Below, one piece after another: positions 1 through 56,485 of a DNA stretch of 56,485 bases. Every line of letters begins with the position of its first letter. The stretch's first letter is position 1. Origin of the DNA: a virus; the IMG/VR virus record IMGVR_UViG_3300028025_001707, positions 1-56,485 of that record. One strand, given 5' to 3'. The notes beneath the pieces were generated by a model. The model did no database searches. It saw only the letters and a program-made list of their open reading frames with translations, and had not been told where the DNA came from. Position numbers and translations under genes: made by a program.

Positions 1-2
1 AT

Positions 3-59
3 CAATACACGAAAGAGTACTGGCTAAAGGTAAGAGGTGAAATCTGTAATATAAGTTAA
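3..59 (+). CDS. 3' end of a truncated gene (partial)
   Basis: An open frame runs from the window edge to a TAA at 57-59 and encodes a tail ending in KVRGEICNIS. The other two frames close within 40 bases. The stop sits one base before the ATG of the next gene, the tight spacing used throughout this operon, so this is probably the end of a gene cut by the window edge. If the molecule is circular, the frame continues back over the right-hand end without a convincing start codon. No function can be given. Confidence 0.4.
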   Translation, partial: QYTKEYWLKVRGEICNIS

Positions 60-60
60 T

Positions 61-444
61 ATGAATGAGATAATTAATGGAAACCATGAGATCTTCAAGA
101 CGAGAAGTCGCAAGGCAGAGGTAGTGAGACAGAGACAAGAGGTTTACTACCATGCGTTTCAGAAGTACCAGAGTGCTCCTAAGATACAGCAGTACTTGCT
201 TGACAACTATAACTTCTCAGTGAACCAGTCAACGATATACTACTCGTGGCGTAAGGTGATGACATCACTTGCGGAGCTTACACCTCAGCAGTTTGAGGCT
301 GAGAACGATATCTTCAACAAGTACGAGCTTGCTGAGAGGTACGCAGCATATCAGCTGAGTCTTCACTCAGATGGCTACATGCGTGGTGACATCAGGCACA
401 AGATTCAGAAACTAACAGCAGGTTACGATGAAGGCATGGAGTGA
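61..444 (+). CDS. Hypothetical protein with HTH-like segment
   Basis: This 127-aa protein is basic at its N-terminus and mixed-charge elsewhere. Residues about 30-65 (KYQSAPKIQQYLLDNYNF, then SVNQSTIYYSWRKVM) look like a helix-turn-helix of the kind found in small phage regulators. That is inference from pattern only. It is the first complete gene of the early operon and overlaps the next gene by 17 bases, so the two are probably translationally coupled. No recognisable promoter lies in the 60 bases upstream. A regulator or replication accessory role fits the position, but the family is not recognised. Confidence 0.7.
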   Translation: MNEIINGNHEIFKTRSRKAEVVRQRQEVYYHAFQKYQSAPKIQQYLLDNYNFSVNQSTIYYSWRKVMTSLAELTPQQFEAENDIFNKYELAERYAAYQLSLHSDGYMRGDIRHKIQKLTAGYDEGME

Positions 445-820
445 ATTGAAGGAGAGGCCACACGTCTCGTTTGTTAAGACAGACAACAGTGAGTTCTATG
501 TAAACCACGGTGTGAAGATAGAACGGTTCAACGATGGAAGGATCGAGGTCAAGAACACAATGACCAACAGCGATCACTACGAGGATGTGCCCTGGGAAAT
601 CCTACAGATATTCAAGGAAGTAGGGTTCGATCACGGTGCATTCGCAGTGTGTTCGTATGTACACAAGAACAGAGCTGACAAGGTTATGTACAACATAGAG
701 CTTGCTCTAAGAGATGACAGGACTGAGCTTGCGGCTAGGTTAAATGATACGTACTTAAAAGTTTTCAACAAACATTTAGATTATGAGGAAAGGATAAGCA
801 AATTATCCTCATCTTTGTAG
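428..820 (+). CDS. Hypothetical protein
   Basis: This 130-aa soluble protein has no signal peptide or membrane segment. The N-terminal half is beta-rich by eye (VSFVKTDNSEFYVNHGVKIE), and the C-terminal half is helical and charged. It overlaps the gene before it by 17 bases and is followed by a 51-base gap. I do not recognise the family. Its place beside an exonuclease and an SSB-like gene suggests a DNA-metabolism accessory role, but nothing in the sequence proves this. Confidence 0.75.
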   Translation: MKAWSELKERPHVSFVKTDNSEFYVNHGVKIERFNDGRIEVKNTMTNSDHYEDVPWEILQIFKEVGFDHGAFAVCSYVHKNRADKVMYNIELALRDDRTELAARLNDTYLKVFNKHLDYEERISKLSSSL

Positions 821-828
821 CCCCTAAT

Positions 829-849
829 TAGTGATGGGTTAATTCACTA
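829..849. repeat. Short inverted repeat between early genes
   Basis: TAGTGA at 829-834 is followed nine bases later by its reverse complement TCACTA at 844-849. It lies in the 51-base gap before the 168-aa gene. There is no T-run after it, so it is not a standard terminator. It could be a protein-binding site or chance. Confidence 0.25.
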
Positions 850-871
850 CTCAACTCAAATCAATTTAATT

Positions 872-1378
872 ATGCACTGGAGACAGAATTTTAAAGACAG
901 TGACAAGTACCTAGGCGCAGTAGACCTATGGGACGACAAGAAGAAAGGCTACGCACAGCTCGTAGTAACCATCGACAAGTTCTTTGTTGATGAGATGGTA
1001 GGATCAATGGGTAAGGAACGTAAGGTGTTCTGTAAGCTCAAGGAGTTCACAAAGCCAATGGTTGTTAACGTTACTAACTTCAAGCGATTACAGAAGTTGT
1101 TCGAGACAGTCGAGCAGGACGTGTACCTAGGTAAGCCAATCGCACTAGGAGTGGAGAAGGTTTCATCACCTGAAGGTAAGGTTGACGCACTACGTTTCAG
1201 TAGCAGACCTCCGCAGGTAGCACAGAAGGAGGCTAAGCCTGGGATATCTGACGATGACTTCCCGAAGGCGATTGCATCGGTACAGAAAGGATCAACGACT
1301 ATCGAGAAGCTTATGGCGAGTCGTACACTTACACCTAACCAGATTAAACTGTTGAAGGATGCGATTGAGAACGTATAA
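872..1378 (+). CDS. Conserved-looking early phage protein, unknown function
   Basis: This 168-aa protein starts MHWRQNF and contains a Gly-Ala-Val-Asp segment near residue 15-18. The N-terminal 100 residues look like a compact alpha/beta domain. A linker rich in Pro, Lys and Asp (about 110-130) leads to a helical C-terminus with TLTPNQIKLLKDAI. Its end overlaps the exonuclease gene by 20 bases, and the SSB-like gene follows, so it may belong to a recombination or replication set. No catalytic motif is visible. A recombination mediator is a possibility, but this is inference from context only. Confidence 0.75.
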   Translation: MHWRQNFKDSDKYLGAVDLWDDKKKGYAQLVVTIDKFFVDEMVGSMGKERKVFCKLKEFTKPMVVNVTNFKRLQKLFETVEQDVYLGKPIALGVEKVSSPEGKVDALRFSSRPPQVAQKEAKPGISDDDFPKAIASVQKGSTTIEKLMASRTLTPNQIKLLKDAIENV

Positions 1379-2126
1379 CATCGCACCACTTTTCTTAGGC
1401 ACGGATGGCCTAACAGAGGTACAGAGCAATAAGCTGGATGAGTTACTCAACAAGATCAAGATTACTGAGAAGCAGGCAGAGGAGAGAGATAAGCTGATCG
1501 CTAAACGTGACGCAGATGTAGATCTTCCAGTAGGTGCGAAGAGTCTTATTGAGTCTTATGTTGACAGTGAGGTATACGATTACAAGGATACGTTTGATAG
1601 CAAGGAAGTAGCGAAGGGTAGAGATGTTGAGGACCAAGCTATAGAGCTGTACAACCGTGTGTTCTTCACTGATCATAAGAAGATGACAGAGTTTGATGAG
1701 TACTACGAGCTGTCGCACAACAGTGTTGTTGGTCACCCAGATGTAGTTGACAAGGAGAACCTAATGGTTAAGGACGCGAAGAGTTCGTGGTCTAAGAAGA
1801 CCTTTCCTAAGACTCCTGAGAAGGCTGACAACAGTACGTACACATGGCAGGTCAAGACTTACCTGTACATGCTACGTGGTATGACTGGTATGGACTGGCG
1901 TAAAGGTGAGGTGTTCCATTCACTTGTAACTACTCCAGAGGAGTTGGTTCCAGAGTACGAGCACGACAGCTTACACTTCGCTGATAACCTAGCCGACAAC
2001 CTACGTGTGACTGTGTGTCCTGTGTACCTGTCAGATGATGACATCGTTCACATGGAGAGAAGAATTAAGGCGGCACAGAAGTATGCCGCAGAGTATAAGG
2101 ATTATTTATTAAACAAAAACAAATGA
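1359..2126 (+). CDS. PD-(D/E)XK exonuclease (RecB/YqaJ-like)
   Basis: This 255-aa protein is a probable phage exonuclease that resects DNA ends for recombination or replication. The PD-(D/E)XK signature is visible: HPDVV gives the first Asp at 128, KDAKSS gives Asp139-x-Lys141, and WQVKTYLYML supplies the helix with Gln164 and Tyr that is typical of RecB/YqaJ-type nucleases. An upstream acidic stretch around residues 75-95 may supply the helix-alpha Glu. The ATG at 1359 overlaps the previous gene by 20 bases, and the stop overlaps the SSB-like gene by 4 bases. The pairing with an SSB-like protein supports a single-strand annealing or replication-repair role. Cas4-like nucleases share this fold, but no cysteine cluster is present. 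Confidence 0.8.
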   Translation: MRLRTYNIAPLFLGTDGLTEVQSNKLDELLNKIKITEKQAEERDKLIAKRDADVDLPVGAKSLIESYVDSEVYDYKDTFDSKEVAKGRDVEDQAIELYNRVFFTDHKKMTEFDEYYELSHNSVVGHPDVVDKENLMVKDAKSSWSKKTFPKTPEKADNSTYTWQVKTYLYMLRGMTGMDWRKGEVFHSLVTTPEELVPEYEHDSLHFADNLADNLRVTVCPVYLSDDDIVHMERRIKAAQKYAAEYKDYLLNKNK

Positions 2127-2518
2127 CAAATCAATTTCAGATGACTGGTGTCATCAAGTTTATCGGAGATACTGCACAGGTATCTGAGAAGTTCAAGAAG
2201 CGTGAATTCGTTGTAACAGAGCTAAGTGACAAGGACTCGAAGTATGATCAGCACATAGCGTTCCAACTTACTCAGGACAAGTGCGACTTGATTAACTCAT
2301 TCGGAACGGGGCAGTCAGTTACCGTATCGTTCAATTTAAGAGGACGTGAGTGGGTTTCGCCACAAGGAGAGACTAAGTACTTTAACACATTGGAAGCATG
2401 GCGTGTAGAGGCAGATGTGATAAGCTCTCCTCAAGACTTAGGTACTTACGTACTTACTTCTGCACCTATTGAACCAGCTACATCCGCGCCAATAGATGAC
2501 GAGGATCTTCCTTTCTAA
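2123..2518 (+). CDS. SSB-like protein, DUF3127 type
   Basis: This 131-aa protein matches the DUF3127 type known mostly from Bacteroidota and their phages. It has an OB-like beta region beginning MTGVIKFIGDT, a KREFVVTE strand and a GREW segment near residue 73-76. The C-terminus is DDEDLPF, the acidic phenylalanine-ending tip that ordinary SSB proteins use to recruit replication partners. The likely role is binding single-stranded DNA for the nearby exonuclease and primase-helicase. It overlaps the exonuclease gene by 4 bases and is followed at once by a terminator, so it closes the first transcription block. Confidence 0.8.
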   Translation: MTNQFQMTGVIKFIGDTAQVSEKFKKREFVVTELSDKDSKYDQHIAFQLTQDKCDLINSFGTGQSVTVSFNLRGREWVSPQGETKYFNTLEAWRVEADVISSPQDLGTYVLTSAPIEPATSAPIDDEDLPF

Positions 2519-2540
2519 TTAGGTAACCATAAACGTAGAG

Positions 2541-2569
2541 CCCACAGATGTAATGTCTGTGGGTTTTTT
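2541..2569 (+). terminator. Rho-independent terminator after SSB-like gene
   Basis: An 8-bp stem CCCACAGA/TCTGTGGG (2541-2548 and 2556-2563) has a 7-base loop and is followed by six T. It lies 22 bases after the SSB-like stop and 20 bases before the primase-helicase ATG. No promoter box is visible between it and the next gene, so some read-through is likely. Confidence 0.9.
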
Positions 2570-2589
2570 AACCAATTAATTTTAATCTC

Positions 2590-4977
2590 ATGATAACTCT
2601 ATTCAGGAACATATCTGAAACTGATAAACCTTACTACATATCTGTTGACAAGGCTCTTGATCGTATACGCACTGGTAAGTCAAAGGAGTTGTGTGAGCAG
2701 ATCAGGATGTACCCTGGGTCTGACAGTAAGCATAAGCGTAACGAGATCAAGAAGCATCTACCTGCAATATGTTTTAGTGGTAAGTTCACCAAGCGATCAA
2801 AGGCAGGAATAGTAGAGCACAGTGGGTTCATATGCATAGACTTCGATGGATTCATAGATGAGTGGTCAATGATAGACTACCGTGACTTCTTAGTGAAGGA
2901 CAAGTACTCTTACGCTGTGTTTACTTCTCCTAGTGGTGATGGACTGAAGGTGATTGTGAAGATACCAAAGGACATCGAAAGCCATCAGAATTACTTTTTA
3001 TCCCTAAAAAAATACTACAACGTCCCTGAGTTTGACAACAGCACTAAGGATATTAGCCGTGTATGCTACGAGTCATACGATCCAGAGCTATTTGTTAACG
3101 CAGATAGCGAGGAATTTAACCAAATAACTACCGAAGAACATACAGTATTTGACACCAAGACCTCACGTAACACCATTAAGCTAGACAACACCAACGAGAT
3201 AGTCAGAAGGCTACTTATATGGTGGGATCGTGACTTCGGAATGGTGCAAGGCCAGAAGAACAACAACTTGTTTATCCTAGCCTCAGCACTGAACGACTTT
3301 GGTATACCTGAGTCAGAGGCACAGACTGTTTTACTGAGCTACGATGAGGGAGACAAGGATCGTGAGATAATGAACATCGTTAGGTCTGCATACAAGAATA
3401 CAGCTGCTCATGGGAGCAAGTTCTATGAGGACAACGAGAAGGTTGACAGTATTAAGACCTTAGCAAAGAAAGGTACACCAGTTAGTGAACTTGTGAGTAT
3501 AAATAAGAACATAGCGTCTGATGTAGTTGAGGCTATAGCCTCAGATATTGAGACAGATAATCCCACAGTATTCTGGACAAAGAGCAGTAAGGGTGCTATA
3601 ACGCATATTAATCACCTGTACAAGGAATACCTTGAGTACCTTGGGTACGGTAAGTACTTTGTTGAGGGTGGAAGTGTGTTCGTATTTGTGAAGGTCCGCA
3701 ACAATATTGTTTCTGATGCAAACGATACGATGATCAAGGATCACGTAATTAATGACTACCTGTACAACCTTGAGGACAAGAGTATATACAACTACTTTGC
3801 TGACAAGAGTAAGCTGTTCAAGGAAGATCACCTATCGTTCTTAAACACTATTCACCCTAACATTATGAAGGATGACAAGGACGTATCGTATTTGTACTAC
3901 CGTAACTGTGTTGTGAAGGTGACAGCTGATAAGATTGAGACCATAGACTACTCAGATATTGATGGGTACATATGGCAGAACCAGATGATCAACAGAGACT
4001 ACGTACAGTGCGAGTACAAGGACAGCATCTACCGTAAGTTTGTACATAACATTGGAGGTCAAGAGTCTGATCGAATCAACAGCATTGAGTCAACAGCAGG
4101 ATACCTGATGCACAGCTACAAGCCACCGTCGTTCTCGCCTGCTGTAATTATTAATGACGAGGTGATATCTGACAATCCATCTGGAGGTACTGGTAAGGGA
4201 TTGTATGTTCAAGGGATCAGCCACATGAAGCGCATGGTTATCATTGATGGTAAGGCGTTCTCTTTCACTAAGTCGTTCCCATACCAGCGTGTATCTGCTG
4301 ATACTCAGCTACTTGTGTTCGATGACGTGAACAAAAACTTTGACTTCGAGAGACTATTCTCAGTTATTACTGAGGGTATAACACTTGAGAAGAAGAACAA
4401 GGACGAGATCCATATACCGTTCGAGCGATCACCGAAGATAGTGATCACGACTAACTATGCGATCAAGGGTGACGGTAACTCATTCGAGCGTCGTAAGTGG
4501 GAGCTAGAGTTCGCACAGTACTACAGCAAGGACTTTACGCCTGAGACAGAGTTCGGTCATCAGCTCTTCACTGAGTGGAGTAAAGAGGAGTGGGCTAAGT
4601 TTGACAACTACATGATTTCCAACCTACAGATGTACCTTAAGAAGGGACTACGTAAGGCCAAGTTCAAGAACCTACGTGAACGTAAGTTCATTGCTCAGAC
4701 TGACTACAACTTCTACGACTGGTGTGCTGACAAGGACAACATGCTGACTAAGAGTCATGCAGAGAATCCTGGGAATGCGCTGTACTACAGCTTCGTAGAG
4801 CAGAACCCTGACTACGGTCCACGAGGTAAGTTAGCTATTCCGCTGACTAAGTTCTACAAGTGGTTGGATCTATGGGGAGACTTTAAGTACAACTGTAAGC
4901 CTCACTCGTACAGATCAGCAGCAGGTAAGATGATTAGGTTTGATGTAAAGTATGACGAACAAGTTAATATGTTTTAG
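2590..4977 (+). CDS. Primase-helicase: BT4734/VirE-N domain plus SF3-like helicase
   Basis: This 795-aa protein is the probable replication initiator. Residues about 1-180 match the BT4734-like (VirE N-terminal) domain, related to archaeo-eukaryotic primases. FICIDFDG gives the metal-binding Asp84-x-Asp86, followed by SPSGDGLKV and a TKDISRVCY segment. A linker of about 200 residues leads to a C-terminal SF3-type ATPase with Walker A GGTGKG at 532-537, Walker B LLVFDDV with Asp578-Asp579, and a TTNYAIKGDGNSFERRKW sensor/arginine segment. The expected activity is primer synthesis and DNA unwinding at the fork. No DNA polymerase follows, so host polymerase is probably used. The next gene starts two bases after the stop. 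Confidence 0.88.
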   Translation: MITLFRNISETDKPYYISVDKALDRIRTGKSKELCEQIRMYPGSDSKHKRNEIKKHLPAICFSGKFTKRSKAGIVEHSGFICIDFDGFIDEWSMIDYRDFLVKDKYSYAVFTSPSGDGLKVIVKIPKDIESHQNYFLSLKKYYNVPEFDNSTKDISRVCYESYDPELFVNADSEEFNQITTEEHTVFDTKTSRNTIKLDNTNEIVRRLLIWWDRDFGMVQGQKNNNLFILASALNDFGIPESEAQTVLLSYDEGDKDREIMNIVRSAYKNTAAHGSKFYEDNEKVDSIKTLAKKGTPVSELVSINKNIASDVVEAIASDIETDNPTVFWTKSSKGAITHINHLYKEYLEYLGYGKYFVEGGSVFVFVKVRNNIVSDANDTMIKDHVINDYLYNLEDKSIYNYFADKSKLFKEDHLSFLNTIHPNIMKDDKDVSYLYYRNCVVKVTADKIETIDYSDIDGYIWQNQMINRDYVQCEYKDSIYRKFVHNIGGQESDRINSIESTAGYLMHSYKPPSFSPAVIINDEVISDNPSGGTGKGLYVQGISHMKRMVIIDGKAFSFTKSFPYQRVSADTQLLVFDDVNKNFDFERLFSVITEGITLEKKNKDEIHIPFERSPKIVITTNYAIKGDGNSFERRKWELEFAQYYSKDFTPETEFGHQLFTEWSKEEWAKFDNYMISNLQMYLKKGLRKAKFKNLRERKFIAQTDYNFYDWCADKDNMLTKSHAENPGNALYYSFVEQNPDYGPRGKLAIPLTKFYKWLDLWGDFKYNCKPHSYRSAAGKMIRFDVKYDEQVNMF

Positions 4978-4979
4978 AT

Positions 4980-6224
4980 ATGAAAGAATTACGCGAATAC
5001 CAATCATCTGGAGCACAGAAAGGTCTAGGGATATTAAATATGTACAAGATTCTGTACATGGCTTGGGGAGTGAGAACTGGAAAGTCAGCTACTTCTATGG
5101 AGGTAGCTAGGCTTTTCGGTGCGAAGAATGTTCTGTTCTTGACTAAGAAGAAGGCTATATCATCCATCCAGTCTGACTACAACGACTTTGGTTTTAACAA
5201 TTATTATGATATAACAATACTTAACAATGAGTCATTGCACAAGCTAGAGAACCCTAGTCAGTACGACTTAGTGATCATGGATGAGTCACATAGGCACGGA
5301 TCGTTCCCTAAGCCGTCGGCAGGAGCGAAGCTATTCAGGCAGCTATTCAGCAGTAAACCTATGATCTTTCTATCTGGAACTCCGTTCCCTGAGTCATTCT
5401 CTCAGGCCTACCATCAGCTGTGGGTGTCAGACTACTCGCCTTGGCGCAGGTACTCAACGTTCTACAAGTGGGCCAATGACTACGCCATAGCTTCACAGAA
5501 GAGGATCGGTGCGTTCATGTACAACGACTACTCTAAAGGTATAGAGGACAAGATAATGGCAGACCTATCGCATCTGATGATCACATACACACAGCAACAA
5601 GCAGGATTCTCATCCACCATTGATGAAGAGATCGTACATGTGAAGATGAAGCCTCAGACGTATGCTATTATAAATCAGCTGTTCTCAGACAGAGTTGTAG
5701 AAGGTAAGGAAGAGGTGATACTCGCTGACACAGCAGCTAAGCTTATGCAGAAGGTACACCAGCTATGCGGAGGAACGATTAAGTTTGAGTCAGGAGTGTC
5801 GATGGTTCTTGATACCACTAAGGCAGAGTACATCAGAGATAGGTTTAGTTCTGATAAGATAGGTATATTCTATGTGTTCAAGGAGGAGCTCGTCGCTCTT
5901 AAGTCTATATTCTTAGACGACTTAACTACAGATATTGATGAGTTCAATACAGGTAAGTTTAAGGCTATCGCCTTACAAACGGTTTCTGGGCGTGAGGGTA
6001 TATCCTTAAAAAATGCAGACTACCTAGTGTTCTACAACATCATGCACAGTGCTGTGAGCTACTGGCAGGCGAGGGATCGTATGACTACCATTGATAGACT
6101 TAACAACAAGGTGTTCTGGATCTTCTCAGAGAATGGTATAGAGGACAAGATATACAAGGTCGTTAAGTCCAAGAAGAAGTACACACTGAACATATTTAAA
6201 AAAGACTACAAGGTTTGTGATTAA
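4980..6224 (+). CDS. SF2 DNA helicase (SNF2/DEAD-like)
   Basis: This 414-aa protein is a compact phage SF2 helicase. Visible motifs are a Q-like N-terminus (LREYQ), motif I GVRTGKS at 30-36, motif II DESH at 101-104, motif III SGTPFP at about 132-137, and a C-terminal motif V/VI region (TVSGREGISLKNADYLVF and YWQARDRM). It probably remodels DNA or displaces proteins at replication forks or recombination intermediates. It begins two bases after the primase-helicase and shares its transcript. The VRR-NUC nuclease follows, an association common in phages, where the two may act together on branched DNA. Confidence 0.88.
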   Translation: MKELREYQSSGAQKGLGILNMYKILYMAWGVRTGKSATSMEVARLFGAKNVLFLTKKKAISSIQSDYNDFGFNNYYDITILNNESLHKLENPSQYDLVIMDESHRHGSFPKPSAGAKLFRQLFSSKPMIFLSGTPFPESFSQAYHQLWVSDYSPWRRYSTFYKWANDYAIASQKRIGAFMYNDYSKGIEDKIMADLSHLMITYTQQQAGFSSTIDEEIVHVKMKPQTYAIINQLFSDRVVEGKEEVILADTAAKLMQKVHQLCGGTIKFESGVSMVLDTTKAEYIRDRFSSDKIGIFYVFKEELVALKSIFLDDLTTDIDEFNTGKFKAIALQTVSGREGISLKNADYLVFYNIMHSAVSYWQARDRMTTIDRLNNKVFWIFSENGIEDKIYKVVKSKKKYTLNIFKKDYKVCD

Positions 6225-6245
6225 CTTATTATTGGTGTACATTTG
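6214..6245 (+). promoter_or_regulatory. Bacteroidota-type promoter before VRR-NUC gene
   Basis: TTTG at 6214-6217, 20 bases, then TACATTTG at 6238-6245 fits the Bacteroidota consensus TTTG / about 19 / TAnnTTTG. Only five bases separate the box from the ATG at 6251, so the transcript should be leaderless or nearly so. The -33 element overlaps the last codons of the helicase gene. Confidence 0.75.
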
Positions 6246-6250
6246 CTCAA

Positions 6251-6508
6251 ATGCTTGAGTCAAAGATACAGTCCGCACTAATTAAAGACCTAGAGAGTAG
6301 AGGCTACTATGTCATAAAGCTATCAGTAACAAATAAGAACGGCATACCAGACATACTAGCCCTGCCTCCAGGGTGCAACGCTGAGTTCTACGAGGTAAAG
6401 CAGAAGGGCAAGCAACCAAAGCCAATACAAAAATTTAGGATGAATGAAATTAAGAAAGGAGGATTTGGAAAGGCGTTTGTCCATGATGGAACAACAAGAG
6501 AAGCGTAG
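6251..6508 (+). CDS. VRR-NUC domain nuclease
   Basis: This 85-aa protein consists almost entirely of a VRR-NUC domain, a PD-(D/E)XK-type nuclease that cuts branched or Holliday-like DNA. The catalytic signature is GIPD (Asp34) and FYEVKQ (Glu48-x-Lys50), preceded by an N-terminal helix beginning LESKIQSALIKDLESRGYY. Standalone phage VRR-NUC proteins are of this size. The gene has its own promoter with a 5-base spacing to the ATG and overlaps the next gene. The likely role is resolving replication or recombination intermediates with the SF2 helicase upstream. Confidence 0.88.
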   Translation: MLESKIQSALIKDLESRGYYVIKLSVTNKNGIPDILALPPGCNAEFYEVKQKGKQPKPIQKFRMNEIKKGGFGKAFVHDGTTREA

Positions 6509-6779
6509 CTATTTAGCTTACATGGATTTCAAGGATGGTATGTTGATAAGTGATATATGTAGGAAACATGCATGCCACGTTGACTCAATATACCCACACT
6601 TCAAGAAGTTCATGGCTGCTGAGACTACGAGGATAATACTAACTGTTAGCGGACATAAGTCAGAGCCATACTACAAGGAGGAGTCTGAGATGCTTGCCGA
6701 TAGGGTTTATAATTACGAAGATTTAAGTGATAAAGAAAGATGGTTCTATGAGTGCAGACAGCCACTACAACAACAGTAA
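6483..6779 (+). CDS. Small HTH-like protein
   Basis: This protein of about 98 aa contains the segment DGMLISDICRKHACHVDSIY, which reads as a helix-turn-helix. I chose the ATG at 6483 because it overlaps the VRR-NUC gene by only 26 bases. A longer form from 6444 is possible and has an AAGGAGG-like string inside it, but would overlap by 65 bases. A DNA-binding regulator or a replication adaptor would fit. The family is not recognised. Confidence 0.65.
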   Translation: MMEQQEKRSYLAYMDFKDGMLISDICRKHACHVDSIYPHFKKFMAAETTRIILTVSGHKSEPYYKEESEMLADRVYNYEDLSDKERWFYECRQPLQQQ

Positions 6780-6951
6780 CGGAAGCCTTTACAAGTTTGC
6801 TGAAGATCATGGGTTAAACGCCTACGAGTTTGATATATGCAAACGTATTGTAAGATGCCGTAAGAAAGGTCAGTTTATTGAAGACCTAGAGAAGACAAAG
6901 AGAGTAATTGATTTATATTTAAAAGAGCACAATGACAGAGGAAGGGATTAA
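6748..6951 (+). CDS. Small hypothetical protein
   Basis: This protein of about 67 aa starts MSADSHYNNSNGSLYKF and is basic in its centre (KRIVRCRKKGQF), followed by a helical Glu/Lys-rich end. The ATG at 6748 is preferred over a GTG at 6727 because it shortens the overlap with the previous gene to 32 bases. The basic centre could contact nucleic acid, but no family is recognised. Confidence 0.6.
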   Translation: MSADSHYNNSNGSLYKFAEDHGLNAYEFDICKRIVRCRKKGQFIEDLEKTKRVIDLYLKEHNDRGRD

Positions 6952-7243
6952 GCTAACAATGATAACAGCAGTTGGACCAGTGCTAGCTGACTTTATCGAT
7001 GACCTTATTGAAGAAGGTCTATTCAAGAACCACATCAAGTATAAGTTTCAGAATACTGCGGCACAGATCCGTAGCATTGATGAGTACTTCATGAAGGACG
7101 CAACGATTGAGGAGGGAGAGCAGCAGATCGCTCTACAGAGATTTTTCAGACAATGGGTAAAGCACATACATGAGCAAAGCACTGTACATAACGGACATAG
7201 TGATAACAGCGAGGAGGAAGAGGGAAGTACTGAAAATACATAA
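6932..7243 (+). CDS. Small hypothetical early protein
   Basis: This 103-aa soluble protein has a helical body and a very acidic C-terminus (SEEEEG). It overlaps the gene before it by 20 bases, and the next gene starts inside its 3' part. No motif is recognised. The acidic tail is reminiscent of proteins that mimic DNA or bind basic partners, but that is speculation. Confidence 0.65.
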   Translation: MTEEGIKLTMITAVGPVLADFIDDLIEEGLFKNHIKYKFQNTAAQIRSIDEYFMKDATIEEGEQQIALQRFFRQWVKHIHEQSTVHNGHSDNSEEEEGSTENT

Positions 7244-7415
7244 GATCCTTCACCCTGTGATCCTTACAGAGGATGGCCGCATACCACCAGAGGATCTAAA
7301 CCAACAACTACGCATGATGGTTAAGGATAGAGTGAAGAAGTTTGATGAGTGGACTTACTCTTACGAAGTGCTTCGATATGTCTTCAGTAGTAAGTTATAC
7401 GGAGATCGCTTGTAA
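7170..7415 (+). CDS. Small hypothetical protein overlapping its neighbour
   Basis: This 81-aa basic protein contains HKILHPVILTEDGRIPPEDL and a tyrosine-rich end. From the ATG at 7170 it overlaps the preceding gene by 74 bases, unusually long for this operon. A GTG at 7200 would cut the overlap to 44 bases and may be the true start. No function is recognised. Confidence 0.6.
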   Translation: MSKALYITDIVITARRKREVLKIHKILHPVILTEDGRIPPEDLNQQLRMMVKDRVKKFDEWTYSYEVLRYVFSSKLYGDRL

Positions 7416-7440
7416 ACTAAAAAATAAAGACATACATTTG
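7410..7440 (+). promoter_or_regulatory. Bacteroidota-type promoter, leaderless
   Basis: TTG at 7410-7412, 20 bases, then TACATTTG at 7433-7440. Only four bases separate the box from the ATG at 7445. The sequence TACATTTGC is identical to that before the VRR-NUC gene, so the two may be fired together. Confidence 0.75.
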
Positions 7441-7444
7441 CGAA

Positions 7445-7615
7445 ATGGATGTCAGACTAGTAACCTACGTTAACTCAGTTATGGACGAGTTCAACGAGCT
7501 CGGTTCAGACCTTTACGAGTCCATGATAGATATGGACAGAGAGGTAGTAAAAGACACAGCTATCAAGCTTAAGAAACTACTGAGCGACATACAACGATCC
7601 TACCATGAAGAATGA
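7445..7615 (+). CDS. 56-aa acidic helical protein
   Basis: This short gene has its own promoter and starts MDVRLVTYVNSVMDEF. The whole 56-aa product looks helical, with alternating acidic and hydrophobic residues, and ends DIQRSYHEE. It overlaps the metallophosphoesterase gene by 11 bases, so translation of the two is probably coupled. The promoter directly before it supports the ORF being real. No family is recognised. Confidence 0.65.
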   Translation: MDVRLVTYVNSVMDEFNELGSDLYESMIDMDREVVKDTAIKLKKLLSDIQRSYHEE

Positions 7616-8723
7616 AATAGAAAAAGCTATAGAGATATACCTATCGAAAAAAATCTCTAAGACAAATACAGCTAAAGAAGTAGCTAAAGAGTTAGGCATA
7701 CCATACGACAATGTATTTAGAAGAAGAATAGCTCGCAAGCTAGAGGTAGTTGACAATAGCGAGTTCAAGGATGAGTGTGAGAAGGTTGGTATAGATCCAT
7801 CAAACGTTAAGCACTACTGGTACAAAGGCAAGCACTTCTCAATCAACGTAAAGGGTGAAAGCAATGAGTTTAAGTATGAGGACTTTAAGGAAGACCTTAT
7901 TGCAGAGATATCTAAGTGGAGTCCGAAGTATTCGAAGATTAAGAGGAGTCATAGCGGTGAAGGTCACTGCATGGTGTTTAGTCCTGCTGATATTCACATT
8001 GGTAAGCTTGCTTCTTCCTTTGAGACTGGTGAGTCGTATGATCAACAGACTGCTGTAAAGAGGGTCAGAGAGGGCTTACATGGCATTATCAGTAAGTCAT
8101 CTGGGTTCTGTATCGATAAGGTGATATTCATCGCAGGAAACGACATCCTACATACTGATACACCTAAAAGAACAACTACAGCTGGTACACCTCAAGATAC
8201 TGACGGTATGTGGTACGACAACTTCATTACTGCAAAGAAGCTACTAGTCGAAATAATCGAAACGCTTGTTCAGATCGCTGACGTTGAGGTTCACTACAAT
8301 CCATCTAACCACGACTACATGAGTGGCTTCATGCTGCTAGACTCTATATCGTCTTGGTTCAGGAACCATCCGCAGGTTACATTCAACAGCGATATGTCGC
8401 ACCGTAAGTACACTGTCTATGGAGGCAACCTTATAGGCATGACTCACATGGATGGAGCTAAGCCTCAAGACCTACCACTACTTATGGCACACGAGGCTCC
8501 AAGTCAGTGGGCTGATTGTAAGCATAGGTACATCTACGGTCATCACGTACACCATAAGACCTCTAAGGACTATATGTCTGTATGTGTAGAGACGCTTCGC
8601 TCGCCATCTGGTACAGATAGCTGGCATCACAGAAATGGTTACCAGCATTCACCAAAGGCTGTAGAGGCATTTATACATCACAAAGATCATGGGCAGGTTG
8701 CCCGCTTAACTCACCTGTTCTGA
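7605..8723 (+). CDS. Calcineurin-like metallophosphoesterase with N-terminal HTH
   Basis: This 372-aa protein has the full dimetal phosphoesterase set: DIH (Asp129, His131), GND (178-180), NHD (235-237), THMDG (His281) and GHHVHH (His313 to His316). The N-terminal 45 residues (KTNTAKEVAKELGIPYDNVF) look like a helix-turn-helix, which could bring the enzyme to DNA. Phage proteins of this type are often labelled SbcD-like or DNA phosphoesterases. A nuclease or phosphatase in DNA processing is likely, and the substrate cannot be told. It overlaps genes on both sides (11 bases upstream, one base downstream). Confidence 0.85.
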   Translation: MKNEIEKAIEIYLSKKISKTNTAKEVAKELGIPYDNVFRRRIARKLEVVDNSEFKDECEKVGIDPSNVKHYWYKGKHFSINVKGESNEFKYEDFKEDLIAEISKWSPKYSKIKRSHSGEGHCMVFSPADIHIGKLASSFETGESYDQQTAVKRVREGLHGIISKSSGFCIDKVIFIAGNDILHTDTPKRTTTAGTPQDTDGMWYDNFITAKKLLVEIIETLVQIADVEVHYNPSNHDYMSGFMLLDSISSWFRNHPQVTFNSDMSHRKYTVYGGNLIGMTHMDGAKPQDLPLLMAHEAPSQWADCKHRYIYGHHVHHKTSKDYMSVCVETLRSPSGTDSWHHRNGYQHSPKAVEAFIHHKDHGQVARLTHLF

Positions 8724-8884
8724 TGGTTACCGTTGAAGAAATGAAGAGAGTAGTCGAGGACTACATCTATAAAAAGAAAGGTGTGCGTGTTCATATCGAA
8801 CTACGCTACCACCCTTTCTTAATTCAGTCAGATATCGACAAACTACACTACTGCTACAGTGTAGCGTTAGATTATAAGGGGTAA
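8723..8884 (+). CDS. 53-aa protein closing the early operon
   Basis: The ATG shares its A with the TGA of the phosphoesterase gene (TGATG). The 53-aa product starts MVTVEEMKRVVEDY and is mixed helix and strand with several aromatic residues. It ends at a TAA whose last base is adjacent to the stop codon of the opposing giant gene. Coupled start and snug fit argue that it is real. Function unknown. Confidence 0.7.
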   Translation: MVTVEEMKRVVEDYIYKKKGVRVHIELRYHPFLIQSDIDKLHYCYSVALDYKG

Positions 8885-11800
8885 TTACTTATATATCTTT
8901 TCTGCCTTCATTCCTTTTTTAATCTTAGCTATATCAGAAGCGTATACTTCACCTTGTATCTTTCTAAGTTTAGAGTACTCAACTGACTGTTCTTTCGTTA
9001 GACCTCCTAAAGACTCAACCCAATCTATCTCTTCTAGCACATTATCTATTTTCATCTTGCTCTTTAGAAGATCCATCTTGTAACCATCTACATCACCAGT
9101 CTCTTTCTTTATAGTCTTGTAGTCTTCCAATTGATCTTCACTCATAGCTTTCTTCTGAACGTACTTCTTGATCGACATAGCCTCAGAGTTGAACTCTCTT
9201 GGAAGAAGCCCTAAGTTATATAGTGCACTGAATGTAGTAGCAATACCCATAGCTGTTTTATCTTCAGGTAGTATTACTTTTTCTACTTTATTTCCTTTAA
9301 ACTCTTTCTCAAACTTACCAGTAGTAGTCATTGCTATCATTTCATAAAGTTCAACTGCCTTATCAAATGCGATGGTAGCTGTTCCAAGATCAATCCATTG
9401 TTTAGTTCCGTATTCTTCGAATACCATCTTTTGTGAATCCACAAACTCTTTAATGAACTTTTCTTTTTCTTTTTCAGTCATTGGATCCTTACCTCTGTTC
9501 TCTAGATATAAGTTTCTTTCCTCAACAGCTTGGTTTATATCCTCCTGACTTGCAGTTTTTTCTTGCACAAGATCAGCAATCGCATTGAAACCTTGAATAG
9601 TCAATCCGTCTGTCACAGGAAGAGGTGAGAATACATCTTTTACTAAGTTCTGTAATACAAACTTCTTTCTGTTTCTCTTGTTCTTTTCTTTTTCCTCTTC
9701 ATCATCTTCGTAACCAGTAAGTGCTGAAGCTATAGCATCGTAAACATAAAGTTTAAGTGCATATGATATTGCGTTATAAGCTGTCATCTCAGCAGTTAAT
9801 CCACCTAATGATCTAATAGCCTTCCATTTATCTTCTGCTGTTGATTGACTTAAAGTACTTAATGTTCTAATATCAGAATACAACCTAGTCTTCTGGTTCA
9901 TAATAAAGTTAGCGAACGGAAGAACAACTTTTCTAACTATCTTTTTAATAGGCTGAGGTGAATTCATAAAGTCACCCATCATTGCAGCATCAGATACGTT
10001 CTGTTGTCTATCTACCATATGCTGAGCATAGTCAGCAGCTTCTTTATTTAGCTTATGTGTAGTCCAGTCTATTTTTCCATTGTAAAGTTTTTGCTCTTTA
10101 AGTGATTGCGTATAGTACGCCTTCCATGAATTACGAGCAATCCAAACATCTGGCTGAGATAAGAACTTCTTCAACCAAAACTCATTCAATTTTTTAACGT
10201 ATCCTAGTGCCGCTGCACCTTTTGTGTCTGGAGCTTTATCTAGATATTTATTTGCACTCTCAATAGCTGTAGATGTCTCCATACCTCTATTTCCTATTGC
10301 ATATCCGCTATTATTAAGCCATGTATGGAAGTCAGTATCACTAACCATTCCAGCGAAATCCATATTTCTAACACCAGCGTTAATCATAGTACTTAAGGAT
10401 ACAGGTACAGTCTGTAGCACAGCCTGTGATGGACCACCCAATGCTCTTGTTGCACCTACTGCTGCAATAACATCTAGGTATTTATCAAGATCACCAAGAG
10501 TTGCATCAGAGAATGACATCTTATTCTTATATCTAAGTATGTAGTTCTCTACTCTTCTCTTAAGTAACTTAGCGTCCTTCTCTTCTTGAAATAACTTCTC
10601 GTATGACCGTGAGTTTAAGAATGCATCAACACGTCTAATTGCAGACGCTGTATTTACATCTATCAATGCAGACTTAAGTGATCCTGCGTTACTCATATCA
10701 AAGTCTAGGTTAACAAATCTTGTAGTTGACTTCTTACCTGTGTCTAATGATTTGAAATCTTTGTTTGATTCCATCAATACACCTGCCTTGTCTTTGTAAG
10801 AAACTAGCCCAAGATCAAGTGCGAAAGCCCCAACTTTACCAGTAGCCTCGTCAACAAGTTCTCTTTCTCCGTCAACTCTTGATAACCTGTCTGTGGTATA
10901 GTTTATATCCTTACCCAACTTTGTGTTGTACACAGACAAACTGACATCGTATAACTCAGAGTAGTGCTTAGACCATTGGTCTATCCACCAATTTACAGCA
11001 TCAGCATTAATGCTGTCAGTATTAGACTCTATCTGTTCAATCGTAACATCTCCATCAGATAAACCTAGCTTGTCAAATACCTCTTGATATAACTCAGCCA
11101 TTTTTAGTTGATCGTCATTACCGTACTCATTAAGAGTATTGATGCTTTCTTTAATTAAGCCTATCCTTCTTTTTAGCTCTGCTTTCTGTGCTCTTTCATT
11201 TCCAGGTACAGTTCTCTTTAAGTAGGCCAACATACCACGCTCATATGCGTTGTATGATGTGTTGAACGCCTGATCGTTAGGTCTTTTCTTAGCAAATGTC
11301 TCACCGTACTCATTGATAGCCTTGTTGTATATGTTCATTGCCTTTGCAGTACCATTTGACAGCAAATCAAATCCCATCTTTTTCATGATAGACATTCCAG
11401 ACTTAACACCTCTGAACATGGAATCAAAAAGTACTGGCAATGTAGCGAAGTTCTCATACAATGCACGCCCTGATACTGGACTAAATAAGAATCTAATCTT
11501 CTTAGCTTTAATCCCTTCAGCTCTAGCTTCTTTTGCTGCAACATCACCTTCGTATGTACTTATAGCTCCATCAAGCCCGTCTGTTATGCCGTTTACTATG
11601 AAGTTGTCCATTGACTCTACTATAGTGTAGGCATTCTTTATAGACATTGCATCAAGATTAACGTTCATAAGTCTCTTAAGAACTTCTCTATCTTTCTCAC
11701 TTACCTCTACTTCATCACCTGTAAATGGATCTACTTTAGTCTTAAGCATATCCTTTATTATAGTCGAGTATCTGTCAAATCTAGTGTTCAAGAATCTTCT

Positions 11801-14800
11801 GAGTTCAGTCTCTTTCTTCTCTCTATCAGTAACACTTTCTTCCTCAATTGCCTTTATTATTTCGTTGATCTCTTTAAGAGTCATGCTTCCATCAATGATA
11901 CCTAAGTCTACTAGGTCTTGATACTCCTTTAGCTTCTCGTTCTTAAGTTGCTCCTCTTGTTTTTGGAGCATATCTTCAGTGTAAGTATTAATAGCATCAA
12001 TATCAGCTGCGTTCTTTATTGCAAAGTTTGTATCATCTTTTGATCTTTTAACTGCATTAAGAACAGCATTTGCGTTTTCTATATAAGCCTCTATATCCTC
12101 AACCATTGCAGGATTAACTCTAGTGAAGTCCTTGGCCATTGCAACTACATTAGCCTGGTTATTCTTCATGAAGTTCTTTATGCTCTTTCGTACCTTTTGT
12201 GCATTTGAAAGTATGTTCTGGTACTCTGCATTTTTAAACAAACGCTCAGCGTACTGTAAGAATCTATCAACCATTACAGGATTGTCTACATTTAAGTAGA
12301 CTATCTTCTTAGCTAAAGTTGAGGCCTGATTAGCAGTGATTGTTCCTTGACGCTTCATGTTGTTGACTGCTGCAACAATCATTCTCTGCTTTCTTTTTAA
12401 ATCAATCTGTGCCTCTCTAGCTGCTTTTGCTTCTAATCTAAGCTGACTTTTAAGTGCTGTTGCTTCATTCACCACTACCTTCTTAGGTGTGGGTTTGCCA
12501 AGTACTTTAGCTACAGATGGTGCTTTCTTTATCTTACCTCCTAAAGAGCTAGTTAACTCACGTACAGCCTCTTCTCTTTGCTTATCGTTTGCATTTACAT
12601 ACCAGTCATTTTTCTTAAGGTCTGCCATAGCAGACTCTCTTGCTTTCTGCTCTGTATTGCCACGCTCTATAGATAGATCGTACTTCTCTTTGGCTTTAGA
12701 TATAACTTCGTTTAGTTCTTTTTTATATTTACCTAATGCTGTTTCAACATCTTCTTTTGTAACTCCGTTTCTAATTAGTACATTTTTTATAGCACTATCG
12801 GAATATCCATTATCTCTAGCTTTATTTATGAAGTTCTGTACATTGTCTCCTACTCTAAATCTAAGTTCAGCAGCACCTTTGCCTGCTTCCTTGGCTTTAA
12901 ATTTAGGACTTAATGCTTCACCTTTAAATAAATCAGCTAGACCTATATTTATAAAATCATCAAGAGACATCTTATCTAGATTCTCATTGAATTTTTTATC
13001 TTTAAATATTTCTTCACTAGTAACAAAGAAATTCTTTACGTACTTAAATAATGCGTTTAACCAATTTTTAAATTGTTTTTTCTTAGACTCATTAATTATT
13101 GTCTCACCTTTAGTTGCTATTAATTCAACTAATGCCTCCTCTCTAGCTAAATCATTATCACCGTACTTACTTATAGCTTGTTGTAAAGCTTTTGTTCCTT
13201 CAACTAAAGATAATCCCTTTGATAATAATGCATCTCCTTTTTTACCTGAAGCATTTGATCTAAGAAAATCAATCCATATATGGCCGAATTCATGTATAGG
13301 GGTAGCTAAAGAATCTGACTCTGGATTAAGGTATATCTTTCCATCCTTAGTCATACCAAGGATAACCTTTCCTTCAGATTCTTTTGTTCTTACGCCTTCC
13401 TCTTGAAGCACTCTATCAAATTCATCTTTACTATTTGATACTGCTACATCAGGAAAAGCAAATCTTAATTTAGCAGAAAGTAATTCAATATCATTAGTAT
13501 CTATTGAAACTTTGGCTCCTCTAAATGCTTTATCAATAAAAAATGCTCCTCCAACTTCATCTCCAATCTTTTGCTCTGAAGGAATTTCTCCTTTTTTATT
13601 TTCTTTAAATACCCTAGTTGCTTTTGCTTTCCATTCTGGGAACACATCTAGTCCATGCTTAGGATTTGATATTAATGCAATAATTTGTCCCTTGGGTCCA
13701 AACCCATAGTTACCATGTTCAACAGGTATAACACCTCCATTCAACACATCGATACCAACAACTGATACAACATTCCCTTTAGGTGTCTTCATCATTGATG
13801 GTTCAGATATATCATTGTATATTGTATCAGCTAAGAAGGCTTTTGATTTAGGATCATTCTTTGTACCAAAAAGTGCGTTTACTGTATTTTTAGAAGCAGT
13901 CTTAATTCCTTGCTGTGATATCATTAAATCAAACAATAAGCTTCTCTCTGATAATGATAGTGTATTTTTTACATCTCCCTTAGCTCTATTATTTGCATCT
14001 ATCACAATCATGTCAAATAATTGCCCAAGCGAATCAATATTATTTGATGATATAAATTCATCTAATTTATTTGCAGATTTTACAATAGGTTTTTGACTTA
14101 CTTTTTTCTTTACATTTATATCCCCCTTCAAAGCCTCTAATGCAGCACGTTGATTTTGTTCTGGTTGAGACTTTACTAATGGAGCTAGATACCTAAATAC
14201 AGCTTCATTTGAATTTACAGCAGTATCAGCCATTCTCATAATCGCCATAGGTACATGACCATTGGGTAACTTACCTTCTGCCCATAACTTATCAAATAGA
14301 TTCTTGTTGTTATTATAAAGTTCTAATGCTTCATTGTATTGTGTCTGTGCTCCTTCTTTAGTTACACCAGCCCACGCTGCATTCTTATTTTTACCAAGAA
14401 CATTATATAGTAATCCACCTTCAACATCCATTGTGTTACCAACAGAGTCTACAACCTTTCCAGCTGCCAGTGTATCTGACATGCCTACAACCATCGGTAT
14501 TCCTTCAAATGATTCTATTGTTCTTGTTTCAGCAGTCCCTTCTTTTACTTGTGACTTACTTTCTTCAATAGGATTAACTTGAATATCTTGAGATAATGTA
14601 GGTGTAACAAAATTAGCTTCGTATGCAGGTAATTTATCTAGATTAGTCTCTATACTTTCAATATCTATATCTTCTTCAGCAGGAATTTCAATACCTTCTA
14701 CTCTTAGTCTTGGCTTAGTCTCTGATTTAATCAGGCCTAAGTCTTCAGCTAATTTAGATTCAAGGTCAATCTCTTCTTCAGTAGGTTCAACTACTTCTTC

Positions 14801-17455
14801 TTGACCGACTGCTTGACCTTCTTCGGTAACGATTTGAGGTTCTGCTTCGGGTTTTCTTTCCTCCATTTCTCCGCTAACTGCGGCTTCTGGCTGTACAGGT
14901 ACTTCACCTGCTGCTTGCTTTTGAACGGCATCTTCTGATATTGTTTTAAGTTGGTTATTAATTTCGGCAATTCTTGCCTTTTGAGCTGCAACTAGATTTT
15001 CATCTTTGCCAGCTATTTCTTGCTCAAGTTTTTTTCTTTCACTAAGAAGTCTAAATGATTCTGTTTTATCAGTTACGTTATCAGGTATCTCATTTAAAAG
15101 TCCAATAGATTCATTTAGTTCCTGAACCTCAGCTCTTGCTTGTTCTTTTGTTATTTGACCAGATAACACTTTTGTTTTTACATCATCCTCAAATAACTGC
15201 TTTAAGTTAGGATCCTGTATAAGTCGTTCTAAGTTATTTACCTGATTAGCTGTTCTTACTTCTCTTGCTGTACTTAAAGTCTGAGATACACTAGACATTA
15301 CAGTACCTCCAATCATACCAAGCTTATAGCTTTCTGACATTCTGCCTACAATTTCTTTAAAAGAAGGATTTTTAAATACTTCCTCTCCTTTTATTTCATT
15401 GTATGCTGATTTAATTCCTATGTCAGCTAGCTCTTGTAATGCTTCTGTTGTTCCCTCCACATTACCTTTAGCTGTTAGACTTATAGCTCCTTTTGCAATT
15501 AACGCCTTGACACTAGAGTTGATTCTATTGTCAATCATTTCTTGAGTAGCATTTTTAGGTAAATCCTTGAATGCTTTTCCAAGTAAATAAGATGTTATAT
15601 TATATCCAGCAGGTGTCTTAGAGAACCACTTAGACATACCTAATGATTCTAATTTAGATGATACATACGCATATGCACCACTCATTAAAACTTTATCAGC
15701 TTCATCAATACCTTCAGTATTTGGATCTGAATTTATTTGATCTTTAAAGTTCATGTATGAACTAGCAAATAAACCTATTTGCTGTGGTGACAATAATGCT
15801 TTTTTAGCAATACTCTTAAGTATTTCAACTCCTGTCTTTTTAACTAATTCTTTTCCAATAGCTTTTCCAGCAATCTTTACTGCCCCTTCACCTACAGCTT
15901 TTGCTAAACCAGCTCCTCCAACTGGAACTGCTACAGATGAACCCAAAGATTCTGCTATCCCAGAAAGCACTCTTTCTAAAGCAGGTCTATCTTTACTAGT
16001 TATATACTCATCAGTAATTACACCTGGAAGTATATCTTGAAGCTCATCTTTTCTTAATGTCTCAGTACTAAATACTCTGTTTCCTTGTGAGTCGTATACT
16101 GGCTTATTATATTCGCTTATTTCAGCAAACATCCTAACTGGAGAAATAAATCCATAAGCAAAATTTGCAAGCATGTTACTTCCAAAATCACCTCTTTCTT
16201 CTTTTGCTAAGTTTGCTTCTACAACAGTCTTTTCCATCAAATCTCTGTCGTCATTTATTGACTTCAGTTCATCTGACATTTCGTTGTATTTTTGAACTAC
16301 ATCGTTCTTAATAAATGTATGCTGTTCGCTATTTAAAGCCTCTTCGTATTGCTCTTTTGTTATTAATCCATCAGAGTAATCTTTCTTTAAATTATCTTCA
16401 TACTCTTTTACTTTTCTGCTTTCTTCTTTAAGAATAACAGAGTTACCTATAAGTCTTGAAGTTTTATCTTTGAAATCTTTATCGATATCTTTTATGGTCT
16501 TATCACCAAACATAGCAGCAGACGCATACTTTCCTTTGCTTAATGCATATCCTTTTCTATAAAACTCTTGTTCTTTTATTTTTTCGTTTATCTGCTCTAA
16601 TTCTTTATCTACTTGATATACAGGTCTTTCAATACCTGACTGACGTTCAAGTAATAGCTGTTCTCTTTTTTGAACTAAATTATTGTATTCTCTAAACTCT
16701 AGGTTACCTTCAACAAATGCCTCAAGCATGTTCTTTTCAGTCTCACTTCCATCTAGATCAATAACTATATTTTGACCAGTCTTTTTATTAGTGACTTTTA
16801 ACATGTCACCCATACCAGTTTCTTCGAAGTCAAATATGTCGTACTTAGTTCCTTTAAATTTATCTACCAGATCAGTTACTGCTTGTCCTTCACTTTTGTT
16901 TACATATGAAGAAACTTCTTTTGATAAATTAGATATGTTATTTTTTTCTACAACAATAGGATCATCTTTTTCTAGTGCCTTAAAGGTTTCTTTGAAAAGT
17001 TCTTGTTGTTGTTTTTGCTCATTTGTTTGAGTTTTCCTTTGAATATTTACTTCAGGCTTAGCCTCTGGCTTCCAGGTCAAACCTTTTTCATATTCAGCAT
17101 CATACAATTTCTTAGCATCTTTCTCAAGTGCCTGAACTCTTTTATCTACATCGCCTTTCTGTAATTTTATAAAATTACCAGACCTATTATTATCTACATA
17201 CCATCCATCAGCTGCTTTCTTAAAGACAGCAAGTTGATTACCTGAAGCTGTATATAGTCCTTCAGGCTTTCCTCCAGAAGATACCGATGGCTTTTGAGTC
17301 GTTGTTTTTACTGTAGCCGATGTAATACCTTTTCCTTGAGGTGGAGAAGATAATTCCGTAGAACGTTTTTTTTTTACACCTAACACATCATTTGGTGAAG
17401 GAAGTGATGAACCACCTTTTAGTATTTGATCTGGTGACGGTAATCCGTTTGACAT
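8885..17455 (-). CDS. Giant internal virion/ejection protein with HExxH metalloprotease motif
   Basis: This 2856-aa protein is the last gene of the late region. The N-terminus carries two related short peptides, LPSPDQIL and LPSPNDVL, then long coiled-coil stretches. A hydrophobic Ala/Gly-rich part at about residue 500-560 could insert in membrane. HEFGH at 1388-1392, followed by EEALVELIA, gives a zincin-type HExxH...E site. Long Lys/Glu-rich helices follow, and a C-terminal block contains VVLPFANFIMNQKTRLYSD. This plan resembles large polyvalent phage proteins and the ejected internal proteins of podoviruses (T7 gp16-like role), placed after two smaller candidate ejection proteins. A role in DNA delivery or periplasm crossing, perhaps with proteolysis, is inference. 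No RNA polymerase catalytic motif was seen. Confidence 0.8.
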   Translation of the reverse strand: MSNGLPSPDQILKGGSSLPSPNDVLGVKKKRSTELSSPPQGKGITSATVKTTTQKPSVSSGGKPEGLYTASGNQLAVFKKAADGWYVDNNRSGNFIKLQKGDVDKRVQALEKDAKKLYDAEYEKGLTWKPEAKPEVNIQRKTQTNEQKQQQELFKETFKALEKDDPIVVEKNNISNLSKEVSSYVNKSEGQAVTDLVDKFKGTKYDIFDFEETGMGDMLKVTNKKTGQNIVIDLDGSETEKNMLEAFVEGNLEFREYNNLVQKREQLLLERQSGIERPVYQVDKELEQINEKIKEQEFYRKGYALSKGKYASAAMFGDKTIKDIDKDFKDKTSRLIGNSVILKEESRKVKEYEDNLKKDYSDGLITKEQYEEALNSEQHTFIKNDVVQKYNEMSDELKSINDDRDLMEKTVVEANLAKEERGDFGSNMLANFAYGFISPVRMFAEISEYNKPVYDSQGNRVFSTETLRKDELQDILPGVITDEYITSKDRPALERVLSGIAESLGSSVAVPVGGAGLAKAVGEGAVKIAGKAIGKELVKKTGVEILKSIAKKALLSPQQIGLFASSYMNFKDQINSDPNTEGIDEADKVLMSGAYAYVSSKLESLGMSKWFSKTPAGYNITSYLLGKAFKDLPKNATQEMIDNRINSSVKALIAKGAISLTAKGNVEGTTEALQELADIGIKSAYNEIKGEEVFKNPSFKEIVGRMSESYKLGMIGGTVMSSVSQTLSTAREVRTANQVNNLERLIQDPNLKQLFEDDVKTKVLSGQITKEQARAEVQELNESIGLLNEIPDNVTDKTESFRLLSERKKLEQEIAGKDENLVAAQKARIAEINNQLKTISEDAVQKQAAGEVPVQPEAAVSGEMEERKPEAEPQIVTEEGQAVGQEEVVEPTEEEIDLESKLAEDLGLIKSETKPRLRVEGIEIPAEEDIDIESIETNLDKLPAYEANFVTPTLSQDIQVNPIEESKSQVKEGTAETRTIESFEGIPMVVGMSDTLAAGKVVDSVGNTMDVEGGLLYNVLGKNKNAAWAGVTKEGAQTQYNEALELYNNNKNLFDKLWAEGKLPNGHVPMAIMRMADTAVNSNEAVFRYLAPLVKSQPEQNQRAALEALKGDINVKKKVSQKPIVKSANKLDEFISSNNIDSLGQLFDMIVIDANNRAKGDVKNTLSLSERSLLFDLMISQQGIKTASKNTVNALFGTKNDPKSKAFLADTIYNDISEPSMMKTPKGNVVSVVGIDVLNGGVIPVEHGNYGFGPKGQIIALISNPKHGLDVFPEWKAKATRVFKENKKGEIPSEQKIGDEVGGAFFIDKAFRGAKVSIDTNDIELLSAKLRFAFPDVAVSNSKDEFDRVLQEEGVRTKESEGKVILGMTKDGKIYLNPESDSLATPIHEFGHIWIDFLRSNASGKKGDALLSKGLSLVEGTKALQQAISKYGDNDLAREEALVELIATKGETIINESKKKQFKNWLNALFKYVKNFFVTSEEIFKDKKFNENLDKMSLDDFINIGLADLFKGEALSPKFKAKEAGKGAAELRFRVGDNVQNFINKARDNGYSDSAIKNVLIRNGVTKEDVETALGKYKKELNEVISKAKEKYDLSIERGNTEQKARESAMADLKKNDWYVNANDKQREEAVRELTSSLGGKIKKAPSVAKVLGKPTPKKVVVNEATALKSQLRLEAKAAREAQIDLKRKQRMIVAAVNNMKRQGTITANQASTLAKKIVYLNVDNPVMVDRFLQYAERLFKNAEYQNILSNAQKVRKSIKNFMKNNQANVVAMAKDFTRVNPAMVEDIEAYIENANAVLNAVKRSKDDTNFAIKNAADIDAINTYTEDMLQKQEEQLKNEKLKEYQDLVDLGIIDGSMTLKEINEIIKAIEEESVTDREKKETELRRFLNTRFDRYSTIIKDMLKTKVDPFTGDEVEVSEKDREVLKRLMNVNLDAMSIKNAYTIVESMDNFIVNGITDGLDGAISTYEGDVAAKEARAEGIKAKKIRFLFSPVSGRALYENFATLPVLFDSMFRGVKSGMSIMKKMGFDLLSNGTAKAMNIYNKAINEYGETFAKKRPNDQAFNTSYNAYERGMLAYLKRTVPGNERAQKAELKRRIGLIKESINTLNEYGNDDQLKMAELYQEVFDKLGLSDGDVTIEQIESNTDSINADAVNWWIDQWSKHYSELYDVSLSVYNTKLGKDINYTTDRLSRVDGERELVDEATGKVGAFALDLGLVSYKDKAGVLMESNKDFKSLDTGKKSTTRFVNLDFDMSNAGSLKSALIDVNTASAIRRVDAFLNSRSYEKLFQEEKDAKLLKRRVENYILRYKNKMSFSDATLGDLDKYLDVIAAVGATRALGGPSQAVLQTVPVSLSTMINAGVRNMDFAGMVSDTDFHTWLNNSGYAIGNRGMETSTAIESANKYLDKAPDTKGAAALGYVKKLNEFWLKKFLSQPDVWIARNSWKAYYTQSLKEQKLYNGKIDWTTHKLNKEAADYAQHMVDRQQNVSDAAMMGDFMNSPQPIKKIVRKVVLPFANFIMNQKTRLYSDIRTLSTLSQSTAEDKWKAIRSLGGLTAEMTAYNAISYALKLYVYDAIASALTGYEDDEEEKEKNKRNRKKFVLQNLVKDVFSPLPVTDGLTIQGFNAIADLVQEKTASQEDINQAVEERNLYLENRGKDPMTEKEKEKFIKEFVDSQKMVFEEYGTKQWIDLGTATIAFDKAVELYEMIAMTTTGKFEKEFKGNKVEKVILPEDKTAMGIATTFSALYNLGLLPREFNSEAMSIKKYVQKKAMSEDQLEDYKTIKKETGDVDGYKMDLLKSKMKIDNVLEEIDWVESLGGLTKEQSVEYSKLRKIQGEVYASDIAKIKKGMKAEKIYK

Positions 17456-17456
17456 A

Positions 17457-18998
17457 CTATATTACTTTTATTTTTTTCAATCTTACAGCTTCGTTAATCT
17501 GATCATCTGTCCAACCACTTTTCTTCCATTCAGCTCTAGTTGCTGATGGAATATTATCTTGTTTAGGTGCTCCATCTAATCCTTTTGATCTTCTATATTG
17601 TGTTCTACCAAGTTCATAATTAGCCTCTTGCTCAGCGACACTTTTACCATACACAGTATATTGAGCTAATCCTTTTGGACTTTTTATTATAGCAAGAGGA
17701 GATTCGTTTTTACCGTGATTTAGTCTATAAACCTGAATCGTTCCGTTCACATATCTATACTTATATGAATTGTCAAGACCACTAAGATCTGGCTGTTTTG
17801 TTTTTTTACCTTGTTCATCTAATCCAAATGCATCAAGACTAGTCATGTATCCTCTTTGATACTCATTGACTCTTTGTTGTTCTTTTTCGTCAGCAGCTGT
17901 AGTTCCATCTCCGCTAGTACGATACGTTCTAGGCTGTTCTTTTTCTATTCTCTCCTCTACACGAATCCCAACTTCTTGACGAACACCATCCTTAGCTGCA
18001 TTACGTTGCTGTTCAGTTAAGACAGGCATAATTAAACCTCTCTCATCTTGAGTAACTTGTATCAATTCAAGATCTATATCTTCAAGTTCTTTCTTTGTAA
18101 GATTTACATCTTTTAATCCAGCTTGTTGCTTAACTTGAATTTCTCTCTGTATAGCCTCGTTTCTTCTCTGATTATACTCGTCTTTTGTTCTATAATAAGT
18201 AGGAGCATTAATCACTCCGTTATCAACAAGTACACTGACTTGTGCTCTAGGATTAGCGTCAGGAGCAATAGTATTTACAACTCGCTCAACCATAACCTTG
18301 TATCCGTCTTGGTTCTTTACACTTTCGTAGTTTACTTTACCATATTGATCAAGAACAGCTGGTGAAGCAACTGGCTTCCATCCCTTTATTAAGTTATCTA
18401 CGCTTTCACCAACTTTAACCTTATCTGCACGTATGTTGTCAGGTATGTTCATTGTCCTAACGTCATATATGTCACCTATGATCTTACCTGTATTTTTATC
18501 AGTCTTAGCCATATATACACGCCCATCGTTATCAAACTGTGTGGTCATGTCTGACAAGTTTGACATATTGCCAAACATGTTATACATCTCGACTTCAAAC
18601 TCAGAGGCAGTTCCGTCTTGTTGACGTTTAATTATTTCTAAATACCTATCATCGTATGTTTTTGCTGAATTAGCTAATACTCCCCAGTACTCAGTAAGAT
18701 TATTCATCTTGTTCTTGTAGTCAACTGCGGATATCTCTCCAGCTTTAAGTTGATCGTTCCACTGTTTTATAATTGTACGTCCTTGATCTGCACCACGAAG
18801 TACTAACTGATTTAATGTCTGATTCTTTCCAGGTTGCCAACTATTAAGTAATTTCTGATTATCAGTCGCTATCTTATCAAGTTCTTCACGTTTCTTCTGA
18901 CGTTCAGCACCAACCTGATATACTTTACCAGCTAAGTCTTCAGAAAGCTCAGCCCAGTTAATCGCTTGTGTAGGTACAAATCCTGCGTATATTGCCAT
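17457..18998 (-). CDS. Probable internal virion protein
   Basis: This 513-aa protein starts MAIYAGFVPTQAINWAELSE and is helical and rich in Gln, Lys, Glu and Asn, with no signal peptide. It sits two bases before the giant gene and ten after a 246-aa Ala/Gln-rich gene. Three consecutive genes of small, medium and very large size after the tail genes match the ejection-protein arrangement of T7-like podoviruses (gp14, gp15, gp16 roles). That comparison rests on position and size, not recognised homology. Confidence 0.65.
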   Translation of the reverse strand: MAIYAGFVPTQAINWAELSEDLAGKVYQVGAERQKKREELDKIATDNQKLLNSWQPGKNQTLNQLVLRGADQGRTIIKQWNDQLKAGEISAVDYKNKMNNLTEYWGVLANSAKTYDDRYLEIIKRQQDGTASEFEVEMYNMFGNMSNLSDMTTQFDNDGRVYMAKTDKNTGKIIGDIYDVRTMNIPDNIRADKVKVGESVDNLIKGWKPVASPAVLDQYGKVNYESVKNQDGYKVMVERVVNTIAPDANPRAQVSVLVDNGVINAPTYYRTKDEYNQRRNEAIQREIQVKQQAGLKDVNLTKKELEDIDLELIQVTQDERGLIMPVLTEQQRNAAKDGVRQEVGIRVEERIEKEQPRTYRTSGDGTTAADEKEQQRVNEYQRGYMTSLDAFGLDEQGKKTKQPDLSGLDNSYKYRYVNGTIQVYRLNHGKNESPLAIIKSPKGLAQYTVYGKSVAEQEANYELGRTQYRRSKGLDGAPKQDNIPSATRAEWKKSGWTDDQINEAVRLKKIKVI

Positions 18999-19007
18999 GT
19001 CGTAATA

Positions 19008-19748
19008 TTAATATGGATATTGAAGACCAGTTAATAAACTCATGCCATAATCAGGAGATTGTTGCCTGTTTGCATAGTTAGCAGCTTGTTGTTGAGTCAT
19101 TGGCCCTTGGACAGCAAAATTAGTGTTAGCCATCTTTTGATTCCATGCTGCTTGTGCCTCGCTTACTGGTAATGTAGCAGCCCTTTTTTGTTGATACAAT
19201 GGAACAGCTTCACCTGCATACCCAACCGCTGTGCCAAGTCCTTGAACTGCACCACTAATACCTGCATATATATTTTCTTGAGCCTGAGCCGCTGCTCCTT
19301 GTGCGCCTTCTAGTTGCATAGTAACAAAATCTCTTTCAGCCATTGTATTACGAGCATTAGCCATCTGTTGTGCTTGAGCTTTCTGTAAATCCAATCCCAT
19401 CTGCGCCTCGTTAGCCTGAGCCGCTAATTGAAGTTGTTGCTCAGAACCTACTTGCATCATTCCAGGAAGCGCCCCGATAACAGCCTCTGCTCCTGCACCT
19501 TGTACAGACTGGATACCTGACATCATCGCACGGTCTGCTGATTGCTGTGCTAGTTCGAACCCAAGAGTAGGCATTTCAATATCTTTGAATGCGTTCTCTT
19601 CCTTAATATTTTTCATTCTATTAGCAGCAGCTGCTGCTGACTGCTGTGCTCTCTTTCGTTCTTTATCAGCTTGTACTGCTTGATTGACGCTTAGTCCAAC
19701 ACCAGCTAAGGCTACCCCTGCTGATATTACTGCTGTTGCTGCTGCCAT
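19008..19748 (-). CDS. Probable small ejection/internal virion protein
   Basis: This 246-aa protein has an Ala/Gly/Val-rich hydrophobic N-terminus (about residues 1-25, ISAGVALAGVGLSV) that could span a membrane. A long Ala-Gln-rich helical body and a Gln/Asn/Tyr-rich C-terminus follow. This is the composition of podovirus internal core proteins that are ejected to form a channel (T7 gp14 role). It overlaps the 2OG-oxygenase gene by 22 bases. The role is inferred from composition and from its place before the two larger candidate ejection proteins. Confidence 0.65.
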   Translation of the reverse strand: MAAATAVISAGVALAGVGLSVNQAVQADKERKRAQQSAAAAANRMKNIKEENAFKDIEMPTLGFELAQQSADRAMMSGIQSVQGAGAEAVIGALPGMMQVGSEQQLQLAAQANEAQMGLDLQKAQAQQMANARNTMAERDFVTMQLEGAQGAAAQAQENIYAGISGAVQGLGTAVGYAGEAVPLYQQKRAATLPVSEAQAAWNQKMANTNFAVQGPMTQQQAANYANRQQSPDYGMSLLTGLQYPY

Positions 19749-20230
19749 TTCTTTCTGTTTAAAAATAAAACCTGAATAAGTCTAGACGACTTACCAACCC
19801 CAAAGTTACTGAAAATATTTCGACTGTGTAATAGCTCTGAATCAAAAATGATCATCCTGTTGAAATCAGAGAAGAACCTAACCTTCAGACTTTTGTCATC
19901 GTTGTATATCGTAGTTCCATCATTGGGAATATTTTCACTGCTTAAGTACAGTATCGCAGTCAGGTCACCCATCATCTCATCGCTATGTATGAAGTTAGGT
20001 TCTATCTGTCCTTCAGGTGATATACGCACAAAGTTATGTGCTACCTCGTACTCGTTACGAAGGAACCAAAGAACCTTCTTCTGCACCTCGTCATCTAGGC
20101 GTGGCTGTATTCCTTTGAATACACCTACATCTGTATCTACGTCGTAGAACTCTTTACTGAATATGTCTTCAAGATGCTCCTCTGGGTTATCCAAGAAGTC
20201 ATCTATTACATTAAACTGCCTTAGCTTCAT
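19727..20230 (-). CDS. 2OG-Fe(II) oxygenase-like protein
   Basis: This 167-aa protein shows the double-stranded beta-helix oxygenase signature: His82-x-Asp84 in FIHSDEMMGDLTAILYLS, distal His135 in SELLHSRN, and Arg150 in SSRLIQVLFL for binding 2-oxoglutarate. The expected chemistry is iron-dependent hydroxylation of a protein, nucleotide or glycan. It ends in a run of Gln. It is coupled by a 4-base overlap to the GNAT gene before it. The setting next to a glycosyltransferase-like gene suggests modification of virion proteins or glycans, but the substrate is unknown. Confidence 0.75.
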   Translation of the reverse strand: MKLRQFNVIDDFLDNPEEHLEDIFSKEFYDVDTDVGVFKGIQPRLDDEVQKKVLWFLRNEYEVAHNFVRISPEGQIEPNFIHSDEMMGDLTAILYLSSENIPNDGTTIYNDDKSLKVRFFSDFNRMIIFDSELLHSRNIFSNFGVGKSSRLIQVLFLNRKKWQQQQQ

Positions 20231-20634
20231 AGTAACTTTATCATCTCTTGGCAGCCGCTGCTACCTAACTGATATCCACATGCTTGATACCTATCTATCA
20301 GAGGCTTGCTCTTAAGAGATGTGTATGCAAACTTATACCCTTTATCCTTTGCTATGTCTGTAAGCGTATATATAAGTGTATCTAGCGCAATTACTCTACT
20401 GTCTCTATCCTTGAACTCTGGATTAGATACGATGTACTCGATCCACACGGTCTTAGAGTTTGTGAAGTATATGAACCCAGCACACACATCAACCTTATCT
20501 ATAGATACAATTAAACCTCCAGCACCATCTTGTGGGAGCATATCCTTAGCAGGAGGTGTCCACCTCCAACCTTTCCACCATCCAACTAGTATATTGTCGT
20601 AGTCTTCTGGCTGTAAGAATCTAATGTCTATCAT
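20227..20634 (-). CDS. GNAT-like acetyltransferase
   Basis: This 135-aa protein follows the short phage GNAT pattern: an N-terminal LQPEDYDNI, central strands (GFIYFTNSKTVWIEYIVSNP), the helix of the acetyl-CoA fold (DRDSRVIALDTLIYTL), then KGYKFAYTSLKS and a closing RYQACGYQL typical of GNAT motif B. The Arg/Gly pyrophosphate-binding loop is weak, so activity is not certain. Four-base overlaps on both sides place it in a coupled cassette with a 262-aa structural-type gene and a 2OG oxygenase. Confidence 0.7.
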   Translation of the reverse strand: MIDIRFLQPEDYDNILVGWWKGWRWTPPAKDMLPQDGAGGLIVSIDKVDVCAGFIYFTNSKTVWIEYIVSNPEFKDRDSRVIALDTLIYTLTDIAKDKGYKFAYTSLKSKPLIDRYQACGYQLGSSGCQEMIKLL

Positions 20635-21419
20635 GGGAAACTCTTAAACGCTGATGTCTCTACATCGAATAGCTCAACCTCTCCAAATGAGTTATTTATA
20701 AGCTGAACCTCCATGTAGTATCCACGAATACCGTAAGACTCAGCTACGTTATTCTTAACTATAAATATCATATCCCCAACCGCAGGTGGTGGTGGTGAAG
20801 TAGATGGGTCAGGTATGTAATCCATTGCGTCTCCTGAGAAAGAAGATATATAACCTAAGTAAGTCATTGTATTACTTAAGGTATTAAACTTATATACTCT
20901 ATCTCCAACACTTACATTTGAAGGTATATTGAATGGGAAGAATATTGTAGGGCCAGCAGGGTTTACAAAGTTTGTTCTTCCAATACCTTGCGTAGATATT
21001 GAGTTAGGATCTATTATTGATACAGAGTTGTTACGTATGTATGCAAACCATCCTCCTTCTTTTAGATCGTAGTAGCTCTCAAGAACAGATGCGTACCCAA
21101 GGTCTGTAGTTATGTTAGCCTCCCAAGTATCTGTAGATTCAAGAGCTATAGTCTTGAACATCTTATTTGTTGTAGGGTCCTGGTTAAATATAGTTGTTAT
21201 TGTAGAGTTGTAGTGATAGTAATGATTACCTGGAAGATCGAAGTTACGATAAAAATCATTCCTATACAAAGCAGCTGATGAGTCATGCTCATAAAGATTA
21301 CCATTCTTCCACGTATAAAAAGTGCTGTTTAATCCCAACATCCAGTCTGGGTAAAAGCTCCAGAATGAAGTCCATCCCTTAGATCGTGGTGAATATGTTA
21401 CTGTAATCTCTCCTGCCAT
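20631..21419 (-). CDS. Probable tail-associated structural protein
   Basis: This 262-aa beta-rich protein has the segment SKGWTSFWSFYPDWMLGLNS followed by YTWKNGNLYEHDS. That resembles a segment of phage tail nozzle/stabilisation proteins (T7 gp12-like or crAss-type) as I remember them. It has its own tandem -7 boxes with the nearer one four bases before the ATG, so the mRNA should be leaderless. It overlaps the GNAT gene by 4 bases. A small tail or receptor-binding accessory protein is likely. Why it sits among modification enzymes is unclear. Confidence 0.6.
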   Translation of the reverse strand: MAGEITVTYSPRSKGWTSFWSFYPDWMLGLNSTFYTWKNGNLYEHDSSAALYRNDFYRNFDLPGNHYYHYNSTITTIFNQDPTTNKMFKTIALESTDTWEANITTDLGYASVLESYYDLKEGGWFAYIRNNSVSIIDPNSISTQGIGRTNFVNPAGPTIFFPFNIPSNVSVGDRVYKFNTLSNTMTYLGYISSFSGDAMDYIPDPSTSPPPPAVGDMIFIVKNNVAESYGIRGYYMEVQLINNSFGEVELFDVETSAFKSFP

Positions 21420-21423
21420 ACAG

Positions 21424-21440
21424 CAAAGATAGCAAATTTA
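21424..21440 (-). promoter_or_regulatory. Tandem -7 boxes before the 262-aa gene
   Basis: Read on the minus strand, TAAATTTG (21440-21433), one base, TATCTTTG (21431-21424), then four bases to the ATG. Both boxes match TAnnTTTG. A near-identical pair precedes the 812-aa fibre gene. No clear -33 element is visible. The distal box overlaps the stop of the upstream gene. Confidence 0.55.
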
Positions 21441-22352
21441 GACCAAACAGCTACTTACAGACTTCATAAAATTGTAGTAGTTGTAAGAACACCTACTGTC
21501 ACTTATCTCTAAGTCAACGTTAAAAGGGTAGCTATCTATGTAGTCAGCTTTAAAGAACATACCCTGATTTGCGTCTGGCACTCCTGCGTTATGGAAGAAC
21601 GATAGTTCGTACCACCTCTCTATTGAACATGTAGCCCAGCAGAAGTCAAACTCTTTAGGCACAACAACCTGATGACCTAGCTTCCATCCTACCCACAGCT
21701 CTGCCCACATGGACGCAGTCCACACCTGTATACCGTATGGATCACCTTCTTGTTTTAGATGACTTACTGAGTTAAGGTACTTATATAGTTCGTTAGATGT
21801 CTTGTATACTTGTCGCCAGTAGTCTCCATCTATATTCTTCATAAGCTTCTGAGCACCACCACTGTTAGCTTGGTTTGCTTCAACTATAGCTCTATCTATA
21901 CCTACAACAGCACACATGCCTTCAAGTATCTCGTGACTCTTACTCTTGATATAGTCAGCACCTATGTAGCTCACAGTATCACTGAAGTACCACTTGTCGT
22001 CTTGTAAGAATGGTGTGAAGTCGAAGTACTTAGTAAATAAGAAGTCGCAGTCATGGAAGAATATAGCGTCATCCTTTAAGTACGGATGCTCGTCAAAGTG
22101 CTTCGCTAGTATATACGCCTGAACGGATGGAGGATAGAAATCCTCCTCCCTATCGTCCTCGTAGAAGAAGAACCTTACGTAAGGAAACTTAGCCTGCACC
22201 TTGCGCCATGATTCAGGAATATCGCCATAGTATCCTGCAACAACATCGATGTAGTTGCCGTTGTACCCCAACTCTAAAAAGTTGTGAAGGTATACCTCAA
22301 CCTGCCACGCATAGTAATCGTTAGCAGGTTGAGCTGATAATAGTCTTAGCAT
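21438..22352 (-). CDS. Glycosyltransferase-like protein (GT-A type)
   Basis: From the ATG at 22352 the product is 304 aa and starts MLRLLSAQPANDYYAWQ. An upstream in-frame ATG exists, but it would overlap the fibre gene by more than 100 bases. FFHDCDFLF supplies a DxD-type metal site (Asp101-Cys-Asp103) after a nucleotide-sugar-like alpha/beta segment. YYGDIPESWR, SFFHNAG and several Trp/Tyr-rich patches suit a GT-A enzyme. The start overlaps the 958-aa fibre gene by 7 bases, so it may modify that fibre or host glycans. Substrate unknown. Confidence 0.6.
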   Translation of the reverse strand: MLRLLSAQPANDYYAWQVEVYLHNFLELGYNGNYIDVVAGYYGDIPESWRKVQAKFPYVRFFFYEDDREEDFYPPSVQAYILAKHFDEHPYLKDDAIFFHDCDFLFTKYFDFTPFLQDDKWYFSDTVSYIGADYIKSKSHEILEGMCAVVGIDRAIVEANQANSGGAQKLMKNIDGDYWRQVYKTSNELYKYLNSVSHLKQEGDPYGIQVWTASMWAELWVGWKLGHQVVVPKEFDFCWATCSIERWYELSFFHNAGVPDANQGMFFKADYIDSYPFNVDLEISDSRCSYNYYNFMKSVSSCLV

Positions 22353-25222
22353 ATAATTGAATTTCCAGTCCAATCGTTTCCGTCCCACTCGTAGGCTACT
22401 GACCCAGTAACTAACATGTACCAAGCTGCTGGAACAAGTACGTATATAGAACCAGTCCACTCATACAGCTTGTTACCTATCGTACCTAACGGCCCGTCTG
22501 CGTAACGCTGTATGATAATACCGCTACATACATTCTCCTCTGTTTCCTTCCTTACAAATACAGCAGTAAGTGGAGGAAGTGATGTTGTTGTAGTAGTTGA
22601 TGTAGATGTTGTTGACGTACTTGTAGTCGTAGTAGTTGACGTGGTTGTTGTGGTTGTAGTAATCCCTGTACAGTCAGAACACTTCTCGTATGTGAAAAGT
22701 ATATAGGCTAACGGAGTAGTTGGCATCTTTGTGTTAGCTAGTTTATAACAGTTACCATCGTCAGCCTTAACAATTGTGTCGTTAGGTAAAACTGAAAATG
22801 ATATCTGTGCTAACGTAACTATTGCCCCACCTGAACATAGCCTAGCGTCGTAGTACTGAGTAGGTATAGTCGTTGTAGTCGTAGTAGTCGTAACTCCTGC
22901 GCATGCTATAACATTCAATACCTGTCCTGTTGACGCAATTTGTATAGAATAATCTGCACCATCGTAGAAATAATACCAGCTTGATCCACCATTAAAAGGT
23001 GAAGCTCCTAACGAGTCAGAGTAAACAAAGTTTCCTACAACTGGGTATGCGCCTCCTCCGTTATGATACAGCGTAAGGTTAAGCGGAAGATTGTTCATAC
23101 ATGCATTAAAGCTGCTAGCGTATGGATCGCTTGTGATCATAAACGAAGTAAGCACTGGCGCTGTAGTCGTTGTAGTAGTCGTCGTTGTAGTCGTAATACC
23201 TAGACAAGATGTACAGTCTACGAATGGACCTTCTGTGTGATCTATTATTATATAAGGATAAGATGGAGTAGTTGTGTTAACTATCTCCCAACAGTTTCCA
23301 TCTATAGTCTTAACGATATCTCCAACTATAAACCCAGTAGAAGTTGTATCAACTAATATACCTATAACTAATCCGTCAGGACAAAGCGTAGCTTCGAACC
23401 AATCTCCTGTAGGAAGGGTAGTCGTTGTAGTCGTTGTGGTTGTTGATGTAGTTGTAGTAGTAACAGTAGGACATTCGTTCTTGTCGCACACGTTACCAGT
23501 CTCACATACCTTAATAGAGTATGTTGAGTGGTCTATCTTGTACCATACACCTCCACCCATGAACTTCTCTTGGGCCTTGTAGTCAATGTAAATTGTATCA
23601 TTTACTGTAGGTACTCTTCCGTTACCGTTGTGGTAAAGAAGTGTATACACTGGGTCTACAACGCAAGCTGCGTCACCAGTGTCACCTATGTTCTCAACGT
23701 CAATAGCGAAAGGTGTTAGTCTTATGCCTGTGTCAACATTGATAGATAAATTACTTTGTAAACTAATGCCTACACAATTACCTGCCTCTACAATTATATC
23801 GTATTTACATGCTTCATTAGCTGTGCCTGACAGAATTCCTGATGTTACATCAAACGAAAGACCTTCAGGAAGTAGGTAAGACTGACATGCATTAGTTTCT
23901 GTAGATGTACCATCACCACTAATCAGATTCATAGTTCCAGTCTGCCCACAAACTGTAGTGTTTCCATTTATGTTTAACGTCACATTCACAGTGTTTCCAT
24001 CACAGTCTGTATACTGGAATAATGAACCTCTAGTGCCTCCAGTTAATTCAAAAGTTGCACAGTTAGATATTAGTTTCCAAGACGTAGGGTTATTTGTTGC
24101 TGCAAATGATATGTTTACTGCGTTACCCTGAGTTATGTATATATCGTCTTGGAAGATAAAAGGAACGGTGTACTCTAAGCAGTCACATCCACCAGACGAA
24201 GTGACAACTCCTTCAGTACTAACACCTACATAAACACCACCTGATGATGGCGAAACCATAAGTGGTGTGGTGCTCATTAAGTGAAGAGCATTATTACCAT
24301 TATAAACTGTTGATCCTGCTGCCTCACTGTAGATAGTGTTGTTATTATCTGGAAGCGCATTAATGCCATCGTGCCAGTACTGCGTTGCAGGAACTTGTGT
24401 ACATACGTTAGATACATCTCCGTCTGTAGGATCTAGATAAAAAGTTGTAAGTGATGGATTAACCTTAGTAAGTGTCCATGAGGAAGATACCAATGGAGAG
24501 TATGCGTACACGTACCCTTTATCTATAGCTGAAGAGAACTTACTGAAGTCCATACTCCCAACACCATTATCAACCAATCCATCGTATGGTGATACGAGTT
24601 TAATGTCATCTGGGTCAATACCTAATGCAATAAGCGCATTGTAGTTTGCAGATGAGTTAAGACCTACGTACCCAGTGTCTGCAACTACAGCATTATTGTA
24701 AACCAATATAAATCTAGTTGGAGCACCAGTAATATTATACTGAACAGATGCACGGCCAATGTCAAGTCCAAAATCAGACTCTATATACCTAGTCGTTTGA
24801 TCTCCTATATAAGATACTACGCCTCCAGTCATAGTGTCTGTATAGTCCCATATAAGGTATAAGTTTTCGAAGTTGTTTGGGTTGCTAAACACAAACGTTC
24901 CCTCATACCTACCTCCAACTAAAGTTACAGGTACTTGTGTAGCTAACGAAATAATAATATCTCTGTCCTTGTCAGTGTAATTCTCATTAGTAACTAGGTA
25001 GTATACTTTGTTGTTTAATGTAGGCTGTAGATCCCTAACTTCTGTACTAGTTCCAATAATACCAGTCTTAACAGTTACTGTAGACCCATTATATGGCATG
25101 TAGTCTATACCTCCAATACCAGTAGCCACATCGAAAAGAGCTACCTGATTTTCATTAAGTACTACATTATCAAATTCATAATTTAAACTACCTGTATAAC
25201 TAAATCCTTGATCTGTTCTCAT
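22346..25222 (-). CDS. Modular tail fibre with poly-Thr linkers
   Basis: This 958-aa protein has a beta-rich, Ig-like-looking N-terminal half with many paired cysteines. The C-terminal 450 residues alternate two module types separated by Thr/Ser tracts at about 586-602, 676-687, 776-785 and 854-881. One module type (about 505-585, 687-776 and 881-958) has LYHNG or a related segment and GSSWYYF-like aromatic patches. The other (602-675 and 785-853) has VKTIDGNCWE or VKADDGNCYK and ends in CxxC. Such arrays suit a flexible, protease-resistant appendage, possibly O-glycosylated on Thr. Receptor binding is inference. It lies between the tail protein gene and the glycosyltransferase-like gene. Confidence 0.75.
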   Translation of the reverse strand: MRTDQGFSYTGSLNYEFDNVVLNENQVALFDVATGIGGIDYMPYNGSTVTVKTGIIGTSTEVRDLQPTLNNKVYYLVTNENYTDKDRDIIISLATQVPVTLVGGRYEGTFVFSNPNNFENLYLIWDYTDTMTGGVVSYIGDQTTRYIESDFGLDIGRASVQYNITGAPTRFILVYNNAVVADTGYVGLNSSANYNALIALGIDPDDIKLVSPYDGLVDNGVGSMDFSKFSSAIDKGYVYAYSPLVSSSWTLTKVNPSLTTFYLDPTDGDVSNVCTQVPATQYWHDGINALPDNNNTIYSEAAGSTVYNGNNALHLMSTTPLMVSPSSGGVYVGVSTEGVVTSSGGCDCLEYTVPFIFQDDIYITQGNAVNISFAATNNPTSWKLISNCATFELTGGTRGSLFQYTDCDGNTVNVTLNINGNTTVCGQTGTMNLISGDGTSTETNACQSYLLPEGLSFDVTSGILSGTANEACKYDIIVEAGNCVGISLQSNLSINVDTGIRLTPFAIDVENIGDTGDAACVVDPVYTLLYHNGNGRVPTVNDTIYIDYKAQEKFMGGGVWYKIDHSTYSIKVCETGNVCDKNECPTVTTTTTSTTTTTTTTTLPTGDWFEATLCPDGLVIGILVDTTSTGFIVGDIVKTIDGNCWEIVNTTTPSYPYIIIDHTEGPFVDCTSCLGITTTTTTTTTTTAPVLTSFMITSDPYASSFNACMNNLPLNLTLYHNGGGAYPVVGNFVYSDSLGASPFNGGSSWYYFYDGADYSIQIASTGQVLNVIACAGVTTTTTTTTIPTQYYDARLCSGGAIVTLAQISFSVLPNDTIVKADDGNCYKLANTKMPTTPLAYILFTYEKCSDCTGITTTTTTTSTTTTTSTSTTSTSTTTTTSLPPLTAVFVRKETEENVCSGIIIQRYADGPLGTIGNKLYEWTGSIYVLVPAAWYMLVTGSVAYEWDGNDWTGNSIIC
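22581..23465 (-). repeat. Four threonine-codon microsatellite tracts in the fibre gene
   Basis: Runs of ACN codons (GTN on the plus strand) lie at 22581-22660, 22869-22893, 23162-23195 and 23418-23465. The third codon base is mixed (T, A, G, C), so the tracts are imperfect and read as Thr with some Ser. They are the linkers between cysteine-rich fibre modules. Such tracts allow unequal recombination and module gain or loss. Confidence 0.85.
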
Positions 25223-25225
25223 TTC

Positions 25226-28200
25226 TTATTTAAATTTTCCTGGAACTGGTTTAATAGGATTATTAATAACAACGCTTATCACGTTTCCAACTTTACCAAC
25301 TCCTTGCGTAAGTATAAACTCAAGAGTCTTGGCTCCACAGTATGTAACCACAAATTTAACACTTCTATTTGAACCTGTGTTGTTTACACTTATAATTGAA
25401 GTGATAGGAGTAGTTCCAAATCCAAACGTCTGGTAGTTAGAAACCCAGTTAGTACCTGATCCTAAGCTAACTACAGATATAGTCCAAGAAACATCTCCTA
25501 TGATTGTGAACAGAGAGTTAGCAAGGTTAGATGTATTAGATGGTACATTTTTAGAGTACCTATTAAGCCTAACGTTACAGTTAAGAATTGTTGTATCGTT
25601 ATTAGCTAACACATAAGCTTGGTTATGAGGATCATAACATCCTAACTTCTGTGTGTTAGGGTAGTCACGCATAAGCTCTATAAAGTAGTCCTGCATACCA
25701 GTGTTTGATATCTCATCCATCTGGTTGCCATAAAGACCCATCACAACACCTCTCCTTACATCTGTGAAGTATATATCTGTACCCCACACTGCAAATGATT
25801 CAGGGTTTAAGCTGATACCATACTCACCAGGGAATGCAATCTGTGTACCCAATACCTCTGGCACAGAGACTACTGAACCTCCACCAACTGAGTCAGATAG
25901 CAAGTTCTTTCCGTAAAGAACTGAACTTACTTTATTCTCTTGGAATACTAACAAGTCAGTATCTCTTGCGTGAAGCTTTTGAATAGATCCGAACTCACTA
26001 TCTAAGTACTTGAAGTTTGCTCTAGATAAGTTAAACTCATTAAGTGCGTTAAAGTCAGTATTCTCACCATACACACCACTATAGGATATAGCGTTCCTAC
26101 TTACCTTCTGCTGATACTCATCAATAATAGTAGTAACCCTTGGGCTGTACTGTAAAGTAGCAGCAGCGTAGTCATCACGTATCCTAAACGTCTCTAGTGC
26201 GTTACCGTAACTCCATGCGTTAAAGTCAGAGTTTACTGTACTATTAGGATTGTTTATCTTAATAACCGCACCACTATTTGTAGATGTCTGATCTTGCTCA
26301 ATTAAATCATATGCAACTGATCCAGGGCTTAATGGTCCTGCTACAAAACCTAAGTCGATAACAATGTTGTACGGATTTGGAACAAAAAGTATTTCGTACA
26401 TACCTGAGAACCAACCACCATCTATATATACAGTCTCACCTGCAACATAGTTATGCATCTCATCTGTAGATGTTGGAGTTGCGGATGGGTTGACTTGACC
26501 TAAGTTTGTTTTACCTAAGTTCGGTCCTGGGATATTAAAGTATGTTGAGTCTTTATATTTCCAACGAACTCTATGCTTACCATTCTCTATTTTGAATGTT
26601 CTTGATAATTCATGGAACACATCTATATCTACATCTTTAGGTGTTGTCTCAGCTATAATCTGGTTGCTTATTCTTCTGATAGTTAAATCTCCAGTTAATA
26701 TATTAAATTCAGGTGGACTAGTATCATTATGCCCATATCCCATTATAACCATGAACATAGGATTAGATAATTGGGTCGCCATATCTGGGAAAATAACATT
26801 AGGTACATTTTGTGTACTTTGATCTATTCGACTAAATGAAGGAGCATTTGTACCACTTGATTGCAACCCCCAATTATAACCTCTTCTAAATGATATTGCC
26901 TTTGCATCTTGTTCTACTCCATTTCTATCTACAGCTTGAAAATTTTGCCATTCGCCACTTTCAATAAACCACTCTTCTATATTTTCATATGTAGCTGGAC
27001 TTGGTGGAAATATTTGTTCTGTTGTATAAGCTTGATCATTATACGTATCATTTATTATCTGTATAGTAACAATGTCACCTTCATTTATTTTCTGTAACGA
27101 TGAATTTGTTTCACCTAATACTAGATAGCCACCAACATTATTATTCCACAATATATTATATGGTGTTGATGTAGGAACTAATGCACTAGTATTTAATATT
27201 CCTTTTCCACCAAAATAATTTTCTACAAATAAACCATTTCTTGATCTAGCATTTATTTTCCATACATCTCCAACAGTAGGAATATAATTCCATTTTATTT
27301 GACATAAAGGAATACCTCCATTATATAAAATTTGATTACCAAATGTTATACTTAATACTGTTCCACCTGAAGCATTTATATCTGTTGTATATCTAAATTG
27401 ATTATTACCTAATGCCTCTACAGTTATTCTATAGTCTTTATCTAACACATTACTTACAGGTGGAGTATTGTTATTTGTAACAGAAATTGCTCCAGGAGAA
27501 CCATTTCCATAATGTATTGGATTTTCAATATATTCATACATTTTTCCTACTGGATTTGGAATAATACCACTATTTAGTGGGCTTCCTAATACGTTTGCAG
27601 CAGCATTATCAGTTCCTGTAGATGCAAAATACGCAGTAGTAATACCAGTTTGTAAATCTAATTCATTTGGAGAATCTACCTTTATTTTAATATAAAGACC
27701 AGGAAAAGCTCCTGTAACAAAACCAGATGCTTTATCTTTTATCTCAAGTATTTTATATTTCTTGTTGAAAAATGTTGGTCCAGCTGGAGTTGATTTAAAA
27801 ATCAAATAATCTCCAGTACTTACTTTTTCTCTATCTGATTCGTTAATCATAAAGTACCTATAACTGCCACCAACCCTAGCGTCAATAGGAAATATGTTAT
27901 AGTACTGATCTCTAGATTGTTTAATTATAACTCTATAGTTTGTAGCCCAAGAAGGAGGGTTATTACTAATCCTAAGCTTTAAACTATTCCCTTTGTCTGA
28001 TTGAGTTGGAGGTATATATGTAGTATTACCTTGAGATGTAAGTGCAGTAGTTGATCTACCGTACTTATCTAAGTAAATAAGTCCAAGCTCATAGTCTCTA
28101 TCTGATCTAAATGTCTGTGTAGGCACATTACCTAATCCATCAATAGAAACGTACTTAACATCTAATTTTACAGGAAAGTCTATATCGTAGAACTGTGTGT

Positions 28201-29245
28201 AGTTACCGTACATAATACGGTTACCAACATAGTCCTGTGCTTTTGCAAGTAATGGTACATTATCAAAAAGCCTTGTCACTTGACCTTCAGGAAGAAGTGT
28301 GTAAGTCTTATTATTATTAAATGTAAAACTATAAAATACATCATTAGATAAAGCAATTTCTTGTTTATCTATTGTCTCAACAATTAAGCAGTTTATACTT
28401 CTTGCGTCACGCATTATGACCTGAACTTCTTTAACAAATTGACTACCAGTAAAAACTGTAATACCAACTTCGTTAAATCTATTCACCATAGATTTATTGT
28501 TACCAGCTCTAAAATCTAGCTGATAGTCTTTAGGTTTGAACGCAACTGCTGAGAAAGGTGACAACGCACTGTACTGATCGTCAACGTACTTGTACCTATA
28601 AGAGAAGTATAAGAACTTCTCCTCCATGTTGTTGGACTGAGTACTTGTATTATTAACTAACGATATCTTCGGTGCGTTTAACGGTGGAGCTAGAATAACA
28701 TTAATGTCTTCATCAATACGTGGATCATCTATAGAATAACCAGAAGTACCAAGTGAGTTACTCTTTACACGAGCAATATTAATACGTCTAGGTGGGTTAA
28801 GATTATCTGTCCAGTAAAGGAATCCATCGATAAAGTTAACACCTGTTATAAGGAATTCCTTATTAAAGTTAAGCTTACTTTTAGTTGATGGAGTAAGCTT
28901 GTTAGACTGCAATACACGTACAGTTGTACCTATTGTCGTGTCGTACTCATATATCCCATCAAACTTATCTGAAGTAACGAACCAGTAAATAAATCCATCT
29001 CTCTCGTTAGCTACAGCACCAATCGTCTTAGCGTCAGCAGCTAATGGATAAGGAAATCCAGCAACATTCCAAACATTAGAAACTAAAAGGTTACCCTTCT
29101 TGTTCTTTACAGCACCGATATTACCACCGTCAGCAGTGTCTATATCAACGTTAAGTGCATCACGGTACACACCATCAGGTACAAGCCTCTCATCGAGGTC
29201 TTTGTTCATTATACCTGCTAGAAAACTATTCTTTAATTCTGGCAT
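25226..29245 (-). CDS. Large tail stabilisation/hub protein (crAss-type)
   Basis: This 1339-aa protein starts with LKNSFLAGIMNKDLDERLVP then DGVYRDALNVDI, which I associate with the stabilisation (tail hub/nozzle) proteins of crAss-like and related phages. The body is beta-rich with propeller-like short repeats. The C-terminus has a bacterial Ig-like look (NNTGSNRSVKFVVTYCGAKT). It follows the two ring proteins at 2-3 base spacing, which fits the portal-ring-nozzle order. A central part, about residues 470-880, is visibly more AT-rich in its DNA than either end and may be an inserted domain. Confidence 0.75.
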   Translation of the reverse strand: MPELKNSFLAGIMNKDLDERLVPDGVYRDALNVDIDTADGGNIGAVKNKKGNLLVSNVWNVAGFPYPLAADAKTIGAVANERDGFIYWFVTSDKFDGIYEYDTTIGTTVRVLQSNKLTPSTKSKLNFNKEFLITGVNFIDGFLYWTDNLNPPRRINIARVKSNSLGTSGYSIDDPRIDEDINVILAPPLNAPKISLVNNTSTQSNNMEEKFLYFSYRYKYVDDQYSALSPFSAVAFKPKDYQLDFRAGNNKSMVNRFNEVGITVFTGSQFVKEVQVIMRDARSINCLIVETIDKQEIALSNDVFYSFTFNNNKTYTLLPEGQVTRLFDNVPLLAKAQDYVGNRIMYGNYTQFYDIDFPVKLDVKYVSIDGLGNVPTQTFRSDRDYELGLIYLDKYGRSTTALTSQGNTTYIPPTQSDKGNSLKLRISNNPPSWATNYRVIIKQSRDQYYNIFPIDARVGGSYRYFMINESDREKVSTGDYLIFKSTPAGPTFFNKKYKILEIKDKASGFVTGAFPGLYIKIKVDSPNELDLQTGITTAYFASTGTDNAAANVLGSPLNSGIIPNPVGKMYEYIENPIHYGNGSPGAISVTNNNTPPVSNVLDKDYRITVEALGNNQFRYTTDINASGGTVLSITFGNQILYNGGIPLCQIKWNYIPTVGDVWKINARSRNGLFVENYFGGKGILNTSALVPTSTPYNILWNNNVGGYLVLGETNSSLQKINEGDIVTIQIINDTYNDQAYTTEQIFPPSPATYENIEEWFIESGEWQNFQAVDRNGVEQDAKAISFRRGYNWGLQSSGTNAPSFSRIDQSTQNVPNVIFPDMATQLSNPMFMVIMGYGHNDTSPPEFNILTGDLTIRRISNQIIAETTPKDVDIDVFHELSRTFKIENGKHRVRWKYKDSTYFNIPGPNLGKTNLGQVNPSATPTSTDEMHNYVAGETVYIDGGWFSGMYEILFVPNPYNIVIDLGFVAGPLSPGSVAYDLIEQDQTSTNSGAVIKINNPNSTVNSDFNAWSYGNALETFRIRDDYAAATLQYSPRVTTIIDEYQQKVSRNAISYSGVYGENTDFNALNEFNLSRANFKYLDSEFGSIQKLHARDTDLLVFQENKVSSVLYGKNLLSDSVGGGSVVSVPEVLGTQIAFPGEYGISLNPESFAVWGTDIYFTDVRRGVVMGLYGNQMDEISNTGMQDYFIELMRDYPNTQKLGCYDPHNQAYVLANNDTTILNCNVRLNRYSKNVPSNTSNLANSLFTIIGDVSWTISVVSLGSGTNWVSNYQTFGFGTTPITSIISVNNTGSNRSVKFVVTYCGAKTLEFILTQGVGKVGNVISVVINNPIKPVPGKFK

Positions 29246-29247
29246 TT

Positions 29248-30150
29248 TTACTTAAGTTGTTGTGCTCTACCTCTCATTGTCATAATGAGTCTAGATGGGT
29301 GAAGGTTGCTGAGGCGAAGTTTAGCGTTCCTAAACTCAGCCTGCTTCTCATCACGAGCCATCTTACGCTCATACATAGGGATGCCATACTTAGCGTTAAG
29401 TAGACACCACTTTATATATCTGTAAACGAATTCCTCTGCAAACTTATGTACGTTAACTTCTGCGTCGTTACCGTTCGCCATACCATCAGATATGTACTCA
29501 AGAACAATACGATGTCCTGAGACACCTGAAGAGAAGTCGATAACTCCGTTATTCACTCTAAAAGATGGGCCTGCATGTAATCTAGATGGATCAACTAGCC
29601 ACTTAGCGCCTACCTCGTAACCGAAGTACCATGATCCATCAACACACCAACCATAGCATCCGTTGTACATGCCTGGACCATCGTACAACTTAGCTTCAAG
29701 TCTATCAATATCAAGCTGTGAGTCACCTATAAGTATCTCTCCGTTCTGATCGAAAAGGATATTATAGTTGTTGTCCTGAAGGTAACCCTTCGCAGTGTTT
29801 ACCTGCTTGTTCTCATACAGCGGACGTAGTACGCCATTAACAAGTATAGATATACGAACGTAGTTAACGTAGTCTGAAGGAAGGATAAACTTAAGGTTGT
29901 CACCTACCTCCATCTCAATACTCTTAATAGACCTAAGAGCATCGAAGTTCAGCTGTTTAATTGCTTGCTTCGCATGAAACAATACCTCGTAACGTTTCAC
30001 GTTACTAATCAGCTTATCATTTCCGACATACATCAACATGAAGTTGTTGACTATATCAGCAAGTGTAGTGTACTGGTAAGAACCCCAGTTCTGATCCTCT
30101 GGGATGTTACCGTTATTTGTGTAGTACTGATATGGTGTTATGTATGCCAT
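29248..30150 (-). CDS. Tail tubular/ring protein
   Basis: This 300-aa protein lies between a 240-aa ring-type protein and the 1339-aa tail protein. Features are ADIVNNFMLMYVGNDKLISN, RYEVLFHAKQAIKQLNFDAL and LKFILPSDYVNYVRISI, a pattern seen in the ring or tail-tubular proteins below the portal in crAss-like podoviruses. The C-terminus is basic and helical (YERKMARDEKQAEFRNAKLR). Its job would be to join portal to tail. It is separated by 3 bases from the gene before and 2 from the gene after, so they are co-transcribed. Confidence 0.75.
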   Translation of the reverse strand: MAYITPYQYYTNNGNIPEDQNWGSYQYTTLADIVNNFMLMYVGNDKLISNVKRYEVLFHAKQAIKQLNFDALRSIKSIEMEVGDNLKFILPSDYVNYVRISILVNGVLRPLYENKQVNTAKGYLQDNNYNILFDQNGEILIGDSQLDIDRLEAKLYDGPGMYNGCYGWCVDGSWYFGYEVGAKWLVDPSRLHAGPSFRVNNGVIDFSSGVSGHRIVLEYISDGMANGNDAEVNVHKFAEEFVYRYIKWCLLNAKYGIPMYERKMARDEKQAEFRNAKLRLSNLHPSRLIMTMRGRAQQLK

Positions 30151-30153
30151 CTA

Positions 30154-30876
30154 TTAAATCTTTTGTGCGTTTTGTCCTTCCTCTGCTTTCGCTGCGCTTG
30201 TTATCTCAGTCTCACGGATAGATAGACCTGCGTACTGAAGTATCTTGATAACTAAGTCTGTCTCATAGCTAAGAGGCAACTCAAAGTCTTGGTAGTCAAG
30301 CTGAGTCGGATCAAATATTGGTGTACCAGAAATGATAGTGTTATAAGTCCACTTAGGGTCTCTTGGATACCTAACATACTGAGCTGTAACAAGACCTGTC
30401 TGAGCGATGCTGTCTGGATACACAGTGATAGTTGAGTTTAGAGTAGAAGTCAAAGTTCCTTCTTGTGTATATGCTGGATAAGAAACAGTAGGTGTTGTAA
30501 GATTAGAGCTTAGTAGGTTATATATCTTATTGTATGGAACCTTTTCAATCTCTACCGTACCATTGTAAATAACAGTGTTCAGTACATAAGCATCGTCAGG
30601 AACGCTATACTTCCCAGTAATACCATTATAAGTTAATATGTCATAATCAGAAAACGTATCAATAGCCTCCTCTATCTGTTTAGGAATATCAGTATATCCA
30701 CTGTTATGCATGTGAGCGTTCTGCTTGTTAACAGAGTTGCTGTACGTGTAGAACATACCCTCGAAGATCTCAAGCTGCGCCTGCTTCGCAAACAAGTTAA
30801 ACTCAAATGGGGTTATATATCCACGGTTATCCTTACTGATGATAGATAACACTGTGCTTCTTACGCTGTCAATCAT
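30154..30876 (-). CDS. Ring/head-tail connector-type protein
   Basis: This 240-aa protein starts MIDSVRSTVLSIISKDNRGY then ITPFEFNLFAKQAQLEIFEG. The N-terminal helical domain with NRGYITPFEFN is familiar from connector-region proteins of crAss-like and related Bacteroidota phages. A beta-rich middle and a C-terminus with YETDLVIKILQYAGLSI follow. The gene starts four bases after a TATATTTG box and just after the terminator of the preceding gene, so it opens the tail transcription unit (ring proteins, hub, fibre). Confidence 0.7.
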   Translation of the reverse strand: MIDSVRSTVLSIISKDNRGYITPFEFNLFAKQAQLEIFEGMFYTYSNSVNKQNAHMHNSGYTDIPKQIEEAIDTFSDYDILTYNGITGKYSVPDDAYVLNTVIYNGTVEIEKVPYNKIYNLLSSNLTTPTVSYPAYTQEGTLTSTLNSTITVYPDSIAQTGLVTAQYVRYPRDPKWTYNTIISGTPIFDPTQLDYQDFELPLSYETDLVIKILQYAGLSIRETEITSAAKAEEGQNAQKI

Positions 30877-30880
30877 AGTG

Positions 30881-30888
30881 CAAATATA
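30881..30888 (-). promoter_or_regulatory. TATATTTG box four bases before ATG
   Basis: On the minus strand TATATTTG CACT ATG. The same 15-base string, TATATTTGCACTATG, also begins the 144-aa gene at 43600. The spacing predicts a leaderless transcript. No good -33 element is present at 19-21 bases. Confidence 0.6.
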
Positions 30889-30890
30889 AT

Positions 30891-30915
30891 AAAAAAGGCA
30901 CTAATAAATAGTGCC
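30891..30915 (-). terminator. Terminator after the 94-aa gene
   Basis: On the minus strand GGCAC, nine bases, GTGCC, then six T. It lies between the stop at 30942 and the TATATTTG box of the ring protein gene, which it nearly touches. Confidence 0.85.
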
Positions 30916-30941
30916 TAGTTTTGTAGAGTGGTTAGCTAATG

Positions 30942-31226
30942 TTATGCAACATCAATATCACTAACAGCTTGTGGAACAGTAGCAGCAAAAACTACATTGT
31001 ACCAAGCTTGTTGGTTAGCAGCTACAATTGCATTCTGAATAGCAGTACGCATGCTAAATGCAACCTGTGCAGCATGAGTCAATGTAACAACTTTACCTCC
31101 AGCGTAAGTAATAAGTGTAGTAGTAGCTGTTGCTGAATCAGATCCTGCTTCAACTATAACTACATTAGAAGCTGATACTAACTGATTAGCTTGCCCAGTA
31201 ACTGGGATAGATAAAAACTTTTCCAT
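30942..31226 (-). CDS. Small probable virion protein
   Basis: From the ATG at 31226 (MEKFLSIPVTGQANQ) the product is 94 aa and rich in Ala, Thr and Val, with strand-like segments (VVIVEAG, TTLITYAGGKVVTL). An upstream ATG in frame would add 11 residues that start within the promoter region, so I prefer the shorter form. It is a single-gene unit with a TATCTTTG box 30 bases upstream and its own terminator. Between capsid and ring genes, it could be a decoration or head-completion protein; this is inference. Confidence 0.65.
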   Translation of the reverse strand: MEKFLSIPVTGQANQLVSASNVVIVEAGSDSATATTTLITYAGGKVVTLTHAAQVAFSMRTAIQNAIVAANQQAWYNVVFAATVPQAVSDIDVA

Positions 31227-31256
31227 TTTGTAAAAAATTAATGGGTTAATAAAGTA

Positions 31257-31264
31257 CAAAGATA
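31257..31264 (-). promoter_or_regulatory. TATCTTTG box before the 94-aa gene
   Basis: TATCTTTG on the minus strand matches TAnnTTTG. It is 30 bases before the ATG, leaving room for a leader. It follows directly after the terminator of the 254-aa gene. No -33 element is clear. Confidence 0.5.
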
Positions 31265-31267
31265 AGT

Positions 31268-31300
31268 AAAAAAAGGCAGACGATTTTCGACTACCTTTTT
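31268..31300 (-). terminator. Imperfect hairpin terminator after the 254-aa gene
   Basis: On the minus strand an outer stem AAAAAGG/CCTTTTT encloses an imperfect inner stem, with a T-run continuing after it. The A- and T-runs on both sides make it potentially bidirectional. Confidence 0.7.
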
Positions 31301-31346
31301 CTATTACCTAAACAACTATGTGAATACTTTATGCTGTGCAAATATA

Positions 31347-32111
31347 TTAATTTTCAGAGAACTCTTTCTCTAAATACTTATAAAATTCAACACCTTCATT
31401 AGATTTTAACCAAGTCATAAACACATCTTCTTTTCGTTCACCAAATGGAACTGTAAGAATCTTCTTTTTGTTGTTACTTAAGTTATAGTGGATATCCTTA
31501 CCAGCTCTGAACGTGATGTACCCTTCCTTAAATGCTCGTGACGAGAAGTCATTTACACTAATGTCTGGATCATCAACAGCATCCAAGAACTCTTCTGGAT
31601 AGTTTTTAGCAAATAATAAAATGTCGTGCTTAATCTCAGATGATGCCATCTTATCTGGATCCATACCTAAATGCACACGAGAAATTGCCTTCATTACCTC
31701 TAGATCTAAACCTCTTGCAGTGATTAATGCATCAACTTCTAAGTTTAAATCTCTAACTCTATCTTCAGCAATTTTCTGTGGATCAAATTCATAGAATAAC
31801 GTACCGCCATTAGCTAAATTATCAGGATGTATATCCATAAATTTCTGAAGTAATGGATTATTTTTAGGTATAGTAATTTTACCATCTTCCATTACAATTG
31901 GCTCAAGTATGGCAGTTCCATCCTGCTCATCCTCAAATATTGATCGTTGATTTCTTGAATAACGAAGTGCTCGGTTAATTCCTTTCTCCTCGTCAAAGTG
32001 AAGCAACTGTCGTCGCTTATTGCTTCTTGATTGAACAAAGAAGCTTACTGGTGTCTTTGCTTGTTTAAGGATATAAACCCTATCCTTAGAGGTTCTCTCT
32101 TGTGTTTTCAT
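31347..32111 (-). CDS. Hypothetical head-region protein
   Basis: This 254-aa protein lies directly after the major capsid gene, enclosed by terminators. It is charged and mostly helical, starts MKTQERTSKDRVYILKQAKT, and has a C-terminal segment FGERKEDVFMTWLKS. No domain is recognised. Its position suggests a capsid accessory, but it has no visible promoter, so it probably depends on read-through past the capsid terminator. That would lower its expression relative to the capsid. Confidence 0.75.
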   Translation of the reverse strand: MKTQERTSKDRVYILKQAKTPVSFFVQSRSNKRRQLLHFDEEKGINRALRYSRNQRSIFEDEQDGTAILEPIVMEDGKITIPKNNPLLQKFMDIHPDNLANGGTLFYEFDPQKIAEDRVRDLNLEVDALITARGLDLEVMKAISRVHLGMDPDKMASSEIKHDILLFAKNYPEEFLDAVDDPDISVNDFSSRAFKEGYITFRAGKDIHYNLSNNKKKILTVPFGERKEDVFMTWLKSNEGVEFYKYLEKEFSEN

Positions 32112-32133
32112 TGTACTTAATTTAAATTTAAAA

Positions 32134-32166
32134 TAAAAAAAGAGAGGGAGTATCTCATCCCTCTCT
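32134..32166 (-). terminator. Strong terminator after the major capsid gene
   Basis: A 9-bp stem AGAGAGGGA/TCCCTCTCT with an 8-base loop is followed on the minus strand by a T-run. It begins nine bases after the capsid stop. Confidence 0.92.
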
Positions 32167-32174
32167 TAAGTGTA

Positions 32175-33581
32175 TTAGTCTTTGAACAATACGAAGTTGT
32201 TTGCTCCAAGTGTACAAAGTGCACGCTCAGACAAGAAGTTAACTTGCATTGCATCCAAGTCGCTAGTAGCAGCACCACCAGCAGAACCTGTAACCCAAGT
32301 TTTCATCTTACGGTTTTCAGCTTCGTTTGCACGGTAACGAACGTGTAAGAATGGTCGCTTCGCGTTTTTACCCATTACTTGGTCATATACTGACATAGTA
32401 CCAGCAGGGATAAGAACACCGTTTACAGCACCACCAACGATACCTCCACGAAGAGCAGCATCATTTAAGTACTTCCAGTCAGACTTATAGAAGTCATAAC
32501 CACGACGGAAAGAAGTGAACCCTAAGTTAAGAGCCATATCTTTATCGTTGTCAAATAGACCGTAAGAAGTACCACCAACTCCGTAAGAGTTTTGTGCAGC
32601 TAACATATCATCGATATCGAAAGAGAACTCACGGTTAACGAACAATACGTTCTCAGCGATAGCACCTTGCTTGTCAAGACGAGCAACGATATCATCGAAC
32701 TCACCTAATGTACCTGGATTACCTCCTGACCATACATTACCACGATCTTCGATAGCATCGAATAAACCTTGAGTACCAGAGTTAAGTCCTAATCCGTTTG
32801 ATTGAAGAGCAACACCAGAGTTTGTTTCAGTTGGTACGTGCTCGATCATCATCATTTCAAGGTAGTCCTCAAAACGTAGACGAGTCTCGTGCTCTGCTTT
32901 AACATACCAAAGGTATCCTGTAGCTCCATTCTCAGTAGTTACTTCAACCCATCCAATTTGAGCCATATCTGATCCAGATACTTCAAACTTATCTTTGATA
33001 ATAACAGGCTTAACTTCGAAGATGTCATCTACTGGATCTAATGATCCTTCCATTCCTGTAGACCCTTTTCTAAATTCAGAACCGTATACAAATGCAGTAA
33101 TATCATCAGCTGAGTTATCAGTAATTGTACCACCATTAGTTGCGTAATAAGCAACAGTAAATGTTAAACCAGACACAGCTGTAATATAAGCCTTATCAGA
33201 TTGGTTTGCAACATTAGATGATAAAAATACAGTTTGACCAACTCGGAAGTTACAAGCTGTAATACCTGCATCAGCAACAGTTAATGTAGCAGTATCGTTA
33301 TTAGCACCATAAGCAATTGAACATGCAACATACTTAGTATGCAAACGTCCTTGTTCTGCCCACTTGATTAAGTCAGATGCAGAAGGAATCTCTGCACTTA
33401 CGTTACGCAAGAAAGAAGCGATTGAACGGTTACCGTAACGCTCGAATTCAGCTTCGTAAGTGTCAGGTAAGTACTGATTTAAGAAGTTGAATTGGTTACT
33501 TCCTAAATAGTTAGTAGGTAGGGTAGTTTTAACCGAACTCGGTTGTAAGTCATACCCTGGGGTGTTTAATGAACCAGCCAT
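32175..33581 (-). CDS. Major capsid protein
   Basis: This 468-aa protein has the N-terminal pattern of Bacteroidota podovirus capsid proteins: YEAEFERYGNRSIASFLRNV, then SAEIPSASDLIKWAEQGRLH. An insertion-like beta domain lies around residues 90-170, and a C-terminal FLHVRYRANEAENRKMKTWV follows. It should form the HK97-fold shell. It follows a candidate scaffold gene by 12 bases and is closed by a strong terminator, the usual sign of a highly expressed capsid gene. Identification rests on remembered similarity to crAss-type capsids and on its position. Confidence 0.85.
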   Translation of the reverse strand: MAGSLNTPGYDLQPSSVKTTLPTNYLGSNQFNFLNQYLPDTYEAEFERYGNRSIASFLRNVSAEIPSASDLIKWAEQGRLHTKYVACSIAYGANNDTATLTVADAGITACNFRVGQTVFLSSNVANQSDKAYITAVSGLTFTVAYYATNGGTITDNSADDITAFVYGSEFRKGSTGMEGSLDPVDDIFEVKPVIIKDKFEVSGSDMAQIGWVEVTTENGATGYLWYVKAEHETRLRFEDYLEMMMIEHVPTETNSGVALQSNGLGLNSGTQGLFDAIEDRGNVWSGGNPGTLGEFDDIVARLDKQGAIAENVLFVNREFSFDIDDMLAAQNSYGVGGTSYGLFDNDKDMALNLGFTSFRRGYDFYKSDWKYLNDAALRGGIVGGAVNGVLIPAGTMSVYDQVMGKNAKRPFLHVRYRANEAENRKMKTWVTGSAGGAATSDLDAMQVNFLSERALCTLGANNFVLFKD

Positions 33582-33593
33582 TTTGTTTTAGTT

Positions 33594-34679
33594 TTAACGT
33601 TTTTTAATCTTTAATCTACCATCGTAGCCCTCCTCAATTACTCTGATCTGTAGACCCTCCTTCGGTGTGACAGGAGCAGACTTTCGAACCATGTTAATGT
33701 TCTTAGACTCCTTCTCAAACTCCGTTACAGCATCAGATTTTCCTTTTTCATAGAAAAACTTAGCCGTCTTGTCAGGGTCCATAGCCATTGCAATTGCTTT
33801 ATGGAATCCTTCAGCGTCTTTGATATATCCACTGTCATCTAAAAACTTACTAATGAAGTTATTTAGGTTTGACTGTCTGGACTTAATCTCCTCAGCTTCT
33901 CCTGGCTTGTAGACAACCTTTGTGTTCTCATCTAAATTAAATCCGAAACCTTCGAACTTTGAGAACAACTCCTCTGTCTTTTGCTGGAAGAATTGAGACT
34001 TCTTCTGATTCTCCTCCATTAAAGCAGACTCGGACTGCTTATATGCTTTGTAAGACTCGTAAGCATCTTTATCCTCTTGCGGAACAAAGCTTTCTCTTGA
34101 CTCAAGAGGAACCTTGTACTGTTCCTTAAGACTGTTAAAGTACTCCTTCGCCTTCTTCAGCTCTTGTTTTTTCTGTAGCTTCTTCTGTTTAATTTCTTTG
34201 TCGTCATCAAGATCCTCGTCGTACTCGTACATACTCATCTTGTAATCGATGTCTTCATCGTCATCACCGTTCTCACGGTAGAAGTCAGCTAACAGTCGGT
34301 CAGGGTTTTCGGAATCTAAATCTCTGTTGATCTTTAGAAAGTCCTCTAGTCCTCGACCTGTTTCTTTTTTATATTTACGGAAGGCAGCAACGTCCTCTTC
34401 TAACTCTTCTTGAACAACTCGCTCTTGAAATAAATCATCGATAGAGTTAACTTCCTTTCCGTATTTTGTTCTGATGTGGTTTACAACCACTTCGTCGTCA
34501 ATATTATATGCAGCTGTGTTCTCTTCTTGGCTAAGATCTATCTGTGGATTTTCATCTACTGATGTCTCGCTAGTCTGTTCAGCTACCTCTTTTTCATGCT
34601 GCTCTACTAACTGAGTTTCTAACTCAACTAGTGACTTTTCTTCAAAGTCAACAGCTCGTACTTTAAATTCCCCTTCCAT
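33594..34679 (-). CDS. Probable scaffold protein
   Basis: This 361-aa protein is highly charged, Glu/Asp/Lys-rich and predicted helical throughout, with a very acidic middle (ENGDDDEDIDYK, YDEDLDDDKEIKQKK). Phage capsid scaffolds have this composition and lie just before the capsid gene, as here. It would guide capsid assembly and then leave the head. No protease domain is visible inside it. A weak TAATTTTG box lies 22 bases before its ATG. Confidence 0.75.
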   Translation of the reverse strand: MEGEFKVRAVDFEEKSLVELETQLVEQHEKEVAEQTSETSVDENPQIDLSQEENTAAYNIDDEVVVNHIRTKYGKEVNSIDDLFQERVVQEELEEDVAAFRKYKKETGRGLEDFLKINRDLDSENPDRLLADFYRENGDDDEDIDYKMSMYEYDEDLDDDKEIKQKKLQKKQELKKAKEYFNSLKEQYKVPLESRESFVPQEDKDAYESYKAYKQSESALMEENQKKSQFFQQKTEELFSKFEGFGFNLDENTKVVYKPGEAEEIKSRQSNLNNFISKFLDDSGYIKDAEGFHKAIAMAMDPDKTAKFFYEKGKSDAVTEFEKESKNINMVRKSAPVTPKEGLQIRVIEEGYDGRLKIKKR

Positions 34680-34701
34680 TATATTAGATTTTAATTGATT
34701 A

Positions 34702-34709
34702 CAAAATTA
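34702..34709 (-). promoter_or_regulatory. Possible -7 box before the scaffold gene
   Basis: TAATTTTG on the minus strand fits TAnnTTTG and is 22 bases before the ATG at 34679. No -33 element is clear, and the area is AT-rich, so chance is possible. Confidence 0.3.
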
Positions 34710-34718
34710 GTTAATTTT

Positions 34719-34835
34719 TTAATATAGACTTTTAAGCCTTTTAATGATGCTTGGCATCTTAGGCTTTGGTGCTTTTGGAACCCTAACTTTAGGAACCTTT
34801 GGCGACTTCGGTTTTGGTACTTTTATACTTTTCAT
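34719..34835 (-). CDS. 38-aa Pro/Lys-rich peptide
   Basis: The ATG overlaps the stop of the DUF6321-like gene (ATGA). The product repeats a PK/VPK pattern (KVPKPKSPKVPKVRVPKAPK) and ends in IKRLKSLY. It is strongly basic and disordered, like small DNA- or RNA-binding tails. The 4-base overlap and the regular repeat pattern argue for a real gene. Function unknown; it may be packaged or neutralise DNA. Confidence 0.6.
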   Translation of the reverse strand: MKSIKVPKPKSPKVPKVRVPKAPKPKMPSIIKRLKSLY

Positions 34836-35134
34836 GATCCTTTAATCCATTTCTTACTTGGTGATGCAGTCTTGCTTGGACTCCACTTAATTTTATTTGA
34901 CCAGTACGCCGCTGACATCTTACCTTTTGATATATTCTTAGCGTGTCTGCTTTTAAAAGCCTCTCGCTGACCAGCTGTTTGATTAGTCTTAACATTTTGT
35001 TGGCCGAAACGTATCGTCTTAACTTGATCCCCTTCTTTAGCCACAACAATGTGCGACTTAGTCGGATGACTAGGAGTTCTTTTTGGCTTGTTGAATCCTT
35101 CAACTCCAGCTCGTGCTAATCTTGAGTCTTTCAT
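34832..35134 (-). CDS. DUF6321-like small phage protein
   Basis: This 100-aa basic protein contains NKPKRTPSHPTKSHIVVAKE, then TIRFGQQ and FKSRHAKNISKGKMSAAYW, which I recognise as the DUF6321 pattern found widely in phages. Function is not known. The clustered Lys/Arg and His suggest nucleic acid binding. It overlaps both neighbours by 4 bases (ATGA), forming a coupled run with the 48-aa and 38-aa genes between portal and scaffold genes. Confidence 0.75.
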   Translation of the reverse strand: MKDSRLARAGVEGFNKPKRTPSHPTKSHIVVAKEGDQVKTIRFGQQNVKTNQTAGQREAFKSRHAKNISKGKMSAAYWSNKIKWSPSKTASPSKKWIKGS

Positions 35135-35277
35135 TTCTTCTTAGCTGTTTGTGCTGACTTCTTAAATGCACTATCTTTAGGAGCACCTTTAGCACCTGGC
35201 TTGCGCATAGTCTCCCCTGAACCCTGCTCAATACGCTTTCTTTTAGCGTGAATGTTTGCATACAATCCTTTTGCCAT
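35131..35277 (-). CDS. 48-aa DUF5872-like basic protein
   Basis: The product starts MAKGLYANIHAKRKRIEQGS and contains ETMRKPGAKGAPKDSAFKKS. I recognise this as a small conserved phage protein of the DUF5872 kind, often next to a DUF6321-like gene, as here. It is strongly basic. It overlaps the next gene by 4 bases. The role is unknown. The position between portal and scaffold suggests a virion or packaging function. Confidence 0.7.
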   Translation of the reverse strand: MAKGLYANIHAKRKRIEQGSGETMRKPGAKGAPKDSAFKKSAQTAKKK

Positions 35278-35280
35278 AAC

Positions 35281-35913
35281 TTATTTATTATCGTAAAACA
35301 TTAAGTAAGAGTCCTCTGTACTCCACTTCTCAAATCCTTCACAATTGAAGTATGTATCATTCACCAAGTAGTCTGGCTTCTCAGGGAATGGCTTAGTAAC
35401 AAACGACGGCTCAGACCATTTAACTCTGTTATTAGGCTGTAGTGCTATCTGACCGTTGTCAAGTAATATAATATGGTGTGACTTATGCTCTAGTGGATCT
35501 TCCGCTAAAGTAATGTCTGTATTTATGTCGTTAGACCCCCAGTTAATTGTAGCGTAGTAACTACCCTTATACCAGTTCCTGTCTTTCATGTACACCTCAA
35601 CAGGAGTGTCGTACACATAAGAAAGCTGAGTGATTGTGAATCTATAAGAGAAACAGTTCCATATCTGTAGCACATGGAAAGGCAAATCTGGAGTTGGAAG
35701 TTCTGGTGCAGTTAATAAAGCATGGCTAGGTAACTTATCACGCATAACACCGTTATCTAAAAGTACCTGAAACAATGCTGCTTGTCCAGGCATACACCTA
35801 ACAGATATTACAACACCTTCAGTAAACTCCCCAAATCCTTTCTTAAACTGATACATGTACTCGTTCCTTACGAATACTTTTAAAGGGAAGAAGTTATGCT
35901 CTATATAAGCCAT
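35281..35913 (-). CDS. Hypothetical protein in the head gene cluster
   Basis: This 210-aa beta-rich protein with many aromatic residues starts MAYIEHNFFPLKVFVRN. Segments such as EGVVISVRCMPGQAALFQVL and HHIILLDNGQIALQPNNRV suggest a beta-barrel fold. It starts at the base where the preceding gene ends. No family is recognised. A head or tail completion role would fit its place between portal and scaffold genes. Confidence 0.7.
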   Translation of the reverse strand: MAYIEHNFFPLKVFVRNEYMYQFKKGFGEFTEGVVISVRCMPGQAALFQVLLDNGVMRDKLPSHALLTAPELPTPDLPFHVLQIWNCFSYRFTITQLSYVYDTPVEVYMKDRNWYKGSYYATINWGSNDINTDITLAEDPLEHKSHHIILLDNGQIALQPNNRVKWSEPSFVTKPFPEKPDYLVNDTYFNCEGFEKWSTEDSYLMFYDNK

Positions 35914-36128
35914 TACAATTTTTTACGCTTGTCCTTTACTCTTTTTGTAATAGGAATAGATACTGATAAATTAATATCTGTCTCTGGACTATATCCAGTT
36001 CCTGCGCTTTGACTAACATCTAAAGTTACAGGACCTTTACTTACTGATACTCCATAGTTAACATCAAATCCAGACTTTCCAGCTGTTCCTGATATATATG
36101 GATTTAATTTAGGTTTATTCTTTCTCAT
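35913..36128 (-). CDS. 71-aa small beta protein
   Basis: From the ATG at 36128 the product is 71 aa, MRKNKPKLNPYISGTAGKSG then alternating strand-like residues (VSVSKGPVTLDVSQSAG), ending in a basic tail VKDKRKKL. A longer reading of this frame would lie inside the portal gene and is rich in Arg, so I consider it spurious. The start overlaps the portal end by a few bases. Function unknown. Confidence 0.6.
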   Translation of the reverse strand: MRKNKPKLNPYISGTAGKSGFDVNYGVSVSKGPVTLDVSQSAGTGYSPETDINLSVSIPITKRVKDKRKKL

Positions 36129-36129
36129 A

Positions 36130-38565
36130 TTATCTAGGTTCAAACGACTCCATATCAAAGTCACCAAGTGAGTCTTCCGTACTCTCAAACTTAACTGGAG
36201 GAAGGTTGTTCTTACGCTGATTAATAAGTTCTGACTGACGTTCTGCCTGTAGATCCACACGCTTGTCCTTAGCCTTTTCTTTCTCCTTCTCACGCTTCAT
36301 TAATCCATCAGTCTCAATGCCTTTAAGCTGCATGTTATACTCGAACTCAAGAGCCATAAGCTCTTTCTTCTTGTCAACCTCAAACTGCATTCTTTGCATA
36401 TCGAGCTGCGCTTCGTTCTGCTTAATAGCAATCTTAGACTGAGCCTCAATCTGAGCAGTCTGCTGTTTCTGAGCTGCGGCTGCTTCTTGTGACTGCATGT
36501 TGATCTGCATCTGCATCTGCTGCTGCATATCTTCACGCTCCTGCTGTTTCTGAACCTTACGTCTACGCTTAACCTTAAGCATCTCGTTAGCAAGCTTCAA
36601 GTTCTTAATCATTCGGATATCTATAGCGTCCTCAAGATCAATCTGATCTCTACCTAATGACACCTGGATGTTTGCCTCAAGCTGTTGTTTTTCTTCAGCA
36701 TCAGGTGCGACATCTATAAATATTCCAAAAGAGTGAAGGTATAGGTTCTTAATATCATCTAGAATAGCAAGGTTATACTTACCAATCTGCATCGCGAACT
36801 CATCCTTAAAGTCAGCGTACTGTAAAATATCTCCAATACGAAGTGACAAACACTCAGCAAGTCGTTTAGTAATCATTAACCCTCCTTGAAGGATATGACG
36901 TGTAGCTACGTTACTGTTAAGAGCAGCTAACTTCTGAACACCTAACAATGCGTTAGGATCAGGAGAAGATCCATCACGAGCCTCATTAAGACCTGTGACA
37001 TCACGTATCATATTAAGGTTGTAATTGTAGTTATTTATAAGAGCAGCCATCTTACTCTGACCGCTGTTACTGTTAAGTTCTTGGATAGGAACTCGTGCGT
37101 TGTTAAACTCACCGTCACCAGTGTAGCTTCTACCAATAACGGATCCAGTCTGGAAGTATAGCTTAAGCGCATCCTCTGGGTTGTATGCTGCACCAGTACC
37201 AAGATCTACCTCAGCGATACCATCTGCATCAATAAATACCCCATCAGGAACTACTCGTGCCATTACCTGCTGTAGCTTCAAGTGTGTAAGCTGAATCTGA
37301 TCAGCAAAAGGAATCATTCGCTTAACTAACGACTGAATCTGTCCCTTGTACATACTCGGTGCAAACATTACATAGTTAGGCAATGCCTTCTCTGTAGCTG
37401 CATCAGGACGAACCATGTTCTCAAGCATGTTCCACTTGATGACAGTGTTAGTACCTAACACAAGTACTCCCTCGTACCAAACTTCCTTAGTAACGTCAAG
37501 TCGTTCGAACATCTCGCTCTCTGACTCTGGGTTAAACGTCTCATCTCTACGTATTACTCGTTCACCACCATTTTCAAGGTACTTCTTCTTATATACGAAT
37601 CGTTTCTCTGTCTTGTAGTTAAAGTACAACAACGTAACTACTTCATCGTCAAAAACATCATCTTGGAAAGTTCTAATGATTGGGTAGTAGTTGTACCACG
37701 CAGATCCAGAACTCTTAATATCCTTAAGTTCTTCATCTGTAATCGATGGGTTAATCTTACGAAGCTCAGTGTAGTGAACTTGCTTAACCTCACCAACATA
37801 ATATATATCTGAGAAGTCAGGCTTCTCTGTGTAACTGTAAATAAGTGAAGCAGGATCAACATACTCAACTGCGACTCCAGATCCAACATTAAACGAGTGC
37901 TTAACAGATCCTATACCTATCTCAGTAAGATCTCTATCTACTTGTGGCTTAACTACGTCACCGTAGTCATTCATCTCTAACAAAGTATTGATCGCAACCT
38001 CTTCAGCTATCTCAATAGCTGGCTTATACTTAAGCTGCATGTATAAAGAAAGCTCCTCATCATTCTCAGGAAGCTCGTCCTCTGGTACGTTAAACGCATC
38101 AATACCGAACTGATCCTTAGTCTGCTTCAAGAAGTCCTTAGCCAACATATCAGCCTCAACCATCTCTTGGAACAAGTTCTTCTTCTCTGCTGACGAAATA
38201 TCTTGTGACTCTACCTTTAAGGCATACTCACGGTCAGCCATACCATTTACAACAATGTCAACAAACTTAGGTATAATTGGAACTGGCTTCCAATCTAAGT
38301 TCATATAAGAAAGGTCACCATCAACAGCAAGCAAGTCCTTGTACATCTGTGTTGGCTGCATACCACGAGAGTATAGTCTCAGTTTATGAAACTCTAAGTA
38401 CTGATCGTAGTATCTACAGCTACCTGCGTTAACTCGCTTAAACCACTCACCCTCAATTGCCTTACCAACTCTAAGACCGTAGTCTTTAGTTTTTTTCTCT
38501 GCATCAGTTGCGTACTGGTTTGGGAATGGAGAGTTACTTATAATTACCGATGGTTTGCTATCCAT
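36130..38565 (-). CDS. Portal protein
   Basis: This 811-aa protein is the probable dodecameric portal through which DNA is packaged. Recognisable segments are LYSRGMQPTQMYKDLL, GDLSYMNLDWKPVPIIPKFV and IVVNGMADREYALKVES, which match crAss-type portals. The C-terminal 150 residues are a Gln/Lys/Glu-rich coiled coil (QQEREDMQQQMQMQINMQSQ). It follows the large terminase with a one-base overlap, the usual order. The length is large but normal for this group. Confidence 0.85.
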   Translation of the reverse strand: MDSKPSVIISNSPFPNQYATDAEKKTKDYGLRVGKAIEGEWFKRVNAGSCRYYDQYLEFHKLRLYSRGMQPTQMYKDLLAVDGDLSYMNLDWKPVPIIPKFVDIVVNGMADREYALKVESQDISSAEKKNLFQEMVEADMLAKDFLKQTKDQFGIDAFNVPEDELPENDEELSLYMQLKYKPAIEIAEEVAINTLLEMNDYGDVVKPQVDRDLTEIGIGSVKHSFNVGSGVAVEYVDPASLIYSYTEKPDFSDIYYVGEVKQVHYTELRKINPSITDEELKDIKSSGSAWYNYYPIIRTFQDDVFDDEVVTLLYFNYKTEKRFVYKKKYLENGGERVIRRDETFNPESESEMFERLDVTKEVWYEGVLVLGTNTVIKWNMLENMVRPDAATEKALPNYVMFAPSMYKGQIQSLVKRMIPFADQIQLTHLKLQQVMARVVPDGVFIDADGIAEVDLGTGAAYNPEDALKLYFQTGSVIGRSYTGDGEFNNARVPIQELNSNSGQSKMAALINNYNYNLNMIRDVTGLNEARDGSSPDPNALLGVQKLAALNSNVATRHILQGGLMITKRLAECLSLRIGDILQYADFKDEFAMQIGKYNLAILDDIKNLYLHSFGIFIDVAPDAEEKQQLEANIQVSLGRDQIDLEDAIDIRMIKNLKLANEMLKVKRRRKVQKQQEREDMQQQMQMQINMQSQEAAAAQKQQTAQIEAQSKIAIKQNEAQLDMQRMQFEVDKKKELMALEFEYNMQLKGIETDGLMKREKEKEKAKDKRVDLQAERQSELINQRKNNLPPVKFESTEDSLGDFDMESFEPR

Positions 38566-41500
38566 TATTTTCTTAATTGACTAATGTTGCCACTGTTGTT
38601 GTATCTGACAAAATTAATATTTATTTTTGACTTTTCCTCTTTGACTTGAAACATGTTCTTTCTAGTAGCCATAATAGCAAGTCCTGAACTAATCGAGGCA
38701 TCGTGTTTGGTTCGATTATTTATGTCAAACCTTGCCCAATCTTCTAAAGTCTTGGTAAAGTACATGTTACCCATCTCGTCTGGTTCACGGTAAGTTCCCT
38801 CCTGATCAAAGCCTACGTACTGTTCAATATACGTGCCTATAGATGATGCGTGAGCTTGTTTAACATCCTCAGACGAGTTAGGTATGCCACCAAGCTCTAA
38901 CTCTGTCTTAGAGAGCTTAGAAATGTGTTTGTCTGGTCTGTTCAGTGAGTAGCCCCTGTACCCTCTATCCTTAATGTGGTACAGTAGTCTAGTCTTATTG
39001 TTCTCAATAAGTATTGGCATACCGTAGAATATAATGGCCATAAGTACGTCTTCAAAGAATATCTCCGCTGTCTGTGTACGTGTAACGTACTCTAATACAA
39101 ACTGATTCGTTGGAGCATTAGGCTCCATATGAAATCCAGTAAGTCCGTGAAGAGCACCGTTTGATCCACCACCACCTACAGTTCCTGATATATCGTAAGG
39201 GTCACATCCAAATGCACCTAAGTGCTCGTTTGCAGGACGCTTCTTCCCATGTCTATCTGTTATTACTTTATTTCTTAACTCAGGTGGTGGTAACCACGAT
39301 ACTGTAAACTTACCTCCTGGATCTGGAGTCCATACTACCTCAGAGTCTAGCACCCCATCCTTCCAATGGAAGTTGCCCTTAGTTAGTACACGCTCCTTAA
39401 TAAGTGAGTCATTGTAGTCTATCTGTTGGTATATCTTAGATAAGTTGTACAGTGATTGCTTAGACTCATCCCTAAACGCATGCGACTCAGTACGTGGGTA
39501 CTGTCTATAATATTCATTAAGTGCGTCAGAGTCGTTCTTAAGTGCTGCAACCTCATTATTCCAGTAAGTGATAACACCATTGTCTATCATCTCACCATCT
39601 ATACCTAACACAGGAGTCTTAGGATCTTCGAACACTGGGAATCCATACTTATCTATGTAGCCCTCAAAGTTCCACTCCATAGGTATGAATAGGCTATAAA
39701 GCCCTGACTTAGTCTGTCCGTTGGCTGATCTAATCTTAGGATTAGAATCTGCGTACAACTTTTTAAAGTTGTTACCACCCTTCTCTAGTGCGTTTGATGT
39801 AGAACCCATCATACACTTACCAATAACCTTAGATCCTAGTCGAAGACATGTCTTTGTTACACGCCAGTTGTTCAATATGTTATCAGGCTTGAGCCATTTT
39901 CCACTGTTTAAACTAATAGTGAAATCAGATAATATAAGCTTTCTTTCATTATCATTTTCACCATCAACAGTTATACCAACATAATCTCCTATACCAATAT
40001 ATTCTACATCTACACCACATCTTCTATTTGTATAAGAATTTGTGTAATTATCAAATCTTTTTCTTGATACAATGGTTGGTATTATAGACAAGTCACCAGA
40101 TATACCTATATTATATGATTTAGTTCCATAATTAGTATTTTTTTCTTTCACTGAAGAACAAGACAAACCACATGATAATGCTATAAATCTTATATCATTA
40201 ATGATTTTTTCATCTTTCATTCCAAATGAAATAATTTTTTTCTTTTTATCTGCATATCCATCTGAATCAATTAACCCAGCTAATAACTGAAGCCTAGACT
40301 CAATAGATGATTTTTTATAGAAATCTGGTATATGTTTATTATTCTTTACTCCTATTTTTGAAAGTTCAGAATTTATTTTTTTAAATCTAAAATATACAGC
40401 GCTATCACTAGATGATTTAATAATATCAAATTCAATATTAAAAATCTGTGCTATCTTACCTAAATATTCAATTATCTCAGGATCTTTATCCTTATTTACT
40501 ATTATTGAAAAACTTTCTTTACGACCATCACCTAACCATAAACCTAAAAGATAAGGATGTATTGTCATACGACTATCATCTTCAGATTCTATAGGCTTAG
40601 ATTTTACTCCAAAAGTATGTTGCTTCTTATATTTAGACATTGATATGTATTCATCTGGAGTCATTATTACTTCTTTCCTTTTCGAAGTCTTAGACCTTCC
40701 ATTATACATATATTGATCAAAAACCAATCTATGGTTTTTACTAACGATATAATCTTCTCCCCACTTCTGTTTAACTCTGTACATATCTGTGGATCCAGAA
40801 GTTTTCTTAACAACTTTTTTAATTACACCCCCGTCAATAATAATTTCATCACCTATATTAATATCTTTTATTTTTTTAAAAGTCCAATCAGAAGTGAGAA
40901 TAAGAGTATTTGGATCATAGCACTCATCATGTACCAATAGTAAAAGCTTTTCACCATCGTATGAGTTATCTGCTGTATTCTTCCAGTCAATAGTTGTGTC
41001 AAGACCTTCAATATCGTCAGTCTTCTCCTCGTTCATACTCTTCTTAGTAATCTTTGAGGCTGGAACCCTAAACGAAAGTTCTGTCTTTGGATTATCCATA
41101 CCATCCTGAACAGGCTTAAAGAAGAATGGGTAGTTCCTAACTATTGGAACAACCTTATCTGTAAACATCTTCTTGGCATCAGGACCAGTCTTAGAAAGTA
41201 TACCAAGCCTAGAGTCCTTAGATATTGTACCTAAGTTTGACACCTCACCTGAACTCATGAACGAGAAACCACTACGACGGTTCTTAAGGTAACACATACC
41301 AAACGAACGTTCGTCAGCCTTGCATGCCTCCCAATAGATGTAGAATATTCTGTTTGATTCACGGAAGTCAGGAAGACCAATATCTATCTTAGACCACTGA
41401 AGATACATGTAGTGAGTACCAGTCATGTAAGTTGGCTCACCATCGTTCATGAACCAGTGGCCATACTCACGCCTATCAAACTCTCCTTCTATATATTCAA

Positions 41501-41819
41501 CCCACTGTGATTTAAATACGTTGTCACGTCTCGACCACTCGAACGAAGACTTTATCTTCTGAAGCTCTTTTGGATACTCATGTGGCATCCATCTATTTTC
41601 TCCAATCTCCAAGTCTTTCGGCGTCCTAGGAAGTGCGATATTGAGACCATTAATGTAATATATGTCGCCAATAGTACCATCTTTCGAAATAATAATTAAG
41701 TCATAGTCACGATCATATCCGTACTGCCAAGCCTTGCTAGCATTCCTAGTCGAACGAGCAGTCTTGTTTACATGATCGTTGTTTAGTTTATAAAGGTCAT
41801 ATTTACTATTTCTTCGCAT
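38565..41819 (-). CDS. terL: Terminase large subunit, interrupted by an intein
   Basis: The precursor is 1084 aa from the ATG at 41819. A further upstream ATG would deepen the overlap with the previous gene. The extein has an ATPase half with a Walker A-like NRRSGFSFMSS (about 180-190) and Walker B LLLLVHDE (about 292-299). The nuclease half has acidic segment GCDPYDISG and a C-terminal KHDASISSGLAIMA. A 339-aa intein lies right after the Walker B Glu. After splicing the extein would be about 745 aa, a normal length, reading HDE-SGKWLKPDNI. The enzyme cuts and pumps DNA into the head. Without splicing, the ATPase should be inactive. Confidence 0.9.
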   Translation of the reverse strand: MRRNSKYDLYKLNNDHVNKTARSTRNASKAWQYGYDRDYDLIIISKDGTIGDIYYINGLNIALPRTPKDLEIGENRWMPHEYPKELQKIKSSFEWSRRDNVFKSQWVEYIEGEFDRREYGHWFMNDGEPTYMTGTHYMYLQWSKIDIGLPDFRESNRIFYIYWEACKADERSFGMCYLKNRRSGFSFMSSGEVSNLGTISKDSRLGILSKTGPDAKKMFTDKVVPIVRNYPFFFKPVQDGMDNPKTELSFRVPASKITKKSMNEEKTDDIEGLDTTIDWKNTADNSYDGEKLLLLVHDECYDPNTLILTSDWTFKKIKDINIGDEIIIDGGVIKKVVKKTSGSTDMYRVKQKWGEDYIVSKNHRLVFDQYMYNGRSKTSKRKEVIMTPDEYISMSKYKKQHTFGVKSKPIESEDDSRMTIHPYLLGLWLGDGRKESFSIIVNKDKDPEIIEYLGKIAQIFNIEFDIIKSSSDSAVYFRFKKINSELSKIGVKNNKHIPDFYKKSSIESRLQLLAGLIDSDGYADKKKKIISFGMKDEKIINDIRFIALSCGLSCSSVKEKNTNYGTKSYNIGISGDLSIIPTIVSRKRFDNYTNSYTNRRCGVDVEYIGIGDYVGITVDGENDNERKLILSDFTISLNSGKWLKPDNILNNWRVTKTCLRLGSKVIGKCMMGSTSNALEKGGNNFKKLYADSNPKIRSANGQTKSGLYSLFIPMEWNFEGYIDKYGFPVFEDPKTPVLGIDGEMIDNGVITYWNNEVAALKNDSDALNEYYRQYPRTESHAFRDESKQSLYNLSKIYQQIDYNDSLIKERVLTKGNFHWKDGVLDSEVVWTPDPGGKFTVSWLPPPELRNKVITDRHGKKRPANEHLGAFGCDPYDISGTVGGGGSNGALHGLTGFHMEPNAPTNQFVLEYVTRTQTAEIFFEDVLMAIIFYGMPILIENNKTRLLYHIKDRGYRGYSLNRPDKHISKLSKTELELGGIPNSSEDVKQAHASSIGTYIEQYVGFDQEGTYREPDEMGNMYFTKTLEDWARFDINNRTKHDASISSGLAIMATRKNMFQVKEEKSKININFVRYNNSGNISQLRK
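39906..40922 (-). mobile_element. LAGLIDADG intein in terL
   Basis: This 339-aa in-frame insert starts at Cys (CYDPNTLILTSDWTFKKIKD, block A) and contains a block B-like DYIVSKNHRLVF. It has two LAGLIDADG-type motifs, YLLGLWLGDG and LLAGLIDSDG. It ends with block F/G GDYVGITVDGENDN and FTISLN, followed by Ser as first C-extein residue. The penultimate residue is Leu instead of the usual His. The DNA is more AT-rich than the flanking terL: the 60-base line at 40381 has 12 G/C, against 23 in the line at 39241. The homing endonuclease looks intact, so the element may still be mobile. Confidence 0.92.
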
Positions 41820-42105
41820 TGCTTCTTGCCCTTCCCTCTGCAAATCCTCCACTACCAGATAACACAACTGGCATAGAACCAACAGTCTCTTTTGCACGCT
41901 CTGAATCTATACGCTCAAGTATAGATAGCGCATCCTCAAACGCAAGTCGCTTTGCAGCTGCTGCGTTCTTCATCTTATCAACTGACAAGTCATCGTCAAT
42001 AGAGTAATTTACAATTTGCTGTTCGAGTACCTTAATAAGTTCGTCAACAGACTTCTCTGCTGCACGTAGCACTCTGTCTTTTTTATCTCTTAGATTTTCA
42101 AGCAT
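41806..42105 (-). CDS. Candidate small terminase subunit
   Basis: This 99-aa helical protein starts MLENLRDKKDRVLRAAEKSV, has a long coiled-coil-like middle, and ends in a flexible Gly/Ser/basic tail. It lies immediately upstream of terL, overlapping it by 14 bases, the usual place for the DNA-recognition subunit. No clear helix-turn-helix is visible, so the assignment rests on position and size. Confidence 0.5.
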   Translation of the reverse strand: MLENLRDKKDRVLRAAEKSVDELIKVLEQQIVNYSIDDDLSVDKMKNAAAAKRLAFEDALSILERIDSERAKETVGSMPVVLSGSGGFAEGRARSNAKK

Positions 42106-42656
42106 AGACTACTTAATTTCATTCGGTATAACTTAGTCTCATCAATATTAAACTCGTACTCAGACTCTGGCTTAAATGATACAACATCACCTACCTTAAT
42201 ATCCTCACCTTCTGGTATGTACTCAATAACACCTTTAAGTTCTGACTCTACGTTTACAGTGGATATATTTCCATCCTCGTTCTCATGAAGTATAGGCCTA
42301 ACAAAGCAGTAAGGACGAGGAGCACTCCATTCTACAGAGAACTCCTTCTTATAAAGATACAGCTGATCTGATTCTATCATGAATATATCATCTCTGAAGT
42401 GATTCCAGCTAGATCTCTCGTTGCCCTTCATGTCATAGTACAACCTAAAAACATTATGGTGAACCACAACAAGATCTCCATTAGATATTTCTCCTTTATA
42501 ACCGATAGGGGTAGCAACAACTACCCCTATTCGATTTGTGTATCTGTGGTCCTCTTGAGATGAGGACATAATGAAATCCTTTCCATTCAAGTTCTTGGAT
42601 GCATTATATCGTACACCTTGATGAGGACGCACAATAAAGTAGTGTGGTGACTTCAT
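42090..42656 (-). CDS. GroES-like double-domain protein
   Basis: This 188-aa protein seems to hold two GroES-like beta barrels. The first is YFIVRPHQGVRY, then NRIGVVVATPIGYKGEISNG and DLVVVHHNVFRLYYD. The second begins CFVRPI near residue 115 and has GVIEYIPEGEDIKVGDVVSF. The clear mobile loop of true GroES is missing, so it may be a phage adaptor to a chaperonin or a structural barrel. It overlaps the candidate small terminase by 16 bases. A separate true groES lies at 49601-49864. Confidence 0.6.
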   Translation of the reverse strand: MKSPHYFIVRPHQGVRYNASKNLNGKDFIMSSSQEDHRYTNRIGVVVATPIGYKGEISNGDLVVVHHNVFRLYYDMKGNERSSWNHFRDDIFMIESDQLYLYKKEFSVEWSAPRPYCFVRPILHENEDGNISTVNVESELKGVIEYIPEGEDIKVGDVVSFKPESEYEFNIDETKLYRMKLSSLCLKI

Positions 42657-42874
42657 TAGAAGTTTATATTATACTCAATAGATACTGGAACTGTACTACC
42701 AATAGACTTCCATTTAACGGCCTCTCCATCTTTCTCAACCCATATATCGTAAAGCCCTTCATCAGTTCTCATGATGTCAAACACGATATACTCTCCACCC
42801 ATAACAGGCTTTCCAACCTGGAAATGCATGGCGTTTAAAAGATCTGTCCCTATGGAAATCTTGCGAATTATCAT
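42656..42874 (-). CDS. 72-aa hypothetical protein
   Basis: This small beta-rich protein starts MIIRKISIGTDLLNAMHFQV. A GGEYIVFDI strand and WVEKDGEAVKWKSIG suggest a compact barrel or antiparallel sheet. It overlaps the coiled-coil gene upstream by 4 bases and abuts the GroES-like gene. No family is recognised. Confidence 0.65.
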   Translation of the reverse strand: MIIRKISIGTDLLNAMHFQVGKPVMGGEYIVFDIMRTDEGLYDIWVEKDGEAVKWKSIGSTVPVSIEYNINF

Positions 42875-43116
42875 GATATCTCGCCAGTCTGCATGTTAAT
42901 GCGACCCTCACCGTACTTGTCGTGAATCTCCTTCTGAACTACTGCTAGTTCGTTGTGAGCTACGTCAAGGTTAATAAGTGTAGTCTGTTTGTCTGTCTTA
43001 AGACGTTCCTCTGTGATCGTAATATCAGCTAAGTGTTCTCTTAACTGGTAGTAATTTGTTCTAGCTGCAACGAACTTTTCTAGCTCTTCAGCTGTCAATA
43101 CTTTTTTCTTTCCCAT
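42871..43116 (-). CDS. 81-aa coiled-coil phage protein
   Basis: The protein is one long heptad-rich helix pair, starting MGKKKVLTAEELEKFVAART and ending KYGEGRINMQTGEIS. Small prefoldin-like coiled coils with a C-terminal KYG-G-IN--TGE end are common in Bacteroidota phages as I remember them. Their function is not known. It is transcribed from a TATATTTG box 22 bases upstream that overlaps a 9-bp inverted repeat. Confidence 0.7.
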   Translation of the reverse strand: MGKKKVLTAEELEKFVAARTNYYQLREHLADITITEERLKTDKQTTLINLDVAHNELAVVQKEIHDKYGEGRINMQTGEIS

Positions 43117-43133
43117 TTGAATTTAATTTAATT

Positions 43134-43162
43134 TGTCACAAATATAGTAGATTTTTGTGACA
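43134..43162 (-). promoter_or_regulatory. Promoter box within a perfect 9-bp inverted repeat
   Basis: TGTCACAAA (43134-43142) and TTTGTGACA (43154-43162) are perfect inverted repeats around 11 bases. On the minus strand, TATATTTG (43146-43139) lies across the loop and one arm. There is no T-run, so an operator is more likely than a terminator. The sequence lies between the 144-aa and 81-aa genes. Confidence 0.55.
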
Positions 43163-43165
43163 GAG

Positions 43166-43600
43166 TTATATTGCGAATGTAAAAATCTCTACATAAACTC
43201 CAGTCAACATGCCGTTAGCAAGAGTACCATTACTGTATGTCTTTAAAGACACAGTGTTGTCGTTAATTACAGAGAATTCATATGTAGTCTCATGATCTCC
43301 AGAAACACCAACTATACAACCAGTATTAACAGAATCAAATGTACCTACTGATGCAAATGTATAAACACCTGTGCTACCGTATGCCCAAGTTCCAGTGATA
43401 GTATTTCCGTCAACAATTGTAGCTACAGGAGCCGTTGACGCAGACTGTGTCAAGAATGCACGGTAAACTTTAGAAGATCTTCCAAGGTCAGCAATAGACT
43501 GAGCTGTAAAATTCTTAGTGCTACCGTTCGAATCTGTTGATCCTAATATCTTGTCTCCTGGAGCAGGAGTATCTACCTGATAGTTGTTAATCTTTCCCAT
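43166..43600 (-). CDS. Probable minor structural protein
   Basis: This 144-aa protein starts MGKINNYQVDTPAPGDKILG. The N-terminal motif (DKILGSTDSNGSTKNFT) is typical of short phage fibre or appendage proteins that begin with a peptide docking on the virion. The rest is Gly/Thr/Val-rich beta sequence. The ATG follows a TATATTTG box by four bases. Function beyond a virion surface role is not clear. Confidence 0.65.
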   Translation of the reverse strand: MGKINNYQVDTPAPGDKILGSTDSNGSTKNFTAQSIADLGRSSKVYRAFLTQSASTAPVATIVDGNTITGTWAYGSTGVYTFASVGTFDSVNTGCIVGVSGDHETTYEFSVINDNTVSLKTYSNGTLANGMLTGVYVEIFTFAI

Positions 43601-43604
43601 AGTG

Positions 43605-43612
43605 CAAATATA
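43605..43612 (-). promoter_or_regulatory. TATATTTG box four bases before ATG
   Basis: Minus-strand TATATTTG CACT ATG, identical over 15 bases to the start of the ring protein gene at 30876. It predicts a leaderless transcript. No -33 match is visible. Confidence 0.6.
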
Positions 43613-43619
43613 CTACTTT

Positions 43620-43760
43620 TTATCTTCCCTGACCCTTGTACGCCTTCTTGTAGTTCTTACTACTCTTAAGCTTAGATGTTTTTGTCTTAGAATGAATGCC
43701 AGGTCTTTCTACGTGTACCTTAGCAACTCTAGTTGATTCCTGAGATTTAATCTTAGCCAT
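43620..43760 (-). CDS. 46-aa basic phage protein
   Basis: The product begins MAKIKSQESTRVAKVHVERP and ends SKNYKKAYKGQGR. I recognise this as a widespread tiny basic phage protein of unknown function. The start codon overlaps the amidase stop by one base (TAATG), so it is translationally coupled to the lysis genes. It is rich in Lys and Ser and probably disordered. Confidence 0.7.
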   Translation of the reverse strand: MAKIKSQESTRVAKVHVERPGIHSKTKTSKLKSSKNYKKAYKGQGR

Positions 43761-44434
43761 TACAGTGATTTTAACATTTCAATCATTCGTGGACATGGGT
43801 AGATGTCCGACTTATCTTTACGGTAAGAGTTGTGGCTGTAAACACCTGGGACTGCTGATAGTGCGTTCTTTGACACCTTCCACATATCTTCCTCATTATA
43901 CTTTATTGGAATGTTCCATAAGTTCTTCCAGTAAACCAACAACTCTTTTACAGACTGTATCTGAGCGTCAGTGTATCTGTGGTAGTACTTGTGACCTTTG
44001 TACGGAACTGATAGTTCACATACCTGATCAGCTGGTACTTGTCTATTTACATAGTTGTAGTACTTACCGTTTTTATTAGTAAGCGGCCCCCAGTTACATA
44101 TCTCAATACCAATAGCAATAGGATCTAATGATCGGTAAGGAAGCCCTTGAGCTCTAAATACATCTGGTTTGATCCCTAAATGATAAGCCCAGTACTTAGA
44201 TGCAAACGCCTGACAGATCTCTCCATCGTATGTATCCTTAGAAAGACCTTTTCCAGATATAGTTATACATGTTGCAATACGTCCCCTATCGTCGTTTTCC
44301 CACATCCTGATCGTTGATGGACCAGAAGAGTTACCTGCCGTGTGGTGAAGTACAATCTGAAGTTTTTTAGTTGATTCCTTAACGTACTGGCTATCCTTTA
44401 ATGGGACTTGATTAATCTTTCTTACATCTAACAT
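43760..44434 (-). CDS. N-acetylmuramoyl-L-alanine amidase (endolysin)
   Basis: This 224-aa Amidase_2/PGRP-type enzyme cuts the bond between muramic acid and the stem peptide. IVLHHTAGN gives the first zinc His (30/31), AYHLG carries a second candidate His (about 85), and YSHNSYRKDKSDIYPCPR supplies the distal His201, the DKSD segment and Cys214. IGIEICNWG holds the conserved Glu. There is no separate wall-binding domain and no signal peptide, so it needs a holin. It follows the lipoprotein gene by one base and completes a holin-spanin-endolysin set. Confidence 0.9.
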   Translation of the reverse strand: MLDVRKINQVPLKDSQYVKESTKKLQIVLHHTAGNSSGPSTIRMWENDDRGRIATCITISGKGLSKDTYDGEICQAFASKYWAYHLGIKPDVFRAQGLPYRSLDPIAIGIEICNWGPLTNKNGKYYNYVNRQVPADQVCELSVPYKGHKYYHRYTDAQIQSVKELLVYWKNLWNIPIKYNEEDMWKVSKNALSAVPGVYSHNSYRKDKSDIYPCPRMIEMLKSL

Positions 44435-44435
44435 A

Positions 44436-44912
44436 CTACTGAAATTTTAATAAAAATATAGCTAGAACCAAAAGAGCAGCAAGAATAACCCACACCCAAG
44501 GATTTGACTTATTCTCCTGACGAACTACTGTCCGTTCTGTCTTTTGGTCTTGCTTATGTTGCTTGGTCTGAAACTTTAATGCTAACTTAAGGCTGTCGTT
44601 CTGCAACTTCATCATCTTCTCCATGTGCTTGAACATGTCCTCGAAGTACTTGCGTTCTTGCTTTGACATGCTTGATTTGATGGTGTTTGTTACAGTATAC
44701 GGAAAGCTATCCTTTACTAAGTGCCTAACTTCAAATGTGTTAGTCTCCTTGTTGTAAATAGTATCGTACTCGTAGTGGTACTTCCATACAGTGTCTGACT
44801 TAATAACAGCACCCTTAGACTTAGCAATAGCTATGTGCTTCTCAGCTTTCATTAGGTGCTTCTCAGCACTGCATGAGTACAGTAGAAATAATGCTATAAG
44901 TAACTTATACAT
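44436..44912 (-). CDS. u-spanin-like lipoprotein
   Basis: This 158-aa protein has a lipoprotein signal (MYKLLIALFLLYSC, Cys14), a long helical periplasmic part with KQERKYFEDMFKHMEKMMKL, and a C-terminal transmembrane segment at about 137-156 (WVWVILAALLVLAIFLL) with only two residues after it. A lipidated N-terminus in the outer membrane together with a C-terminal inner-membrane anchor is the plan of unimolecular spanins, which fuse the two membranes in the last lysis step. It overlaps the holin gene by 8 bases and precedes the amidase. Confidence 0.75.
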   Translation of the reverse strand: MYKLLIALFLLYSCSAEKHLMKAEKHIAIAKSKGAVIKSDTVWKYHYEYDTIYNKETNTFEVRHLVKDSFPYTVTNTIKSSMSKQERKYFEDMFKHMEKMMKLQNDSLKLALKFQTKQHKQDQKTERTVVRQENKSNPWVWVILAALLVLAIFLLKFQ

Positions 44913-45405
44913 TGTTCTTTGTTCTGCTTATAAAATCAGTAACGTTATTGATAGAATCTCTTAAGATAACAACAGTGTCCTTTACAGACTTTAGTATATT
45001 ATTACCTGAGATATCAAACCAGTTCTCGTTAATTGATGCAAGCTCAATTATACAGAATATTATAAGTAAAAGATTTGTAAATATTGCCTTTGTAACAACT
45101 ATGTAATCAATTGATAAGTACTGCATAACACCCTTAATAAATGGTGTCAGCATGTAAAAATCTAACGGAAACACTGCTAAAGCAAACAACAAGTAGCCAG
45201 TACCTTTATAGATGTATCCCTTTCTAAGCATCTTAGACCTAAACACCTCCATGTACTTACGATTATCTCGTTTAGACTGTATCTTAAGAGATATTAGCTT
45301 AACTATAGTATCCACACCCATTGCCAACATTAGAATTATTATTGACAACTCAATAGGAGAAATAAATCCTAAGAACAGCGTAAATACAGTAGCTAGTTTT
45401 TTCAT
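44905..45405 (-). CDS. Holin
   Basis: This 166-aa membrane protein has hydrophobic segments at about 8-35, 66-90 and 102-126. The C-terminal IIELASINENWFDISGNNIL resembles the Phage_holin_4 family pattern (Glu-x-x-Ser-Ile-x-Glu-Asn). It should form the lesion that releases the amidase. It overlaps the u-spanin-like gene by 8 bases, and the amidase follows, so the three form one lysis cassette. Confidence 0.8.
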   Translation of the reverse strand: MKKLATVFTLFLGFISPIELSIIILMLAMGVDTIVKLISLKIQSKRDNRKYMEVFRSKMLRKGYIYKGTGYLLFALAVFPLDFYMLTPFIKGVMQYLSIDYIVVTKAIFTNLLLIIFCIIELASINENWFDISGNNILKSVKDTVVILRDSINNVTDFISRTKNNV

Positions 45406-45406
45406 C

Positions 45407-45703
45407 CTACTTGAGAACTAACATTACAGATCCACTAGTTAACTGTATAGTAGAAAATGGCTTACTAACATCCATTGGAGTAATTATAGCTCCTGCCTTT
45501 ATAGGTGCTAATGGATCTGCAAAGTGATCGTTTGTAACATCAGTTACTATTCCATTTGAATCAGTAGTATATATCTTAGAAAACTCAGTTGTTTCTAATG
45601 TTACAATAGCATATACTAATGATAAATCTTCATAAGGATTTGTTGTGTTAAGGATATATGATCCTCCTCTTGCTGTTAGGATTTCTCCGTATGAATTTGG
45701 CAT
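45407..45703 (-). CDS. Small probable virion protein
   Basis: This 98-aa beta-rich protein starts MPNSYGEILTARGGSYILNT and ends TSGSVMLVLK. It looks like a small phage surface or baseplate-type domain, with a Thr/Ser/Val-rich sequence and no signal peptide. It lies one base before the holin gene. No family is recognised. Confidence 0.65.
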   Translation of the reverse strand: MPNSYGEILTARGGSYILNTTNPYEDLSLVYAIVTLETTEFSKIYTTDSNGIVTDVTNDHFADPLAPIKAGAIITPMDVSKPFSTIQLTSGSVMLVLK

Positions 45704-45709
45704 ATCTTT

Positions 45710-45964
45710 TTATTTTAAACCTTTTCGTGCTCTATTTTTACTTCTATGTTCTGCTACAACTCCACCATTTTTCGTATGGCTTGCGTCTCGCTTATCTCCT
45801 TTTTTAAGTCCTAGCTTTTTTCGTCCTGCATTTGCCTCGACTCTAAGCTCTAGTCCTTTCTCAGTCTTGTTGTACTTAGACTGCTGCTTGAGGCGTCTCT
45901 GATTCGCCTCCTTGTTCTCCGCGTAGTACTTCGCTGTCTTCCCTTTTGTATTTGAACTTTTCAT
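45710..45964 (-). CDS. 84-aa basic phage protein
   Basis: This strongly basic protein is rich in Lys, Arg and Asn, with KTAKYYAENKEANQRRLKQQ and GDKRDASHTKNGGVVAEHRS. Similar sequences occur as small unknown proteins in many phages. It may bind DNA. It begins inside the 3' part of the preceding 78-aa gene, overlapping by 89 bases in another frame, an unusually long overlap for this phage. Confidence 0.65.
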   Translation of the reverse strand: MKSSNTKGKTAKYYAENKEANQRRLKQQSKYNKTEKGLELRVEANAGRKKLGLKKGDKRDASHTKNGGVVAEHRSKNRARKGLK

Positions 45965-46112
45965 TCAATAACTTTTTTCTCTTATCACATCCGCACTCCT
46001 CAATAATACCAAGCTCAACAGCCTTCTTAACAGCATACTTAATGCCTGTTACCTCAGTGATGAACTCAACAGTATCACCAAGACCCTGCTGACGCTTGAT
46101 CTTTTGGATCAT
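45876..46112 (-). CDS. 78-aa protein with CGC motif
   Basis: The product has TGIKYAVKKAVELGIIEECG and then CDKRKKLLNEKF, a pattern seen in other phage small proteins near lysis and packaging genes. The two cysteines could bind metal. The C-terminus is acidic and disordered and is encoded by the 89 bases shared with the next gene. The ATG overlaps the previous stop (ATGA). Confidence 0.65.
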   Translation of the reverse strand: MIQKIKRQQGLGDTVEFITEVTGIKYAVKKAVELGIIEECGCDKRKKLLNEKFKYKREDSEVLRGEQGGESETPQAAV

Positions 46113-46285
46113 CGCTTTTTCTTCATACCGCCCATCATACCCATGACAGACATCTTAACTGCGGCCTCAGTCACTTCTTCTTTCAAATCTTCAGCCATCT
46201 TCATGCTCTTCTTAGCACGAATCAACTTATCGATATACGTATCGAAAGAAAAAACTGGCTTATTGTATGGATACTTGTTTTTCAT
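46109..46285 (-). CDS. 58-aa Met-rich protein
   Basis: This short product starts MKNKYPYNKPVFSFDTYIDK, has a charged helix, and ends with a Met/Gly/Lys-rich stretch (KMSVMGMMGGMKKKR). The ATG lies four bases after a TATATTTG box, and the stop overlaps the next ATG. The promoter and the coupling support a real gene. No family is recognised. Confidence 0.65.
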   Translation of the reverse strand: MKNKYPYNKPVFSFDTYIDKLIRAKKSMKMAEDLKEEVTEAAVKMSVMGMMGGMKKKR

Positions 46286-46289
46286 GATG

Positions 46290-46297
46290 CAAATATA
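46290..46297 (-). promoter_or_regulatory. TATATTTG box four bases before ATG
   Basis: Minus-strand TATATTTG CATC ATG. This is the third minus-strand gene with the same TATATTTGCA string at the same distance from the ATG. Confidence 0.6.
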
Positions 46298-46304
46298 AGT
46301 ATTT

Positions 46305-46616
46305 TTACAATATAATTTCTACGAGATAACCTTGTTGTTCGTATGCAATTTGAGCATATTCATGAGCAGTTTCTAATCCTTGTACTTCAGTAGGTTTGAT
46401 TTCTACGTTAATATTCCCCATAGGTACATCTGTAGATAGTACAGCAGCACCGCTTTCGTATGCCTCTTTTGAGGCGTATGTAGCAATACTAACTTCTAAT
46501 GTTTTACCATCTGCTCTACCAGCAAATTCTATTCTACCGTACACGCTATCCATTTCAATAGTTGTGCCTTGAATAGTAATCGTCTTTTCTTCTGTTTTGT
46601 TTATTATTAGTCCCAT
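46305..46616 (-). CDS. Small hypothetical protein after the fibre gene
   Basis: This 103-aa protein is predicted beta then helical, starts MGLIINKTEEKTITIQGTTI, and ends in a Tyr/Gln-rich helix. It follows the 812-aa fibre by nine bases. Position suggests a fibre partner, such as a chaperone or tip protein, but there is no motif to prove it. Confidence 0.65.
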   Translation of the reverse strand: MGLIINKTEEKTITIQGTTIEMDSVYGRIEFAGRADGKTLEVSIATYASKEAYESGAAVLSTDVPMGNINVEIKPTEVQGLETAHEYAQIAYEQQGYLVEIIL

Positions 46617-46625
46617 AATGTAAAA

Positions 46626-49064
46626 TTAAGCAATTAATCCGTGAGCTTGTAACCTTGCCTGAATTTCTGCAATTCTTGTAACTGCATTAGCCAGTGTTCC
46701 ATCAGATGCTGTTAGTGCAGCACCTTGAAATAATCGTATTATATTTCCGTTTTCTGTTCTGAAGTGTGGTACTGCATTTCCTGCTACTATGTCAGCTGAG
46801 TACTGCTGAAATGAATCAGCAATATTAGTTGACGGTACATTAGGATGATTTCTAACGACAAATGTATTACCACCATCACCCATAAATGTATTTAATCCAG
46901 ATGTTCCTGTGCCATTAGCTATTATATATGCTTGTTGACCTAATAATCCAAATGAACCATTTGATCTTGTTAGTGTAGATGAAGATTGGCTATTAAAGTA
47001 AGTCATGAACACATTATCGGCTAATACATCATTGCCAGAAGTTGTAGTACCTATATGAATTGAATTTGTACCACCAAAATTTGATGCACCTGTGTGGAAA
47101 CCTATTTTTGTAGTATTAGTACCATTTACTCTTCCAGCATATCCAATATTTATAGCATACATTCCAGCTGTATTGCCTAAGGCTCCAACTCTAACGGCTC
47201 CACCAGTTGAACTATCGATAACATTTGATGCTCCAATTAATGTGTTGTAATAATTTGTTGGAGTAAATAAATTTGAAATTGAATATCCTATTGCAATATT
47301 TCCAAAATTTTCATTACTCCATTGAATTAAATTATATGTGTCTGATTTAATCGTACTTAATGCATTATTTGCTGGTCTAAACCAAGTTTGAGTCCCATCA
47401 CCATTAACTGTTAATATATTAGCAGTATCCGCACTATTCCTAACTCTAAACGCTATATCAGTACTCAACGCTCCTTGCGCTCTTACGTCTAGTCTTGCTG
47501 CTGGTGTGGTTGCTCCGATAGAAACATTTCCACTATTGGTAATTTGAAAAATTTGATTACCAGAAGAATTTAAAAATTGAAACCCTAAATTAGCTGATGC
47601 AGATGCCGTTCTAAAATTCATTGATTGATTACCTCCGCCTGGATGTTCAATTTGAATATAAGAAGTAGTTGAGCCTAAAATATTATTAAACCCCATTTTT
47701 AGCGTGGAATTGCAAACAACTCCATCAGGTGGTGCAAAAGTTACAGTACCTGTATTAAATCCAGCGCTTCTGATATTCATCATATCAACTGAACCTGCGG
47801 CATAAGTTACTCTAAACAAATCTTGACCGAAATCATCACTTGATATATGTAACTTAGCTAATGGGGATATTGTTGAAACTCCAATTCTTCCATTTCCTTG
47901 AACAGATAGTATATTAGCAGTGTCAGCTGAATTCCGAACTCTAAAGCCAATATCAGTTGATAACGCTCCCTGAGTACGTACATCTAAACGCACACTTGTT
48001 GAAGGTGTTGCACCTACTCCTAATCGCTTATTTGTATTATCCCAAAATAACGCAGAATCCTGGCCTACAACATTACCTCCATTTTGAAATAATATCCTTC
48101 CAACTGTACCTGAAGCTATAGGTGTTGTGCCTACTGTGATTGATGATGAAGGAGTGATAGGAACCCACAACGACCCGTTGTAACCAAGAACATTACCGTT
48201 TACTGGTGGAGTCGTTATAAGATCCACATCATGGATCTCATCAAGCTCGTATCCGTTCTGAACCCTTACATATATCTGACCGTTACCAGCATTCGCCCTC
48301 TCAACAATACCAGCATACACTAAGTGATTTGGTGCGTATGGCTTAGTAGAAGTAAGAGTACCTGCCGTAGCCCCTACATATAATGTAGCTCCTGGAGAGT
48401 ACATAGATGTATTCAAGTTCTGTATTACACCCTGAGTTATAATAAACCCTGTGCCGTTCGCAGCAATCGAGCTGCTAAACACAAGTCCTACAGTCTTCGC
48501 AGAAGTCGCGTCACTCGTATTCGCAGCAAGCTTAACAGACATCCTGTCCCCTGCTGCTCCAAACGCATACACTGGCTGACCTTTATTTATGGTAACACTG
48601 TCAGCATTAGTTACAAACGCAAACATCTGATTCGGTTTTATACCGATCATCTGGAAGTTAGTCCCATCGTAAACAACCAAAAACTCCTGCCCTACACTTA
48701 TGTCTCCACCTACTATAGGTACATCGTTATTCTTTACAAGATCTACAGCACCAATGCTGTTAATGTTCAACGTAGCACCGTTGACATTACTTGTGTTGAA
48801 CTTTATAATATACGCATCGTTCGTGGTGTAAGATGTAACACCAGTAATAGTTGTAGTGTATATATCAGTTACAGCAGCTGTAGCTGTTCCACTCTTCATG
48901 CCGCCACCCCCACCAGTAGGTACAGACCATGTACCATCACCCCTCAAGAATGTCGTACTATCAGCTGTCCCACTTCCAAGGTTAAATGTAGGGACCTTGT
49001 CCTCCTTAGAGAACGGTATTATCTTGCCTAGGACCCTCTTTAATGGACGTGGAAATATACTCAT
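46626..49064 (-). CDS. Tail fibre with internal repeats
   Basis: This 812-aa Ser/Thr/Gly/Asn-rich protein starts MSIFPRPLKRVLGKIIPFSK and has a docking-type segment TTFLRGDGTWSVPTGGGG. A repeat of about 35 residues (LDVR-QGALSTDI-FRVRN, then SADTANIL-V-G-G) appears at about 358-388 and 521-554. Such segments are usual in phage fibres with phage_T7-like or beta-helical shafts. No intramolecular chaperone signature (Peptidase_S74) was recognised at the end. It is the first gene of the late minus-strand run and has tandem -7 boxes upstream. Confidence 0.75.
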   Translation of the reverse strand: MSIFPRPLKRVLGKIIPFSKEDKVPTFNLGSGTADSTTFLRGDGTWSVPTGGGGGMKSGTATAAVTDIYTTTITGVTSYTTNDAYIIKFNTSNVNGATLNINSIGAVDLVKNNDVPIVGGDISVGQEFLVVYDGTNFQMIGIKPNQMFAFVTNADSVTINKGQPVYAFGAAGDRMSVKLAANTSDATSAKTVGLVFSSSIAANGTGFIITQGVIQNLNTSMYSPGATLYVGATAGTLTSTKPYAPNHLVYAGIVERANAGNGQIYVRVQNGYELDEIHDVDLITTPPVNGNVLGYNGSLWVPITPSSSITVGTTPIASGTVGRILFQNGGNVVGQDSALFWDNTNKRLGVGATPSTSVRLDVRTQGALSTDIGFRVRNSADTANILSVQGNGRIGVSTISPLAKLHISSDDFGQDLFRVTYAAGSVDMMNIRSAGFNTGTVTFAPPDGVVCNSTLKMGFNNILGSTTSYIQIEHPGGGNQSMNFRTASASANLGFQFLNSSGNQIFQITNSGNVSIGATTPAARLDVRAQGALSTDIAFRVRNSADTANILTVNGDGTQTWFRPANNALSTIKSDTYNLIQWSNENFGNIAIGYSISNLFTPTNYYNTLIGASNVIDSSTGGAVRVGALGNTAGMYAINIGYAGRVNGTNTTKIGFHTGASNFGGTNSIHIGTTTSGNDVLADNVFMTYFNSQSSSTLTRSNGSFGLLGQQAYIIANGTGTSGLNTFMGDGGNTFVVRNHPNVPSTNIADSFQQYSADIVAGNAVPHFRTENGNIIRLFQGAALTASDGTLANAVTRIAEIQARLQAHGLIA

Positions 49065-49069
49065 GCTAG

Positions 49070-49100
49070 TTGCAAAGGTAGCAAATTTAATCTAAATTTG
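49070..49100 (+). promoter_or_regulatory. Promoter of the MarR-like gene
   Basis: TTG at 49070-49072, 20 bases, TAAATTTG at 49093-49100, seven bases before the ATG at 49108. It overlaps the minus-strand boxes of the fibre gene, so the two promoters may compete. Confidence 0.7.
49073..49089 (-). promoter_or_regulatory. Tandem -7 boxes before the fibre gene
   Basis: Minus-strand TAAATTTG (49089-49082), one base, TACCTTTG (49080-49073), then eight bases to the ATG at 49064. The first 17 bases differ by one base from the pair before the 262-aa gene at 21419. No clear -33. Confidence 0.55.
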
Positions 49101-49107
49101 TACATCT

Positions 49108-49635
49108 ATGAGAACTAACAGGTGTAAGAGAAAGGACAAATACAAAATAAGTATAAAGTCCCGTCCGTTCCAAAAACATATCACAAGAAACTACCCAGAC
49201 CATAACTACATGAAGTACTGGAGGGTGATAAGGTACTGGGCATGTCGATACTACGATGTCACCATGATAGAGCTAGAGATACTGTTCTTCCTGCATGATG
49301 AGATGCTGTTCAACAAGACAACGTTCGACTCATACGACAACATATTCAGGTGGGATACAAAGAGGATGGCTAACCTAAAAAGAAAGGGGCTCATCAGAAC
49401 ATTCCGTGAGCCCACTAATAACCAAGCTAGATTGTACGAGCTAAGCTTCAAAGCAAAGAAGATGATTAACTCAATCTATAAAAAGCTAAACGGCGAAGAA
49501 CCAATACCTACTACACCTAGTAGAAACCCTATGTTTAAGAAGAAAGCAGGCTTCACAGATAAGGTCTTCGCCATCGCAATTAGAAACTTTAACAAAGAGT
49601 TTAAAGAATCAAAGCAACATCTCGATACTGAATAA
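49108..49635 (+). CDS. MarR-like winged-helix protein
   Basis: This 175-aa protein contains a winged-helix pattern: MIELEILFFLHDEMLFNKTT, a recognition-like helix WDTKRMANLKRKGLI, the wing RTFREPTNNQARLYELS, and a dimerisation-type helix KAKKMINSIYKKL. It is basic and probably binds DNA. It is the only plus-strand gene in a long minus-strand region and has a good promoter that overlaps the late fibre promoter. A regulator of late transcription is therefore a reasonable guess. Its last 35 bases overlap the end of groES on the other strand. Confidence 0.75.
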   Translation: MRTNRCKRKDKYKISIKSRPFQKHITRNYPDHNYMKYWRVIRYWACRYYDVTMIELEILFFLHDEMLFNKTTFDSYDNIFRWDTKRMANLKRKGLIRTFREPTNNQARLYELSFKAKKMINSIYKKLNGEEPIPTTPSRNPMFKKKAGFTDKVFAIAIRNFNKEFKESKQHLDTE

Positions 49636-49864
49636 TCCTGTACGACTCTTCACCATTTCGGTAGTCGTGACCTTGGACAGCATCGTAGGCAACAACGTCA
49701 CCCTTATGTATATGCTCAGCAACTAAGTCGCTGACCTCTATAACCTCTGCCTCCTGGTATCGCTGCTTTACAATCTCAGCTCCAGTGAGTAACAACCCAC
49801 TCGCACTCTTCTGCTGCTCTACAACTAGAGGCTTAACTACAATAAAACTATTTAACGCTTTCAT
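49601..49864 (-). CDS. groES: GroES co-chaperonin
   Basis: This 87-aa protein has the GroES barrel: FIVVKPLVVEQQKSASGLLL with the mobile loop and its Leu-Leu-Leu tip (the bacterial Ile-Val-Leu position), then KQRYQEAEVIEVSD, HKGDVVAYDAVQGHDYRNGE and a final YRDVALIL. It should cap the GroEL ring encoded just upstream. It overlaps groEL by 17 bases. The order groEL then groES is the reverse of the usual bacterial groESL operon. Confidence 0.9.
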   Translation of the reverse strand: MKALNSFIVVKPLVVEQQKSASGLLLTGAEIVKQRYQEAEVIEVSDLVAEHIHKGDVVAYDAVQGHDYRNGEESYRIIQYRDVALIL

Positions 49865-51446
49865 TCTCTCTTACATTTGTGATTATCGCATTCGTACTAA
49901 GGATCGTAGTGGCTACAGACACAGCGTTCTTAAGTGCGTTCTTAGTTACCTTCGCTGGATCAATAATGCCCATCTTCATCATATCACCTGTCTTCTTATC
50001 CTTTACGTTGTAACCCCTTCCTACACTACCATCGTCAAAGAACTTCTCGTAGTCCAACACCTCGTTTCCATCAACACCAGCGTTCTCACAGATCTTATGG
50101 AATGGAGCCTCGCACGCCTGAGACATAATGTCAAGCGCAACAGATGGGTTACCGTTAACCATAGCCTTAGACGCTGTAAACGCCATTGCGTTCACAAGTC
50201 CTACACCACCACCAGGCAATACACCATCCTCAATCGCAGCCTTAACAGCCAGTACCGCATCGTCAACACGATCCCTCAATTCCTTCTGCTCGATGTCTGA
50301 ACTAGCACCAACGTAGATCATACCTACGCCTCCTGAGATAGAGGCAATGCGCTCGTCCATGAACTTAAGGTTCTCCTCCAACGTCTCCTCCCACTTGCTC
50401 ATCTTAAGCTCCTTAACGTATGCATCAAGGTCCTCATCAGTACCCTCGTTACGCACAATAATCGTACTGTCCTGACTAACGATAATCTTCTTCGCCCTAC
50501 CAAGCCCTGACACTGTACACAACGCTAGGTTGTCACCAGTAGACTCTGAGTAGTAGTGAGCACCCAATGCCTTAGAGATATCTGTCATCATCTCGTCCTT
50601 ACGGTAACCGAAATTAGGTGGGATAATGTTACACACCTTGATCTTGCCCTGCACAACGTTCATGTTAAGTGTAGCTGATACCTGTGGTGACAGCTGACCT
50701 ACAATAAGCAAAGGCTTACCTTCCTTTAACACATGCGCCAGTACGTTCTCTATGTTAGAGAGATTATTAATCTCATGATCCGTAAGTAACACATACGCAT
50801 CCTCCATCACGCACTCCATCTTCTTGTGATCCGTAACGTAGTACTTAGATGTCCATCCTCTTGCCACACGGATACCTTTAATAACCTCAGAGTATGTCTT
50901 CGTGGTCTTAGAGTTCTCTACAATAACATGGCTAACCTGCGAGTACACATCAGCAATCAACTTACCTACAACGGGATCGTTGTTCGCAGAGATCGTCGCT
51001 ACATCAAGCAGCCTCTTACCACTGACCTTCTTAGACATACGTCCAAGCTCCTTCACTACATCGTCTGCAATTGATTGGATCTGTCTTAGTACCTCAGTCT
51101 TGCTGTGCTTGTCTACATCAAAGTAGTCCTCGAACGCATCGATAATAGCCTTGGTAAGCACAATACTAGTCGTAGTGCCATCACCTGCCGACGAAGCTGT
51201 CTTCGATGCTGCCTCCCGTACTAACTGGACCGCTAAGTTTTCTACTGGATCGTACAAGTTGATTGATCGTGCGACAGTCACACCATCCTTTGTAACAGTC
51301 ACGCCACCTATGTGGTGTTCTGACTCTATTAATACCGTCTGACCTGATGGCCCTAACGTAGATGAAACTGCTGCTGATATCTTGTCGATGCCATTTTTCA
51401 GTTTCTTACGTCCACTTTCATCTAAAAATATCTGTTTTACTACCAT
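49848..51446 (-). CDS. groEL: GroEL chaperonin
   Basis: This 532-aa protein covers the whole Cpn60 family. It has the ATP loop AGDGTTTSIVL, an N-terminal SSTLGPSGQTVLI, apical-domain segments (VARGWTSKYYVTDH), VDDAVLAVKAAIEDGVLPGG with the catalytic Asp, and a C-terminal equatorial part. It lacks the Gly-Gly-Met tail of bacterial GroEL. The likely role is folding of the phage's large capsid or fibre proteins. It has a textbook promoter with a 19-base leader and is followed by groES. Identity to the host gene looks moderate, so long residence in phages is likely. Confidence 0.95.
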   Translation of the reverse strand: MVVKQIFLDESGRKKLKNGIDKISAAVSSTLGPSGQTVLIESEHHIGGVTVTKDGVTVARSINLYDPVENLAVQLVREAASKTASSAGDGTTTSIVLTKAIIDAFEDYFDVDKHSKTEVLRQIQSIADDVVKELGRMSKKVSGKRLLDVATISANNDPVVGKLIADVYSQVSHVIVENSKTTKTYSEVIKGIRVARGWTSKYYVTDHKKMECVMEDAYVLLTDHEINNLSNIENVLAHVLKEGKPLLIVGQLSPQVSATLNMNVVQGKIKVCNIIPPNFGYRKDEMMTDISKALGAHYYSESTGDNLALCTVSGLGRAKKIIVSQDSTIIVRNEGTDEDLDAYVKELKMSKWEETLEENLKFMDERIASISGGVGMIYVGASSDIEQKELRDRVDDAVLAVKAAIEDGVLPGGGVGLVNAMAFTASKAMVNGNPSVALDIMSQACEAPFHKICENAGVDGNEVLDYEKFFDDGSVGRGYNVKDKKTGDMMKMGIIDPAKVTKNALKNAVSVATTILSTNAIITNVRENESVK

Positions 51447-51465
51447 ATTTGATTAAATTATGGTG

Positions 51466-51496
51466 CAAATATAGATGTTTTTAGCAGAAAAACAAA
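51466..51496 (-). promoter_or_regulatory. groEL promoter
   Basis: On the minus strand TTTG (51496-51493), 19 bases, TATATTTG (51473-51466), a full match to the Bacteroidota consensus. The ATG is 20 bases further on, so this transcript has a short leader. Confidence 0.85.
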
Positions 51497-51499
51497 CAA

Positions 51500-51715
51500 T
51501 TATTCAATTGGAGGAGTTGGTTTAGGCTCATATGGAATTAAAGGAAGTTCTTTCACCCACATAAACTCAGGATTTACGCATTGGTCTATCTCTTCAACTG
51601 AGATTATCCATTGTTCTGTAATCATCTGAATAGGGTTGAAATAGCTATCCTCATCGTACATCTGACCTACTAATTCGTCTTTCTGCACATCTGTTAAAAG
51701 TCCTACTTGTATCAT
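51500..51715 (-). CDS. 71-aa hypothetical protein
   Basis: This small acidic protein starts MIQVGLLTDVQKDELVGQMY and ends in a Pro-rich YEPKPTPPIE. It overlaps the previous gene by 4 bases and is downstream of a fibre gene. The Pro-rich end is common in small phage tail accessory proteins. Function unknown. Confidence 0.6.
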   Translation of the reverse strand: MIQVGLLTDVQKDELVGQMYDEDSYFNPIQMITEQWIISVEEIDQCVNPEFMWVKELPLIPYEPKPTPPIE

Positions 51716-51954
51716 ACGTTTAAAGGTGAATTTAATGTTACCTCAAAAGTTTCAGCTGTTCCTAAAACCACTTGCAAACTTTCATCATAAATAATATACC
51801 AAAACACTGGATTGTCTAAACTTGCTGTTTTATAATCTACCCAATTTTGGGTTACATCTTCAGGTGATACGGGTATTCCATAGTAATTATCACAAGCCTC
51901 TCTTGCGTTAATTGCATCCTGTTCACTCAAGTATTTATATCCTATTACTTCCAT
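51712..51954 (-). CDS. 80-aa hypothetical protein
   Basis: This product starts MEVIGYKYLSEQDAINAREA and contains NYYGIPVSPEDVTQNWVDY, with NPVFWYIIYDESLQVVLG. A mixed alpha/beta small domain of unknown role. It starts at the last base of the 519-aa fibre gene, so it is probably a partner of that protein. Confidence 0.65.
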   Translation of the reverse strand: MEVIGYKYLSEQDAINAREACDNYYGIPVSPEDVTQNWVDYKTASLDNPVFWYIIYDESLQVVLGTAETFEVTLNSPLNV

Positions 51955-53513
51955 TAGTATATTGAATAATAAGAGTTAATATTTGAAAATATTCCATTTC
52001 TACTTGCTGACATATCAGAAACATAATAAATAAATTCTTGTAAATCACCAGCAAAAGCATATCCAGTATAATTACCAAAATTATAAGTTTGCATTGATGT
52101 ACCGTTTTGATGTAAAATAGATTTATATCCGTTCAATATATTATAAACTTGGTTTCTTGTTGTTCCTGTAAATAATGAATTATTCACATATAATGATGGA
52201 GTGCCATAAGCATTATATATATTAGTTGAATTATCACCACTATTTGCAACAAATCCGTAAGCTGTTCCAGAATGATTTGGATATAAATAAGTAGTATCAC
52301 TTGTTTGAGCCACATAATATTGGTCTGTTCTTGCAAATCCGCTTAATAATGTGCTTGTAATTTCATCATTTATACCATCAAATCTCATACAAGGTTTAGT
52401 ACCTCTTGTTAATACTACACCATTATTTACTATTTGTGGCTGATTAGCAGCGGTTGATTGAACAATATCTCTTGCATTACCTGATTGGTCGTACCATTTT
52501 GTAACAAACCCATTACCAGCACCAACAAAAGCAAGTAAGGCAGTTTCATTTAAATTACCATTTGAATCATAACTTATATCTTGTTCTGTATTATCTGAAC
52601 TTCTACGAACACGAATTAAAGCGCTTGTATATGTTGAACTTAATCTTCTAACTGAATAAGCTGCCCCAGCTCCTGAATAATTATCAAGTAATCTATTACC
52701 TATTTCACGGCCGAGGGTTGTTTGGAATGTTTGTACGGCTGTGTATAAGTTTGCTGATTCGGTGTCTGTAAGTCCATCGCCAATTGAGGCGAATGCGTAT
52801 TGACGATTTGAAAAAAAAGCCGAACCAGTTCCAAAATGATAAGCACCAATATAAATTTCAGTATCTAATCTGTTACCATTTGTGCCAGTGTATGTACTAC
52901 CTAATTGAATATTATTTTTAAATAATTTTAAACTTGTACTTGAATTTCTGTTTATTACATAATATCCTTGAGAGTTTGTATTTGCAGTTATTACTCCATT
53001 TAAATGCACTCTTGCGTATATATTTCCATCTGTGACTCTTAACGATAAATCAGTTCTTGCTGAGCCATTTAATCCGCCCATATCAACACTATCAAGTATA
53101 GTATTTGTTCTGGAATAAATTGACAAATGCGCAGAATTATTTGTACTATAAGCTGTGCTTGGTGTTAAAAACGTGTTGGCAAATCCATTTGTGCCGTTTG
53201 GCAATGCTCCATTTGCTGAATGAGTCCACCCACCGTTAAACACCAACCTAAACGCAGCATCCGTATCAAGTGGATTCTTCAAGTTGAACTTGTGAGTACT
53301 TGCCGTTCCTCCAACAAATGGATAGATAGCTTTCATCTTGCTCCAAACACCGTAGCCTTTCAAGTCAACAACCAACTGATTTACCGCACTCTGCTGTGTA
53401 GGGTCTGTTATAGCTGCTGCTGTGATGAATGCCTGAGCGTCTGGGTCGACAGGTGTGCCTCCAGACTGACCGAACAAAAGTATACTTGAACTAAATGGCG
53501 ATATACCGATCAT
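51954..53513 (-). CDS. Fibre/structural protein with arabinofuranosidase-B-like segment
   Basis: From the ATG at 53513 (MIGISPFSSSILLFG) the product is 519 aa. An upstream ATG would start inside the promoter and terminator region. Residues about 270-370 (AAYSVRRLSSTYTSALIRVR, then VTKWYDQSGNARDIVQS) match the repeated AbfB-type segment that Bacteroidota phages and prophages carry in tail proteins. The N-terminal part looks like a LamG-type sheet. It could bind or cut surface arabinan-type glycans, but the catalytic residues of the enzyme family are not clear here. A TATCTTTG box lies 13 bases before the ATG. Confidence 0.7.
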   Translation of the reverse strand: MIGISPFSSSILLFGQSGGTPVDPDAQAFITAAAITDPTQQSAVNQLVVDLKGYGVWSKMKAIYPFVGGTASTHKFNLKNPLDTDAAFRLVFNGGWTHSANGALPNGTNGFANTFLTPSTAYSTNNSAHLSIYSRTNTILDSVDMGGLNGSARTDLSLRVTDGNIYARVHLNGVITANTNSQGYYVINRNSSTSLKLFKNNIQLGSTYTGTNGNRLDTEIYIGAYHFGTGSAFFSNRQYAFASIGDGLTDTESANLYTAVQTFQTTLGREIGNRLLDNYSGAGAAYSVRRLSSTYTSALIRVRRSSDNTEQDISYDSNGNLNETALLAFVGAGNGFVTKWYDQSGNARDIVQSTAANQPQIVNNGVVLTRGTKPCMRFDGINDEITSTLLSGFARTDQYYVAQTSDTTYLYPNHSGTAYGFVANSGDNSTNIYNAYGTPSLYVNNSLFTGTTRNQVYNILNGYKSILHQNGTSMQTYNFGNYTGYAFAGDLQEFIYYVSDMSASRNGIFSNINSYYSIY

Positions 53514-53526
53514 TCTTTTTTTTTGA

Positions 53527-53534
53527 CAAAGATA
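53527..53534 (-). promoter_or_regulatory. TATCTTTG box before the 519-aa gene
   Basis: TATCTTTG on the minus strand, with a 13-base leader made mostly of A before the ATG. It follows the terminator of the 118-aa gene at once. Confidence 0.5.
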
Positions 53535-53536
53535 AA

Positions 53537-53566
53537 CAAAAAAAACGCACACCGTTAAGTGTGCGT
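53537..53566 (-). terminator. Terminator after the 118-aa secreted protein gene
   Basis: Minus-strand ACGCACAC/GTGTGCGT 8-bp stem with a 6-base loop and a T-run of about eight. It lies 25 bases after the stop. Confidence 0.92.
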
Positions 53567-53590
53567 CTTAGTTATGTAGAGTGGTGGTTG

Positions 53591-53947
53591 TTAAATTTTC
53601 CCGACTATTAATGTCTTTCCATAATCATCATGGTAGAGCGCGATCTTCAAGAATCCTCCGTACTCGTTCTCTACAAACCATACATGTGCAAAGAATTTAC
53701 GGTCTTTCTCTATCTTGTGTGGCTTGCTAATGTCGATCTGGTACTCTGCGAACCATTCTGCTGACATACTATCCATGAACTTGTCGTCTCCGTAGATCAT
53801 TACAGCAGCTGTGTCCTGATCTGTCATGAACCACTCGTAAGGATTTGAGTCCTTAACTTTCTTGTAGTAATTTGGTTCGTCAAACGTTTGTGCTGTGGCG
53901 ATGATACTAACCGATACCATAACTGCCGCTAAAATTGCTTTCTTCAT
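53591..53947 (-). CDS. Small secreted protein (paralogue 1)
   Basis: This 118-aa protein has a clear signal peptide, MKKAILAAVMVSVSIIATAQ, probably cut after Ala-Gln-type residues. No lipobox and no later membrane segment. The mature part of about 100 residues has YYKKVKDSNPYEWFMTD and WFAEYQIDISKPHKI. A 116-aa paralogue lies at 55136-55486. The gene has a promoter and terminator of its own, like moron genes that act in infected cells. Periplasmic action, such as superinfection exclusion, is a guess. No family is recognised. Confidence 0.75.
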   Translation of the reverse strand: MKKAILAAVMVSVSIIATAQTFDEPNYYKKVKDSNPYEWFMTDQDTAAVMIYGDDKFMDSMSAEWFAEYQIDISKPHKIEKDRKFFAHVWFVENEYGGFLKIALYHDDYGKTLIVGKI

Positions 53948-53976
53948 AGTTGTTTAATTAAATTGAGTTTCTATTT

Positions 53977-54007
53977 CAAATGTAGTCAAAAAAAAATACC
54001 CACCAAA
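53977..54007 (-). promoter_or_regulatory. Promoter of the 118-aa gene inside a terminator hairpin
   Basis: Minus-strand TTTG (54007-54004), 19 bases, TACATTTG (53984-53977), a full consensus match. The -33 TTTG is part of the stem of the terminator of the gene before it. A 29-base leader follows with AACTCAATT in common with the 116-aa gene. Confidence 0.8.
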
Positions 54008-54026
54008 TTTTTTGGCAGGTATTTTT
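53992..54026 (-). terminator. Terminator after the 339-aa gene
   Basis: Outer stem AAAAATACC/GGTATTTTT (53992-54000 and 54018-54026), inner stem CCAAA/TTTGG (54003-54007 and 54011-54015), then a T-run on the minus strand. It is close in sequence to the hairpin at 55528-55562. Confidence 0.85.
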
Positions 54027-54043
54027 CAAAAAAAATATATTTA

Positions 54044-55063
54044 TCAAGAATAACGCATCTTTCCAGCTTGCATTCTGCCTTTCATGCTAGGTTTCTTCTC
54101 AACTGTTTCATTCATTTTAGACTTACTGAAGTACTTAGTCTTTCCAGCTTGCTCTTTCTTCTCAAACTTCTGTGACTTACGAGTATCTTTCAAAGCACCT
54201 TTAAGCTCCTTCTTGTATCCAGCTTTTGCTTCTGGACTAACATTTAGTTTTGAAGCTCCTTTCATTTCAGATTTAATATCACTACGTAAAGATTTGTATC
54301 CAGCCTTTTTCTCTTTAGAAAAAGCGCCAGCTGCAACATTAGCTCCTTTTTTTACATCCTCTGGAGAATTCTGATCAGCATACTTCTTACTACGTGTATA
54401 AGCACCAGCCAATTTCTCCTCTTTTCTGAACTTACGACCTTCTGAACCTCCAGCTAATCCTCCTTGTGACTTAAGTCTACCAGTTACACTGCCCTGCTTT
54501 TTAAAAGATTTGCTTTTCCCTCCAGGAGCCTCAATAGCTTTAGAAACTGTTTCCTTTCTCTTAGGAGATATTTCCAATTTTCTTGAAGGTGTTGAAGCAG
54601 CAAGCTTTCTAGTCTTCATTACTGGAGAACCCTCCTCAGCGTAACGACGTCTAGACTCAGTCTCATATGCAGCCTTCTCAGTAGTTGGGTTATAGTAATC
54701 AACCTGATATCTAGTAGGTAAACCATTTTCCATTGGTTTAGCCTTATCAGTAGGATCAAAACGAACTTCCTTCGCAAGAAGTTTGCCACCCATTCCGCGC
54801 TCTCTTTCACGGAAAGCCTTCAATTGATCATCTTTAAGTTTTTGATGCTTTGTCTTTTTACCATAACCTTGGTAGTACTCATCTCTAGGTGTGCTACCAT
54901 ATTCTTTCCACTGTCCTTCAGCAGTTGTAGCTCCTTCTGTGAACTTACGCTGACCAGTAACAGTTACAGATGGTGTAGTAGTAACCTTCGGTTTTATACC
55001 AGTATTTTTCTTAGGGTCACCTGGACCTGTTGTTGCCTTACGGCTTGTTCTCATTAATGCCAT
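54044..55063 (-). CDS. Large basic, disordered protein
   Basis: This 339-aa protein is rich in Lys, Arg, Gly, Ser and Pro with almost no hydrophobic core. It starts MALMRTSRKATTGPGDPKKN, and the C-terminal part repeats KAGYK-type units and KKE or KSK clusters. Such proteins are likely to bind nucleic acid or be packaged in the head. Its beginning (MRTSRK) is like that of the 110-aa basic protein MRTKTT at 55581-55913. It has its own weak -7 box and terminator. No known domain is recognised. Confidence 0.7.
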   Translation of the reverse strand: MALMRTSRKATTGPGDPKKNTGIKPKVTTTPSVTVTGQRKFTEGATTAEGQWKEYGSTPRDEYYQGYGKKTKHQKLKDDQLKAFRERERGMGGKLLAKEVRFDPTDKAKPMENGLPTRYQVDYYNPTTEKAAYETESRRRYAEEGSPVMKTRKLAASTPSRKLEISPKRKETVSKAIEAPGGKSKSFKKQGSVTGRLKSQGGLAGGSEGRKFRKEEKLAGAYTRSKKYADQNSPEDVKKGANVAAGAFSKEKKAGYKSLRSDIKSEMKGASKLNVSPEAKAGYKKELKGALKDTRKSQKFEKKEQAGKTKYFSKSKMNETVEKKPSMKGRMQAGKMRYS

Positions 55064-55077
55064 GACATATTTTTTTA

Positions 55078-55085
55078 CAAAAATA
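55078..55085 (-). promoter_or_regulatory. TATTTTTG box before the 339-aa gene
   Basis: TATTTTTG on the minus strand fits TAnnTTTG, 14 bases before the ATG. No -33 seen. It directly follows a terminator T-run, as for other boxes in this region. Confidence 0.4.
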
Positions 55086-55087
55086 AC

Positions 55088-55114
55088 AAAAAAAAGCCAT
55101 CTGTTAAGATAGCT
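55088..55114 (-). terminator. Terminator after the 116-aa secreted protein gene
   Basis: Minus-strand AGCTATCT/AGATGGCT stem (one G-T pair) with a 4-base loop and T-run. It lies 22 bases after the stop at 55136. Confidence 0.85.
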
Positions 55115-55135
55115 TTCCTTTGTGTAGTTTAACTG

Positions 55136-55486
55136 TTATTCTAATATCTTGATGTTTACCAAACTTCTTTCTTTATACTTGTAGAACGTGAGTACTGCAT
55201 CCTTATTCTGCTCACTCTTGTAACCCCACTCTTTAATGTCTGCTGAGGTCTTATTGTCGAAGTACTGCTTTGTAGGCTTGCTTACATCAAATCCCTCGTC
55301 CTTCATCCAGCCGTACACTACACTGCTTACTGAATTGTTACCTCCCTTGATGAAGATTGAGCTAGTGTCTCCTGTTACATAGTAGTACTCAAGATCTGGA
55401 GCTTGTTTGTGAGATTTGTAAATCTTCTGTGCTGTGACAATGGAGCTAATAGCCACCATTAATGTCATTAAAATTACCTTCTTCAT
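55136..55486 (-). CDS. Small secreted protein (paralogue 2)
   Basis: This 116-aa protein has a signal peptide MKKVILMTLMVAISSIVTAQ that is close in pattern to paralogue 1. The mature part has YYYVTGDTSSIFIKGG and YGWMKDEGFDVSKPTKQYFD, matching paralogue 1 in the order of an aromatic segment, a TA or TS-VMI or IFI strand, and DISKP or DVSKP. It lies between a promoter and a terminator that resemble those of paralogue 1, so the whole unit was probably duplicated. Function unknown. Confidence 0.75.
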   Translation of the reverse strand: MKKVILMTLMVAISSIVTAQKIYKSHKQAPDLEYYYVTGDTSSIFIKGGNNSVSSVVYGWMKDEGFDVSKPTKQYFDNKTSADIKEWGYKSEQNKDAVLTFYKYKERSLVNIKILE

Positions 55487-55512
55487 AGTTGTTGTTTAAT
55501 TGAGTTTCTAGA

Positions 55513-55543
55513 ACGAATATAAACAAAAAAAAATACTCACCAA
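55513..55543 (-). promoter_or_regulatory. Promoter of the 116-aa gene inside a terminator hairpin
   Basis: Minus-strand TTTG (55543-55540), 19 bases, TATATTCG (55520-55513), one mismatch in the -7 box (C for T). The -33 lies inside the terminator hairpin, as for paralogue 1. Confidence 0.7.
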
Positions 55544-55562
55544 AATTTTTAGCGAGTATTTT
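55528..55562 (-). terminator. Terminator after the 110-aa gene
   Basis: Stem AAAAATACTC/GAGTATTTTT (55528-55537 and 55553-55562) followed by a T-run on the minus strand. The loop region holds the -33 element of the next gene. Confidence 0.85.
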
Positions 55563-55580
55563 TAAAAAAATGTAAAAAAA

Positions 55581-55913
55581 TTACTTTTTACCCTTATTCA
55601 TACCGAATTTAGAAGGAGGAGTAACTTTAACGTTAGCGCTTTTCAACTTCTGAGGAGTAACACCACCCTTGTAGTTTACAACTCGACCATCAGACAACAC
55701 AAGCTGTCCTTTAGCGTTAGTCTTGTAGCTTCCAGCTTTAGCAATCTTTCTAGCTTCAGTTCTTGCAGTTGCTTCAGATTGTGCTTTAGCAACTCCAGCA
55801 GCCATAGATTTCTCTGTAGCCTTCTTTGCAGTGTAACGTCCCATCGCCTCAGATTGCGCTTGAGCAGCAGTCTTCTTTACAGGCTTATCAGGATTTGTTG
55901 TTTTTGTTCTCAT
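55581..55913 (-). CDS. Basic alanine/lysine-rich protein
   Basis: This 110-aa protein starts MRTKTTNPDKPVKKTAAQAQ with internal AAQAQSEA and AKAQSEATARTEAR. It has the Ala/Lys helix composition of histone H1-like tails, then GRVVNYKGGVTPQKLKSANV. It is followed by its own terminator. The start-region likeness to the 339-aa protein makes it the first member of the first cassette. A DNA-binding or virion-packaged role is inference. Confidence 0.7.
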   Translation of the reverse strand: MRTKTTNPDKPVKKTAAQAQSEAMGRYTAKKATEKSMAAGVAKAQSEATARTEARKIAKAGSYKTNAKGQLVLSDGRVVNYKGGVTPQKLKSANVKVTPPSKFGMNKGKK

Positions 55914-55934
55914 GACATGTTTTTTAAAAAGTAA

Positions 55935-56231
55935 TTACTCGACAAAGTTAGTAAATTCAAATGAATTACAAACAGAGTTCTCGCACGCAGTTATTTCTAC
56001 AAACCTATTCATGCGAAACGCTGGCTCCTGATACCTACCAAGAAGCTGCTGATATATCTCCTCGTTACGAACCTCCTCCAATAAAACACCAGTGACAATC
56101 CCATCGTTCTCCAATACCTGCCGAACAGTATACTCCTCACCCTTCTTCACCCACTGCGGATACACCATGCACACGAACTCTATCTGGTCCGCCTTGATGG
56201 AATCATCTATGCACAGAAGCCTACTCCTCAT
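55935..56231 (-). CDS. 98-aa hypothetical protein
   Basis: This product starts MRSRLLCIDDSIKADQIEFV and has VCMVYPQWVKKGEEYTVRQV and VTGVLLEEVRNEEIYQQLLG, then PAFRMNRFVEI. It is a mixed alpha/beta small protein with several cysteines. Phage proteins of this kind with the segment VKKGEEYTVRQVL are widespread but unnamed. It overlaps the 62-aa gene by 11 bases. Function unknown. Confidence 0.7.
   Translation of the reverse strand: MRSRLLCIDDSIKADQIEFVCMVYPQWVKKGEEYTVRQVLENDGIVTGVLLEEVRNEEIYQQLLGRYQEPAFRMNRFVEITACENSVCNSFEFTNFVE
55943..55950 (-). promoter_or_regulatory. TAACTTTG box before the 110-aa gene
   Basis: TAACTTTG on the minus strand fits TAnnTTTG and lies 29 bases before the ATG at 55913, inside the last codons of the 98-aa gene. 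Confidence 0.4.
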
Positions 56232-56409
56232 TGTTCATCATTATATACCTCTTACCATCCGTAAGCCAACGCATCACATAGTTCGTCTGACGCCTCTTAG
56301 ACCTCTGAATGTACGTAAATGTTGACTTGTGTCGAGAAATGTCGGTCCAGTGTCGAGAAAATGTCGACTCAAAAACACGTAAGTTGTTGATCCTGTGCAT
56401 GTTATCCAT
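56221..56409 (-). CDS. 62-aa protein encoded across TGTCGA repeats
   Basis: The product starts MDNMHRINNLRVFESTFSRH, then WTDISRHKSTFTYIQRSKRR, and ends YVMRWLTDGKRYIMMNNEE. The two SRH/STF units are translations of the TGTCGA-based repeats, so the first third may be secondary to a DNA signal. The C-terminal half looks like a normal basic small protein, and the 11-base overlap with the next gene supports translation. A shorter start further in is possible. Function unknown. Confidence 0.55.
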   Translation of the reverse strand: MDNMHRINNLRVFESTFSRHWTDISRHKSTFTYIQRSKRRQTNYVMRWLTDGKRYIMMNNEE

Positions 56410-56430
56410 TTTTAGTGTCGAGATGTCGAC
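56319..56430. repeat. TGTCGA-based direct repeats (iteron- or operator-like)
   Basis: GTGTCGAGAAATGTCG (56329-56344), GTGTCGAGAAAATGTCGAC (56350-56368) and GTGTCGAGATGTCGAC (56415-56430), with a diverged ATGTTGAC at 56319-56326. The copies share GTGTCGAGA-(A)TGTCG. Two are inside the 62-aa gene and one is just upstream of it. Candidate initiator or repressor binding sites. Confidence 0.7.
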
Positions 56431-56437
56431 TTTACTG

Positions 56438-56485
56438 CAAAAAAAAATATTTTTTTTATTTTTTCCTACTACTACTACTATATAT
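56438..56485. other. AT-rich tract and CTA repeat at the right end
   Basis: After the last TGTCGA repeat come a run of A, a run of T, and a short CTA repeat (four units, about 56466-56477) running to the window edge. There is no gene in 56410-56485. With the repeats it resembles a DNA-unwinding region of an origin or a promoter of the left operon if the molecule is circular. Confidence 0.45.

What the first reader, a model, noticed from the sequence alone, without database searches (positions are those of the whole stretch)
53567..55913. Tandem duplicated cassette: basic protein plus small secreted protein
Reading the minus strand, the order is basic protein (110 aa), hairpin/promoter, secreted protein (116 aa), terminator, basic protein (339 aa), hairpin/promoter, secreted protein (118 aa), terminator. 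The secreted proteins share signal peptide and a D(I/V)SKP region, the leaders share a common string, and the hairpins are alike. Two independent units with own signals look like a moron array that arose by duplication and diverged.
Basis: partly seen in the sequence, partly recalled or inferred. Interest (0 to 1): 0.7.

Follow-up and report, generated by a model that had tools for sequence, protein, structure and literature searches.

The report
Phage gene array with swappable joints
In this virus of flavobacteria-like hosts, a string of small genes, two of them for related proteins that the infected cell would export, is joined by nearly unchanging DNA linkers that end one gene's transcript and start the next, and comparison with sister viruses shows that the linkers stay while the genes between them are gained, lost and swapped.

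Summary
The two exported proteins are homologous (34%, E=2e-12) and share 158 bp of leader, promoter and hairpin DNA (76%, E=4e-28). The two basic proteins are not demonstrably related. The hairpins are terminators of the upstream gene, and each sits directly on a Bacteroidota-type promoter (TTTG-N19-TAnnTTYG).

"Tandem duplication that diverged" is only partly right. Sister phages usually carry one basic-secreted pair. Their terminator-promoter linker is 96-100% identical to that of window unit 2, although the mature secreted proteins behind it are only 61-67% identical in DNA between the two types. Unit 1 is the outlier. sec116 groups with the secreted proteins of L010/L014 (type B), sec118 with that of L004 (type A). 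L004 carries type A plus a 19-codon scar of type B. The basic 339-aa protein is itself a mosaic.

Best reading: a cassette array of single-gene transcription units shuffled by recombination at conserved terminator-promoter linkers. It works like the PeSLs of T4-type phages, here with Bacteroidota promoters in a podovirus-like phage. The secreted proteins probably act in the host periplasm, perhaps in superinfection exclusion (inference only). Some basic proteins carry a TonB-box-like motif, the most novel lead.

The parts
55935..56231 (-). p98: conserved small protein (CIDDSIK motif) that opens the leftward gene array; homologues in 27 viral loci
   Evidence: 97% identical in L004; the search for related loci
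55943..55972 (-). promoter TTTG-N18-TAACTTTG in the 3' end of p98, reading bas110; in L004, L010 and L025 the same promoter reads the single large basic gene
55581..55913 (-). bas110: 110-aa Lys-rich protein; not demonstrably related to bas339
55487..55580 (-). linker X' (unit 1): intrinsic terminator 55563-55529 of bas110, promoter TTTG-N19-TATATTCG 55544-55514 overlapping its 3' arm, leader of sec116
55136..55486 (-). sec116: type B secreted protein, signal peptide residues 1-20 (cleavage near VTA/QK)
55064..55135 (-). linker Z: terminator GCTATCTTAACAGATGGC-T8 of sec116 followed by TATTTTTG (55085-55078) promoter of bas339; same element precedes the basic gene of L014
54044..55063 (-). bas339: large basic protein; mosaic (residues 1-150 L004-like, 151-270 L010-like)
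54944..54973 (-). TonB-box-like motif PSVTVTGQRK (residues 31-40 of bas339)
53948..54043 (-). linker X (unit 2): terminator 54026-53992 of bas339, promoter TTTG-N19-TACATTTG 54007-53977, leader of sec118; 96-100% identical in L004, L010, L014, L025
53591..53947 (-). sec118: type A secreted protein, signal peptide residues 1-20 (cleavage near ATA/QT), mature alpha/beta domain (beta2-alpha-beta4)
53514..53590 (-). linker Y: terminator 53569-53542 of sec118 plus TATCTTTG (53534-53527) promoter of the fibre gene; single or double copies in sister phages
51954..53513 (-). fibre/adhesin-like structural protein; first ~15 residues (MIGISPF..SSILLFG) conserved in L003/L010, the rest swapped
   Evidence: PHROG 10356 E=1.8e-19
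49848..51446 (-). phage GroEL with its own TTTG-N19-TATATTTG promoter (51496); right border of the array

Best explanation
The region p98-groEL is an array of single-gene transcription units joined by composite linkers: an intrinsic terminator for the upstream gene fused to a Bacteroidota sigma-ABfr-type promoter for the downstream gene (shown by sequence; activity inferred). The linkers, not the genes, are the conserved part. They serve as homology for recombination between co-infecting relatives, so genes between them are added, lost and replaced without disturbing neighbours' expression (strongly inferred from mosaics and scars). The window holds two basic-secreted pairs because it combines a type B and a type A secreted-protein unit that sister phages carry singly. 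Each secreted protein has an N-terminal Sec signal peptide without a lipobox and a mature domain of about 95 residues, so it should reach the periplasm of the infected host, transcribed by the unmodified host polymerase (inferred). Most likely role: envelope modification, such as superinfection exclusion or lysis control (about 0.35, inference only). The large basic protein is probably a virion-associated, mostly disordered protein (about 0.4, inference).
For: Composite linkers: 6 on the window minus strand, 0 on the plus strand, 0.0 in shuffles; TTTG-N18-21-TAnnTTYG 5 on the minus strand against 0.54 expected, 4 of them in this region. Linker X is 95.7-100% identical among window unit 2, L004, L010, L014 and L025, while mature secreted DNA is 61-67% between types. 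Secreted tree: sec118+L004 supported 100/100 (93/100 on mature parts), sec116 with L010/L014. Scar: L004 8158-8290 is 97% identical over 133 nt to the 3' end of type B sec plus linker Y of L010/L025, although L004's intact sec is type A; L025 has an intact type B sec plus the same scar behind an inserted 236-aa gene. bas339 mosaic: residues 1-150 match L004 87/150 against L010 45/147; residues 151-270 match L010 80/112 against L004 44/113. Fibre module also swapped between 95-98% identical linkers. The basic-terminator-promoter-secreted pair also occurs in the more distant L032/L033.
Against: Only about six distinct related arrays are known, all metagenomic contigs. Conservation of the linkers could reflect selection on regulation alone, with crossovers elsewhere (the bas339 crossover lies inside the gene). 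Composite linkers also occur in the structural module (31274, 30896, and in the same module of MW202828 and elemoF), where shuffling was not tested. No function is shown for any of the four proteins; Pfam, PHROGs, PADLOC, NCBIfam and PDB gave no significant match.
Confidence: 0.75

Rival explanations
1. Local tandem duplication of a basic-secreted cassette in the window lineage, followed by divergence.
For: Adjacent head-to-tail arrangement; secreted proteins and linkers homologous; both units begin with an AAAAAA(C/T)ATGTCATG start context.
Against: Unit 2's linker is 98-99% identical to L004/L010 but 78% identical to unit 1, so unit 1 is older or foreign. sec116 is nearer to L010/L014 than to sec118. 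Basic proteins not demonstrably homologous.
Confidence: 0.15
2. Ancestral two-unit array (types A and B side by side) with differential loss in sister phages and no transfer between phages.
For: L004 has type A plus a type B scar; L014 has linker Z upstream of its basic gene, so another unit once stood there or still does.
Against: Order differs (B-A in window, A-B scar in L004). Types A and B sit behind the near-identical linker X at the same locus in different phages. bas339 and the fibre are mosaic.
Confidence: 0.15
3. Linkers are conserved purely as strong regulatory elements for abundant transcripts; recombination at them is incidental.
For: Composite linkers also stand before structural genes in the window, MW202828 and elemoF; promoter boxes match the published consensus (PMC6847099).
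Against: Near-identity extends through loop, spacer and leader bases that regulation would not obviously fix, and scars end in linkers.
Confidence: 0.3
4. The secreted proteins are receptor-specific superinfection-exclusion factors matched to the neighbouring fibre, like T5 Llp.
For: Signal peptide, next to the fibre gene, host-type promoter. Llp is a small periplasmic T5 protein encoded next to the receptor-binding protein that jams FhuA (PMC9586334).
Against: Secreted and fibre alleles are not linked: L004 and L025 share the 236-aa and fibre genes but not the secreted type; window and L003 share the secreted protein but not the fibre. No lipobox cysteine.
Confidence: 0.2

Closest known systems
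PeSLs (promoter early stem-loop elements) of T4-type phages (Arbiol 2010; Comeau 2014; described through PMC4503421)
   Same: Composite terminator stem-loop plus promoter in intergenic joints, conserved between phages, bordering variable genes, proposed to mediate modular shuffling by recombination.
   Different: Bacteroidota sigma-ABfr promoter (TTTG/TAHHTTTG) instead of the T4 early sigma-70 promoter; podovirus-like phage; few copies; the -33 box lies inside the 3' arm of the hairpin; no sequence relation tested.
Morons of lambdoid phages
   Same: Extra genes with own promoter and terminator placed between conserved genes; variable presence.
   Different: No integrase or repressor-type lysogeny genes seen among the genes examined; units form an array and swap at shared linkers.
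T5 Llp / Cor small exclusion proteins
   Same: Small exported phage proteins next to receptor-binding genes, expected in the periplasm.
   Different: No lipobox, no match in the family searches, larger mature domain, no linkage with the fibre type.
Mog1/PsbP/DcrB/BamC-like fold
   Same: Weak structural matches of the model to PsbP, DcrB, BamC, Flpp3 and EagT6.
   Different: No match below E=0.001, TM below 0.5; a hint only.
Elemovirus / Cellulophaga podoviruses and MW202828
   Same: Portal 46-57% identical, phage GroEL/GroES, composite linkers in the structural module.
   Different: No homologue of the secreted proteins in the phage collection.

Membership tests
PeSL (T4-type) | Stem-loop terminator directly joined to a promoter in an intergenic region | tested here: met
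   6 composites against 0.0 in shuffles; folds
PeSL (T4-type) | Promoter of the T4 early (sigma-70) type in a T4-like myovirus | tested here: not met
   sigma-70-type hits at background level (17 against 18.2); promoters are Bacteroidota type; podovirus-like portal
PeSL (T4-type) | Linker conserved while flanking genes vary, with signs of recombination | tested here: met
Moron | Own promoter and terminator | tested here: met
   (sequence only, activity not measured)
Moron | Absent from close relatives at the same place | tested here: met
   unit 1 absent in L004, L010, L025
Moron | Expressed from an integrated prophage | not testable with these tools
   no integrase seen among about 28 window proteins scanned; window is a fragment
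Llp/Cor exclusion lipoprotein | Lipobox cysteine | tested here: not met
   signal peptides end ATA/QT and VTA/QK, no Cys
Llp/Cor exclusion lipoprotein | Blocks secondary infection | not testable with these tools
   needs plating assays
TonB-dependent / TonB-box protein | TonB-box-like stretch near the N-terminus | tested here: inconclusive
   motif in 7 unique ORFs against 0.35 expected, all basic proteins of this locus, but chosen after the fact and missing in L014-L019 and L023

The most novel reading that the evidence does not exclude
The basic proteins are virion cargo that crosses or reaches the periplasm on infection and engages the host TonB machinery through a TonB-box-like motif ((L)PEVTVT(A/G)(K/Q)(R/K)), a mimicry shared with basic proteins of other Bacteroidota-type phages; the co-encoded exported protein is its periplasmic partner or regulates it. 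The pair basic-terminator-promoter-secreted is kept in two phage genera.
Probability: 0.1. Interest if true: 0.85.

Novelty: new variant of a known kind. Interest (0 to 1): 0.5.

Why it matters
Composite terminator-promoter linkers that mediate gene shuffling have been described for T4-type phages. Finding the same logic, built from different promoter parts, in an unrelated podovirus-like phage of Bacteroidota suggests that it evolved more than once and may be a general way for phages to keep an accessory-gene slot open. The scar in L004/L025 gives a directly readable record of one replacement. The linkers can also be used to find accessory genes in other Bacteroidota phages without homology searches. 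If the TonB-box lead held, it would bear on how phages of Bacteroidota get their DNA and proteins across the envelope.

Tried and rejected
Phage collection by DNA and protein: no homologues of the secreted or small basic proteins. Host genomes: no relative found, though the scan used signal-peptide patterns only, so it is weak. Pfam, PHROGs, PADLOC, NCBIfam, PDB sequences: nothing significant. The spackle-like PHROG 1586 hit (E=0.011) rests mainly on the signal peptide and was not used. Rfam and tRNA scans: none. Fold comparison: only weak PsbP/DcrB/BamC-like matches; best viral match A0A6J5PU00, unnamed, E=4.4e-3, TM 0.54. bas110 as an internally deleted copy of the large basic protein: not supported (full-length p about 0.1 or worse against all seven; N-terminus p 0.02-0.03 against two of seven, uncorrected). 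Secreted-fibre co-inheritance: rejected. The nucleotide identities of bas110 with the long basic genes come from gap-rich global alignments and are not used.

Full report
Setting. The window is a 56,485-base IMG/VR record (virus record). Its portal is 46-57% identical to those of Flavobacterium elemo phages, Maribacter phage Panino and MW202828, and it encodes terminase, structural proteins, amidase, replication genes and GroEL. So it is a podovirus-like phage of a Bacteroidota host. The finding lies at the right end of the window, at the start of the leftward (minus-strand) genes, between p98 and groEL.

What is there. On the minus strand: p98, bas110, sec116, bas339, sec118, fibre, two small genes, groEL. 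The secreted proteins are homologous (34%, E=2e-12). At DNA level the resemblance runs over 158 bp (76%, E=4e-28) that covers hairpin, promoter, leader and signal peptide and stops near the cleavage site. The basic proteins are not demonstrably related (E=0.51; shuffle tests).

The joints. Each hairpin is followed by a T-run and then by a -7 box TAHHTTYG. The published consensus of the Bacteroidota housekeeping sigma factor is TTTG / TANNTTTG, refined to TAHHTTTG (PMC6847099). In both basic-to-secreted joints the TTTG of the -33 box is part of the hairpin's 3' arm, with a spacer of 19. TTTG-N18-21-TAnnTTYG occurs 5 times on the minus strand (0.54 expected), 4 of them before bas110, sec116, sec118 and groEL. 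The composite hairpin-T-run-TAHHTTYG occurs 6 times on the minus strand, never on the plus strand, and 0.0 times in shuffles; 4 of the 6 are the four joints between bas110 and the fibre gene. The two basic-to-secreted hairpins keep all stem pairs with one compensatory and two wobble-compatible changes (read by eye; energies).

Sister arrays. L003 has the same two-unit array (99-100% proteins) but another fibre. L004 has p98-bas363-secA119-236-fibre212-groEL. L010/L011 have p98-bas351-secB115-fibre-groEL. L025 has p98-bas330-secB115-236-fibre. L014 begins with linker Z before bas338-secB115. Phages with 55% identical GroEL (L015-L021, L023) have a large basic gene directly before groEL and no secreted gene. 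The more distant L032/L033 have a small basic gene, a remote homologue of the secreted protein (L032 HMM E=1.2e-4) and, in L032, a composite linker between them, some genes before p98.

Linkers constant, genes variable. Linker X of window unit 2 is 95.7-98.9% identical to that of L004, L010, L014 and L025 (these four 97.8-100% among themselves), yet the mature secreted sequence behind it is 61-67% identical between types, near the background of such gapped alignments. Unit 1 is the outlier with 78-84% in the linker. Linker Y and the groEL leader are likewise 93-98% identical across different fibres in most comparisons. In the protein tree sec118 groups with L004 (100/100; 93/100 on mature parts), and sec116 lies with L010/L014.

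Scars and mosaics. In L004 a 133-nt stretch between the 236-aa gene and the fibre is 97% identical to the last 19 codons of type B sec plus linker Y of L010/L025, while L004's intact secreted gene is type A. L025 has the same inserted 236-aa gene and scar behind an intact type B gene. So the gene was inserted next to a type B gene, duplicating its tail and linker, and the secreted gene was then replaced by type A in L004, or the block was moved into a type A phage. bas339 itself is a mosaic with a switch near residue 150.

How it probably works. Each gene is its own transcription unit for host RNA polymerase, insulated by the terminator in front of it. The linkers give neighbouring genes a shared stretch of homology, so recombination during co-infection can exchange a gene while leaving its expression signals intact. 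Shown: anatomy, conservation contrast, scar, mosaics. Inferred: promoter and terminator activity, crossover at the linkers, periplasmic location. The role of the secreted proteins is not known; I favour an action on the host envelope (superinfection exclusion or lysis control, about 0.35). A simple match to the fibre, as for T5 Llp (PMC9586334), is not supported because secreted and fibre alleles are exchanged independently.

The basic proteins. Rich in Lys/Arg and low in complexity. A motif resembling TonB boxes of outer-membrane receptors (resemblance from general knowledge) is found in bas339 (PSVTVTGQRK), L004, L025, L020 and, twice each, L032/L033. In 2110 unique ORFs of the loci the pattern hits 7, all basic proteins of this locus, against 0.35 expected. 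A scan of viral contigs for PEVTVTAK(R/K) gave 12 contigs, several with basic proteins next to structural or terminase genes of low-GC phages, but two are GC-rich phages with the motif in another kind of protein, and many related basic proteins lack it. It is a lead, chosen after the fact.

Comparison with the known. The arrangement works like the PeSLs of T4-type phages (Arbiol 2010, Comeau 2014, as described in PMC4503421; the 2010 paper is not held). It is not a member, since the promoter type and phage type differ. It meets the anatomical criteria of morons, but no lysogeny genes were seen among the proteins scanned. I therefore rate it a new variant of a known kind.

Limits. Few sister genomes, all metagenomic; assembly errors at repeats cannot be excluded, although L003, from another record, shows the same two-unit array. 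The scan of host genomes was weak. The structure model (pLDDT 76) gave no significant match.

Noticed in passing
window 30896 and 31274 (minus strand): Two more composite terminator-TAHHTTTG linkers flank a small gene (MEKFLSIPV..., about 94 aa) inside the structural module; similar linkers stand in the same module of MW202828 and elemoF.
   Followed up: partly
window 56329-56429: Cluster of TCGACA repeats (for example TCGACATTTTCTCGACA, TCGACATCTCGACA; pairs 2 against 0.00 expected) upstream of p98, at the end of the fragment; L032 has GCGACA repeats in the corresponding place. Possible origin or regulator-binding region.
   Followed up: partly
window 38565-41897: The large terminase subunit (1110 aa) appears to contain an intein with Hint and LAGLIDADG homing endonuclease domains (Pfam Hom_end_hint at 326-395, Hom_end at 523-600).
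   Followed up: partly
window 55935-56231: p98 (CIDDSIK motif) is widespread: 27 viral loci in several gene contexts; function unknown.
   Followed up: no
L052, L055, L056, L057, L061: PEVTVTAK(R/K) motif in basic, glycine-rich or large proteins of other low-GC phages, some next to terminase or structural genes; also in proteins of GC-rich phages L053, L060.
   Followed up: partly
window 51954-53513, L003 2486-2845, L010 9536-9919: Fibre genes share linker Y and a short N-terminal anchor (MIGISPF..SSILLFG) but the window's differs completely afterwards: a second swapping slot in the same array.
   Followed up: partly
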